A DNA stretch of 42,229 bases from Bdellovibrio sp. ZAP7 (GCA_945878405.1 CAMCTJ010000016.1:1-42229); one strand, 5' to 3'; positions 1 through 42,229 are shown, counted from the first letter of the stretch. Made by a program: numbers and translations. The notes: generated from the sequence alone by a model not told the origin.

Positions 1-1
1 G

Positions 2-46
2 CAGATTAAGTTCGCTGTAAACTTAGGAAAAACGGCCGCTTTTTAA
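2..46 (+). CDS. Possible C-terminal end of a plus-strand gene (partial)
   Basis: The second reading frame is open from the window edge to a TAA at 44-46 and encodes 14 residues ending in Phe. Polar and apolar residues alternate, and the last residues are KTAAF. A terminal aromatic residue after an alternating strand is the usual end of an outer-membrane beta-barrel protein, so this may be the tail of such a protein. A terminator 32 bases downstream fits a gene end here. The fragment is too short to identify, and the barrel reading is an inference. Confidence 0.35.
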   Translation, partial: QIKFAVNLGKTAAF

Positions 47-77
47 AAAAGACGGTACAAACTGATTAGAGAGCTGA

Positions 78-103
78 AAAAAGGGAATCATCTTTCCCTT
101 TTT
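78..103. terminator. Bidirectional intrinsic terminator
   Basis: A perfect 10-bp inverted repeat (AAAAAGGGAA at 78-87, TTCCCTTTTT at 94-103) encloses a 6-base loop. It has an A-run on the left and a T-run on the right, so it can end transcripts from both sides. It lies between the tail of the putative plus-strand gene and the 3' end of the minus-strand redoxin gene, as expected for convergent genes. Confidence 0.7.
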
Positions 104-153
104 CCTCTCCCCACTTCCCGTCCTAAGCACACTCAAAGGGATCAGGTATGAAT

Positions 154-750
154 TTAAGGGTATTTAACAGAACATCCGTAGGGCTTGGTGGTCGATTCCT
201 TTACGGCTTCACCTTTAAGGAGTGAATCTACCGCCGAGCGAACATAGTTCTTAGCCCCAGAAACTGTTTTCGGATCCGCTGACGAGTTGTCATCGATGGC
301 TCCATCATAGACGAGCAATCCTTCAGCATTGACGACAAAAAGATGCGGAGTTGTTTTTGCTTCAAAGGCTTTCCCTGCTGCTCCTGTGGGATCTACTAAA
401 CCAACCGTACTAGCAGCTTTCAGACGCGCGAGATCTTTACCGAGTTGCGAAGCGGTAACATATCCCTGTTTTCCTGGAGCTGAAGAAAGAATCGTCATCC
501 ACACGACGCCCTTAGAGGTTATTTCTTTTTGAAGCTTTTGCATATTGCCAGTCGTGTAATGTTTCTGCACAAAAGGGCAGCCCTCATTGAACCACTCCAG
601 CACAACCGTTTTTCCTTTTTGCTCAGATAGCTTCCACGTTTTCCCATCAGTTCCGGTCAATGAAAAATCAGGGGCTGGCTTTCCCACGGGAGCAGCAAAA
701 CCAGCAGCAGCGATTCCAAAAGCGATTAAAAGACTGAGTTGTTTTTTCAT
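154..750 (-). CDS. Exported redoxin (AhpC/TSA-thioredoxin-fold) protein
   Basis: This 198-residue protein begins with a cleavable signal peptide (residues 1-20, ending FAA). A peroxiredoxin/thioredoxin-fold domain follows, with the family opening GKPAPDFSL and the active-site segment EGCPFVQKHY. The site has a single Cys (58) where thioredoxins have CxxC. A second Cys (193), near the C-terminus, could be a resolving Cys. The family reduces peroxides or protein thiols in the periplasm. The gene starts 12 bases after dsbD ends, with a GGAAGG ribosome site, so it is very probably co-transcribed with DsbD. DsbD could supply its electrons; this is an inference from context. The exact substrate cannot be read from the sequence. 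Confidence 0.85.
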   Translation of the reverse strand: MKKQLSLLIAFGIAAAGFAAPVGKPAPDFSLTGTDGKTWKLSEQKGKTVVLEWFNEGCPFVQKHYTTGNMQKLQKEITSKGVVWMTILSSAPGKQGYVTASQLGKDLARLKAASTVGLVDPTGAAGKAFEAKTTPHLFVVNAEGLLVYDGAIDDNSSADPKTVSGAKNYVRSAVDSLLKGEAVKESTTKPYGCSVKYP

Positions 751-762
751 AAACCTTCCTCT

Positions 763-2796
763 TTATTTTTGTGACTCAAAAGCACTCTTAAAAATCTTGG
801 GCGTTAGAATTTCTCCAAGTCCCCGTCCCTTGCCATTCCCTGGATCATACACCACATAATAGGGAACCCCAATTCGATTATAGCTTTTTAATGCTTCAGT
901 GATGAGCGGATCAGCTTTGGTCCAATCAGCTTTCATCATCACAATTTCTTTTTGTTTTACAAACTCTCTAACTGAGGCATTGCCAAAAGTAACTTCTTCA
1001 TTCACTTGGCAAGTGACACACCAGCTTGCTGTGAAATCTACAAACACGGTTTTCCCAGAAAGAGAAGCTTGGCGAGCTTCTTCTGCTATGAAGGGTTTCC
1101 AAGAAATGCCGTGAGAAACGGATTCTCCTGGAGCCGTTTTTTCAACTTGTAATTGATTCTTCACCACCCAGAAAGAAGCAAGCAACCCCAAGAAACCCAA
1201 GGCAAACCCCAAGCGTTTCCACCAAATGGTTTTACGTTTTAAGTGGTAAGCCCAGAGCCCGATCCCCGAAATCAAAATACAAGCGAGAACCCCCACCATG
1301 CTAAAAGGGGTGGAAGATTGCGCCAGGATCCAAAGAAGCCAAATGACTGTGGCAAAAAGTGGAAAAGCCATGACCTCTTTAACCACTTCCATCCATTGAC
1401 CTGGTCGGGGAAGAATTTTGGCTGCTTGCGGAAACGTCGCAAGAACTAAATAAGGAAAACTTAGTCCAATTCCTAGAGATAAAAACACGGTCATGAGAAT
1501 GGGGAGCGGTTGAGAAATGGCATACCCAAGAGCAGCTCCCATAAAAGGAGCGGTACAGGGAGAAGCCACTATCACGCAAAGAACTCCAGAGAAAAACTCT
1601 CCAGTCCAGCCGGCTTGATTAGCAAGTCCCTGACCTGCTCCCACTTGTAACCAAGAAAGATCAATCGCTCCTAAGAAGCTTGCCCCCAAGGCCAGAAATA
1701 AAAAGATGAGAACAACTAACAGATAGGGATTCTGAAGTTGAAATCCCCAGCCGACGGCTTCTCCCCAACTTCGAAGAGCAGCTAGTGTTAATCCTAAAAG
1801 AGTAAAGGAAACCAAAATGCCAGCTGCATAGACGAGAGAACTATGCCTCACCCAAGATTTTCCTTTGCCAGCTTGCTCAAGCACACTGAACACTTTGATA
1901 GAAAGCACTGGAAACACACAAGGCATGAGATTAAGAAGAAGCCCTCCCAGAAAGGCAAAAAAGAAAGAACTCAAAAACCCTGGAAGAACTGGGGTATCGG
2001 TCTTTGTGAGTTCCATCGAAACCACAGTTCCCTCATTCCCAGGCTTTCGAAAAACAAAAAGCCCAGCCTGAATCGGAATAGAAGACTCGCCTTTTCTACT
2101 GAATGAAATTTCAGTAACTTTTCCGATCGTTTGAATCGATGGCTTTTTCAAATCCACTCGCCAATCAGCGCTTGGGAAAACATCCAAAACCTCCCAAGGC
2201 TCCTTGGGAGTCATTTTGATTTGAACGGCTTCAGAACTTTCTTTCCACTCAATAGACTCCAGGTCCATTGATCTCGGAAGAAGATTCTGAAACCTAGCAA
2301 TGAGCGGAGCTTCTTCTGAGGGTTCTGCTTCATTTTTTACCGGTAGTTTTATCTCAAAACGGTACTTGGCAGGTACACAGGTTTTTTCGCAAACAAGCCA
2401 TTCCGCTTCCAAACTAAAGGACACGGGCTCTTTAGGGATTTCTTTCAGCGAGTTTCGAATCTCAAATCGATAGAAAGCTTCTTTGGAATACCCAAAACTC
2501 GTCAGATCTCCCACTTGGATTCGCTCGGGAGGAGTGAAAGAAGGGCCTTCTATTGTAAACCCCTCTGGCAAAACCCAATCAAACTTAGGAGGAGCTCCCG
2601 AATCCCCAGGGTTCGACCAATAGCTGTGCCACCCCTCTTCAATTTCTAGGAGAAGTCCCACTGCAAACGTCTTTTCAGGGGCTATGCTTTTCTCTTCTGA
2701 AACAAGCTTGGCGGTACAATGCGCTTGGCGTGTTTCCACAGACCCTAGGGAAACAAGAGAAATACAAAGCGATAAAAAAAAGTATAAGCGAGTCAC
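763..2796 (-). CDS. dsbD: Thiol:disulfide interchange protein DsbD (ScsB-like)
   Basis: This 677-residue inner-membrane protein moves electrons from cytoplasmic thioredoxin to periplasmic partners. It has three parts. After a signal peptide comes a periplasmic DsbD/ScsB-type N-domain (about 25-260) with the WHSYWSNPGDSG motif and a Cys pair (C136, C140). An eight-helix CcdA/DsbD membrane domain (about 270-550) follows, carrying the paired cysteines in LMPCVFP and ASPCTAP. The C-terminal thioredoxin domain has the redox motif WCVTC (C593, C596). All redox cysteine pairs are present, so it should be functional. The start codon is GTG. It lies between mscL and the exported redoxin on one strand, probably one transcript, and the redoxin is the likely client. 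Confidence 0.93.
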   Translation of the reverse strand: MTRLYFFLSLCISLVSLGSVETRQAHCTAKLVSEEKSIAPEKTFAVGLLLEIEEGWHSYWSNPGDSGAPPKFDWVLPEGFTIEGPSFTPPERIQVGDLTSFGYSKEAFYRFEIRNSLKEIPKEPVSFSLEAEWLVCEKTCVPAKYRFEIKLPVKNEAEPSEEAPLIARFQNLLPRSMDLESIEWKESSEAVQIKMTPKEPWEVLDVFPSADWRVDLKKPSIQTIGKVTEISFSRKGESSIPIQAGLFVFRKPGNEGTVVSMELTKTDTPVLPGFLSSFFFAFLGGLLLNLMPCVFPVLSIKVFSVLEQAGKGKSWVRHSSLVYAAGILVSFTLLGLTLAALRSWGEAVGWGFQLQNPYLLVVLIFLFLALGASFLGAIDLSWLQVGAGQGLANQAGWTGEFFSGVLCVIVASPCTAPFMGAALGYAISQPLPILMTVFLSLGIGLSFPYLVLATFPQAAKILPRPGQWMEVVKEVMAFPLFATVIWLLWILAQSSTPFSMVGVLACILISGIGLWAYHLKRKTIWWKRLGFALGFLGLLASFWVVKNQLQVEKTAPGESVSHGISWKPFIAEEARQASLSGKTVFVDFTASWCVTCQVNEEVTFGNASVREFVKQKEIVMMKADWTKADPLITEALKSYNRIGVPYYVVYDPGNGKGRGLGEILTPKIFKSAFESQK

Positions 2797-2837
2797 CCCA
2801 CTATTTTGACCGGCCAGACTCTCTATCGCAAGAGGGA

Positions 2838-3161
2838 TTACTTTTGGGGTTCTGAGGCGTTTTTGCTCTTTGTCAAAAACTCGGTAAGTTTTACAATTGC
2901 TAGAAAAACTGCCAGGGCGATTAAGAGAAAATTGATGAACTCCCCTAAGAAAGCTCCGATTTCAACTCTTCCTAAAGTCCACGTTCGGTAATCTCCGCCC
3001 GAAGTAGGAACTAGGTAGCTCACTAAAGGCATCAAAACGCTCTTAACTAAGGAATCGATCACTTTTCCAAAAGCGCCCCCGATAATCACAGCTACAGCTA
3101 AATCCATCACGTTGCCTTTGAAGGCAAACGCTTTAAACTCATCTAAAAACTTCTTAACCAT
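2838..3161 (-). CDS. mscL: Large-conductance mechanosensitive channel MscL
   Basis: This 107-residue inner-membrane channel opens under membrane tension to release solutes during hypo-osmotic shock. It shows the MscL plan. An N-terminal amphipathic helix (KKFLDEFKAFAFKGN) is followed by a first membrane helix with the AVAVIIGGAFGKVI pore motif. A short periplasmic loop and a second helix (residues about 66-92) come next, then a charged cytoplasmic tail. At 107 residues it is shorter than the roughly 135-residue enteric form, mainly in the loop and tail. An AAGGAG ribosome site lies 6 bases before the ATG. It sits between the peptide transporter and dsbD on the same strand. Confidence 0.95.
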   Translation of the reverse strand: MVKKFLDEFKAFAFKGNVMDLAVAVIIGGAFGKVIDSLVKSVLMPLVSYLVPTSGGDYRTWTLGRVEIGAFLGEFINFLLIALAVFLAIVKLTEFLTKSKNASEPQK

Positions 3162-3213
3162 CTTGAACTCCTTATCGAAAGTGGGGAGACCCTACTCAGA
3201 AGGACCCGGAGCG

Positions 3214-4581
3214 TCAAGACTCTGCCCCAAGATAATCCTGGTCTTGATAACGACTCGCCATAAAAGCAAAAACCAAAGCTACTCCCAGCATCAAAATCGC
3301 ATAAAAATAAAACTCCATAGCTCCGCTTTGAAAGGGATTTAAACGAGAAACGACGGCCGTCAGTAAATTTCCAAAAGCAGTGGTCATCAGCCAAAGGCTC
3401 ATAATGGTGCTCTTCATGTCTTTTGGCGCCTGAGTGTACGCAAAGGACAGTCCAGTTACTGAAACCATGACTTCTGCAGCCGTCAAAAGCACCCAGGGAC
3501 CTAGCTGCCAAATAATATTGAGTCTCTCTCCCAAATCAATTCGTGATTGAATAAACCCCACCCAAAAAAAGCTCACCGCAATCAGCAGCATCCCAACGCC
3601 CATTTTTCTCAGGGGAGTGGTCTTAATTCCCAACTTTTCAATCCAGGGATAAACCCCAAAACTAAAAAGAGGCAAAAGCGTCATGACTAAAATAGGATTG
3701 ACGGCGGGGATCATGGAAGACTCTAAATGGAATCCCCAGAGATCACGATCCATTCTCTCGGCTTGAAGGACCCAGCTTGCTCCGTGCTGATCGTAGAGAG
3801 CCCAAAACCCAGTGGTGGCGGCAAAGACGGCAAAAATGGAAAGTACGGCTTGGATACCTTTCACCTTTTCTTTGGAAAACTTCTGTTCGGCTACTTCCAA
3901 AAATCGCTGACCGGGCCTGCGATCTTTCTGGTGGGTAACCGCGTACCAAATCACGGAAAGAAACTGGCTTCCATGACCCGAAGGTGGGGCAACCATATAT
4001 TCTTTTCTCCCTAGCCAAAAAATAAGGGTGGCAACTCCCATCAAAATTCCGGGAATTCCAAAAGCAACTCCTGGGCCATAGGCTTTCAAGGTCCAGGGAA
4101 TGAGAAGCGTAGAAAAGAAAGAGCCAAAATTAATGGAGAAATAAAAAATGGAATATACTTTATCCAGCAAGTGCTCGTTTGACCGATCAAACTGATCGCC
4201 TACCAAAGCAGAGACACAGGGTTTGATTCCCCCTGAGCCAACCGCAATGAAGAAAAGGCCTACGTAGAGACCGATTTCAGATTCAAACAAAGCTAAAATG
4301 CCATGGCCCACACAGTAGAAAAGAGAAAGATACAAAATCGTTTTGTATCTCCCCAAAAAGCGATCCGCTAAAATGGCTCCAAAAACGGGGATGAAATAAT
4401 TAGCAAAAGCAAACAGGTGAAATACTTCTTTCGCCTTGTGCTCTTTCAAAAAAAGATATTGGGTCATGAAGATGACCAGAATGCTTCGCATGCCATAGAA
4501 ACTAAATCTCTCAGCTGCTTCATTCCCAACTATGTAGCTGATTTGTTTTGGCATTTTTCCGGTTCGCGCTTCAGTCCCCAT
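3214..4581 (-). CDS. Proton-dependent oligopeptide transporter (POT/PTR family)
   Basis: This 455-residue polytopic protein imports di- and tripeptides with protons across the inner membrane. The first membrane helix holds the POT signature ExxER (in [13 protein letters not shown]). The PTR2 motif follows around [27 protein letters not shown], given here only to locate it. About 12 membrane helices can be seen. It is a little shorter than the roughly 490-500-residue enteric DtpA-type members. The start is the ATG with AAAGGAGA upstream. It diverges from the FKBP gene across 94 bases and heads the minus-strand run into mscL and dsbD. Peptide uptake suits a protein-consuming lifestyle, which is an inference. 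Confidence 0.9.
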
Positions 4582-4675
4582 AGATTTGTCTCCTTTTGCG
4601 AAGCTCCTCTTAAATCATGAGAACTTCCAAAATTCTACTTTTACTTGTGAAGTTCAGGAGTTAATCTTTTCTTCT

Positions 4676-5125
4676 ATGAAAAAAATCATCCTTACAATCG
4701 CAGTTGCAGTACTCGGAACCTCTTCTTTTGGAGCAGATGCAGCCCCAAAAAAGACAGTGGCTAAAACAAAACCGACCAAGGTAGAAGCCCCAAAAGTAGT
4801 TACGGAAACAGAAATTGTTGAAGTGCTCAAAGGAAACGGACCAGAAGCCGTAGTGGGTAAAATGGTAACCGTTCACTACACGGGGAAGCTTACTAACGGG
4901 ACAAAATTCGATTCTTCGCTGGATAGAAACAGTCCGTTTACCTTTCAGTTGGGATCTGGACAAGTCATTCCAGGTTGGGAAAAGGGAGTGGCTGGTATGA
5001 AAGTGGGCGGAAAAAGAAAACTCACCATCCCTTCAAAAGATGGCTATGGCGAGCGCGGGGCACCTCCCGTAATCCCCCCCAACTCAACCTTGGTTTTTGA
5101 CGTAGAACTCTTAGACGTAAAGTAA
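4676..5125 (+). CDS. Exported FKBP-type peptidyl-prolyl cis-trans isomerase
   Basis: This 149-residue protein isomerises prolyl bonds in exported proteins. A signal peptide (about 1-20, ending FGADA) and a Lys/Pro-rich linker precede a single FKBP domain (about 55-149). The domain carries the family's [33 protein letters not shown] and [13 protein letters not shown] segments, so the active-site pocket looks intact. The ATG at 4676 was chosen because it begins a good signal peptide and has AGGAG at 4656-4660. The same frame is open further upstream but that part has no export signal. A 7-bp inverted repeat (4621-4627 with 4649-4655) lies just before the ribosome site. mutY follows 4 bases after the stop. 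Confidence 0.92.
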
Positions 5126-5129
5126 TTAG

Positions 5130-6176
5130 TTGGTTGTGGGAAGTTTGCGCAAAACAGCTGAATCTGTTTCTCGATGGTTTGAGAAACATCATCGAAACCT
5201 TCCATGGAGAGAGACCTCTGATCCCTACGCAATTTGGGTATCAGAGGTCATGCTCCAACAAACTCAAGTTATTACGGTCATTCCTTACTACCAGCGTTTT
5301 TTATCAAGTTTTCCGGATCTCAAAACCCTAGCTCAGGCTTCTGAAGAGAAGGTTTTGGCCCATTGGGCAGGACTGGGTTATTACTCTCGGGCTCGAAATC
5401 TCCATCGCGGGGCTCAGTTTCTTTTAAAAAATCATCAAGGCCGATTTCCTCGCTCAAGGGATGAAATCTTAAAGGTCCCAGGAATAGGTCCCTACACTGC
5501 CGGAGCGGTCTTAAGCATTGCTTTTGATCTAAAAGAACCTCTCGTTGATGGAAATGTTGAGCGGGTATTTTCCCGTTATTTTGCTCTTAATCTCCCCACG
5601 GATTCCCCTCAAGCCAAACGATTTTTCTGGGAAAAAGCAGAAGCGCTCGTTCAGCTCTGCTCATCCGCTCGAGTTTTTAACCAGGGGCTCATGGAGCTAG
5701 GCTCGCTCATCTGCACGAAATCTTCTCCTCAGTGTGGCCGCTGCCCACTCACCAGCTCCTGTGCTGCGTACGAAAAAGGAATTGTTGATGAACTGCCTTT
5801 CAAACAAAAAAAGCCCAAGTATCAAAACCTGCATCAACTAAAGCTGCTCTTCGAAAAAAATGGAAAAATGTGGCTTCGCAAAAACTCGGCAAATGAATGG
5901 TGGAGTGGGCTTTGGGATTTCCCCACTGCCACGCTGAAAAATCCTCGAAAATGGATCCCAGAAGTTGAAAACAAAGCAAAAGAAGTCGGGGCTATTTCAT
6001 GGCGGGAACTTTCTCATCAAAAGCACACGGTCACCCACCATCGGCTTCAAATTATCCCGGTGCATCTAAAAGTTAAAACGGGCCCTTTGAAAGACGGTAA
6101 ATGGGTACCAGTTAAGGAAATCCCGACTTTGCCCGTTTCCGCCTTAGTTAAAAAAATAATGCTCCAGGATTTTTAA
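5130..6176 (+). CDS. mutY: A/G-specific adenine DNA glycosylase MutY
   Basis: This 348-residue base-excision repair enzyme removes adenine mispaired with 8-oxoguanine. The HhH-GPD domain has the catalytic Glu39 (SEVMLQQTQ), the hairpin VPGIGPYTAGAV and catalytic Asp140 (LVDGNVERV). A [4Fe-4S] cluster motif C-x6-C-x2-C-x5-C follows (C195, C202, C205, C211). The C-terminal part (about 225-348) is the MutT-like domain that reads 8-oxoG. All key residues are present. The start is a non-ATG codon: TTG at 5130 gives the full N-terminus, and GTG at 5136 is an alternative. It lies 4 bases after the FKBP stop and is probably translated from the same message. Confidence 0.95.
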   Translation: MVVGSLRKTAESVSRWFEKHHRNLPWRETSDPYAIWVSEVMLQQTQVITVIPYYQRFLSSFPDLKTLAQASEEKVLAHWAGLGYYSRARNLHRGAQFLLKNHQGRFPRSRDEILKVPGIGPYTAGAVLSIAFDLKEPLVDGNVERVFSRYFALNLPTDSPQAKRFFWEKAEALVQLCSSARVFNQGLMELGSLICTKSSPQCGRCPLTSSCAAYEKGIVDELPFKQKKPKYQNLHQLKLLFEKNGKMWLRKNSANEWWSGLWDFPTATLKNPRKWIPEVENKAKEVGAISWRELSHQKHTVTHHRLQIIPVHLKVKTGPLKDGKWVPVKEIPTLPVSALVKKIMLQDF

Positions 6177-6225
6177 GCTTGTGTTATTCTCTGGCCAGTA
6201 AACACCCCAGAGGAGAAGGCATCTC

Positions 6226-6762
6226 GTGTTCGTCATCTTGACTCTTTTGGCTTCTACTTTATTGGCAGCGGTTCCCGCTCGCCCCGTTCCCAGAACTTCG
6301 TCTAAGCTTTTTGTGGATTCAGGCACTTTCGAAGGGGGCAGTCCCTTATCAGCTAATATTGAAGCTATCCGATTTTCACGAAATCCCAAGGACCAGACCG
6401 AGCGTTGGGTGATTGATTTTTCCGACGCCCGTAGCCGGACTCTCCAACAAATTGCCCCAGATTTTCAAGTCCGCATTGCTCCTTCAGACAAGGTAGTCCT
6501 GGGAGAAGGCACAGAGTTTGAGTTAAACCCTCCCCGAATCCTTATTTCGTTGAGCTCTATTAAAGCCAATTACGTGGACCCTACCGTTTTGAATCGAATG
6601 CTTAAGAAGAGTCATCTGGTAAAAAAGATCCGCTTTTACCCTCCCATCGAAGATGGGGACCGAGCCATTGAAATTACCTTTAAGAAGTCTATCCTTCTGG
6701 AACCTCACCAACCCCTGCAAAAAGAAGGACGTTTGGTACTAGACCTGAAACCTCGTAAGTAA
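6226..6762 (+). CDS. Exported protein of unknown function, possibly AMIN-like
   Basis: This 178-residue protein has a GTG start with AGGAGAAGG about 8 bases upstream, and an N-terminal hydrophobic segment ([17 protein letters not shown]) that looks like a signal peptide. The rest is predicted mostly beta, with repeated short strands ([32 protein letters not shown]). This recalls AMIN-type envelope-binding domains, which often end in a similar rLVLDL strand. The match is weak and I do not assign a function. It lies between mutY and maeB on the same strand, 14 bases before maeB. Confidence 0.7.
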
Positions 6763-6776
6763 TAGACTCTCGAGTT

Positions 6777-9092
6777 ATGCGTAGAAATGAGAATGAGTTT
6801 GATCCTAAAGAGTCGTTAAATTATCACAGCAGCGGGAGACCCGGAAAAATAGAGGTTATTTCCTCTAAATCCTGTCGAACCCAACATGATTTATCCCTGG
6901 CCTACTCTCCCGGAGTTGCCCAGCCCTGCATGGAGATCTTCAAAAACCCTGAAGACTCTTACAAGTACACCGCTCGGGGCAACCTGGTAGCTGTTATCAG
7001 CAATGGAACCGCAGTGCTCGGCCTAGGAAACTTAGGGGCGACTGCTTCAAAGCCAGTCATGGAAGGAAAAGGAATTCTTTTTAAGACGTTTGCAGACATC
7101 GACGTCTTTGACATTGAAGTAAACACAGAAAATCCAGATGAATTTGTAAATTGCGTAAAGTTATTAGAACCCACTTTTGGTGGTATTAATCTCGAAGACA
7201 TTAAAGCTCCTGAATGCTTCGTCATTGAAAAAAAATTAAAAGAGACGATGAAGATTCCGGTTTTCCATGACGACCAACATGGAACCGCTATTATCTCCGG
7301 CGCGGCTTTCTTGAACGCTCTTGAGCTCGTCGGAAAAAAACCCGATGCAGTAAAAATTGTTTTTAGTGGGGCTGGGGCATCCGCTATTTCTTGTGCGCGA
7401 CTTTATGTTTCTTTGGGAGCCAAAAGAGAAAACATCATTCTTTGCGATAGCCAGGGCGTGATTTATCAAGGCCGAAAAGAAGGAATGAATGAATACAAAG
7501 CGGAATTCGCTTCAAAAACCTCTGCACGCACATTAGCGGAAGCGATGAAGGGAGCAGATGTTTTCGTTGGGCTCTCTACAAAAGGAGCTGTCACTCCCGA
7601 AATGCTCAAACAGATGGGTTCCAAACCGGTTTGTTTTGCCATGGCAAACCCGGATCCAGAAATTGGTTATCGAGAAGCTAAAGCAGCTCGTCCAGACATC
7701 ATCATGGCCACGGGGCGCTCGGATTATCCAAACCAAGTCAATAACGTCCTCGGGTTTCCCTTTATTTTCAGAGGAGCTCTGGATGTCAGAGCAACCGCCA
7801 TCAATGAAGAAATGAAGCTGGCGGCCGTTCATGCATTAGCCAAACTTGCTCGAGAGCCAGTACCGGAAAAAGTTTTTGCAGCTTATGGTGGAGTCCCTTT
7901 TCAATTTGGTCCGGATTACATCATTCCTAAACCTTTTGATAGCCGAGTTCTGCTCTGGGTTTGTCCAGCAGTCGCGAAAGCAGCCATGGAATCAGGGGTC
8001 GCCAGAACAAAAATCGATCTGAATGATTATGCGGCGATGTTGGAAAAGCGCCTGGGAGTTCGTCAAAGCTTTGTTCGTTCTATTAAAGATAAAATTGAAG
8101 TGGAACGTGCGCGTACGCCCGACGAGCCCCTGCTTCGAATTGTTTTTCCCGAAGGCTCTAATCACAAAATTCTCAAAGCGTGCGACATTATTCGCTCCGA
8201 AAACATTTGCGAACCAATCCTTCTAGGAAACGCTCAGCGCATTCGAGAAAACATCGAAAAATTAAGTCTCTCTAACTTAGGGGATGTCACCATCATCACC
8301 CCTTCGGCCGCGGATTTTCGAGAGAAATACTCCCATGAGTTTTGGCAGCACCGTCAACGTCGCGGGCTTACTCGAGAACAGGCTTTCTCGCTCATGAAAA
8401 ATGAAAATTATTTCGGCTCAATGATGGTGAAACAAAACGACGCTGATGGACTTCTTTCGGGAGTTACACAATCTTACCCCGATACCATTCGTCCATTTTT
8501 AGAAGTCGTGGGCGCACGAAAAAACATGCGCATCGCAGGCGTTTACATGATGCTTTTCAAAGATCGGATTTTTTTCCTCGCCGACACCACAGTCAACATT
8601 GAACCAACGGCATCTGACTTAGCAGATATTGCCATCTGTGCCGCCGAAGAGGCACGCTTCTTTGATGTGGATCCAAAAGTAGCCATGCTTTCTTTCAGTA
8701 ACTTCGGTAGCAATAATCACCCGCTTTCATTGAAAGTGAGAGAAGCTGTACGACTCGTGAAATTAAGACGGCCGGATATTTTGGTTGATGGAGAAATGCA
8801 AGGGGACACAGCTGTCGTGCCAGAAATCGTAAACGAGACATTTCCGTTCTGCGAACTCAAAGGTGGAGCCAACGTGTTGATCTTCCCCGATCTACAGTCT
8901 GCAAACATTTGCTACAAACTATTACAGCGCATTGGGGGAGCTGAAGCTATCGGGCCAATTCTTGTGGGTATGAACAAGCCTATCAACGTACTCCAACGCT
9001 CTTCCGATGTTGACGAAATTGTAAACATGGCAATGATTACTGTTTTAGAAATTAAAAAGATGCGCAGCAAGGAGGGTCTCAGTGCTAAATGA
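6777..9092 (+). CDS. maeB: NADP-dependent malic enzyme with phosphotransacetylase-like domain (MaeB)
   Basis: This 771-residue cytoplasmic enzyme decarboxylates malate to pyruvate with reduction of NAD(P). The N-terminal malic domain (about 15-165) includes [20 protein letters not shown] and [10 protein letters not shown]. An NAD(P)-binding domain (about 165-430) has [15 protein letters not shown]. The C-terminal third (about 440-771) is a phosphate acetyl/butyryl-transferase-like domain ([15 protein letters not shown], then FSNFGSN and [10 protein letters not shown]). In MaeB proteins this domain is regulatory and binds acetyl-CoA rather than acting as a transferase. The length and domain order are standard. 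It overlaps the next gene by 11 bases, so the two are translationally coupled. Confidence 0.96.
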
Positions 9093-9597
9093 GAAACAAA
9101 AAAACATGGCACTTATTGGTCTCGGTTCAATCGTAGTGGTTTTGTTGGCTCTTAACTTACTGAAACCGAAAAGCGAATCCACAAAATCAGAAATTCACCC
9201 AAGCCTAGTTCCAGTGAATATCGGGGGAGACAAACAAAAGCCCGAGTTCAAAAGCCCTTACGAGCAAAACCAGGTTCGCAACACGATCGTTAAAAACAAT
9301 TCCCAGATACAAGAGTGCTACCTAAAACATCTAGAAAAAAAGAATGCTATTTCATCAGGACGAGTCCAAGTAGATTGGCAGATTGATCCTTCTGGCGATA
9401 CTCTTTCCCCACAAGTCGTTGTTTCGACTTTGGAAGACAAAGATCTGGATGACTGTATTTTAGGAAAAGTGAAGAGTTTTAAATTTCCGCCCCCGCCTTC
9501 TGACAAACCGATTTACACAACTTTTACCTACGTTTTCAGGAAAGAAGGGGAATCGATGGCACCGCAAATGGTTCCAGTATCTCCCAAAAAGAAATAA
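9082..9597 (+). CDS. Membrane-anchored protein with AgmX/PglI-type C-terminal domain
   Basis: This 171-residue protein has one N-terminal membrane helix (about 9-26), a hydrophilic linker, and a C-terminal domain (about 65-160). The domain shows the pattern of the AgmX/PglI C-terminal family: a helix with QECYLKHL, then [13 protein letters not shown], a strand with [14 protein letters not shown], and FKFPPPP. The two conserved cysteines (CY and DDC) are present. This family is common in myxobacteria and Bdellovibrio-like bacteria, often beside gliding or TonB-like machinery; its biochemistry is not established. The GTG start has AAGGAGGG upstream and lies inside the end of maeB. It converges on lexA, 6 bases away. 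Confidence 0.82.
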
Positions 9598-9603
9598 ATC
9601 GAT

Positions 9604-10236
9604 TTAAAATTTTCTCTGAAGGCCCGTTACTTTTCCCTGAATCTGGAAGTCCTCAGTAGTGACTTCAATGGGCTTGAGAGTGCGATTCTCAGGAATCAAA
9701 AGTATTTTATCTTTTGTCTCGCGGTATCGCTTTACAGTGGTTTCCCCTTCTAACAAAGCAACAATAATATCTCCGTTTTTTACCTTCTGAGTCCTGTCGA
9801 CAATGACAAAGTCTCCTTCAAAAATCCCAATATCAATCATGCTATTGCCGACTACTCGGAGTGCAAAACAATCTCCTGAGGCTAAATCATCTCCAATCAC
9901 GAGATTTCCTAATTCTGTTTGAATCGCTTCTCGGGGCCCCCCAGCTGCTATCTCACCAAAAATAGGAATGCTTTTTCCAGATGAAGGTTTGGGGCCACTC
10001 GGAATCAGAGCGCGTGCTTTTTTAGAGTTTTGTCCATACGATTTTTGAAGTGCCCCTTTTTGGATAAGCGCGCGAACGTGATCTTGAACTGTTCCCACTG
10101 CTTTATAACCAAAGTGTCTTTGAATTTCTCGGTAGCTCGGAGGAAAGCCGTTTTCTTGGGAGTACGTTTTGATGAACTCCAGCAAATGCGCTTGGTTTTG
10201 CGTAAGCGGAATTTTTACTCTTGACTCATTATCCAT
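9604..10236 (-). CDS. lexA: LexA SOS repressor
   Basis: This 210-residue repressor of the DNA-damage response has an N-terminal winged helix (about 10-70; recognition region GYKAVGTVQDHVRAL) and a C-terminal S24 autoprotease domain. The self-cleavage site is Ala98-Gly99 (EIAAGGP), with catalytic Ser132 (GNSMID) and Lys169 (TTVKRY), so it should be cleaved when RecA is active. It diverges from imuA-imuB-dnaE2, the classic partner and target. The ATG at 10236 has no ribosome site and lies within a perfect palindrome, so the message is probably leaderless or nearly so. The recognition helix resembles those of LexAs that use 4-base-spaced boxes more than the enterobacterial one. Confidence 0.96.
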   Translation of the reverse strand: MDNESRVKIPLTQNQAHLLEFIKTYSQENGFPPSYREIQRHFGYKAVGTVQDHVRALIQKGALQKSYGQNSKKARALIPSGPKPSSGKSIPIFGEIAAGGPREAIQTELGNLVIGDDLASGDCFALRVVGNSMIDIGIFEGDFVIVDRTQKVKNGDIIVALLEGETTVKRYRETKDKILLIPENRTLKPIEVTTEDFQIQGKVTGLQRKF

Positions 10237-10248
10237 ACACTTGTATGG
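10233..10248. promoter_or_regulatory. Candidate LexA operator between lexA and imuA
   Basis: CCATACACTTGTATGG is a perfect 6+4+6 palindrome that covers the lexA start codon. It is followed directly by the 8-bp palindrome GGTATACC (10247-10254). The 4-base spacer matches the geometry of the Gram-positive LexA box (CGAAC-N4-GTTCG), but the half-site sequence differs from that box and from TTAC-N3-GTAA. The position between lexA and a divergent mutasome operon makes it the natural operator. This is inferred from position and symmetry only. Confidence 0.6.
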
Positions 10249-10275
10249 TATACCTAAGTAGGTCGAAATTGTCCA
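10247..10275 (-). promoter_or_regulatory. Predicted lexA promoter
   Basis: On the minus strand TGGACA (10275-10270) and TATACC (10252-10247) are separated by 17 bases, matching the sigma70-type TTGACA/TATAAT consensus at 5 of 6 and 4 of 6 bases. The expected transcription start falls about 3-4 bases before the lexA ATG, which explains the missing ribosome site. The -10 element touches the palindromic operator, so bound LexA would block its own promoter. Confidence 0.5.
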
Positions 10276-10291
10276 GTCATTTCTGAGGATT

Positions 10292-10804
10292 ATGAACCCT
10301 TTAGCTAAACAACAGCCAATTTTTTCACCTGAAGCAGGTTTATTTTTGTTTCGCCCCCATCGAGGAGAGCCCGGTACGGCTTTCGCCCTTCAATGCTTGA
10401 AAACTCAAGAACTGGGCTCTTCTCTACCCTCCCCACATTTAAGTTATGGGGTATTTATTTCTGACGAGGGCTTGCTTTATCCTCCCGCACTTCAAAAATG
10501 GCAGATCAGCCTTTCTCGATTTCTCATGATTCATACAGATACGGCTCTCCAAACTTGGAAGTCCGCTTTGGAAGCACTTCAAACAGGGCTTTTTCGATGG
10601 ATCTTTTTAAGAACCTCGAAACCTTGTGATGCTACTCACCTAAGAAAACTACAACTTGAATGCAAAAGAAAAAACACTTCTGTTTTTCTTTTTTCAAAAG
10701 CGCAACTTCCTCATTGGTTTTTCAAAAAGGTTCTCCATGAAGATAGTTTCATCACAGAAAATCTTATACTTTCAAAATCCAAGTCCTCTCTTAGCCATAG
10801 CTGA
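10292..10804 (+). CDS. imuA: ImuA-like mutasome protein with degenerate P-loop
   Basis: This 170-residue protein sits first in the lexA-divergent operon before imuB and dnaE2, the standard position of ImuA. ImuA is a RecA-like partner of the translesion mutasome. The fit is visible in the RecA-like core: SLSRFLMIHTDTALQTWKSALEAL, WIFLRTSK and THLRKLQLECKRKNTSVFLF. At the Walker A position (GLFLFRPHRGEPGTAFALQ, residues about 16-34) there is no GK[ST], so ATP binding is probably lost. It is shorter than the usual 200-260 residues. GAGG lies 3 bases before the ATG. It overlaps imuB by 68 bases. The assignment rests on context and modest similarity. Confidence 0.72.
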   Translation: MNPLAKQQPIFSPEAGLFLFRPHRGEPGTAFALQCLKTQELGSSLPSPHLSYGVFISDEGLLYPPALQKWQISLSRFLMIHTDTALQTWKSALEALQTGLFRWIFLRTSKPCDATHLRKLQLECKRKNTSVFLFSKAQLPHWFFKKVLHEDSFITENLILSKSKSSLSHS

Positions 10805-11987
10805 AAGTCTCATTAGTTTAACCCCTAAAGTTTCGGTGATTGAAAAAGATATTTATGCTGACATTACATGCACTGAACATTTATTTGGGGGTGGTTTCAA
10901 TCTTTTGCAAAAAGCCGAATCCATCTTACTGGCTTTTAACACTTCATGTTCTTGGGTTCTCACTGAAAAGATCAGTTGGGCAAAACCGCTTTGCATAAAA
11001 GAAAAGAATATTTTTAATCCGGGAGAATCTTCTCCCACTCTTTTAGCGCTCCCCGTCGAAGCTTTAGCGCAATGTGGGAATCCCACTACTCTTAAAGACG
11101 AGCAAAAAGAACGGCAGGAACTTGTTCGTTTTTTAAAAAGAATCGGGATGGTTTTCTGCTCTGACTTTCTAAAAATTCCACGCTCATCTTTAGCACAACG
11201 TTTTGGTCATTTAGGCCTTAGACTCGCCGATGCTTTAGAGGGAAATCACGAACCCTTACTTTCTTTTTATGCCCCCCAAGAACCAATCACCTTCTCAATC
11301 GACACCGAAAGCCTTGGCTCATTAGAAGCGTTGCTTTTTGAGTTATCTCTGCTACTCCCCACGCTGGAACTCAGACTCCAAGGGCGTCAGGCATTCATTC
11401 AAAAAATAAAACTTACTTTTCATCTTGAAAACAAGTCGAAACAAACACATGAGGTTTCTTTTTCAAAGTTCACTCGAGATCCCATTATCATTCGTAAAGT
11501 TCTCACAGAATCCCTTTCTAGCATTTCGTGGTCTTCTCCTCTGCACCGCCTCACTTTAGAAATATTGGAATCTGTCCAGCAGAACCCAGGACAATTGGAT
11601 TTGTGGGACCAAACCGAAGAACACCTTGAGGAACTTTCTGGCTTTGTTCAGAGAATGAGAAAACGATTTGGAGAAGATCGAGTGGGTTTTGCAGAAGTGG
11701 TTCCTAATTACTTACCTGAGAAATCTTGGCGCTTGATCTATCCACCAGTTTTGGAACAGGTGTTTTATCCAGATCATTCAAGGCCAGTTTTCTTATTTGA
11801 AACCCCTTTTCCCTTCTATCCCTCAGCTCATTGGAAATTAACAGAGCTTGAACGACTTAACCTTCACTGGTGGGAGAAAAACATATCAAGACGGTATTTT
11901 CTAGCCGAAGGCGATAACGGCGAAACTTTTTGGGTCTTTTTTGACCCTTTTACACATAAATGGTTCTGTCATGGATCCTACAATTGA
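10737..11987 (+). CDS. imuB: ImuB, Y-family polymerase-like mutasome hub (short N-terminus)
   Basis: ImuB is a catalytically dead Y-family polymerase homologue that links DnaE2 to the sliding clamp. This 416-residue version shows the family segments SLTPKVSVIEKDIYADIT and EHLFGG, then the RFGHLGLRLADAL region and the little-finger domain (about 175-290). A LDLWDQ segment (about residue 286) could be a clamp-binding motif. The ATG at 10737 is the first in frame; a TTG at 10656 is possible, and a stop at 10641 prevents a longer product. The protein therefore lacks about 65-80 residues of the usual palm start. The reading frame overlaps imuA by 68 bases and dnaE2 by 17, so translation is coupled. 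Confidence 0.85.
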   Translation: MKIVSSQKILYFQNPSPLLAIAESLISLTPKVSVIEKDIYADITCTEHLFGGGFNLLQKAESILLAFNTSCSWVLTEKISWAKPLCIKEKNIFNPGESSPTLLALPVEALAQCGNPTTLKDEQKERQELVRFLKRIGMVFCSDFLKIPRSSLAQRFGHLGLRLADALEGNHEPLLSFYAPQEPITFSIDTESLGSLEALLFELSLLLPTLELRLQGRQAFIQKIKLTFHLENKSKQTHEVSFSKFTRDPIIIRKVLTESLSSISWSSPLHRLTLEILESVQQNPGQLDLWDQTEEHLEELSGFVQRMRKRFGEDRVGFAEVVPNYLPEKSWRLIYPPVLEQVFYPDHSRPVFLFETPFPFYPSAHWKLTELERLNLHWWEKNISRRYFLAEGDNGETFWVFFDPFTHKWFCHGSYN

Positions 11988-14900
11988 TTTTGTCGAGCTT
12001 TTGGCAAAAACTCACTACTCTTTTCTTGAAGGCGCATCCTCGCCAGAGGAACTTTTTTCAACAGCTGCCATGATGGGATATGCCGGGCTTGGCATTGCTG
12101 ATATTCAAGGTCTCTATGGGGTAGCACGGTCTCATATAGCAGCCAAAAACCAGGGCCTTCCCCTTTATGTGGGTGCCCAGGTTCCCTGGAAAAATACTTT
12201 GCTACATCTTTTTGCAATGAACAGAAAAGGATATGGAGACCTCTGTGAGTTGCTGAGTTGTTTTCATCAAGAGGTTCCCTGGGAATTGGAATCTTTTTCG
12301 TCAGATCTCCTAGCTTTTGTTCCAGCCGCCCCCTTCCCCCATCTAGAGGAACTTCAATCCCTTTTTCCAAAACGATTAGCTTTTTTTTGCAGCCTTGCTT
12401 TTGAGGGCCGTGATGCTCAGAGAATAAAACAAGCTGAGTCCCTCATTGACACTTTTCATTTACCTTGCATCGCCAGCAATGAGCCGCTCTACCATATTCC
12501 TCAAAGAAAAATTCTTCACGACGTCTTACGAAGCATAAAGAATCTGACTTCTCTTTCCAACGCTGGTTTTCATCTTACTCCCAATAATGAATCCTATTTA
12601 AAACCCCTGAACGTGCTTTCGTCCCTTTATAAAAACCATCCAGAATGGCTTCGGGCCACAAAAGACTTTGCTAACTTGTGCACTTTTTCATTGGATGAAC
12701 TTCGCTACCACTATCCAAGAGAATGGCTTCCCGAAGGTCATACGAGTGATTCCTATTTGCGCGAGCTTGTCCAGAAAGGAACTTTGAAACGATTTGGACA
12801 TGCTGTCCCCTCCCAGGTTTCACATCAAATCGAACATGAACTCGCTCTCATTCAAGACCTCCATTATGCAGATTACTTTCTCACTATTTGGGACATCGTT
12901 CAGTTTGCATCTAGCAGAAACATTCTTTTTCAAGGAAGAGGTTCAGCTGCGAATTCACTGGTTTGTTATCTTCTTGGGATCACTGCTATCGATCCGATTC
13001 GAATGAATCTTCTTTTTGAAAGATTTATTTCCAAAGAGAGACATGAGCCACCAGATATAGATATCGATTTTGAACATGAACGACGAGAAGAGGTGATTCA
13101 ATACATTTATGAACGCTACGGCCGAGATAGGGCTGCACTCACCGCTGAAGTCATCTGCTTCAGAAAAAAATCTGCTCTTAGGGACGTCGGAAAAACGTTA
13201 GGAATCCCTGTCGATGAGATTGAACAATTTCAGATGATTAGCAAAAAACGTCCCCTAGATGAAATCCTGGTTGGGGAGCTGCAGGGCACATCCCCTCATT
13301 TATCTTCTGACCTTCTTGCTAAGTACTTGGCTCTTTGTCAGGAAATTTATGGCTTGCCAAAACATTTAGGAACCCATGTCGGGGGTTTTGTACTAGCTCA
13401 AGAAAAACTGTCACGAATGATTCCGATTGAAAAAGCAGCACAGGCATCCAGAACCATTGTCCAGTGGGATAAAAACGATTTAGACAATCTTAACTTTACT
13501 CGGGTTGATATTTTAGGGCTCGGTATTTTAACGGCCATTCGAAAATGCTTTGAGTTGGTCAAAGAGATTTATCACGTTAACTTAAGCCTCAACACCATCC
13601 CGACAGAAGATCCTAAAGTCTATGATGCCATCTGCAAAGCAGACACTGTGGGAGTCTTTCAGATTGAGTCACGGGCTCAAATGAATATGCTTCCCCGATT
13701 AAAGCCCAGAACTTTTTATGATTTAGTAGTTCAAGTGGCAATCGTTCGGCCCGGCCCCATTCAAGGGGAGATGGTTCACCCTTATCTTCGACGCAGACAA
13801 GGATTAGAAGAAGTCGATTACCCGCATCCGGAGTTAGAAGCCATTCTTAAAAAAACCTATGGAGTGCCCTTATTTCAGGAGCAAATCATGAAAATGGCGA
13901 TGACTGTCGCTGGCTTTTCAGGGGGAGAAGCAGACGAGCTCCGTCGTGCAATGGGTATTTGGCGGCGAGATGGAAAAAACAGGCTTTCACTTATGGGAGA
14001 AAAATTTAGACAAGGTCTCATGAAAAAAGGGATATCGAAAGAGTTTGCGGATCGTATTTTTTCTCAAATTGAAGGCTTTGCAGAGTATGGATTTCCCGAG
14101 TCGCACGCAGCTTCATTTGCGCTTTTAGCTTATGCAAGTGCTTATCTAAAAGTTTATTACCCAGATGCGTATGTGGTAGCGCTTTTAAATTCCCAGCCCA
14201 TGGGATTCTACAATAGCCACACCCTTCTCTACGATGCTATGAGACATGGAGTAACTGTTCACCCAATCGACATCAATTTCTCCTCTTGGAATAACACTCT
14301 GATTAGTCCTCAGGTGATCCGTCTGGGCTTTAGAGAAATATTTGGTTTAAGAAAATCGGTTTCTCAAGCGATAGAACGTCTCCGGGAAAGCCGTCCCTTT
14401 TTTGGTTTTACGGACTTTATTTCGAGACTTAAGGAAGCTTTAGCTCCGGATGTTTTAACTAAAAGAGACTTGTTCTTTTTAGCTGCTTCTGATTCTTTTC
14501 AGAGCATTCATCTCAAAAGAAGAGAGGCTTTTTGGGAAATTCAGAAATTAGGACTTCAAGATTCTTTCACTTTAAATTCAAAAGATGAGCCTTTAGATCT
14601 TCCTCAAGAGAAAGACTGGGAGAAAGTTACACTAGATTTTCAAGCTTTTGGTATTTCCCTGGGAGAACACCCTATGAAGGTTCTTGCCTCAGAAAGAGCC
14701 ACACTAAAGGCGCTTGATAGCCGCGCTCTTCAAAAAGCGAAGGACAAACAAAAAGTAAAACATGCTGGTATGGTTGTCTCTCGCCAAATGCCTCCAACAG
14801 CCAATGGGGTTTTATTCCTAACGCTCGAAGATGAGTGGGGGCTTTCTAATTTAATTGTCTGGAAAGACACGGCTTACAAATATAAGCACGTGCTCTGGAA

Positions 14901-14991
14901 TCATTCTTTTCTTTTATTTGAGGGAACGATTCAAAGAGACTCTAAAAGCCAAGTACTGCATTTGATAGTTAGCTCGGTAAGTCCTCTTTGA
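11971..14991 (+). CDS. dnaE2: Error-prone DNA polymerase III alpha DnaE2
   Basis: This 1006-residue C-family polymerase performs damage-induced mutagenic synthesis together with ImuA and ImuB. The PHP domain begins THYSFLEGASSPEEL, with the metal-binding HxH of proofreading PHP domains not kept, as is common in DnaE2. The polymerase core has QGRGSAANS (about 320) and the catalytic aspartates in PDIDIDF (D363, D365 in this numbering), with a third in RVDILGLG. The finger region contains SHAASFALLAYASAYLK. A C-terminal OB-fold follows (about 895-1000). The ATG at 11971 is preferred over an in-frame start at 11941 because family homology begins just after it. It overlaps imuB by 17 bases. Confidence 0.95.
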   Translation: MDPTIDFVELLAKTHYSFLEGASSPEELFSTAAMMGYAGLGIADIQGLYGVARSHIAAKNQGLPLYVGAQVPWKNTLLHLFAMNRKGYGDLCELLSCFHQEVPWELESFSSDLLAFVPAAPFPHLEELQSLFPKRLAFFCSLAFEGRDAQRIKQAESLIDTFHLPCIASNEPLYHIPQRKILHDVLRSIKNLTSLSNAGFHLTPNNESYLKPLNVLSSLYKNHPEWLRATKDFANLCTFSLDELRYHYPREWLPEGHTSDSYLRELVQKGTLKRFGHAVPSQVSHQIEHELALIQDLHYADYFLTIWDIVQFASSRNILFQGRGSAANSLVCYLLGITAIDPIRMNLLFERFISKERHEPPDIDIDFEHERREEVIQYIYERYGRDRAALTAEVICFRKKSALRDVGKTLGIPVDEIEQFQMISKKRPLDEILVGELQGTSPHLSSDLLAKYLALCQEIYGLPKHLGTHVGGFVLAQEKLSRMIPIEKAAQASRTIVQWDKNDLDNLNFTRVDILGLGILTAIRKCFELVKEIYHVNLSLNTIPTEDPKVYDAICKADTVGVFQIESRAQMNMLPRLKPRTFYDLVVQVAIVRPGPIQGEMVHPYLRRRQGLEEVDYPHPELEAILKKTYGVPLFQEQIMKMAMTVAGFSGGEADELRRAMGIWRRDGKNRLSLMGEKFRQGLMKKGISKEFADRIFSQIEGFAEYGFPESHAASFALLAYASAYLKVYYPDAYVVALLNSQPMGFYNSHTLLYDAMRHGVTVHPIDINFSSWNNTLISPQVIRLGFREIFGLRKSVSQAIERLRESRPFFGFTDFISRLKEALAPDVLTKRDLFFLAASDSFQSIHLKRREAFWEIQKLGLQDSFTLNSKDEPLDLPQEKDWEKVTLDFQAFGISLGEHPMKVLASERATLKALDSRALQKAKDKQKVKHAGMVVSRQMPPTANGVLFLTLEDEWGLSNLIVWKDTAYKYKHVLWNHSFLLFEGTIQRDSKSQVLHLIVSSVSPL

Positions 14992-15021
14992 TTTTGATTG
15001 TGGATGCGATAGACTTTTTCC

Positions 15022-15501
15022 ATGCATACAGTCTTAGTTTTCTTCTTTCTGCTGGCATCCCCACTTTTTGCGGCAGAATTCAGCTGTCAAATGCAAGACC
15101 TCAAGATCTTTTCACGCCCTTGGGAAACTTCTTCCGACTTTATGACGGTCAATTTCGAAGGGCCTTTTGCGCGCGAACAGTTCCAAGATATTGGGGTACC
15201 CGGTTCATCCTATTTCAGTGTCATTCTCTCACTCGACTGGTGTCGCTCTCTTCAAGATGCCATTCTCTGTGAAACCCCTTTATCCGCGCTTGTCGAAATT
15301 GAGAGCTCGGAAACGGCTACTGGCCCAAAAACAAAAACTTCTCTTCGATATTTTTTAACTATTCTAAACTATCGCGAGGATGGATGGGCAGTCCTCAAAA
15401 CACGCGCAAAACGACTGGACCTTCTTCCTCCGATTACATTCCTCACTGAGTTCCCTGCAGGATCTTGTTCTGTAACTCCTCAACTTTACAATGTTTTATA
15501 G
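15022..15501 (+). CDS. Exported protein of unknown function
   Basis: This 159-residue protein has a clear signal peptide (HTVLVFFFLLASPLFAAEFS) with likely cleavage after FAA. The mature part is about 140 residues and contains four cysteines (one each in FSCQM, DWCRS, ILCET and GSCSV), an even number that could form two disulfides in the periplasm. I recognise no family. It begins 30 bases after dnaE2 and could be read from the SOS transcript, though no strong ribosome site is visible. The signal peptide and the four cysteines favour it over the frame that overlaps it at 14988-15272. Confidence 0.75.
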   Translation: MHTVLVFFFLLASPLFAAEFSCQMQDLKIFSRPWETSSDFMTVNFEGPFAREQFQDIGVPGSSYFSVILSLDWCRSLQDAILCETPLSALVEIESSETATGPKTKTSLRYFLTILNYREDGWAVLKTRAKRLDLLPPITFLTEFPAGSCSVTPQLYNVL

Positions 15502-15515
15502 GCCTATTAATTCTC

Positions 15516-15521
15516 TATAAT
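15516..15521 (+). promoter_or_regulatory. Predicted -10 element for the coiled-coil/secA run
   Basis: A perfect TATAAT lies about 53 bases before the GTG start of the coiled-coil gene, just after the previous gene ends. The -35 region is poor (GTTTTA at 17-base spacing). It is the only good promoter-like site ahead of the long plus-strand run from 15574 to 23459. Confidence 0.4.
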
Positions 15522-15573
15522 TCTCCTCACAAAGTGGTCTGGTTCCGACGATAAGTTCCATTAGGAGTGTCAC

Positions 15574-16377
15574 GTGTCGTCAAAAAATCGACCAGATCAG
15601 CATAACTTGGAAGATTCTAGTTCGGAGATCCCACTAGAAGACAATCTCCCTACCCCTGAAACTCAGGAGTTGGAGCTTCAAGTAAACACTATTCGCACTC
15701 AACCTGATGAAAGTCCTTTAAGCAGTAACCAGATTGAGATTTTAAAACGCTATATCGAATTAAAGGAAAGCGAAGTCCGGGACTTACGCGAACAACAAAA
15801 TCAGTACCAGCAATTCACCCAGAAAAATGCAGTCAAAATTGATACTTTTATAAAACAAAATCGCCTCCTAGCAGCCCAGTTAGATGAAGCGCAAAGAAAT
15901 ACGGCTCGCCTACAAGCAGAAATGGAAGAAGAACGCCGCGAACACTCGGAGCAGATCACTCTTTTAAAAAGTGATTTTGAAGAGAGGTTAAAGCAGGCCG
16001 GAGTAACTCAAGATCAAGTGAAAGAACTGCTCCGCAAACGAGAAGAGTTTAAAGAAAAGGTTCGAGAAGATCTGAAAAGAATAAAACTAAAAGAAAGAGA
16101 ACTCGAAAACAAATACGAGCTCCTGCGTAACGACACACAAACTCTTTTAGATTCTAAAGATAGACAGATTCTAGAACTGAAGAAGAAGATTGATGCTCTC
16201 GATTTAGAGCTGGAACAATTTGATGACCGACTACGAGAATCGGCGAATATTCTCAATGGGGTCGGTTCGAAAAAAAGGCGTTTGATTGAGACTCTGAAGA
16301 TCGCTATTTCACTTTTAGAAGATATTGATAACGAAAACCTAAGTGTCTTGCCTGACTCTGAAAGAAAAGCAGGCTAA
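15574..16377 (+). CDS. Cytoplasmic coiled-coil protein of unknown function
   Basis: This 267-residue, highly charged protein has no signal peptide or membrane segment. Residues 1-45 are acidic and probably disordered. Residues about 50-235 are an almost uninterrupted heptad-rich helix full of Glu, Lys, Arg, Gln and Leu, predicting a long coiled coil. A short conserved-looking tail follows (GVGSKKRRLIETLKIAISLLEDI). The GTG start has AGGAG 6 bases upstream. The next gene, a metallophosphoesterase, starts 9 bases later. A structural or scaffold role is likely, but nothing points to a particular partner. Confidence 0.8.
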   Translation: MSSKNRPDQHNLEDSSSEIPLEDNLPTPETQELELQVNTIRTQPDESPLSSNQIEILKRYIELKESEVRDLREQQNQYQQFTQKNAVKIDTFIKQNRLLAAQLDEAQRNTARLQAEMEEERREHSEQITLLKSDFEERLKQAGVTQDQVKELLRKREEFKEKVREDLKRIKLKERELENKYELLRNDTQTLLDSKDRQILELKKKIDALDLELEQFDDRLRESANILNGVGSKKRRLIETLKIAISLLEDIDNENLSVLPDSERKAG

Positions 16378-16386
16378 TTATTTTCC

Positions 16387-17466
16387 ATGAAAAAGCTTAA
16401 ACTCGTCGTCTCTGATTTTCATTTGGGCAAAGGCACCCGTTTACCCAACGGTTCTTTAAATCCCCTTGAGGATTTTCACCATGACCACCGATTCAAAGAA
16501 TTCTTAGACTACTACTCATCGGGAACCTACGCCGATACCGAGATAGAACTCATTCTCAACGGCGATATTTTGAACCTTATTCAAATTGACTACCACGGTC
16601 ACTACCCCGTCATCATTACGGAAGCTGTGAGTGTTGCTAAGCTCGAATCGATTATCAAAGGCCACTTCATTTTCTTTGAGGCTCTCCGAGACTTTCTAAA
16701 ACACCCTCGCCACTCAGTAACCTACGTTATTGGAAACCATGACCAAGAGATGTTATGGAAAGGAGCAAGAGATTTATTTGAAAAAGCAGTAAGTCGCGAG
16801 ATCACTTGGAAAAATATCTACCATCAAGTAGATGGGGTTCATGTGGAACATGGACACCAATACGAAACAGCTAACCGAGTTGACCCTACTCGTCTTTTTT
16901 TAACTGAGGGCCTTCCAGAACCTATTTTGAATCTTCCCTGGGGAACTCTTTTTACGGTGCAATTTCTCATCAAACTCAAATTATCGCGTCCTGCAGTAGA
17001 CAAAGTACGTCCTTTTAAACAAATGATCTGGTGGCACTTCGTGCACGATACGTGGACGACGATCATGCACAGTATTCGTTTGATCTCTTATTTCATTTCC
17101 ACTCGCTTTAGTAAAAATCGCTACCGCCAAACTAGCCTCAATACGACTTTCAAGCTTCTTTGGGAGGCATCCGTTTTTCCCGATCTCTCAGACGCGGCTA
17201 AAAGGATTTTACGAACACCTGAAATCCACACCGTTGTTTTTGGACACAGCCACGTGTATCGCCATGTCCCAGTGGGTGATGAAAAGCAGTACTTAAATAC
17301 AGGGACTTGGACCGATATGGTTTCTCTCGATTTGGAAACTTTTGCCCGAAGAACACGGCTCACCTACGTTCGTGTAGAATATTCCGATTCCAATTCAAAA
17401 CCGGTTCCTTTGCTTCGGCACTGGATCGGAAGAATTCCCCTAGAAGATGATGCTTTAGGGATTTAA
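16387..17466 (+). CDS. Calcineurin-like metallophosphoesterase (possibly LpxH-like)
   Basis: This 359-residue protein carries all the metal-binding motifs of the calcineurin-like family in order: DFH (D10, H12), NGD (58-60), GNHD (116-119), EHGH (154-157) and GHSH (286-289). This predicts a two-metal phosphohydrolase. The layout of the core resembles UDP-2,3-diacylglucosamine hydrolases, but it is longer (359 versus about 240 residues). The extra part (about 160-260) is aromatic and basic and may bind membrane or lipid. It is followed after 14 bases by the acyltransferase PlsC, which supports a lipid substrate. The substrate itself is uncertain. Confidence 0.82.
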   Translation: MKKLKLVVSDFHLGKGTRLPNGSLNPLEDFHHDHRFKEFLDYYSSGTYADTEIELILNGDILNLIQIDYHGHYPVIITEAVSVAKLESIIKGHFIFFEALRDFLKHPRHSVTYVIGNHDQEMLWKGARDLFEKAVSREITWKNIYHQVDGVHVEHGHQYETANRVDPTRLFLTEGLPEPILNLPWGTLFTVQFLIKLKLSRPAVDKVRPFKQMIWWHFVHDTWTTIMHSIRLISYFISTRFSKNRYRQTSLNTTFKLLWEASVFPDLSDAAKRILRTPEIHTVVFGHSHVYRHVPVGDEKQYLNTGTWTDMVSLDLETFARRTRLTYVRVEYSDSNSKPVPLLRHWIGRIPLEDDALGI

Positions 17467-17480
17467 AGAAATGATGCCTG

Positions 17481-18194
17481 ATGCTTGATAAACTCTGTCT
17501 CTTTTTGGCGATTATTCATAGCGCCCTCGTCTCGTTTTTATCAGTTCCCTTCTTTATTCTGGTCCCTAAAATCGGACAGAAATTTCAACGTTTTTTTGGA
17601 TTGGGCTGGATTTGGCTGATGGGAATTAGGGTCCATACTGTGGGACTGGAAAACCTCCCTCAAGCCGGAGGTGGTGTCCTGGCACCCAATCACGAAAGTA
17701 TGTTAGATATCCCCCTTCTTTGTTCCTTGGGTCATCCCTTATGTTGGCTATCCAAAGAAGAAGTGGGCAAGCTTCCTTTCATTGGGTGGTCAATGAAAGC
17801 CATGGGATGCTATTTTGTGAAAAGAAATCGCTCTGGGCATGACATCAATGTCATGAAAGATGTAGAGGATGGCCTAAAGCGCGGCGCATCAATCGTGATT
17901 TTTCCGGAAGGAACCCGAACCCGCACGGGAAAACTTCTCCCTTTTAAAAAAGGTGCATTCAAAACAGCTCAAAACTCGGGAGTCCCGATTATTCCTATAG
18001 CTATTACAGGAACGTATCAAATCGCTCCCCCGGGCCAAGGGCCGTCCAGAGGACACTCCGTAACGGTGAGAATCGGTTCCCCGATGTTTTTCTCCCCAGA
18101 AGAAACCCTCGAATCGGCTCAGAAAAGATATCGAGAAAATCTCATCAAACTTTTGTCAATAGACCGTGGTTCCGCCTATAATGGGGAAACTTAA
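17481..18194 (+). CDS. plsC: 1-acyl-sn-glycerol-3-phosphate acyltransferase PlsC
   Basis: This 237-residue membrane-associated enzyme adds the second acyl chain to lysophosphatidic acid, making phosphatidic acid. It has an N-terminal hydrophobic anchor (about 5-30), the catalytic HX4D motif (NHESMLD, H71 and D76), the WLSKEE substrate segment and the FPEGTRTR motif (141-148). A later PIIPIAI strand completes the family pattern. The length is normal. It lies between the metallophosphoesterase and secA, 15 bases before secA, in an apparent operon. Confidence 0.92.
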   Translation: MLDKLCLFLAIIHSALVSFLSVPFFILVPKIGQKFQRFFGLGWIWLMGIRVHTVGLENLPQAGGGVLAPNHESMLDIPLLCSLGHPLCWLSKEEVGKLPFIGWSMKAMGCYFVKRNRSGHDINVMKDVEDGLKRGASIVIFPEGTRTRTGKLLPFKKGAFKTAQNSGVPIIPIAITGTYQIAPPGQGPSRGHSVTVRIGSPMFFSPEETLESAQKRYRENLIKLLSIDRGSAYNGET

Positions 18195-18209
18195 CGAGCA
18201 CTAGACACA

Positions 18210-20732
18210 ATGATTAACGTATTAGCAAAAAAAGTATTTGGAAGTCGGAATGACCGCGAAATCAAACGCCTGCTTCCTTTGGTAGAAGAAATCAACAAAC
18301 ACGAAGCCAAGCTTGCCTCGTTATCTAGCGAAGCTTTGCAAGCACTCACTCCGCAATATCGAGAACGAATCGCTCGGGGCGAATCTCTAGACAGTCTTCT
18401 CCCCGAAGCTTTTGCAACTGTGAGAGAAGCAGGTAAGCGCGTTCTCAACATGCGCCACTTTGATGTTCAATTGATTGGCGGAATGGTTTTGCATCTAGGA
18501 CGAGTGGCAGAAATGAAAACGGGAGAAGGCAAAACCCTAGTAGCCACTCTGCCCGTTTATCTGAATGCTCTGAGTGGCAAGGGAGTCCATGTCGTAACGG
18601 TGAACGATTACTTGGCCCGACGTGACTCTGAGTGGATGGGCCAGCTCTATCGTTTCTTGGGAATGGAAACGGGTGTGATCATCCACGGCCTAAATGACTC
18701 TGAAAGAAAGCGAAACTATGGGGCCGACATTACCTATGGTACCAATAATGAGTTTGGCTTTGATTATTTAAGAGACAACATGAAATTTCGTTTGGACGAT
18801 TTCGTTCAACGCGAACTCAACTTTGCAATTGTGGACGAAGTTGACTCTATTTTGATTGATGAAGCGAGAACTCCTCTGATTATTAGTGGTCCCACGGAAG
18901 ATTCTACAGATAAATATTACGCTATCAATTCCGTCATCCCACTTCTTAGAAACGAGGAAGATTTTACAATTGAGGAAAAATCAAGAACGGCCGCGCTGAC
19001 AGAGGCCGGAGTTGAGAAATTAGAAAAAGCTCTGCGGATTCAAAACATGTACGCTCCTGAGCATATTGAGATCGTCCACCACGTCCATCAGGCGCTCAAG
19101 GCTCACGCTATTTTCCGACGAGATGTCGACTACGTGGTCAAAGAGGGAGAAGTCATCATTGTCGATGAATTCACAGGCCGCTTAATGCCTGGCCGTCGCT
19201 ATAGCGATGGGCTCCATCAAGCTTTGGAAGCTAAAGAAGGGGTTCGAATCGAAAATGAGAATCAGACTCTTGCAACCGTTACATTTCAAAATTATTTCCG
19301 AATGTACAATAAACTAGCGGGAATGACTGGAACAGCTGACACCGAAGCTGCCGAATTTAATAGCATCTACAATCTTGAAGTCATGGTCATCCCGACTAAT
19401 AGAGCAATGCGTCGGATCGATAGTCCGGACGTTATTTATAAAACAAAGAAAGCTAAATACAATGCGGTTTGCGACGAAATTGCTGAGCTTTATGAAAAGA
19501 AGGTGCCCGCTCTGGTTGGTACCATTTCAATTGAAAACTCAGAACTTCTAAGCAGCTTATTAAAAAAACGGGGCGTCCCTCACCAGGTTTTAAATGCGAA
19601 ACAACATGAGCGAGAAGCTGAAATCGTCGCGCAAGCGGGTCAACCCGGTTCTGTAACGATTGCCACCAATATGGCCGGCCGAGGAACAGATATCGTTCTA
19701 GGTCCAGGAATTGCTGATGCGGGCGGTCTCCATATCATTGGTACTGAAAGGCACGAATCTCGTCGAATCGATAACCAATTACGTGGTCGAGCGGGCCGAC
19801 AAGGGGATCCCGGGTATTCCCGATTCTATTTATCCCTAGAAGATGATCTCTTAAGAATCTTCCAAGGTGAACGTATCAAAGCTTTGATGGATCGCTTTGA
19901 CATGGATGAAAGCGAACCCATCGAGTCGAAATTGGTTAGTAAAGCCATTGAGAATGCTCAAAAGAAAGTGGAAGCCCACAACTACGATATCCGAAAGCAT
20001 TTGCTCCAATATGATGATGTATTGAATCGCCAACGAGAAGTTGTTTATGAATTACGGAAATTGATTCTAGCGGGCCAAAACAACCGCGAATTGATTTTAG
20101 ACATTATTCGTGAGCAAATCGATACGTTTACTGGCACTTTTGCATCTACGAAACTTCAAGCTGACTGGGACACTAAGGGAATATTAGATACTTTGCTTTT
20201 CCTTTTTGACTCAAACTTGTCTTTCACCCATGAATCGCTCCGCGACCTTGGAAATTCAGCCGATTTAGCCACCGAGATCCATAAGCGTGCCACGGCTCTT
20301 TACTCTGAAAAAGAAAAGGGAATGGGCGCGGAAGTGATGCGACACTTGGAGTCTGTCATTTATTTAGGCTCTATTGATCAACTTTGGAAAGATCACCTAC
20401 TGAATATTGACCATCTAAAAGAAGGGGTCGGACTCAGAGGCTATGCTCAAAAAGATCCCCTCGTTGAATACAAGAAAGAGGGATTTGCACTTTTTCAAAT
20501 GATGGACGAGCAAGTCAAAACTGATGTCATCTGCAAACTTTTCCGCGTCCAAGTAACTCGCGAAGAACAGGTTGAGGAAATGCAGCCAAAATCCCAACCG
20601 ATGCAGTTTCTCCATGGCTCAGAGGAAGAACAGACGGCTGCGCCAGTTAAACGAGACGATGACAAAGTTGGAAGAAACGACCCTTGCCCCTGTGGCAGTG
20701 GTAAAAAATATAAAAAATGTCACGGGCAATAA
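18210..20732 (+). CDS. secA: Preprotein translocase ATPase SecA
   Basis: This 840-residue ATPase pushes unfolded preproteins through SecYEG. It has Walker A MKTGEGKT (102-109), the DEVD Walker B box (209-212), the preprotein cross-linking domain, the second motor domain with [10 protein letters not shown] and [11 protein letters not shown], and the helical wing/scaffold region. The C-terminal zinc-binding tail for SecB and ribosome contact (CPC...KKCH; C826, C828, C837, H838) is present. It is complete and slightly shorter than E. coli SecA (901). The next gene begins 1 base after its stop codon. Confidence 0.98.
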
Positions 20733-20733
20733 T

Positions 20734-21270
20734 ATGCGATCTTCTTGTCCCAGCTGTTTAAGTCAAATCGAGCATGCTCAATCGGAAAGCCAAGTGGTCT
20801 GTTCCTCGTGTGGAGAGATTTATAGTCCTTTTTTAACCGCGCAAGACTCAAAGAGCGATGAAGTTGCGCAAGACTCCTCCCCAAGTGACTTCAGAGAGAG
20901 TGCGCTGGCCTTCAAAGAGATTATCGATTTTGGGCAATCCATCGATCAGGTATCCAAATCAGCTCCTGAAACGCCTTCTTCTCCCGCAAAGCCTACCCTC
21001 CCCGCTCGTTCCGAAGAACCGACTGATTTCATTCTATGCACAGGGGAATTGGGTTCAGCTTATCGTGTAACTCAGTGGCACCCGCCTCTTTCTCGAATGG
21101 TAACTTTAGGGGATGACCGAAACCCCTTGGAAAAAGCTTTTCAAGAGCTAAGAGAAACGGCTCAGAGCCAGGGAGCAAATGCCATAATCGGTGTTCGCTG
21201 TTCTTTGTCTCCAGACAATAGGCGTGCTCTCCTCCTGGGAACTCCTGTTCGATGCGAAAAAAATCTTTAA
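20734..21270 (+). CDS. Zinc-ribbon protein with YbjQ-like C-terminal domain
   Basis: This 178-residue protein starts with a zinc ribbon (CPSC and CSSC; C5, C8, C23, C26). A Ser/Pro-rich linker (about 45-105) follows, then a C-terminal segment (about 115-175) with ELRETAQSQGANAIIGVRC. That segment matches the hallmark of the YbjQ/heavy-metal-binding-like family. The frame is open upstream into secA, but the ATG at 20734 sits 1 base after the secA stop and begins the zinc ribbon, so it is preferred. It overlaps rsmD by 19 bases. The function is unknown. The fusion of the two parts is worth noting. Confidence 0.75.
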   Translation: MRSSCPSCLSQIEHAQSESQVVCSSCGEIYSPFLTAQDSKSDEVAQDSSPSDFRESALAFKEIIDFGQSIDQVSKSAPETPSSPAKPTLPARSEEPTDFILCTGELGSAYRVTQWHPPLSRMVTLGDDRNPLEKAFQELRETAQSQGANAIIGVRCSLSPDNRRALLLGTPVRCEKNL

Positions 21271-21782
21271 GAGAACGTCCCTCTCTTCGACCCGTAGGGG
21301 CACGTGCCCTTAAGAGCGCCATGGACACGCTCCGCCCTCATCTAGCTGGTGCAAAAATTTTGGATCTCTTTGCTGGCCAAGGACGCTTCTCCTATGCGGC
21401 TCTCACTGAAGGCGCTTCTTTTGCCTGTCTAGTTGAAAAGCATCCTCAAACCGCCAAAGAGCTTAATTCTCTCCGCCCTAAGAAATTAGCATCTTTCCAG
21501 ATCAGCGAAGTGCTCTGTCAGGATGCCTGGAAATTTCTCGCACATCCCACAGGCGATTTATACGACATCATTTTTGCCGATCCTCCCTTTGATGATTGGA
21601 CACCTCTCATCGAAAAAGAATTATTTAAACACCTTTTAAACTTCTCAAAGCCCGGAACTATTTTGCTTGTGAAGTACCCGGCCGAAATGCTAATTTCTAG
21701 TGAACATCCGGGGTTTAGCATGTGGAAAATCAATCACTTCGGAGAATCTCAACTCGCATATTTTATTTATGGCGAAAGCTAA
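21252..21782 (+). CDS. rsmD: 16S rRNA (guanine-966-N2)-methyltransferase RsmD
   Basis: This 176-residue SAM-dependent methyltransferase modifies G966 of 16S rRNA. It shows the RsmD opening RPVGARALKSAMDTL, SAM motif I LDLFAGQGRFSYAAL (about 37-51), the acidic residue in CLVEKH, and the catalytic motif IV ADPPFDDW. The usual RsmD form of that motif is DPPY/F. It overlaps the upstream gene by 19 bases and coaD by 14, so the three are translationally coupled. An rsmD-coaD pair is a common bacterial arrangement, which supports the call. Confidence 0.88.
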   Translation: MRKKSLRERPSLRPVGARALKSAMDTLRPHLAGAKILDLFAGQGRFSYAALTEGASFACLVEKHPQTAKELNSLRPKKLASFQISEVLCQDAWKFLAHPTGDLYDIIFADPPFDDWTPLIEKELFKHLLNFSKPGTILLVKYPAEMLISSEHPGFSMWKINHFGESQLAYFIYGES

Positions 21783-22281
21783 ACCAAAGCTAACTTCACA
21801 AACACCTAAAAGAGTCATCTACCCGGGCACTTTTGACCCGATCACTAACGGCCATGTAGACATGATCCAACGCTCTCTTGAGGCCTTTGATGAAGTCATC
21901 GTTTTGGTTGCTCATTCCTTAAAGAAAAAACCCGTATTTGATGCAAAAGTAAGAAAGAAACTCATTGAGGAATGTTTTAAAAATGATCCTCGAGTTCGGG
22001 TGGAAATTTACGATGGCCTTTTGGCTGACTATGCTCGACAACACAAGATCCATGCCGTTTTACGAGGACTTCGGGTTGTTTCTGATTTTGAATATGAATT
22101 TCAAATGGCCACAATGAACCGAAAAATGAATCCTAACTTACAAACTTTTTTTCTGATGGCCTCTGATAATTTCTTTTTTGTTAACTCAACTTTAGTTAAA
22201 GAAGTTTTTTCCCATGGTGGAAGCGTTAAGGACTTGGTGCCTCCGCATGTCGAGAAGAAAATGCGAGAGGTTTTATGTTAA
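21769..22281 (+). CDS. coaD: Phosphopantetheine adenylyltransferase CoaD
   Basis: This 170-residue enzyme joins 4'-phosphopantetheine to AMP in coenzyme A synthesis. The nucleotidyltransferase motif is present (YPGTFDPITNGH, residues about 18-29), followed by the pantetheine-binding HAVLRGLRVVSDFEYE and the second ATP motif, NSTLVKE (SSTxVKE in most members). The ATG at 21769 is used because the family starts there; an in-frame start at 21700 lies within rsmD. It overlaps rsmD by 14 bases and the aminotransferase by 7 bases. Confidence 0.96.
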   Translation: MAKAKPKLTSQTPKRVIYPGTFDPITNGHVDMIQRSLEAFDEVIVLVAHSLKKKPVFDAKVRKKLIEECFKNDPRVRVEIYDGLLADYARQHKIHAVLRGLRVVSDFEYEFQMATMNRKMNPNLQTFFLMASDNFFFVNSTLVKEVFSHGGSVKDLVPPHVEKKMREVLC

Positions 22282-23459
22282 AGTTTGCAACCCGTGTTCA
22301 GTCATTGAAGTCTTCTTCGATCATGGAAATTTCAGCAAAAGCTCAGGAGTTAAAAGCTCAGGGCTTCGATGTGATCAGCCTCGCTGCTGGAGAGCCGGAT
22401 TTTAATACTCCCGAACCCATTCAAAAAGCAGCTACTCAAGCCATGGCGGAAGGAATCACTCGCTACACACCAGCCCCTGGCTTTTTGGCGCTTCGAGAAG
22501 TCATCGCGGAAATGGTAACTCGTGAAAATGGTTATGAAGTAAGCCCCGATGAAGTCACTATCGTCTCAGGGGCGAAACACGGGATTTATCTTGCTCTTCA
22601 ATGCTTGGTTGAGCCCGGAGAAGCCATTTTGGTCCCAACACCCGCTTGGGTTAGTTATAGTCCAATGGTAGAGCTCACGGGGGCTCATATTATCCCTCTA
22701 CCTCTTTTTGAAGAGGACGGTTTTCGCCCCAATGTAGATCGTTGGAAGGGGCTTGCGATTCCTCCCAATGCAAAAGGAATCATCATCAACTCCCCTAATA
22801 ATCCGACGGGAGTAGTCTACACTAAAGAAGATCTCACTCGCTTGGTCAGTTGGGCGATCCAAAGAAATCTGTGGATTTTATCAGATGAAATTTATGAAAA
22901 GATTCTCTACGACGGAGCTAAACACACCAGCGTTTCGGCTCTTGGTCCCGAAGCAAAAAATTGCACGGTCACAGTGAGTGGCTTTTCAAAAAGCTATAGC
23001 ATGACCGGATGGCGATTGGGCTGGACTATTGCTCCTAAAGAATTTTCAAAAAAATTGGGAGCGCTCCAAAGCCAAAGCAATAGTCACACGACAAGCTTTG
23101 TCCAATGGGCCGCTATTACTGCAGCCAAGTTGCCTCCTACCATTCTCCAATCGATGGTCAGCGAATTCGATACACGCCGGCAGTACTGCATGAAACGCCT
23201 AGATGGCCTCTCTGATTATCTCACTTACACAAGACCTACTGGAGCCTTTTATTTCTTTATCAACATGTCCAAATTCTTGGTTCCAAGAAAAATGTCTGAC
23301 GTAGAATTTGCAAAAACACTGCTTGAGAAGGAATATCTGGGCGTCGTTCCGGGATCTTCATTTGGAAAAGAAAACTGCATGAGAATTTCTTATGCCACTT
23401 CTTTGAAAAATCTCGAAACAGCATTCAATCGACTCGAAACGTTTTTAAAAACTCATTAG
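22275..23459 (+). CDS. aspC: Pyridoxal-phosphate aspartate aminotransferase
   Basis: This 394-residue fold-type I aminotransferase of the aspartate/aromatic class interconverts aspartate and oxaloacetate. It has the substrate loop GEPDFNTP, the PLP-stabilising NSPNNPTG and SDEIYEKI, and the catalytic lysine K239 (SGFSKSYSMTGWRLGW). The terminal MRISYATS arginine binds the substrate carboxylate. The length is standard for the thermophile/Gram-positive-type I-gamma subgroup. It overlaps coaD by 7 bases. At its 3' end it shares 4 bases with the convergent outer-membrane gene. Confidence 0.92.
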   Translation: MLKFATRVQSLKSSSIMEISAKAQELKAQGFDVISLAAGEPDFNTPEPIQKAATQAMAEGITRYTPAPGFLALREVIAEMVTRENGYEVSPDEVTIVSGAKHGIYLALQCLVEPGEAILVPTPAWVSYSPMVELTGAHIIPLPLFEEDGFRPNVDRWKGLAIPPNAKGIIINSPNNPTGVVYTKEDLTRLVSWAIQRNLWILSDEIYEKILYDGAKHTSVSALGPEAKNCTVTVSGFSKSYSMTGWRLGWTIAPKEFSKKLGALQSQSNSHTTSFVQWAAITAAKLPPTILQSMVSEFDTRRQYCMKRLDGLSDYLTYTRPTGAFYFFINMSKFLVPRKMSDVEFAKTLLEKEYLGVVPGSSFGKENCMRISYATSLKNLETAFNRLETFLKTH

Positions 23460-24775
23460 AAGGAATGTCCGAGTTCGACGTAAAGGGCGGATCCTTCCGG
23501 AGTTAAGGCAAAATCACCACGAATGATGAAACGATCATTCCAAGTGATTCGAGTTCCCCATCCTGTAGAAGCGTGAATCGTCCCGATCTGAAGAGGCAAT
23601 AATTGATTCCAAACTCTTCCCAAATCCACCCAGGGGGCAAAGACTACTTCTAATTTTTGTTTAGCCCAACCAAACTCAAAGGCCTCCCAGCGCAGTTCAA
23701 GTCCCAAGGCCATTTTAATGTGATCAATAAAACGATTGCTTTGATACCCTCTGATAAATTTATCTCCGCCAAAACCAATCGTGCTATCAGAACCTCCAAC
23801 TGCGCCTAATTCAAAAAAGGGGGCATCTCCGCTAATGACTTCAAAGAGGGTTCGGTGTGCCAAAGTTAAAGTGGGATACAAACTCCAAAAACGCCTAAAA
23901 GTGTACGTACTTCTGAGAAAGTCATAGTCGCTCCCCAGATATTTGGTAGACCAATTTAAAAACAGCTCATGAAAGTTTCCACGGCGTGGATTTGGGGCAA
24001 AATCCAGAGCGTCGTAAACAAATGCAAATCCAATATTGTGGGTTTTCCCCCCGGCGATTCCCAAGGGTTTCTCGTTATCTAAAAGGGAGCCAGTCGGATA
24101 AGTGACGTCCGTCCATTTTAAGCCCAACAACGGGCCCATTTGAAAGTACCGATTTACATATTTCAAAATGGCTAAATTAAACCCAGGACCCGTTCTTTGA
24201 TTTTTATAAATGATGCTGTCGGCTTTAATCAGTTCCCTATCGGCAGGGGTTTCATTCCCAATTCCAAAGTATCGAAAGTTGATATCTCGGTTATAAGAGA
24301 CACGCCCAGTAATATGGTACTGGTCATTAAAAGCATGCGGGAAATCTAATCTTAAGAAATGCTTATACCTTCCGGCATCACTCGCCAGTGCCTGTGCTGC
24401 GATTTCCATTTCATGAGGATCCTCACGCTTCACATTTGCAAAAACGGCGTTTAATCCCAAATTAAAGCCTGTATCGGCACTGGGAAACAAGAGCGGAATC
24501 CCTTGCAGCGTCCACGGATCTCCCAAAAATCGAAACCCACGACGACTCACAATTTTATCGATTCTTTGAGCAACTTCTTCTCCGAACTCCTCAAAATCTT
24601 TCCCTACTTTTCCCTTTTTGTTTTTTGGTGAGGGGGCCTTATCAAAGTACTCAGGATCTTGAATGTCTCGATGATTGGATTTGATATCGGGAATAACGGG
24701 AGCAGCTGCCCAAGTGACGCTTTTCGCGATAATCACTAAAAACAAAACCAGATTCCAGGATCTGTTCCTCAACAT
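23456..24775 (-). CDS. Omp85/BamA-like outer-membrane beta-barrel protein
   Basis: This 439-residue protein has a signal peptide (about 1-24), a charged linker (about 30-80), and then a long series of alternating amphipathic strands. It ends in YVELGHSF, with the terminal Phe used for barrel assembly. GGDKFIRGYQSNRF is close to the conserved RGY/F motif of lid-loop strands in Omp85-type surface-antigen barrels. No POTRA domains are evident in the short N-terminal region, unlike BamA or TamA. It is the last gene of the efflux operon and overlaps the preceding gene by one base (TGATG). Confidence 0.8.
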   Translation of the reverse strand: MLRNRSWNLVLFLVIIAKSVTWAAAPVIPDIKSNHRDIQDPEYFDKAPSPKNKKGKVGKDFEEFGEEVAQRIDKIVSRRGFRFLGDPWTLQGIPLLFPSADTGFNLGLNAVFANVKREDPHEMEIAAQALASDAGRYKHFLRLDFPHAFNDQYHITGRVSYNRDINFRYFGIGNETPADRELIKADSIIYKNQRTGPGFNLAILKYVNRYFQMGPLLGLKWTDVTYPTGSLLDNEKPLGIAGGKTHNIGFAFVYDALDFAPNPRRGNFHELFLNWSTKYLGSDYDFLRSTYTFRRFWSLYPTLTLAHRTLFEVISGDAPFFELGAVGGSDSTIGFGGDKFIRGYQSNRFIDHIKMALGLELRWEAFEFGWAKQKLEVVFAPWVDLGRVWNQLLPLQIGTIHASTGWGTRITWNDRFIIRGDFALTPEGSALYVELGHSF

Positions 24776-25287
24776 CAGAAGTGAATTCCTATTCCAGTAC
24801 CTAGGAAGGGGCCAGAAAGATCTAAACGAGATCCTGAAGAAGAGGTACCGAGATCAGCCCATCGGTAGCCCGCCTCAATCAACCATGACACAGTTGAATT
24901 CAACTTAAGAATCACTTGAAAACGACCATCGTAGAGAATGGATTTACTATCGGGAATGTCTTTCACACTCATGGAAATTCCAGTGCCTCCCAAGAGTCGG
25001 TAACGTACGCGAGGATTTCCAAACTGAACTCCTAATACACCTTGAACTTCGTGTACCTCAGCAAGCCAGTAATGGTAGCGGGCACCGGCGACCAATCGAT
25101 CCCATAACAAAACTGACAAGCCCCCCTTGAAAACATCCACGTGGCTATAGTTTGGGGCTTCAGTAAAGTGAAGGTCGGTTCCTAACTCAATTAAAAACCC
25201 ACCATCACCTAAATGGGTTCGCTCTGCCGGAAGAGCGGTTGACGTCATAAACCAAGCGAAAAAAATGAATAAAAGCCGGTTATTCAT
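24775..25287 (-). CDS. Small outer-membrane beta-barrel-like protein
   Basis: This 170-residue protein has a signal peptide (LLFIFFAWFMTSTALPAE) and a mature part made of alternating polar/apolar strands rich in Tyr, Trp and Gly (KGGLSVLLWDRLVAGARYHYW and others). It ends GTGIGIHF, again with the terminal Phe of barrel proteins. About eight strands could fit, like OmpA/OmpX-type small barrels. It lies between the VanX-fold gene and the larger barrel, overlapping the latter by one base. No enzyme motif is visible, and a structural or porin-like role is inferred only from the strands. Confidence 0.7.
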   Translation of the reverse strand: MNNRLLFIFFAWFMTSTALPAERTHLGDGGFLIELGTDLHFTEAPNYSHVDVFKGGLSVLLWDRLVAGARYHYWLAEVHEVQGVLGVQFGNPRVRYRLLGGTGISMSVKDIPDSKSILYDGRFQVILKLNSTVSWLIEAGYRWADLGTSSSGSRLDLSGPFLGTGIGIHF

Positions 25288-25314
25288 GGGTGTTCTTGGG
25301 AAAAGAATATCATT

Positions 25315-25866
25315 TTAGGGGATTTCACTGAAGGGAATATTCAGAAAGGGCCAGTCTTTAGCGCCCTGATAAACGAAGAACCATGGAACTTGAGGGTAGG
25401 CTTCAAATCCCTCTTGCTTCATCACGGTCCTGACTTTCCTTAGATTGGCTTGAGCCTTCTTAATTTCCTGAATGTCTGAAAATCGCTGTTTCTTACCCGC
25501 AAAATTCACTCCAGGAAAAGCAAAATCTCTTCCTTGTCGATCGATCACAGTAACTGCAACTGCTCCCGCTCGATTAAAGTAAGATTCAAAATCAAATCCA
25601 ACTCCCTTTTTTTTCCTATCAGCAAGAATCATCTTGCCGATGATATCGGGCACATAGCACTCCACAATCTTGAGAGAATTGCCAGTTAACTGAAAAACTT
25701 TTTGCGCTCGAACTAGAGCCTCAGCAGCTTCTGAACGAAGAATGCAACGAGAGCTGTTGGGATTTGCCATCTCAATGACAAAACTAAAGTCCTGCTTTTT
25801 CACATCGACGAGTTTCACCTCGCTTGCAAAAAGCGCAAGACTCAAAAATAAACTCTTAAGAAGCAT
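25315..25866 (-). CDS. VanX-fold (M15D) protein lacking catalytic residues
   Basis: This 183-residue protein with a short signal peptide (about 1-15) resembles D-Ala-D-Ala dipeptidases of the VanX family. FVIEM...SRCILRSEAAEALVRAQ and SLKIVECYVP match the N-terminal half. YFNRAGAVAVTVID and GFEAYPQVPWFFVYQG match the two metal/active-site blocks. Yet every catalytic position is changed. The YRP arginine is Val (YVP, 71-73). In SxHxxGxAxD the His is Phe and the Asp is Ala. In ExWH the Glu is Pro and the His is Phe. It should not hydrolyse dipeptides but might still bind peptidoglycan-like peptides. It overlaps the RND pump gene by 11 bases. Confidence 0.68.
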   Translation of the reverse strand: MLLKSLFLSLALFASEVKLVDVKKQDFSFVIEMANPNSSRCILRSEAAEALVRAQKVFQLTGNSLKIVECYVPDIIGKMILADRKKKGVGFDFESYFNRAGAVAVTVIDRQGRDFAFPGVNFAGKKQRFSDIQEIKKAQANLRKVRTVMKQEGFEAYPQVPWFFVYQGAKDWPFLNIPFSEIP

Positions 25867-28800
25867 GGCTCGGGGGTGAAAACAACGCTTCCATTTTTCT
25901 CTTCGACCAGTACTTGAACCGGTCGATATAGGAATAAGCTGCTGGAACTACCACGAGACTTAGTAAAGTACTCGATATGAGACCCCCAATAATCGCAACG
26001 CCCATATTGGTTCTTTGCTTCGACGCCTCATTCAGTCCAATGGCCACCGGTAGCATTCCAGCAATGAGTGCAAAAGTAGTCATGAGAATGGGACGTAGCC
26101 TTAGTTTCCCAGCTTGAATAATGGCCTGTTCGCGCGGCACTCCTTCCTCCATGAGCTGCTGCGTGCAGTCCACCAGTAGAATGGAGTTCTTACTCGCAAC
26201 ACCGAGAAGAAGGATACAACCAATCATTGAGTTAATATCCAACGCTTGGCCGGTCATAAAGAGTGCGTAGAAAGCTCCACAGGCAGCTAGGGGCAAAACA
26301 AGCATAATAGTAAAGGGAGTCACAAAGGATTCATATAAACTTGCGAGCACCAAGTAAATAAAAATTACAGAGAGAGTCACTGCAACAATCACACTCCCAA
26401 TCAGTTCTTGAAAACTCTCGGCCTGGCCAACAAAAGCATAGCGCACCCCCTCGGGCAATTTGATTTCCTCTTCTAAGATTCTTCCCACGTCTTTCATGAC
26501 TCCGCCCATTCCAACTCCACCGGGAGTAAGATCCGCCATGACTTGTACATACCGGCCGCGATCCTGTCGGCTAATTGTTGAAGGACCCGTCGTTTCTACC
26601 GGACTTGCCACCTGAGAAAGTTTTACCAGTCTGAAGTTTACATTGGGAACGAAGGTGTCTTTGAAATAAGTTTTGAGATCTCGCTGATCTTCCTGCAGTC
26701 TCACCCGCACATCATATTCTCTGCCTCCTTCACGAAACACTGCAGGAACACTCCCTTCAATCAAAGTGCGGAGTTCCGCACCCACCATTGAGCTAGATAC
26801 TCCAAACATCTCAGATTTATCTTTGTTTAGTGAAACCTGAAATTCAGGCTTTCCGGGTCTAAAGTTAATATCAGGGTCCTGAACTCCGGGATGGGTTTTC
26901 AATTTTGTAAGCAACTGATTTCCAATCCCAACAATTTGGTCGAGGTTATTTCCAATAATATTTACGTTAAAAGGCCTCTGCCCTACTCCCACCATATCGA
27001 CGTCTTTTACAGTGGGATTAGCATTCGCAAAGGGTTTCAGTTTCTCTCTCAAAGCCGCTTTGAACTGAGAAGTGTTCATTTTCCTCTGTTTCGAGGATAC
27101 GAGCTCCACGTAGAAACTAGCGACATTCGCTTCGCCTTGATCATTTCCTACTGTAAGAGTGGTTGTTTTGACCTCAGGATTCGCGCGAATCATTTTGTCG
27201 ACTTCTAAACTGACTTCAGACATCGCTCCCAAACTAGTTCCCGGAGGCATATCTAGCCCGACCGCGAACTCACCCATGTCCTGGGCCCCCAGAAAGGTTT
27301 TTGGAATTTTAGTACTGGCAATCAAGCTGACCACAAACACAATGAAGGAACCCAAAAGCACCGTCTTTGGTTTCTGGAGTGTAAAAACCAGAGCCTTTTC
27401 GTATTTTTCTTCAAGCCAATTTTGAAACCGATTAAAGGCTTCTAGGGATCTCCCAACGGTTCGTGCCCAAATTCCACTACCTCCCTTGTCTTGATGAGAA
27501 GCTCCAGCAAAATAAGCTGAAAGCATGGGAGCCACAGTCAAAGCATCAAATAAGGAAATCGCCATGGCAAAACAAATCGTGAGTCCAAACTGTTTAAAGA
27601 ACTGCCCCACCACACCACTCAAAAAAGCAATCGGACCAAACACTGCGATTACCGCAAGTGTGGTTCCGATCACAGCGAGCATGACTTCTTTCGTTCCTTT
27701 CGAAGCAGCTACAATCGGAGTCTCGCCCCGCTCGATGTGCCGAAAAATATTTTCACGAACCACAATCGCATCGTCGATCAGAAGGCCTACTGAGAGGGAT
27801 AATGCGAGAAGGGTCATAACATTGATGGTAAACCCAGCGGCCGCCATCAAAATGAAAGCTCCTAAGAGAGAGTTGGGCAATGCAAGTCCTGTGATGATTG
27901 TAGAGCGCCCGCTTCCTAGAAAATAAAACACCACGATAATGGTTAATATGATTCCAAAGAAAATAGATTCTGTGACGTCATCGACGTTTGCTCGGATAGG
28001 TTTGCTGCCATCTTGAACCACTTCCAGTTGGATAGGTTGAGTACCTTTGTTGAAGTCCTCTTGAATTTGTTTCACTTTACTTTTGACATCCTGAACCACT
28101 CGAATGGTGTTGGCCCCTGACTGCCGATAGATGCGCAAAAATAGTGAAGGTCCCCCATTAACAAACGACCGCGTTTTTTCATCTTCCAGATCATCCATGA
28201 CCCGACCCAATTGACCCACTCGTACCGGAACATCGTTTCCAATAAAGCTCACCACGGTAGATGCCACGTCGTCTACCGTCTGAAACTCTCCCAGGGTTCG
28301 ATAGACAATGTCTTTAGAGGTCTCTGTCACTTTTCCAGCTGGAATATTCATTCCAGTCGCTTTGATGGCTTGAATGACTTGAGACGCCGATATTTCAAAG
28401 GCTCGGAGCTTGTTTCTATCGAGCTCCACGCGGATCTCTCTTTTTCTTCCCCCTTGAATAGAGACAAGTCCCACTTGGTTGATTTGTTCAAGGCGTGGTC
28501 GAATGCCCTCACTTGCGAGATCGTAGAGCTTTCCAGCTGGCATATCGGCACTCAAGGAAAGAACGAGAATTGGCTGATCCGCCGGATCAATTCGCCGAAT
28601 AATCGATTCTTTGGCTTCCGTGGGCAATTTGATTTTCGCCGAGGACACTCGATCTCGTATTTGCTGCTCAGCATATTTTACATCGGTCTCAAGATTAAAC
28701 TCTGCGATTACAACGCTCACACCTTCGGAGTTTCGAGAACTTAAACGCTTGATGCCTGATACCGTGCTAATTTCTTCTTCAAACACTTTAGAAACCAAAG

Positions 28801-28981
28801 TTTCCACTTCAGCCGGACCCGCTCCGGGATAAATAGTGGTCACTGTCACAATGGGAAATGTGACATCGGGAAAGAGATCTACTCCCAGCTTCCGCATCGA
28901 CATCACCCCTAACACGATGATGGCCGTCACAATACAGGTAATAAAGATAGGACGCTTAATTGAGAGATCGGCTAGGTTCAT
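25856..28981 (-). CDS. RND efflux pump, HAE1/AcrB-like inner-membrane component
   Basis: This 1041-residue proton-driven exporter has the full RND plan: 12 membrane helices in two repeats, each with a large periplasmic pore domain. The N-terminus is typical (NLADLSIKRPIFITCIVTAI). The proton-relay aspartate pair in helix 4 is intact (SLSVGLLIDDAIVVRENI). The second repeat includes VILVLA-like helices and GCILLLGVASKNSILLVD. Sequence style is that of the HAE1 drug/hydrophobe pumps rather than CusA metal pumps. It follows the TolC-like gene with a 4-base overlap. No periplasmic adaptor gene is beside it. The substrate is unknown. Confidence 0.94.
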   Translation of the reverse strand: MNLADLSIKRPIFITCIVTAIIVLGVMSMRKLGVDLFPDVTFPIVTVTTIYPGAGPAEVETLVSKVFEEEISTVSGIKRLSSRNSEGVSVVIAEFNLETDVKYAEQQIRDRVSSAKIKLPTEAKESIIRRIDPADQPILVLSLSADMPAGKLYDLASEGIRPRLEQINQVGLVSIQGGRKREIRVELDRNKLRAFEISASQVIQAIKATGMNIPAGKVTETSKDIVYRTLGEFQTVDDVASTVVSFIGNDVPVRVGQLGRVMDDLEDEKTRSFVNGGPSLFLRIYRQSGANTIRVVQDVKSKVKQIQEDFNKGTQPIQLEVVQDGSKPIRANVDDVTESIFFGIILTIIVVFYFLGSGRSTIITGLALPNSLLGAFILMAAAGFTINVMTLLALSLSVGLLIDDAIVVRENIFRHIERGETPIVAASKGTKEVMLAVIGTTLAVIAVFGPIAFLSGVVGQFFKQFGLTICFAMAISLFDALTVAPMLSAYFAGASHQDKGGSGIWARTVGRSLEAFNRFQNWLEEKYEKALVFTLQKPKTVLLGSFIVFVVSLIASTKIPKTFLGAQDMGEFAVGLDMPPGTSLGAMSEVSLEVDKMIRANPEVKTTTLTVGNDQGEANVASFYVELVSSKQRKMNTSQFKAALREKLKPFANANPTVKDVDMVGVGQRPFNVNIIGNNLDQIVGIGNQLLTKLKTHPGVQDPDINFRPGKPEFQVSLNKDKSEMFGVSSSMVGAELRTLIEGSVPAVFREGGREYDVRVRLQEDQRDLKTYFKDTFVPNVNFRLVKLSQVASPVETTGPSTISRQDRGRYVQVMADLTPGGVGMGGVMKDVGRILEEEIKLPEGVRYAFVGQAESFQELIGSVIVAVTLSVIFIYLVLASLYESFVTPFTIMLVLPLAACGAFYALFMTGQALDINSMIGCILLLGVASKNSILLVDCTQQLMEEGVPREQAIIQAGKLRLRPILMTTFALIAGMLPVAIGLNEASKQRTNMGVAIIGGLISSTLLSLVVVPAAYSYIDRFKYWSKRKMEALFSPPSHAS

Positions 28982-30405
28982 GAATCTTCTCCAAACAAGT
29001 TAAGCTGGGTCACTAGGCCCAAAAGCTCACCTTGGGTTTTTAGTCGTAAAAGTTCAGCTGAGGCAAAATCTTGCTCAAACATAATGACTTGGTAAGTAAC
29101 ACTTCTTCCTAACTTTAAACGTTCTTTCTCTCGAGCTAGTTTCTTTTCTTGGACTTCTTCAATTCCAAAACAAAGGCGAAGTCGATCTTTGGTCTCCTCA
29201 AATTTTTTCTTTAAATCTTGGTAGTCTCTTTCCTCTTCAAAGGCTTTTCTTCGATAGGTCAGCTCAGCTGCTTTTTTTTCCGATGTATAGGAACGTTGAT
29301 TTTCAAAAACTTGGCCTACATCCAGTGACGTTTGAAATTTTAACCCAACCGTGAAAGTGGGGTATTGAGTTTTAAAGGAATCAGAAACAGCGCTATTCCA
29401 CTGATCGGTACGGCCATTGGTAGCCAGTGTTCCGAATAGATCCAAAGTTGGAGAATTACGCTCTTTTCCTAACTGAGCATTCCCCTCAGCCACTTTTGCC
29501 AATTCCTGAGCCGCTTTAACGTCGAGGCGCAGTCCTGATTTGTCTTTTGGGTTCAATTTTTCAGTCGTATTTCGAGAAATGAGGGGGAGTTCATCTTCAA
29601 CGGCTTCTTTCTGTATCCCTCTCATACTGTTAAAAGCCAAACTAGCACTTCGTACTTCATTGATAGCAGTTTGATATTCCAAAGTCCGTACTTGAAGGTT
29701 CGCTTCTGCTTGTAATTCATCCGAGCGATCCCCAAGACCGTTTCTCACGCGCTTACGGTTCCACTCCCTCAGCCGTTCCGCACGCTCCAGACTTTCTTTT
29801 TGGACTTTTACTACTTGTCGGGAAATCGCAAGTCTCCAGTAAGTCCCTTCGGCTTCTGCGAGAGCTACTTTGAGTTTGAAGGAATCCGCATACCCTTGGG
29901 CTTTCGTACCCGATTCCGCAATTTCAATAGTGGATCGTGTTTCTGATCCAAAGCCATTTTTCCAAAGAGATTGGCTTAATTCGAGAACAGGCTTTGCTTC
30001 ATAAAATGTTGGAAGCGTTAGAAATCCGGGTTGCGTCCCTTCAATGCGTGTATAAGTCCATTGATAATATAACTTGCCCGATAAACCGAACGGAGTTTGC
30101 TGGGCGAATCCAAAATTATACGTATCTGCCAAAGTTCTGGTACCCATAAAGACAGGAGCGGCAGTGGGTTTTGCGTCATTGTAAAAAGACACATTAGTAA
30201 AAAAATTAGGTCTGACTAAAAGTCGAGCTTCATCTTGCCTGGCTAAAATCGCTTTGCCACTTTCCATGAGGGCTTGAACGCCTTCATTCCCCTTTTTTAC
30301 TTGGCCGAGATACTCATCCAACGAAAGAGACTGTGCGAAAACAGAGCTACACAACACCATGAGCAGCCCGAAACTGAGACTGACTTTTTGAGGAGTTTGC
30401 TTCAT
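28978..30405 (-). CDS. TolC-like outer-membrane efflux protein
   Basis: This 475-residue outer-membrane channel component belongs to the OEP/TolC family. The signal peptide (ending SSVFAQS) is followed by helical repeats rich in Ala, Glu, Leu and Arg. Two internal parts are characteristic: SGTKAQGYADSFKLKVALAEAEGTYW-like helices and a second half with ELTYRRKAFEEERDYQDLK. The ATG at 30405 has AGGA 8 bases upstream and was preferred to an in-frame GTG at 30435 that has no ribosome site. It is the first gene of the operon and overlaps the RND gene by 4 bases. The divergent DUF3347 gene starts 77 bases away. Confidence 0.88.
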   Translation of the reverse strand: MKQTPQKVSLSFGLLMVLCSSVFAQSLSLDEYLGQVKKGNEGVQALMESGKAILARQDEARLLVRPNFFTNVSFYNDAKPTAAPVFMGTRTLADTYNFGFAQQTPFGLSGKLYYQWTYTRIEGTQPGFLTLPTFYEAKPVLELSQSLWKNGFGSETRSTIEIAESGTKAQGYADSFKLKVALAEAEGTYWRLAISRQVVKVQKESLERAERLREWNRKRVRNGLGDRSDELQAEANLQVRTLEYQTAINEVRSASLAFNSMRGIQKEAVEDELPLISRNTTEKLNPKDKSGLRLDVKAAQELAKVAEGNAQLGKERNSPTLDLFGTLATNGRTDQWNSAVSDSFKTQYPTFTVGLKFQTSLDVGQVFENQRSYTSEKKAAELTYRRKAFEEERDYQDLKKKFEETKDRLRLCFGIEEVQEKKLAREKERLKLGRSVTYQVIMFEQDFASAELLRLKTQGELLGLVTQLNLFGEDS

Positions 30406-30482
30406 TACTTTTTTCCTGAAAATTTTAAGTGACACAATACGCCATTGGGGCTAATTTGAAAAGCCTTTACAGGGGAAAATGC

Positions 30483-30953
30483 ATGTCAAAAAGTCTCATC
30501 TTTTCATTGGCCTATCTTGTTTTCTCTCTTCCGGTTTTTGCAACTGAACCAAATGATCTCTTAAAGACTTATAGCGGGCTTCAAAAAGCGCTATCCGAGG
30601 ACAAATTACAAGAGGCCCAAGCTCTGGCTGGTAAGGCACACTCCGAACTTGTTACTTATTTAAAATCTATCTCCTCTCCCTCGGAACCGTTGTTAAAAAT
30701 GAAAACAGCAGCCGAGCAAATTTCCCAAAGTAAAACCGATTCCGATACCCGAAAGGCTTTTGGAATCTACAGCGAAGGAGCAGTCGAGATTTTAAAGGCG
30801 AATGAAACACTCAAAGCCCATTGGCAACTTTTTTATTGTCCAATGGTTCCCAAGGGAACTTATGGCTATTGGATTCAGCCAATGGGAGCATCCCTATTGA
30901 ATCCTTACTACGGAGCAAAAATGCTGACCTGTGGAGTAAAAAGACCTTGGTAA
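30483..30953 (+). CDS. Exported DUF3347-type protein
   Basis: This 156-residue protein has a signal peptide (LIFSLAYLVFSLPVFATE). Its ending is characteristic of DUF3347: a helical part with FGIYSEGAVEILK, then HWQLFYCPM, GYWIQPMG and NPYYGAKMLTCG. This domain is found alone or at the end of CusB-like periplasmic adaptor proteins and contains Cys/Met residues able to bind metal. The ATG at 30483 has AGGGG 8 bases upstream. It diverges from the TolC/RND operon, which may hint at a link to efflux. It is followed by rlmB with a short overlap. Confidence 0.8.
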   Translation: MSKSLIFSLAYLVFSLPVFATEPNDLLKTYSGLQKALSEDKLQEAQALAGKAHSELVTYLKSISSPSEPLLKMKTAAEQISQSKTDSDTRKAFGIYSEGAVEILKANETLKAHWQLFYCPMVPKGTYGYWIQPMGASLLNPYYGAKMLTCGVKRPW

Positions 30954-31654
30954 CGATTCAATCGCTCAGTGCTATTGAGCATATTTTAAGACATCGTCCA
31001 GAGAGAATTCTTTCACTGAGCTGTCAGCCCGTTTCAAAGCCCTCTCCGAGACTGGAAGAGATTTTATCTCTAGCAAAAGAATTAGGCCTTTCGATCGGTT
31101 CGCATACCAAGAAAGAACCTTTTTCAGAGCCCCTCATTGCACACGTCAAACCTTTTGAGTATGCGCTTTGGTCAGATTGGGTGAACAGCTTTAAAGACGA
31201 TCCAAAGGCTGTGGTTCTTGCCTTAGATCATCTTCAGGATCCTCAAAATCTCGGAGCGCTCTGCAGAAGCGCTGAAGCCTTAGGTGTTCGAGGAGTGATT
31301 ATCCCCAAAGATCGGAGTGCAGCGATTACCCCAGGAGCCTACCATGCCTCGGTAGGAGCTGTGGAAACGATTCCCATTCTCCAGGTCACAAATCTCAATG
31401 AAGCTTTGAGAAAACTCAAAGAAGAACAGTTTTGGATTGTGGGAGCGGCTCTTGGAGAAAGCTCCAAGCCATTAAAAGACACTCCCCGCTTTGACAAGAT
31501 AGTTCTTGTGTTAGGCACTGAACTGGAGGGTCTCAAGCCCTCCACGCTTTCGACTTGTGATTGGCTGACGGAAATCCCTCTCAAGGGGAAAGTTCAATCT
31601 CTAAACGTGAGTGCAGCAGGAGCAATTCTCATGTTTGAGTTCTCGCGCGCGTGA
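30947..31654 (+). CDS. rlmB: 23S rRNA 2'-O-methyltransferase RlmB (SPOUT/TrmH family)
   Basis: This 235-residue SPOUT methyltransferase modifies a 23S rRNA guanosine ribose. After an N-terminal substrate-binding part (IQSLSAIEHILRHRPERI) come the three SPOUT motifs: LDHLQDPQNLGALCRSAEALG, VLVLGTELEGLK and IPLKGKVQSLNVSAAGAI, which form the trefoil-knot SAM site. Translation probably starts at TTG 30947, with GGAG at 30933-30936, overlapping the DUF3347 stop by 7 bases. The frame is open further upstream, but that part lies inside the DUF3347 gene. Its 3' end overlaps the convergent reductase-like gene by 61 bases. A near relative such as TrmH is possible. Confidence 0.87.
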   Translation: MVTIQSLSAIEHILRHRPERILSLSCQPVSKPSPRLEEILSLAKELGLSIGSHTKKEPFSEPLIAHVKPFEYALWSDWVNSFKDDPKAVVLALDHLQDPQNLGALCRSAEALGVRGVIIPKDRSAAITPGAYHASVGAVETIPILQVTNLNEALRKLKEEQFWIVGAALGESSKPLKDTPRFDKIVLVLGTELEGLKPSTLSTCDWLTEIPLKGKVQSLNVSAAGAILMFEFSRA

Positions 31655-32343
31655 TTGAGTACCTTCTCTTCATGGAGAATCTGATCATTTGATACCTGTT
31701 TTTCGTTTATTAAGAGACTCCACAATTCTCTTAGAAGAGGCTTTTCAGTCGAAATAAAAAACCGTGAGTTTCTAAAATCAAGTCGAACCCAATCGCTCTT
31801 GAGTAAGTCGCTTACTTTTCCCCAGTGAACGACCTTAACTCCTCGCGACTCAAAGATTTCACGAAAGGAAAATGTTTCCTCGCTGTGCATTTCCACCAGC
31901 AAAACAATGTTTTTGGGCCGTATTCGTTGAAAGTTCTGCGATTGAACACAAGCGAGGAAGGGACCCAGCTTAGCGGGAGATGCAACCCATACTAGGTTTT
32001 GTTCAGGACGCGCGCTCAAAGGCCAAAAAGCTCCGATGGGCCCTTCGACTTTTAAAAAATCACCCACCTTTACTATTCCCAGCCCTCGAATAAGACCCAG
32101 GAGAGGATTTGTTTCAGCTAAAAACTCATACTGGTTAGTCCGTAGGGCGGTCTCAGGACATCCACAAAGGTGATAAAACCCCGTAAGACCCCCGCCGATA
32201 AGGCGTTCTGAAAGAGGACTAATCCAAATGGATTGTCCCGGAAAATATTTGAGACCAAATGAAAGTCTGACCTGTATTTTCGAAACAGTCGGTGAAACCC
32301 TTGTCACAGAAGTGACAAGCCCTCGCATGGCTTGTGAATTCAT
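31594..32343 (-). CDS. Ferredoxin-reductase-like FAD-domain protein with altered motifs
   Basis: This 249-residue protein resembles the ferredoxin:NADP reductase fold: an N-terminal beta-barrel (TSVTRVSPTVSKIQVRL, YFPGQSIWIS), the GPIGAFWPL segment, and a C-terminal Rossmann-like part (NIVLLVEMHSEETF). Two motifs are altered. The FAD site normally RxYS is GFYHL with no Arg. The NAD(P) site normally GGGTGIAP reads ASPAKLGPF. It may bind FAD poorly or another cofactor, or have lost reductase activity. The ATG at 32343 is used because GGGGGG lies just upstream; an earlier ATG adds 16 residues. Its 3' end overlaps rlmB by 61 bases on the opposite strand. Confidence 0.65.
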   Translation of the reverse strand: MNSQAMRGLVTSVTRVSPTVSKIQVRLSFGLKYFPGQSIWISPLSERLIGGGLTGFYHLCGCPETALRTNQYEFLAETNPLLGLIRGLGIVKVGDFLKVEGPIGAFWPLSARPEQNLVWVASPAKLGPFLACVQSQNFQRIRPKNIVLLVEMHSEETFSFREIFESRGVKVVHWGKVSDLLKSDWVRLDFRNSRFFISTEKPLLRELWSLLINEKQVSNDQILHEEKVLNHARENSNMRIAPAALTFRD

Positions 32344-32693
32344 AAACCCCCCAAACGTAACCGAACCCCTACCACTTTGAGAGAGCATCAAGCATGCCAG
32401 AGAAAGTCTAACGGAAGACCACCTGTAGAGGGCTTTATCAAGTGCCTAGGTTTTTGTGGGGGAAGTTGTTTTATTTACTTTTTAATCATTGATATCAGCA
32501 ACTTACAAACAACTGTTCAAGTCTTTTTTGACGGTTTTTGGAGCCGTTTTATTGGTAATTGGTTTGATTCCCAATACTTGAATTTGGAATTCCCGCTCCA
32601 CATGAAAACTCCTTTTTCGTTTTTCACAATCAAAGTCGATTGACCCGGTTCACCCAAACAAGGTAAAAATTCACTTTTGCGAACGAGCAGTTG
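32344..32693. other. 350-base stretch without a gene, ahead of the tRNA pair
   Basis: This stretch separates the reductase-like gene from tRNA-Thr. It is T-rich in its middle. It holds the promoter-like TTGACC (32640-32645) with TAAAAA (32664-32669) just before the tRNAs, and the GGGGGG ribosome site of the minus-strand gene. A plus-strand frame at 32377-32643 codes for an unlikely protein without family features. I saw no convincing structured RNA. Confidence 0.5.
32640..32669 (+). promoter_or_regulatory. Predicted promoter of the tRNA pair
   Basis: TTGACC (5 of 6 match to the -35 consensus) and TAAAAA (weak -10) are separated by 18 bases. The start would fall about 18 bases before tRNA-Thr. 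The position is right and the sequence is fair. Confidence 0.4.
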
Positions 32694-32769
32694 GCCGGCG
32701 TAGCTCAGTTGGTAGAGCAACTGATTTGTAATCAGTAGGTCGCGGGTTCGAGTCCCATCGCCGGCTCCA
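32694..32769 (+). tRNA. tRNA-Thr (anticodon TGT)
   Basis: A 76-base cloverleaf. The acceptor stem GCCGGCG/CGCCGGC is perfect, and the anticodon stem ACTGA/TCAGT holds loop TTTGTAA, giving anticodon TGT (reads ACA). The D-arm GCTCAGTTGGTAGAGC and T-loop TTCGAGT are standard. The T-stem has one C-A mismatch. The CCA end is encoded. Confidence 0.96.
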
Positions 32770-32794
32770 GTTCGTTTTAGGTCTTTCATAATGT

Positions 32795-32879
32795 GGAGGG
32801 GTTCCCGAGCGGTCAAAGGGATCAGACTGTAAATCTGACGGCTCTGCCTTCGAAGGTTCGAATCCTTACCCCTCCACCA
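32795..32879 (+). tRNA. tRNA-Tyr (anticodon GTA)
   Basis: An 85-base class II tRNA. The acceptor stem GGAGGGG/CCCCTCC is perfect. The anticodon arm CAGACTGTAAATCTG gives anticodon GTA, and the long variable arm (ACGGCTCTGCCTTCGAAGG region) is typical of tRNA-Tyr. T-loop TTCGAAT is followed by a discriminator A and an encoded CCA. It lies 25 bases after tRNA-Thr, a common Thr-Tyr pairing. Confidence 0.96.
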
Positions 32880-32901
32880 TTTTTTATTTCACACTATTCG
32901 T

Positions 32902-33225
32902 ATGAGTTTAGGGGACGCACTAAAAAAAGCAGGGCTTAAGAGCAGTGAGATGAAACGCAAGGAAGCTCACGCCACAAAAGATAAAGCTAAAGATGGAAGC
33001 AAGATCCACGATCACCATCACCGAACCGAGTGTGAAGCCTGTCACAAGACCGCGCCCGACGTAGAACGCTACGAACACCGAAACCGACTTATTGATGTCC
33101 AGTGGCTCTGTATCCTGTGTGCGGACCAATATAAGATCAGCGATGATTTAAGGAGGACTGCGCAGAGTTCCTCTTCGAAACGAAGACTTTTTATTCGCAA
33201 TTACGGGCATACGCGTAGGTTCTAA
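32902..33225 (+). CDS. Small zinc-ribbon protein of unknown function
   Basis: This 107-residue basic protein opens with [15 protein letters not shown], followed by a Lys-rich stretch and a His cluster (HDHHH). A zinc-ribbon then appears: CEAC (about 45-48) and CILC (about 70-73) separated by 21 residues. The tail is basic ([15 protein letters not shown]). The two CxxC pairs predict one bound zinc. The family is not one I recognise; RNA or DNA binding is plausible from the charge. It starts 22 bases after tRNA-Tyr and is followed by the DUF2256 gene. Confidence 0.7.
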
Positions 33226-33245
33226 GGCCTCCTTATTTGGCAATC

Positions 33246-33398
33246 ATGAAAAAACAACACCTTCCCCAAAAGATATGTGTCATCTGCCAAAGGCCTTTTT
33301 CCTGGCGAAAAAAATGGGAGAAGAATTGGGAAAGCGTAAAGTACTGCAGTAAGCGCTGCGCGGGAAATCGAGGCCTCAATAAAGGCGCTGAACTGTGA
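33246..33398 (+). CDS. DUF2256 small zinc-finger protein
   Basis: The 50-residue reading frame from ATG 33246 to TGA 33396-33398 matches the DUF2256 family closely. CVIC (11-14) is followed by the conserved [17 protein letters not shown] core and a second pair CSKRC (34-38). The four cysteines predict a zinc finger. The function of the family is unknown. It follows the zinc-ribbon gene by 20 bases. Its last 23 bases overlap the 3' end of the convergent polyprenyl synthase gene. Confidence 0.85.
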
Positions 33399-34326
33399 AG
33401 CAAACTAATTTATCTAACGTGGCTCTGAGATTTTTGTCTAACAACACTTCCAGCGACTCCTGACACTTTTTTTGTTTTCTCTCAAGCGCATCTTCCAGCT
33501 TCTTTTGGAAGGCCTTCTCTTTTGAATAATATTCCAGTTTTTTTAACAGACTCAGCCCGATAGTTTTTTCAGAAAATGCTTTTAGAAGTTCGCTCTTGAG
33601 TGCCGGAAAGGTATTTAGCAAGAGAAATGTCACTTCATTCACTTTGCCTTCTCTTATATCCTGCCCAGATTCCTTGGTAGGACTTCCTCGCAAATCTAAA
33701 ATATCATCGGTGAATTGATAAAGAGACCCATAAATATTTGCAAACGCTGTGCATTCCGGAAGCTCTCGACTGGTTGCTAATATCGGCCCCACTTGTGAAG
33801 CCCACTTTAAAAGTGCACTTGTTTTCAATCGATTCAGTTTTTCAAAGTATTCGCCACTTTCGGGAATCTTAAAGCGATGCTCATATTGCAAAACCTCTCC
33901 TTGAGTGACTTCTTTTACCGCCCGACACATTAGCTTGGTCAGAAGGGAATTTCCATTTTCTGCAAGCTGAAAAATTGCGTCACTCAAAAGGAAATCTCCG
34001 CTCAAAACCGGAAGGGTATTATCGTAAATGGCATTTGCAGATGCCCCCCCACGCCGAAGTGAGGCTCGATCAATCACGTCATCGTGGAGAAGGGTCGCCG
34101 TGTGGATGGCTTCCACGGCCCAAACATAGAGTTTTAATTGTTCTGGCGAACAGCCAAAAGCCTCGCCAAACCACAAAACCCACTGAGCTCGAAGTCTTTT
34201 CCCTTTTCGCCCCCATAAGACTGAACATACTTCATCAACTTTTCTTACTTCGGGAATATCAAGAGGCCCTGACAGCTCATTCATCCAGCGAGTCTTCTCA
34301 TGAGTGGCTGCAAGTTCATCTCTCAT
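33376..34326 (-). CDS. Trans-polyprenyl diphosphate synthase
   Basis: This 316-residue cytoplasmic prenyltransferase extends an allylic diphosphate with isopentenyl diphosphate to make the quinone side chain. Both aspartate-rich metal sites are present: DDVID (82-86, in LLHDDVID) and DDILD (207-211, in QFTDDILD), together with the GKRLR substrate motif (42-46). It overlaps menA by 4 bases, and menA needs this polyprenyl donor, so the pair points to menaquinone tail synthesis and attachment. Chain length cannot be read from the sequence. The start is the ATG that forms an ATGA overlap with the menA stop. Confidence 0.9.
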
Positions 34327-35186
34327 ATGATTCCAGCTTTCAGTAGCAGTCCGAAAGCCAACAAGAGAAGACTTGCAGTCTTTAGAATCACCGCCGGGGA
34401 TAGCCTTTTGGGCAATCTAACAACTGCGCTAACCAGAATCGTCACGCAACATAGATTTGAAAGAGCTGGTTTATCTAGACCGCAAAACAGAATCGTCAGG
34501 AGAATAAGAGAAGTAATCGTAAGCCATCTTGCCACTAAATAGGTCTTCTCCACTCCTTGGCGCACAGCGAACGACATCTTACCCGCTGCAAAATCCGTTA
34601 GAATTTGAGGAGGCTGGTGAGATAGGAGTACAGCTACAGCTAAAAATCCAAAAGCAAGAGAGCCGATGAGTAAATCAAACGACCATTGGGGATGAACAAA
34701 ATAGGCCATGCAACCAAATACTCCGGGGCCATAGCATATTCCAGTCACCCACTCACCCCATCGAGTATACGACAGAGCAAGATGTGAAAAGTTGTAAAGA
34801 AATCCCAAAAGCACCAGAGGTAGAGCGACCCAGAGAATTTCACTGCGATTTGCCTTTACCACGAGAAAGATTCCCAGACAGATCCCCGCTAGAAGACTTA
34901 TCCAGGCATGGCGTTTCATGGAACTATTATTCCCCCGATGAAAATGAAACCAAGAATTAGATTTTTCTGTATCAGCTCCTTTTTCCCAATCAGTATCATC
35001 ATTAAACACGTTGATTGCATGCTGAATCAGCACGACCGAAACCCCTACTAAAAGAAACTCTGATAACGGACGAGAGTTCTCAAAGAGCAGGACACAAGCA
35101 AGAACAGGAAGAATAGAAACTAAATAGATGGCGGGTTGAAGAACCCGCCATCTACTTTCACTCCAATTGAAAAGAGTGACTTCCAT
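34323..35186 (-). CDS. menA: UbiA-family prenyltransferase, probably MenA
   Basis: This 287-residue inner-membrane protein attaches a polyprenyl tail to 1,4-dihydroxy-2-naphthoate. It carries the UbiA-type first aspartate motif (NVFNDDTDWEKGAD, about 59-72) and about eight membrane helices. A second aspartate motif near the middle is less clear: the region FAAGKMSFAVRQGVEKTYL reads well but lacks the usual DxxxD pattern. The ATG at 35186 is preferred because the upstream in-frame part lies in the ferritin-like gene. It starts 2 bases after that gene's stop and overlaps the polyprenyl synthase by 4 bases. The MenA assignment rests on the neighbours. Confidence 0.8.
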   Translation of the reverse strand: MEVTLFNWSESRWRVLQPAIYLVSILPVLACVLLFENSRPLSEFLLVGVSVVLIQHAINVFNDDTDWEKGADTEKSNSWFHFHRGNNSSMKRHAWISLLAGICLGIFLVVKANRSEILWVALPLVLLGFLYNFSHLALSYTRWGEWVTGICYGPGVFGCMAYFVHPQWSFDLLIGSLAFGFLAVAVLLSHQPPQILTDFAAGKMSFAVRQGVEKTYLVARWLTITSLILLTILFCGLDKPALSNLCCVTILVSAVVRLPKRLSPAVILKTASLLLLAFGLLLKAGII

Positions 35187-35188
35187 TA

Positions 35189-35743
35189 CTAGGCAGCCAC
35201 CGCATTTGTCTGCAGGTTCTTCAGAGCAGCATGGAACCACTGTGCATGTTGTTCTTCAGAATCGATTACTCTCTGATAAACATCTGCTGCTTCTCGATTA
35301 CCTGCTTGAAGTGCTTGATCTCGGAAAGAAGGATAAATATCTTTGTATTCTCTTTCTTCCACTCGAATAGCTACTTTCAGCGCCTTCTCAATCACCGTTT
35401 TGGGATCTTGAGCTAAGAGCTTGTCACTATTTTTTTGGATAGTGGTTAAAGCATCGATAGCTCTTTGCGTGTCCTCTCCTCGACTAGGTGTTCCCATGTC
35501 TTGGTAGAGTTTTCTGAGCCAAGTAGCATGGAGCTTTTCTTCTCCAGCGACTTTCAAGAAAAGCTCGGCAATCTTGGGATAACCTGCTTTTCTCGCCCAT
35601 CTTGAAAACTCAGGGTACATGACTTGGTTCTCATACTCCTCCACATCCACAAAGGAAGTGGCAGTTTCCCCTTGAGTCTTCCCAGAACTTGCGGCGGCGA
35701 AACACTGATAAATAGTGTCTTCCGTAATTTCACATCGGTTCAT
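35189..35743 (-). CDS. Rubrerythrin/ferritin-like diiron protein
   Basis: This 184-residue protein is a four-helix-bundle with internally duplicated diiron motifs. The first half has VEEYENQVMYPEF and GEEKLHATW (E69, E70, H72); the second has VEEREYKDIYPSF and SEEQHAQW. These are the ExxH metal ligands of the rubrerythrin/ferritin-like superfamily. No C-terminal rubredoxin Cys4 domain follows, so it is the short form. The ATG at 35743 has AAAGGAGAAAAAT upstream. It is read before menA with a 2-base gap and diverges from ubiE. Peroxide reduction or oxygen sensing is likely for the family; its link with quinone genes is inferred. Confidence 0.83.
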   Translation of the reverse strand: MNRCEITEDTIYQCFAAASSGKTQGETATSFVDVEEYENQVMYPEFSRWARKAGYPKIAELFLKVAGEEKLHATWLRKLYQDMGTPSRGEDTQRAIDALTTIQKNSDKLLAQDPKTVIEKALKVAIRVEEREYKDIYPSFRDQALQAGNREAADVYQRVIDSEEQHAQWFHAALKNLQTNAVAA

Positions 35744-35763
35744 ATTTTTCTCCTTTTCTGAAC

Positions 35764-35821
35764 TTTCAATATTCATTGAAACCTCAAAAACCATAAAATA
35801 CAAGTTGGTTTTAAAAACCAA
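35764..35821. promoter_or_regulatory. Two palindromes in the divergent ferritin-like/ubiE control region
   Basis: The 96-base gap between two divergent genes contains TTTCAATATTCATTGAAA (35764-35781, perfect 7+4+7) and TTGGTTTTAAAAACCAA (35805-35821, perfect 8+1+8). They lie 23 bases apart, about 20 and 60 bases upstream of the two start codons. Both suit dimeric repressors or activators. No known consensus matches exactly; the first shares 4-base spacing with FNR/CRP-type sites. Confidence 0.5.
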
Positions 35822-35839
35822 ACCGCATACAACTATTTC

Positions 35840-36532
35840 ATGCACCAACCTTTCGGTGACATAGCGCACCAATACGATCTCTTAAATGATCTCCTGTCCT
35901 TTGGGATTCATCGACTTTGGAAACGGCGCCTGGTTTCTAGGCTTTTACTTAGTCAGCCCAACCCAAAAAGAGTTCTCGATCTTGCGACGGGCACTGGGGA
36001 TGTAGCAGCCCTATTTAGCAGGAATATTCCGGCCGAATCTGTTGTGCCTTTAGATCCCTGCAAACCCATGATTGAGAGGGGGAAGAAACGCTTTCCCCAT
36101 TTACACAATTGGACCGTGGGATCTGCAGAATCATTGTCCTTGGAGACCCGCAGTATCTCCATCGTCACATGCACCTTTGGCGTGCGGAATTTTCAAAACC
36201 GAAAAAGGGCTTTTGAGGAGATTGCTCGAGTTCTTGAACCTGGGGGATTACTGGGAATCCTGGAAATTCATCCCATCCCCCCAAAAATTAGGTATACTCC
36301 GTTTCGTTTTTTTTGGACATTCTTACTTCCTAAGATCGGAATGCTATTTAAGAAGCAATCTGCCTACGAATATCTTCGAGATACCGGTGCGGGCTTTATT
36401 TCTTCAGAAGATATGATAGAAGAGCTGTCTTACGCGTTTGAACTGCAAACCCATGAAAAACTCATAGCTGGCGGACTTGTCAGCTTATTGGTTTTTGAGA
36501 GAAAAAATGAGTCAGAAATTACCCATGAGTGA
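35840..36532 (+). CDS. ubiE: Demethylmenaquinone methyltransferase UbiE/MenG
   Basis: This 230-residue SAM-dependent methyltransferase performs the last C-methylation of menaquinone (and of ubiquinone in organisms that make it). It has the N-terminal FGDIAHQYDLLNDLLSFG typical of UbiE, SAM motif I LDLATGTGDVA (47-57), and the conserved CTFGVRNF segment followed by ARVLEPGG. The length is normal. The neighbouring menA and polyprenyl synthase make the menaquinone role the better reading. It overlaps the regulator gene by 26 bases. Confidence 0.93.
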   Translation: MHQPFGDIAHQYDLLNDLLSFGIHRLWKRRLVSRLLLSQPNPKRVLDLATGTGDVAALFSRNIPAESVVPLDPCKPMIERGKKRFPHLHNWTVGSAESLSLETRSISIVTCTFGVRNFQNRKRAFEEIARVLEPGGLLGILEIHPIPPKIRYTPFRFFWTFLLPKIGMLFKKQSAYEYLRDTGAGFISSEDMIEELSYAFELQTHEKLIAGGLVSLLVFERKNESEITHE

Positions 36533-37037
36533 AGAAGAAATCGCCTTTGCCGAAATCATTGGCGATTTAGTTGAGCAGTGGGGATTTAATCGACAATTGG
36601 GACGAGTTTGGTGCCTTTTATTTCTGAAATCTAAACCGCAAAGCCCCTCCGACATCCAAGAGGCCCTGGGTCTTAGTGCAGGAAGCGTAAGCAGTGCGCT
36701 TAACGAACTCCAGATGTGGGGAGTTGTTAAAAGACTTCGGGTTTCTGGCGATCGCAATTTCTATTACGAACCTGAACTACGAATCTGGAAGTCTATCTCT
36801 AATGTGCTTCGAGCAAGAGAGATAAGAATTTTGGATGAGGCCCAAGCGGGCCTCAGTGCTCTGATTGAAAGTCTTCAGAACAAAAAAGATTCTGAAAGAG
36901 AATTCCAGATAAAAAGAGTTAAGCAAGTCCGAGATGCAATTGATACCGCTCAACAGTTGTTTAATGCCCTTATAAACGGCGGCGCATTTTCTCTTCCTAA
37001 ACTCAATCGTCTGTTCGATAGATTCAAGGCTCTTTAA
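36507..37037 (+). CDS. GbsR/MarR-like winged-helix transcriptional regulator
   Basis: This 176-residue cytoplasmic regulator has a winged helix-turn-helix (about 25-90) with the GbsR-type pattern EQWGFNRQLGRVWCLLFL, SPSDIQEALGLSAGSVSSALNEL and VVKRLRVSGDRNFYYE. A long helical C-terminal part (about 95-165) probably mediates dimerisation. The ATG at 36507 is used; ATG 36525, which overlaps the ubiE stop, is an alternative. It is cotranslated with ubiE. Whether it regulates the divergent ferritin-like/menA genes through the nearby palindromes is a guess. Some members of this family control glycine-betaine or choline genes, but none are present here. Confidence 0.8.
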   Translation: MSQKLPMSEEEIAFAEIIGDLVEQWGFNRQLGRVWCLLFLKSKPQSPSDIQEALGLSAGSVSSALNELQMWGVVKRLRVSGDRNFYYEPELRIWKSISNVLRAREIRILDEAQAGLSALIESLQNKKDSEREFQIKRVKQVRDAIDTAQQLFNALINGGAFSLPKLNRLFDRFKAL

Positions 37038-37041
37038 TCCC

Positions 37042-38478
37042 ATGCCCTGGAATATTGAAACCTCTTATCTCCAATTACCTGAGGAGTTCTACCACAAACA
37101 GACAGCCTCCAAGTTTCCAGCCCCACAAAGAGTGTTAACCAATGAACCGCTAGCTGAGATGCTGGGTCTCAACTCTAAGGATTTAGATAATTCTGTTCTT
37201 TGCGGTGTAGTAAAAGCATCTGGCTCGGAACCGTTTGCACAAGCCTATGCTGGACATCAGTATGGCCACTTTACGTTCTTGGGAGATGGGCGCGCTCTCG
37301 TCTTAGGAGAACAAGTAACACCACAAGGCGAACGGTTTGATATTCAACTCAAAGGCTCTGGAAGAACTCCTTTTTCACGAATGGGCGACGGGAAAGCGGC
37401 TCTCGGACCAATGCTGAGAGAGTATCTGATGAGCGAAGCCATGCACTATTTGGGTATTCCAACCACCCGCAGTCTTGCAGTGCTAACCACTGGAGAGCCC
37501 GTTTTTAGAGAAACGGTCTTACCAGGTGCTATTTTGGTACGAGTAGCGAGCAGCCACATCAGGGTGGGCACTTTTGAATTTGCAGCTCGCCTGAATGACA
37601 TAAGCAAACTGAGATCTCTTGCCAACTACACTATCAAAAGACATTTCCCTGACATTCAGGGCTCAGATAATTCCTATTTAGAGCTCATTCGTCTCGTATC
37701 ACAGCGCCAGGCAAAGCTCATTGCGAGTTGGCTATTAGTTGGATTTGTTCATGGGGTAATGAATACTGACAATGTAAGCATCTGTGGAGAGACAATTGAT
37801 TATGGTCCTTGTGCTTTCATCAATTCCTACGATCCTTCCGCTGTTTTTAGCTCAATTGATCGACACGGCCGCTATGCTTTCTCAAATCAACCGTCTATTG
37901 GTTTGTGGAACCTAGCTCGGTTTGCGGAAACTCTTCTTCCTTTAATCGATTCAGATCTGGGAAAAGCAAAGGAAAAAGCCGAAGGTGCCCTGAATATCTT
38001 TGCTACCGCATTCCAAGATACGTGGCGCACAGGGATGGGGTTAAAGCTAGGATTCTCTAGAGTAGATGCTATGGAGCTAAAACTGATGGAGCGTTTTCTG
38101 ACACTGTTGGAGCTTCATCGTGCTGACTTTAATAATACTTTCCGAGAACTATCTCTAACGGACGCCTTTCAATCCGATTTTTTTAGAAAGACCGATGTTG
38201 TGGAATGGCGGCGTGATTGGCTCACGGTTCAATCGCAAAACACCTTATCCATTGAGGATAATCACAAGCTCATGCAGAGTAAAAACCCCGCAATTATTCC
38301 TAGAAATCATCTTGTCGAGGAAGCGCTTCAAGAGGCCCAACTGGGTAATTTCACTCTCTTCCATCGATTATTGAAGGCAGTGAGAACTCCCTTTCAGATA
38401 GACCCTGAAGATTTGGATCTTGGGTTCCCCCCTACAAAAGAACAAGAAGAGGGATATCAAACCTTTTGTGGCACTTAA
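37042..38478 (+). CDS. selO: SelO protein adenylyltransferase (YdiU family)
   Basis: This 478-residue pseudokinase-fold enzyme AMPylates proteins on Ser, Thr or Tyr during oxidative stress. It matches the family along its length: the AQAYAGHQYGHF N-terminal motif, FDIQLKGSGRTPFSRMGDGKAALGP, PTTRSLAVL, GVMNTDNVSICGETIDYGPCAF (metal and catalytic residues) and SNQPSIGLWNLARFAE. It ends YQTFCGT, with a Cys three residues from the end in the region where eukaryotic SELENOO has selenocysteine. It starts 4 bases after the regulator and converges on the transglutaminase-like gene across 37 bases with only a weak hairpin. Confidence 0.95.
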   Translation: MPWNIETSYLQLPEEFYHKQTASKFPAPQRVLTNEPLAEMLGLNSKDLDNSVLCGVVKASGSEPFAQAYAGHQYGHFTFLGDGRALVLGEQVTPQGERFDIQLKGSGRTPFSRMGDGKAALGPMLREYLMSEAMHYLGIPTTRSLAVLTTGEPVFRETVLPGAILVRVASSHIRVGTFEFAARLNDISKLRSLANYTIKRHFPDIQGSDNSYLELIRLVSQRQAKLIASWLLVGFVHGVMNTDNVSICGETIDYGPCAFINSYDPSAVFSSIDRHGRYAFSNQPSIGLWNLARFAETLLPLIDSDLGKAKEKAEGALNIFATAFQDTWRTGMGLKLGFSRVDAMELKLMERFLTLLELHRADFNNTFRELSLTDAFQSDFFRKTDVVEWRRDWLTVQSQNTLSIEDNHKLMQSKNPAIIPRNHLVEEALQEAQLGNFTLFHRLLKAVRTPFQIDPEDLDLGFPPTKEQEEGYQTFCGT

Positions 38479-38515
38479 TAAATCAATTATTTTAAATTGG
38501 TAAGTACCCCAAAGA

Positions 38516-39217
38516 TTAGCGCCCGATAATACCAAGTGGCTTTGCCAACTGGACCGCATTAAAATGCACATCGGGCTTAAACCTCCGTTCATATTCTTCG
38601 GGATCTATTAACATATTGTTCATTGGATCAGCCATTTTCTTAATTTCAGGAAGATACAACCAAACGTGTTCGCCACGGCCTTCGTCACTCTCAATAGTTC
38701 CCGTAATTAAGTTAGCCTGAATACCGAGTCGATTGAGAATCGCTTTCATCACTAGAGCTTTGTGCCGACACACATCAGCTTGAAGAGGCTCCTCATTAAA
38801 ATACTGAGAAGCCATGAGTGGCTTTAGGTAAGGAGCCACTTCTAGATTGTCGTTAATATTTTTGGCAAGGTAATCAATCAGAATTTCAGAAATCATCAGA
38901 ACATTCTTTTTTGGTTTCATAAACTCTGCTCGTTCCGCTGGGGTTAGAAAACTGAGTATATTCTCGTAGTCCAAATAGATAGACAGTCCAATATGGGGAG
39001 TCTTGTTTACATAGCCCGCAAGTTCACTTCCCGCAGTTAATCCAGCTGCAAGGCCTCCAACGATGAAAGTCCCTTTTACGACAGAAAAGCTGAGTCTCTT
39101 GAAGGCCATCACGCAAGCCGATTGCTTAGAGCGATCTTTTTCATATGCAAATGCGGGTTGAGATAAACTCCACATTAATCCATTCAGACAAAGAATAATG
39201 AAAGCCCTTTTAATCAT
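38516..39217 (-). CDS. Exported transglutaminase/EDR1-like cysteine enzyme
   Basis: This 233-residue protein has a signal peptide (about 1-24, ending PAFAYE), a Gly-rich hydrophobic segment (about 50-70) and a C-terminal domain with the transglutaminase-like triad: Cys150 (DVCRHKALVMKAIL), His184 (GEHVWLYL) and Asp197 (MADPMNN). These spacings suit the transglutaminase/papain-like fold, and CRHKALVM is close to the EDR1-type motif. It could be a periplasmic protease or protein cross-linker; no substrate is indicated. It overlaps the 5'-adjacent caspase-like gene by 8 bases, so the two exported proteins are translationally coupled. Confidence 0.75.
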   Translation of the reverse strand: MIKRAFIILCLNGLMWSLSQPAFAYEKDRSKQSACVMAFKRLSFSVVKGTFIVGGLAAGLTAGSELAGYVNKTPHIGLSIYLDYENILSFLTPAERAEFMKPKKNVLMISEILIDYLAKNINDNLEVAPYLKPLMASQYFNEEPLQADVCRHKALVMKAILNRLGIQANLITGTIESDEGRGEHVWLYLPEIKKMADPMNNMLIDPEEYERRFKPDVHFNAVQLAKPLGIIGR

Positions 39218-40070
39218 GGGGAATCAGTTCTCCCTCATGATTCCAAATTAATCTTGGCAAGGGTAAAGTCTGAAGAGATGCTGGTTCCAAATTCTTCCCG
39301 ATGTAGGGCAGGGGCTCCGTTTTACACCATCCATCGCGACAATGCTTGCCCCAATCCTGAACATTTTCTGCCCCAAGAGCCGAATAGACCGTCCGCTCAA
39401 GTATGTTGGACATGAGTTGCTGGGCTTCATGCTTGGAGGGGTAATAAAGTTTCCTTCCTTTGAGATTATGGATGGGAAAGTAATCTTCAACGCTTCCAGC
39501 ACCGCAGGAAGAAAACACGACGGGGGCATGCTTCCACGAAATCTCTTGAATACATCCCACGACTTTTTTGAAAAGCTCTTCATTTTGGGGAAACTGCTTC
39601 CACTTTCCCTGTTCAACCTTAAAACCAAACACTTCACCCAAACCAACTGAAAAGCCCTCAGCGTGCCCCGCAATCTCAATCACGGAACAAGAACCAGGCC
39701 CTAACTCTTTTTTGATGGACTCGCACGCCCTTAAAAAATGCTCGGTATTTTTGTCTGCTTTCACTTCTGACGTACTGATTACCTTAACCCTGGAGGAGTC
39801 TTGCCAGCCTTCTCCCTCAACCGAACTTTCCCCTTGAAAAAGACACTTTTGAGGGTGACTAAGAATGGTTCGATTGAACATTATTTCTTCGGGGGTAGAT
39901 TTGCCTGAAAGTCCCGGAATATGAACAGGTGCGGTGGGCTTATCCGAGTGATAGCCAACACTCGTTTCATGAAGCATTTGTTCTTTAAAGCGTTTTTGAA
40001 GTTGGTGAAAGTCGGCACAAAAAGCTGTGGAACCAAGAGCTAAAAAAAAACCGATTATAATCTGGTGCAT
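39210..40070 (-). CDS. Exported protein with caspase-like (clan CD) His/Cys motifs
   Basis: This 286-residue protein has a signal peptide (IIIGFFLALGSTAFCAD) and two motifs that together recall clan CD peptidases. A hydrophobic strand is followed by GHAEG (H136, in IEIAGHAEG), and 53 residues later another strand is followed by SSCGAG (C189, in VVFSSCGAG). In caspases, legumains and CHAT proteins the same positions hold the catalytic His and Cys. Other cysteines (for example GKHCRDGWC near the end) might form disulfides. The ATG at 40070 starts the signal peptide; in-frame upstream sequence has none. The fold is an inference and needs structural checking. It overlaps the transglutaminase-like gene by 8 bases. 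Confidence 0.6.
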   Translation of the reverse strand: MHQIIIGFFLALGSTAFCADFHQLQKRFKEQMLHETSVGYHSDKPTAPVHIPGLSGKSTPEEIMFNRTILSHPQKCLFQGESSVEGEGWQDSSRVKVISTSEVKADKNTEHFLRACESIKKELGPGSCSVIEIAGHAEGFSVGLGEVFGFKVEQGKWKQFPQNEELFKKVVGCIQEISWKHAPVVFSSCGAGSVEDYFPIHNLKGRKLYYPSKHEAQQLMSNILERTVYSALGAENVQDWGKHCRDGWCKTEPLPYIGKNLEPASLQTLPLPRLIWNHEGELIPHD

Positions 40071-40151
40071 TCCCCTTTCTAATGCAAACCAGAGACCGAC
40101 CGAGGCAGGGCTATTCTTTTTGAATACAGATAGCTTAGACAAAAAGGTAGG

Positions 40152-41060
40152 CTAGGCCGCCTTAAACCAACTGATTGTCGAAGTCGAAAACTCTTTCATA
40201 AAAGTCTTTGGCTTTTCAGAGAATACCTCTTTTCCCAAAAGCCGTGCATTTTTTCTTAACGCTTTCTTCTTTTCCTTTATCAGCGACGAGATGAGCTCGA
40301 GAGCTTTTTTGTTTTTTATCACTTTGCGGTTTTCATCGAGTTGCTCTTGAATCATGATCAAATCTTGAAACTCTCCCAGCACATCTGAAAGTTCATGAAG
40401 GCTACGATTCCATTTTTTTGTATCAGGGCTTAGACCTTCCAAAAAGAAATCAAGCTCAACTCGCAAGAACTTTACTGCTTTTCTCCACTCAATGAACATT
40501 TCCTCTTCATCTGTTTCCTGGCAGTAGTCGCTGAGGTCTAAGCATTCGTGGTAAATAGAGCGCAGGCTTTCGTCTATCGATTCCCAAATATCTCGCTTTA
40601 CTTTTATCTCGGGAATCCGCTCCATGGCTGCTTGCAAAAGTCCAATGGCTTCTCTTAGTTTCTTTTCTTGTTTAAAGACTTTTTCTACAGTCCGTTTGCT
40701 CTCCTCCACAAGAAACTGTTTGATCTCATGAACCTCTTCAATCTTAAACGACTTCTGATGGGTATTGAGCAGCTTTTGAAATACTTCCTCAGTAACATGA
40801 GCATCTCTGACATCTCGAAAAGTTCGAGATAGGGATCTTAAACTTTTTTCTTCTTTTGCAAACTTTTCATCTGAAATCGATCCTCGTAGTAAAAAGAGAA
40901 CAGCTCGCGCCTTTTTTAAAGACTTTCTTGCCTGTTTGAATTGCTCTCGATGAAGCCCTTGACTAAGTGATAAGACACTTGCCGCATCTTTGATTCCCGA
41001 AACAAGGATGTTTTTTAGAGAAGTTTCAATCGGTTCAGTTTTTGTTATTTGGTAAGGCAT
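40152..41060 (-). CDS. CHAD-domain protein
   Basis: This 302-residue, almost wholly helical cytoplasmic protein has the conserved His/Lys/Arg pattern of CHAD domains. LHREQFKQARKSLKKARAVLFLLRG comes first (in two pieces here: LHREQFKQARKS and KKARAVLF), then SRTFRDVRDAHVTEEVF. A second repeat has WRKAVKFLRVELDFFL and LSDVLGEFQDLIM. CHAD proteins bind inorganic polyphosphate through these basic residues. No CYTH or TTM phosphatase domain is attached. The ATG at 41060 has GGAG 6 bases upstream and was preferred to the TTG at 41072. The ribosome site is within one arm of an 11-bp inverted repeat, so translation may be controlled by RNA folding. Confidence 0.85.
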   Translation of the reverse strand: MPYQITKTEPIETSLKNILVSGIKDAASVLSLSQGLHREQFKQARKSLKKARAVLFLLRGSISDEKFAKEEKSLRSLSRTFRDVRDAHVTEEVFQKLLNTHQKSFKIEEVHEIKQFLVEESKRTVEKVFKQEKKLREAIGLLQAAMERIPEIKVKRDIWESIDESLRSIYHECLDLSDYCQETDEEEMFIEWRKAVKFLRVELDFFLEGLSPDTKKWNRSLHELSDVLGEFQDLIMIQEQLDENRKVIKNKKALELISSLIKEKKKALRKNARLLGKEVFSEKPKTFMKEFSTSTISWFKAA

Positions 41061-41063
41061 TTT

Positions 41064-41118
41064 AAACTCCAAATTAAAATCAGAAAGGAAAGACTCTTAT
41101 TTTAACTATTTGGAGTTT
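41064..41118 (-). promoter_or_regulatory. Inverted repeat enclosing the CHAD ribosome-binding site
   Basis: AAACTCCAAAT (41064-41074 on the plus strand) and its exact complement ATTTGGAGTTT (41108-41118) are 33 bases apart. On the minus-strand message the 3' arm contains the GGAG ribosome site (complement of 41067-41070), 6 bases from the ATG, and the 5' arm contains the matching CUCC. Folding would mask the ribosome site, as in RNA thermometers or translational operators. Whether it forms in the cell is unknown. Confidence 0.5.
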
Positions 41119-41144
41119 TATATCTAGCTGGGTCTTGTCATTTC

Positions 41145-42008
41145 CTATTCTTTCAAAACCACTTGCTCAGCGCCCTTTTCAGAAATAAGTCGTTCAAAGT
41201 ACGCAACTATTCCGTCTCGACGCATCAGGATTTCAGAGATTTCTTTTTGAGAGACATAGTCTGTCACACTTTTAAAATGAACCGGACTCAAACCTTTTAA
41301 AGATTTTAAAGTTCTTTCTCGCACTACTTCTACAGGCTCTGAATTTCCAGGCGCCGGATAGCGACGCATGGTCACAAAGGTTCCTGGTCTGAGCGATGCG
41401 CCAAAGTCAATAAAAGCTGGCCGCTTCTCCCCGTCCACCCAGTGTTCTCCCAGGAGTAAATTTTTTGCATGTCCATCAGAATTATGAAGCAAAACACATA
41501 AGATTCTGTGATCGCTTTGAACTGCATCTTTTGAAATCCCACCCCATTGGGATTGTGGCGTTTCGAATAAAATCTGAGCTTTGGGTACCACGTAAATCAG
41601 TGGAGCCTCATGAATAAAATCATTCCCTACCTGTACTTTTCTCCGATAGACCGTAGGAGGAACATAATCCATTTCCAGTGCTCGGTTAAGTTCATACGCG
41701 ACTACTTCCATCGGAGCCCGGGCCCAACCCCCGCTATCTCCCCACTCTCGAGGCTTCATGATGGCCTGACGGGTGCGTCCCGTTTCTGGATTTTTTAGGG
41801 TTAACCACCAAAGGTCGTGCATGTTCCCGTTTAATCTTTTCTTTGAGGCTTCGACAATTTGCCCTTGATCCAGATCGCTCAGAATCACTCCGTGAGCTGC
41901 CGAAATTTGAGTAGGCGACAACTTTTTAAAAAGCGGAGCGCAATCCGCAAAACCTAATACCGGTAAAGCTAACAAAACCCCCAAAATGAGCCGCCCAAGG
42001 TACCCCAC
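41145..42008 (-). CDS. Exported HipA/PI3K-like protein kinase
   Basis: This 287-residue protein has a signal peptide (YLGRLILGVLLALPVLGFADC) and a compact kinase domain. AIMKP (K85) is the probable ATP-binding lysine and MEVVAYEL supplies the Glu (E101). The catalytic loop is HNSDGHAKN (D178, N183), and FIDFG holds the metal-binding Asp201. The N-DxH-x(2)-N and DFG pattern is that of HipA and phosphatidylinositol-kinase-like enzymes rather than Hanks kinases. Location in the periplasm or outside would be unusual because ATP is scarce there. The GTG at 42008 with GGAGGGG upstream is preferred to the TTG at 42062. The CHAD gene starts 84 bases downstream. Confidence 0.7.
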   Translation of the reverse strand: MGYLGRLILGVLLALPVLGFADCAPLFKKLSPTQISAAHGVILSDLDQGQIVEASKKRLNGNMHDLWWLTLKNPETGRTRQAIMKPREWGDSGGWARAPMEVVAYELNRALEMDYVPPTVYRRKVQVGNDFIHEAPLIYVVPKAQILFETPQSQWGGISKDAVQSDHRILCVLLHNSDGHAKNLLLGEHWVDGEKRPAFIDFGASLRPGTFVTMRRYPAPGNSEPVEVVRERTLKSLKGLSPVHFKSVTDYVSQKEISEILMRRDGIVAYFERLISEKGAEQVVLKE

Positions 42009-42140
42009 GTTCTTCCCCTCCGAGAGTCTCAGATAGACTCTCTGGGCAAGAGGAGATAGCAAGTCGTATACCTAAAGTGGACGCTGAAAATGCCGGGACC
42101 TTACTCAAATCGGCTACGTTTTACGGGCTTTCGGCCTCAT

Positions 42141-42229
42141 TTAAGGCAAAGTGTTTAACAAATCGGCAGCTATCGCTTCTTCCACCACCACCAGGTATTC
42201 GAAGATTCTTTTGCTCTTTCTATGCGGGA
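42141..42229 (-). CDS. Possible C-terminal end of a minus-strand gene (partial)
   Basis: One minus-strand frame is open from the window edge to a TAA at 42143-42141. It encodes 28 residues ending EEAIAADLLNTLP, an amphipathic helical tail (RKSKRIFEYLVVVEE before it) with the composition of a real protein end. A second minus frame, ending at 42170, runs into four consecutive Trp residues and is less likely. It lies 132 bases upstream of the kinase gene. The protein cannot be identified. Confidence 0.4.
   Translation of the reverse strand, partial: PHRKSKRIFEYLVVVEEAIAADLLNTLP

What the first reader, a model, noticed from the sequence alone, without database searches (positions are those of the whole stretch)
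38516..42008. Four-gene cluster: exported kinase, CHAD protein, caspase-like and transglutaminase-like proteins
Four genes on one strand, the last two overlapping by 8 bases, encode an exported HipA/PI3K-like kinase, a polyphosphate-type CHAD protein, and two exported proteins with cysteine-enzyme motifs. Three have signal peptides. I know of no characterised system with this content. Phosphorylation plus proteolysis or cross-linking outside the cytoplasm, in a host-exploiting lineage, would suggest an effector or envelope-remodelling set. The spacing (84, 81 and -8 bases) is compatible with one or two transcripts, but unity is not proved.
Basis: partly seen in the sequence, partly recalled or inferred. 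Interest (0 to 1): 0.62.

Follow-up and report, generated by a model that had tools for sequence, protein, structure and literature searches.

The report
Exported kinase and cysteine-enzyme gene neighbours
The four neighbouring genes are real, but they look like three independent units rather than one system: an exported kinase related to animal Fam20 kinases, a polyphosphate-binding protein, and a tightly coupled pair of exported cysteine enzymes; only the kinase family and the pair are of real interest.

Summary
In detail: four minus-strand genes (41145-42008, 40152-41060, 39210-40070, 38516-39217), spaced 84, 81 and -8 bases, three with signal peptides. The one-system reading is mostly not supported. 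The complete order recurs in one genome only, a congener (LLD_190), although synonymous sites between the two are saturated.

(1) KIN belongs to an exported kinase family with strong matches in about 14 genomes of several Bdellovibrionota families; at the 14 loci examined outside this cluster no homologue of the other three lies beside it. Fold and profile are closest to Fam20 secretory-pathway kinases (Foldseek E 1.6e-8; profile E 1.8e-6). The catalytic K-E-D-N-D set is kept.

(2) CHAD sits with ppk and ppx in another genus, was found only where ppk occurs, and probably has its own promoter: a polyphosphate protein.

(3) CASP and TG are a true couplet: stop and start overlap or abut in three genomes of two genera, and the families co-occur. 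Both are restricted to two genera and have dispersed paralogues. TG keeps a Cys-His-Asp triad; CASP keeps a His-Cys dyad in a caspase-like layout, but its fold is unproved.

The HipA reading is not met. The Fam20-like exported kinase family is the best lead.

The parts
41145..42008 (-). KIN: exported Fam20/PI3K-like kinase, 287 aa, GTG start, signal peptide about 1-21; catalytic set K85, E101, D178, N183, D201
   Evidence: ORF and SD; AF2 pLDDT 81.5; Foldseek Fam20A E 1.6e-8, then Vps34; 15-member profile hits Fam20C/A/B at E 1.8e-6 to 6.5e-6; residue table
41120..41143 (-). Block AAATGACAAGACCCAGCTAGATAT upstream of CHAD, 19 of 24 bases shared with G012 where no KIN lies upstream; likely CHAD promoter region
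   Evidence: counted by eye; weak in LLD_190
41059..41123 (.). 16-nt inverted repeat (arms 41059-41074 and 41108-41123) across the CHAD start; not kept in relatives
40152..41060 (-). CHAD: CHAD-domain protein, 302 aa, no signal peptide, presumably cytoplasmic
   Evidence: PF05235 81.5 bits vs cut-off 25.6; homologues in a ppk-ppx locus in G012 and G013
39210..40070 (-). CASP: exported protein, 286 aa, invariant H136 and C189, four further invariant Cys; possible clan-CD (caspase-like) fold
   Evidence: alignments; low-confidence model, strands ending just before H136 and C189; distribution
38516..39217 (-). TG: exported transglutaminase-like protein, 233 aa, triad C150/H184/D197, second moderately hydrophobic segment about 42-60
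39210..39217 (-). 8-base overlap of CASP stop and TG start; the pair overlaps by 11 in LLD_190 and is spaced +1 in G012

Best explanation
The cluster is three independent functional units that lie side by side in one genus. Unit 1, KIN, is a separately acting exported kinase: Sec-exported (inferred from signal peptides), folding outside the cytoplasm into a Fam20/PI3K-like kinase and transferring phosphate from ATP to an extracytoplasmic protein or glycan, perhaps where prey or host cells supply the ATP (inferred, not shown). Unit 2, CHAD, binds polyphosphate in the cytoplasm and belongs by ancestry to the ppk-ppx locus. Unit 3, CASP-TG, is a translationally coupled pair of exported cysteine hydrolases: TG probably a protease, amidase or transglutaminase using Cys150-His184-Asp197, CASP probably a clan-CD-type protease using His136-Cys189. 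Coupling and co-occurrence suggest a shared substrate or a processing order (inferred). Linkage of the three units is most likely neighbourhood inheritance within the genus.
For: KIN: 20 of 369 phylum genomes match, about 14 strongly, in several families; none of the 11 loci with a KIN ORF carries CASP, TG or CHAD homologues, nor do the G002, G003 and G077 KIN loci. CHAD: ppk and ppx beside it in G012 and G013; present in 4 of 5 ppk-positive and 0 of 3 ppk-negative genomes tested; upstream block shared with genomes that lack KIN there. CASP-TG: stop/start at -8, -11 and +1 in three genomes; co-occurrence in family f1 Fisher p 0.003, p 0.018 with the genus collapsed. Gene order within the genus is conserved over about ten genes at an unrelated locus, so the order shared with LLD_190 is weak evidence of function.
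Against: The four-gene order is kept in LLD_190 at saturated synonymous divergence. CHAD is adjacent to a CASP-TG copy in a second genus too. In G009 the TG homologue overlaps by 11 bases an exported Hanks-like kinase, so a kinase beside TG occurs twice with unrelated kinases. MAG fragmentation hides flanks (the LLD_190 contig is 3218 bases; the window contig ends 221 bases upstream of KIN).
Confidence: 0.72

Rival explanations
1. A genuine four-gene extracytoplasmic modification module of this genus: KIN phosphorylates a target, CASP and TG cleave or cross-link it, CHAD links it to polyphosphate state.
For: Order kept in LLD_190 despite saturated synonymous sites; three of four products exported; CHAD next to CASP-TG in G012 as well.
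Against: KIN and CHAD have independent distributions and contexts; LLD_281 has KIN without CHAD and with CASP and TG on other contigs; no significant co-occurrence of KIN or CHAD with CASP or TG; CHAD likely has its own promoter.
Confidence: 0.12
2. An extracytoplasmic 'kinase plus TG-like' pairing in which the kinase is exchangeable: Fam20-like here, a Hanks-like lipoprotein kinase in G009; CHAD is a bystander.
For: The G009 TG stop overlaps the start of an exported kinase with lipobox LVGC, HGD and DLD motifs; KIN lies two genes upstream of the CASP-TG couplet here and in LLD_190.
Against: Only two cases; the other TG homologues (G000 C23, G001 C71, G002 C87, G012) have no kinase identified beside them.
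Confidence: 0.1
3. A horizontally moved island or defence cluster.
For: In G012 a decayed CASP-TG copy lies near a HEPN/nucleotidyltransferase pair and a phage integrase; an intact CASP in G012 lies beside a transposase.
Against: No PADLOC match, no match in plasmid records or viral contigs; signal peptides argue against a cytoplasmic defence role.
Confidence: 0.06

Closest known systems
Fam20 secretory-pathway kinases (Fam20C/A/B; PF06702)
   Same: Exported; best fold match (Fam20A 5wrr, E 1.6e-8, TM 0.55 by query length) and best profile matches (Fam20C 1.8e-6, Fam20A, Fam20B); shared signature around the C-helix, 'MEyvAYeLNRlLgmdyVPPtayR' vs 'AEIAAFHLDRiLdFrrVPP', and an 'NxDrH' loop.
   Different: Bacterial, about 290 aa; Asn183 where Fam20C has Glu in DRHHYE, DFG-type motif rather than DNG; Pfam Fam20C only E 0.0024 at best (6 of 15 members); 13% identity in the fold match.
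PI3/PI4 kinases (PF00454) and HipA (PF07804)
   Same: Same broad kinase superfamily; PF00454 up to E 6e-8 in one family member; catalytic N-x-D-x-H-x-x-N and DFG.
   Different: The window member itself has no PF00454 or HipA_C match at a useful E-value; no HipB-type partner seen.
CHAD-domain polyphosphate-binding proteins (PF05235; PMC6537752)
   Same: Full CHAD match; many invariant basic residues; ppk-ppx neighbours in a related genus.
   Different: No CYTH domain; here displaced from ppk-ppx.
Transglutaminase-like cysteine enzymes (PF01841, PF13471)
   Same: Cys-His-Asp triad in canonical order; hhalign with PF01841 homologues aligns Cys with Cys and His with His.
   Different: Below the Pfam cut-off; lineage-specific N-terminal half.
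Clan CD cysteine proteases (caspase-like, PF00656)
   Same: His then Cys, each after a predicted strand, 53 residues apart; a distant fused homologue reads GHSGG and SSCFSGG.
   Different: No Pfam match; low-confidence model; Foldseek not significant.

Membership tests
Fam20 kinases | Secretory signal, acts outside the cytoplasm | tested here: met
   Signal-peptide-like N-terminus in the window protein and its homologues; actual location not tested
Fam20 kinases | Protein-kinase-like fold closest to Fam20 | tested here: met
   Foldseek rank 1 Fam20A E 1.6e-8; profile top 5 hits all Fam20
Fam20 kinases | Lys-Glu pair and catalytic Asp residues | tested here: met
   K85, E101, D178, D201 kept in nearly all 15 members
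Fam20 kinases | Fam20 DRHHYE Glu and DNG motif | tested here: not met
   Asn183 and DFG instead
Fam20 kinases | Pfam PF06702 match above cut-off | tested here: not met
   No hit for the window protein; best member 0.0024
HipA kinases | HipA_C domain and adjacent HipB-type partner | tested here: not met
   HipA_C E 0.29 over 16 residues; downstream neighbour is CHAD; upstream lies past the contig end
CHAD proteins | PF05235 above cut-off | tested here: met
   81.5 bits vs 25.6
CHAD proteins | Polyphosphate binding | not testable with these tools
   ppk-ppx neighbours in G012 and G013 are indirect support
Transglutaminase-like superfamily | Cys-His-Asp triad | tested here: met
   C150, H184, D197 invariant in 7
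Transglutaminase-like superfamily | PF01841 above cut-off | tested here: not met
   16.2 bits vs 23; the whole genome has no PF01841 match at E <= 0.001
Clan CD / caspase-like | His-Cys dyad at strand ends | tested here: met
   H136, C189 invariant in 7; predicted strands 131-135 and 184-188, in a low-confidence model
Clan CD / caspase-like | Caspase-like fold or C14 profile match | tested here: inconclusive
   pLDDT 44, Foldseek caspase-4 rank 2 at E 0.033; hhalign vs C14 probability 0.6% though His and Cys align
Four-gene system | Repeated linkage in distant genomes | tested here: not met
   Complete order only in one congener

The most novel reading that the evidence does not exclude
Bdellovibrionota use a previously undescribed family of Sec-exported Fam20-like kinases, in this genus coupled with an exported CASP-TG cysteine-enzyme pair, to modify envelope, prey or host molecules outside their own cytoplasm; the kinase slot beside TG is filled by an unrelated exported Hanks-like kinase in a sister genus.
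Probability: 0.13. Interest if true: 0.72.

Novelty: new variant of a known kind. Interest (0 to 1): 0.42.

Why it matters
The papers read treat Fam20 as an animal secretory-pathway family (PMC5865150, PMC7948968) or as a eukaryotic/Metazoa-specific cluster (PMC9758233). A conserved, catalytically intact, exported bacterial family with Fam20 as its nearest fold would bear on where extracellular kinases came from. It also raises a concrete question: what are the ATP source and substrate of a kinase exported by Gram-negative bacteria related to predators? The CASP-TG couplet offers a small, testable pair of new exported cysteine enzymes. The four-gene system itself is probably not there.

Tried and rejected
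HipA toxin: no HipA_C match of use and no HipB partner. Defence system: no PADLOC match. Plasmid or viral origin: no match. Structured RNA in the cluster: none. SelO (37042-38478) as a fifth member: absent from 8 of 9 relatives tested. Regulation by the 16-nt inverted repeat at the CHAD start: not kept in relatives. Promoter and terminator scans: no more than chance. CASP by profile against PDB: chance hits only. The single genome-contig scan found only four KIN loci because its peptide patterns were narrow; the profile search found many more, so rarity outside the phylum is not established.

Full report
Observation. They run on the minus strand: KIN 42008-41145, CHAD 41060-40152, CASP 40070-39210, TG 39217-38516. 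Gaps are 84, 81 and -8. KIN, CASP and TG and their homologues start with a hydrophobic export-type segment and CHAD does not. The contig ends at 42229, so the region upstream of KIN is unknown.

Relatives. Searches of 114 related genomes with each protein and fetched neighbourhoods show the complete order in one other genome only, G001. Its 3218-base contig holds TG, CASP, CHAD and the C-terminal 133 residues of KIN. Third codon positions match at 36-47%, first and second at 71-83%, so all four proteins are constrained and the order has outlived synonymous saturation. That is weaker than it sounds: at an unrelated locus G000, G001 and G002 share up to about ten genes in order, so order is generally stable in this genus. 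In the third congener, G002 (LLD_281), KIN lies alone on C203. Its CASP and TG are on C81 and C87 and look orthologous to dispersed paralogues of the window genome (C6 and C23); CHAD is missing.

KIN. The AlphaFold2 model from five sequences is good (pLDDT 81.5, pTM 0.80). Foldseek against the PDB gives Fam20A first (E 1.6e-8, probability 1.00), then PI3-kinase Vps34. A profile of five members finds 20 of 369 phylum genomes, about 14 of them strongly (own genome included), spread over several families. Almost all are single exported proteins and some are domains of larger exported proteins. Of the 12 loci fetched, 11 showed a KIN ORF and none had a CASP, TG or CHAD homologue. A 15-member profile finds Fam20C, Fam20A and Fam20B chains at E 1.8e-6 to 6.5e-6 and PI4K only at E 0.17. 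Pfam Fam20C matches 6 of 15 members at best 0.0024, and PF00454 matches 5 at best 6e-8. K85, E101, N176, D178, H180, N183 and D201 are kept in nearly all 15 members. So this is an exported, probably active, Fam20/PI3K-like kinase family. It is not a formal Fam20 member: Asn183 and DFG replace the Fam20 Glu and DNG. It is not a HipA system. Its substrate and ATP source are unknown.

CHAD. The Pfam match is clear. In G012 and G013 the CHAD gene (69% identical to the window's) lies in a locus with polyphosphate kinase and Ppx/GppA. Among eight genomes tested, CHAD is present in four of five with ppk and in none of three without. Published work shows CHAD domains to be polyphosphate-binding modules (PMC6537752). 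A block about 60-84 bases upstream of CHAD is shared (19 of 24) with G012, where no KIN precedes it, so CHAD probably starts its own transcript here too. CHAD is best read as a polyphosphate gene that sits in this neighbourhood.

CASP and TG. These form a real couplet: the CASP stop and TG start overlap by 8 (window) and 11 (LLD_190) and are +1 apart in G012, where CASP is a decayed pseudogene missing the stretch with the catalytic Cys. Both families are confined to two genera of one family among 369 phylum genomes (the extra TG hits elsewhere are weak and partial). They co-occur (Fisher p 0.003; 0.018 with the genus collapsed), whereas KIN and CHAD show no significant signal with them. TG has an invariant Cys150-His184-Asp197 triad, weak PF01841 scores and an hhalign match to PF01841 homologues that pairs Cys with Cys and His with His (E 0.002, probability 14%). 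CASP has invariant His136 and Cys189, predicted strands ending directly before each, and a distant homologue fused to a 1001-residue exported protein in G009 that reads GHSGG and SSCFSGG. Fold and profile tests do not reach significance, so clan CD membership stays a motif-level inference.

A loose end. In G009 the TG homologue overlaps by 11 bases a protein-kinase-domain gene (PF00069 E 4e-13) with a lipobox-like export signal and HGD and DLD motifs. An exported kinase next to TG thus occurs twice with unrelated kinases. Two cases are too few, but this is the strongest remaining reason not to close the system idea.

Verdict. What remains is a Fam20-like exported kinase family in Bdellovibrionota (phylum inferred from the named relative SZAS-1) and a lineage-specific coupled pair of exported cysteine enzymes.

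Noticed in passing
L144:3047-5098: One 683-residue exported protein appears to fuse a NadD-like nucleotidyltransferase (GTFDPVHEGH) and a DGHHRI segment with the KIN kinase domain (motifs read by eye).
   Followed up: no
L044:3293-5303: In G009 the TG homologue overlaps by 11 bases an exported lipoprotein-like Hanks-type kinase.
   Followed up: partly
L043:2866-5871: 1001-residue exported protein with the CASP domain at its C-terminus; no Pfam match in the rest.
   Followed up: partly
L031:6203-9917: G012: TG with a decayed CASP beside CHAD, then a HEPN/nucleotidyltransferase pair and a phage integrase.
   Followed up: partly
window:37042-38478: SelO (PF02696 E 1e-112) convergent with TG and preceded by a MarR-like gene; SelO found in only one of nine relatives tested (G013, 55%).
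   Followed up: partly
window:41059-41123: 16-nt inverted repeat whose arm covers the CHAD ribosome-binding site; not conserved.
   Followed up: yes
L039:4948-7349: The TG paralogue of the window genome lies downstream of a conserved 375-residue protein without Pfam match and a deaminase; the order is kept in three genomes of the genus.
   Followed up: no
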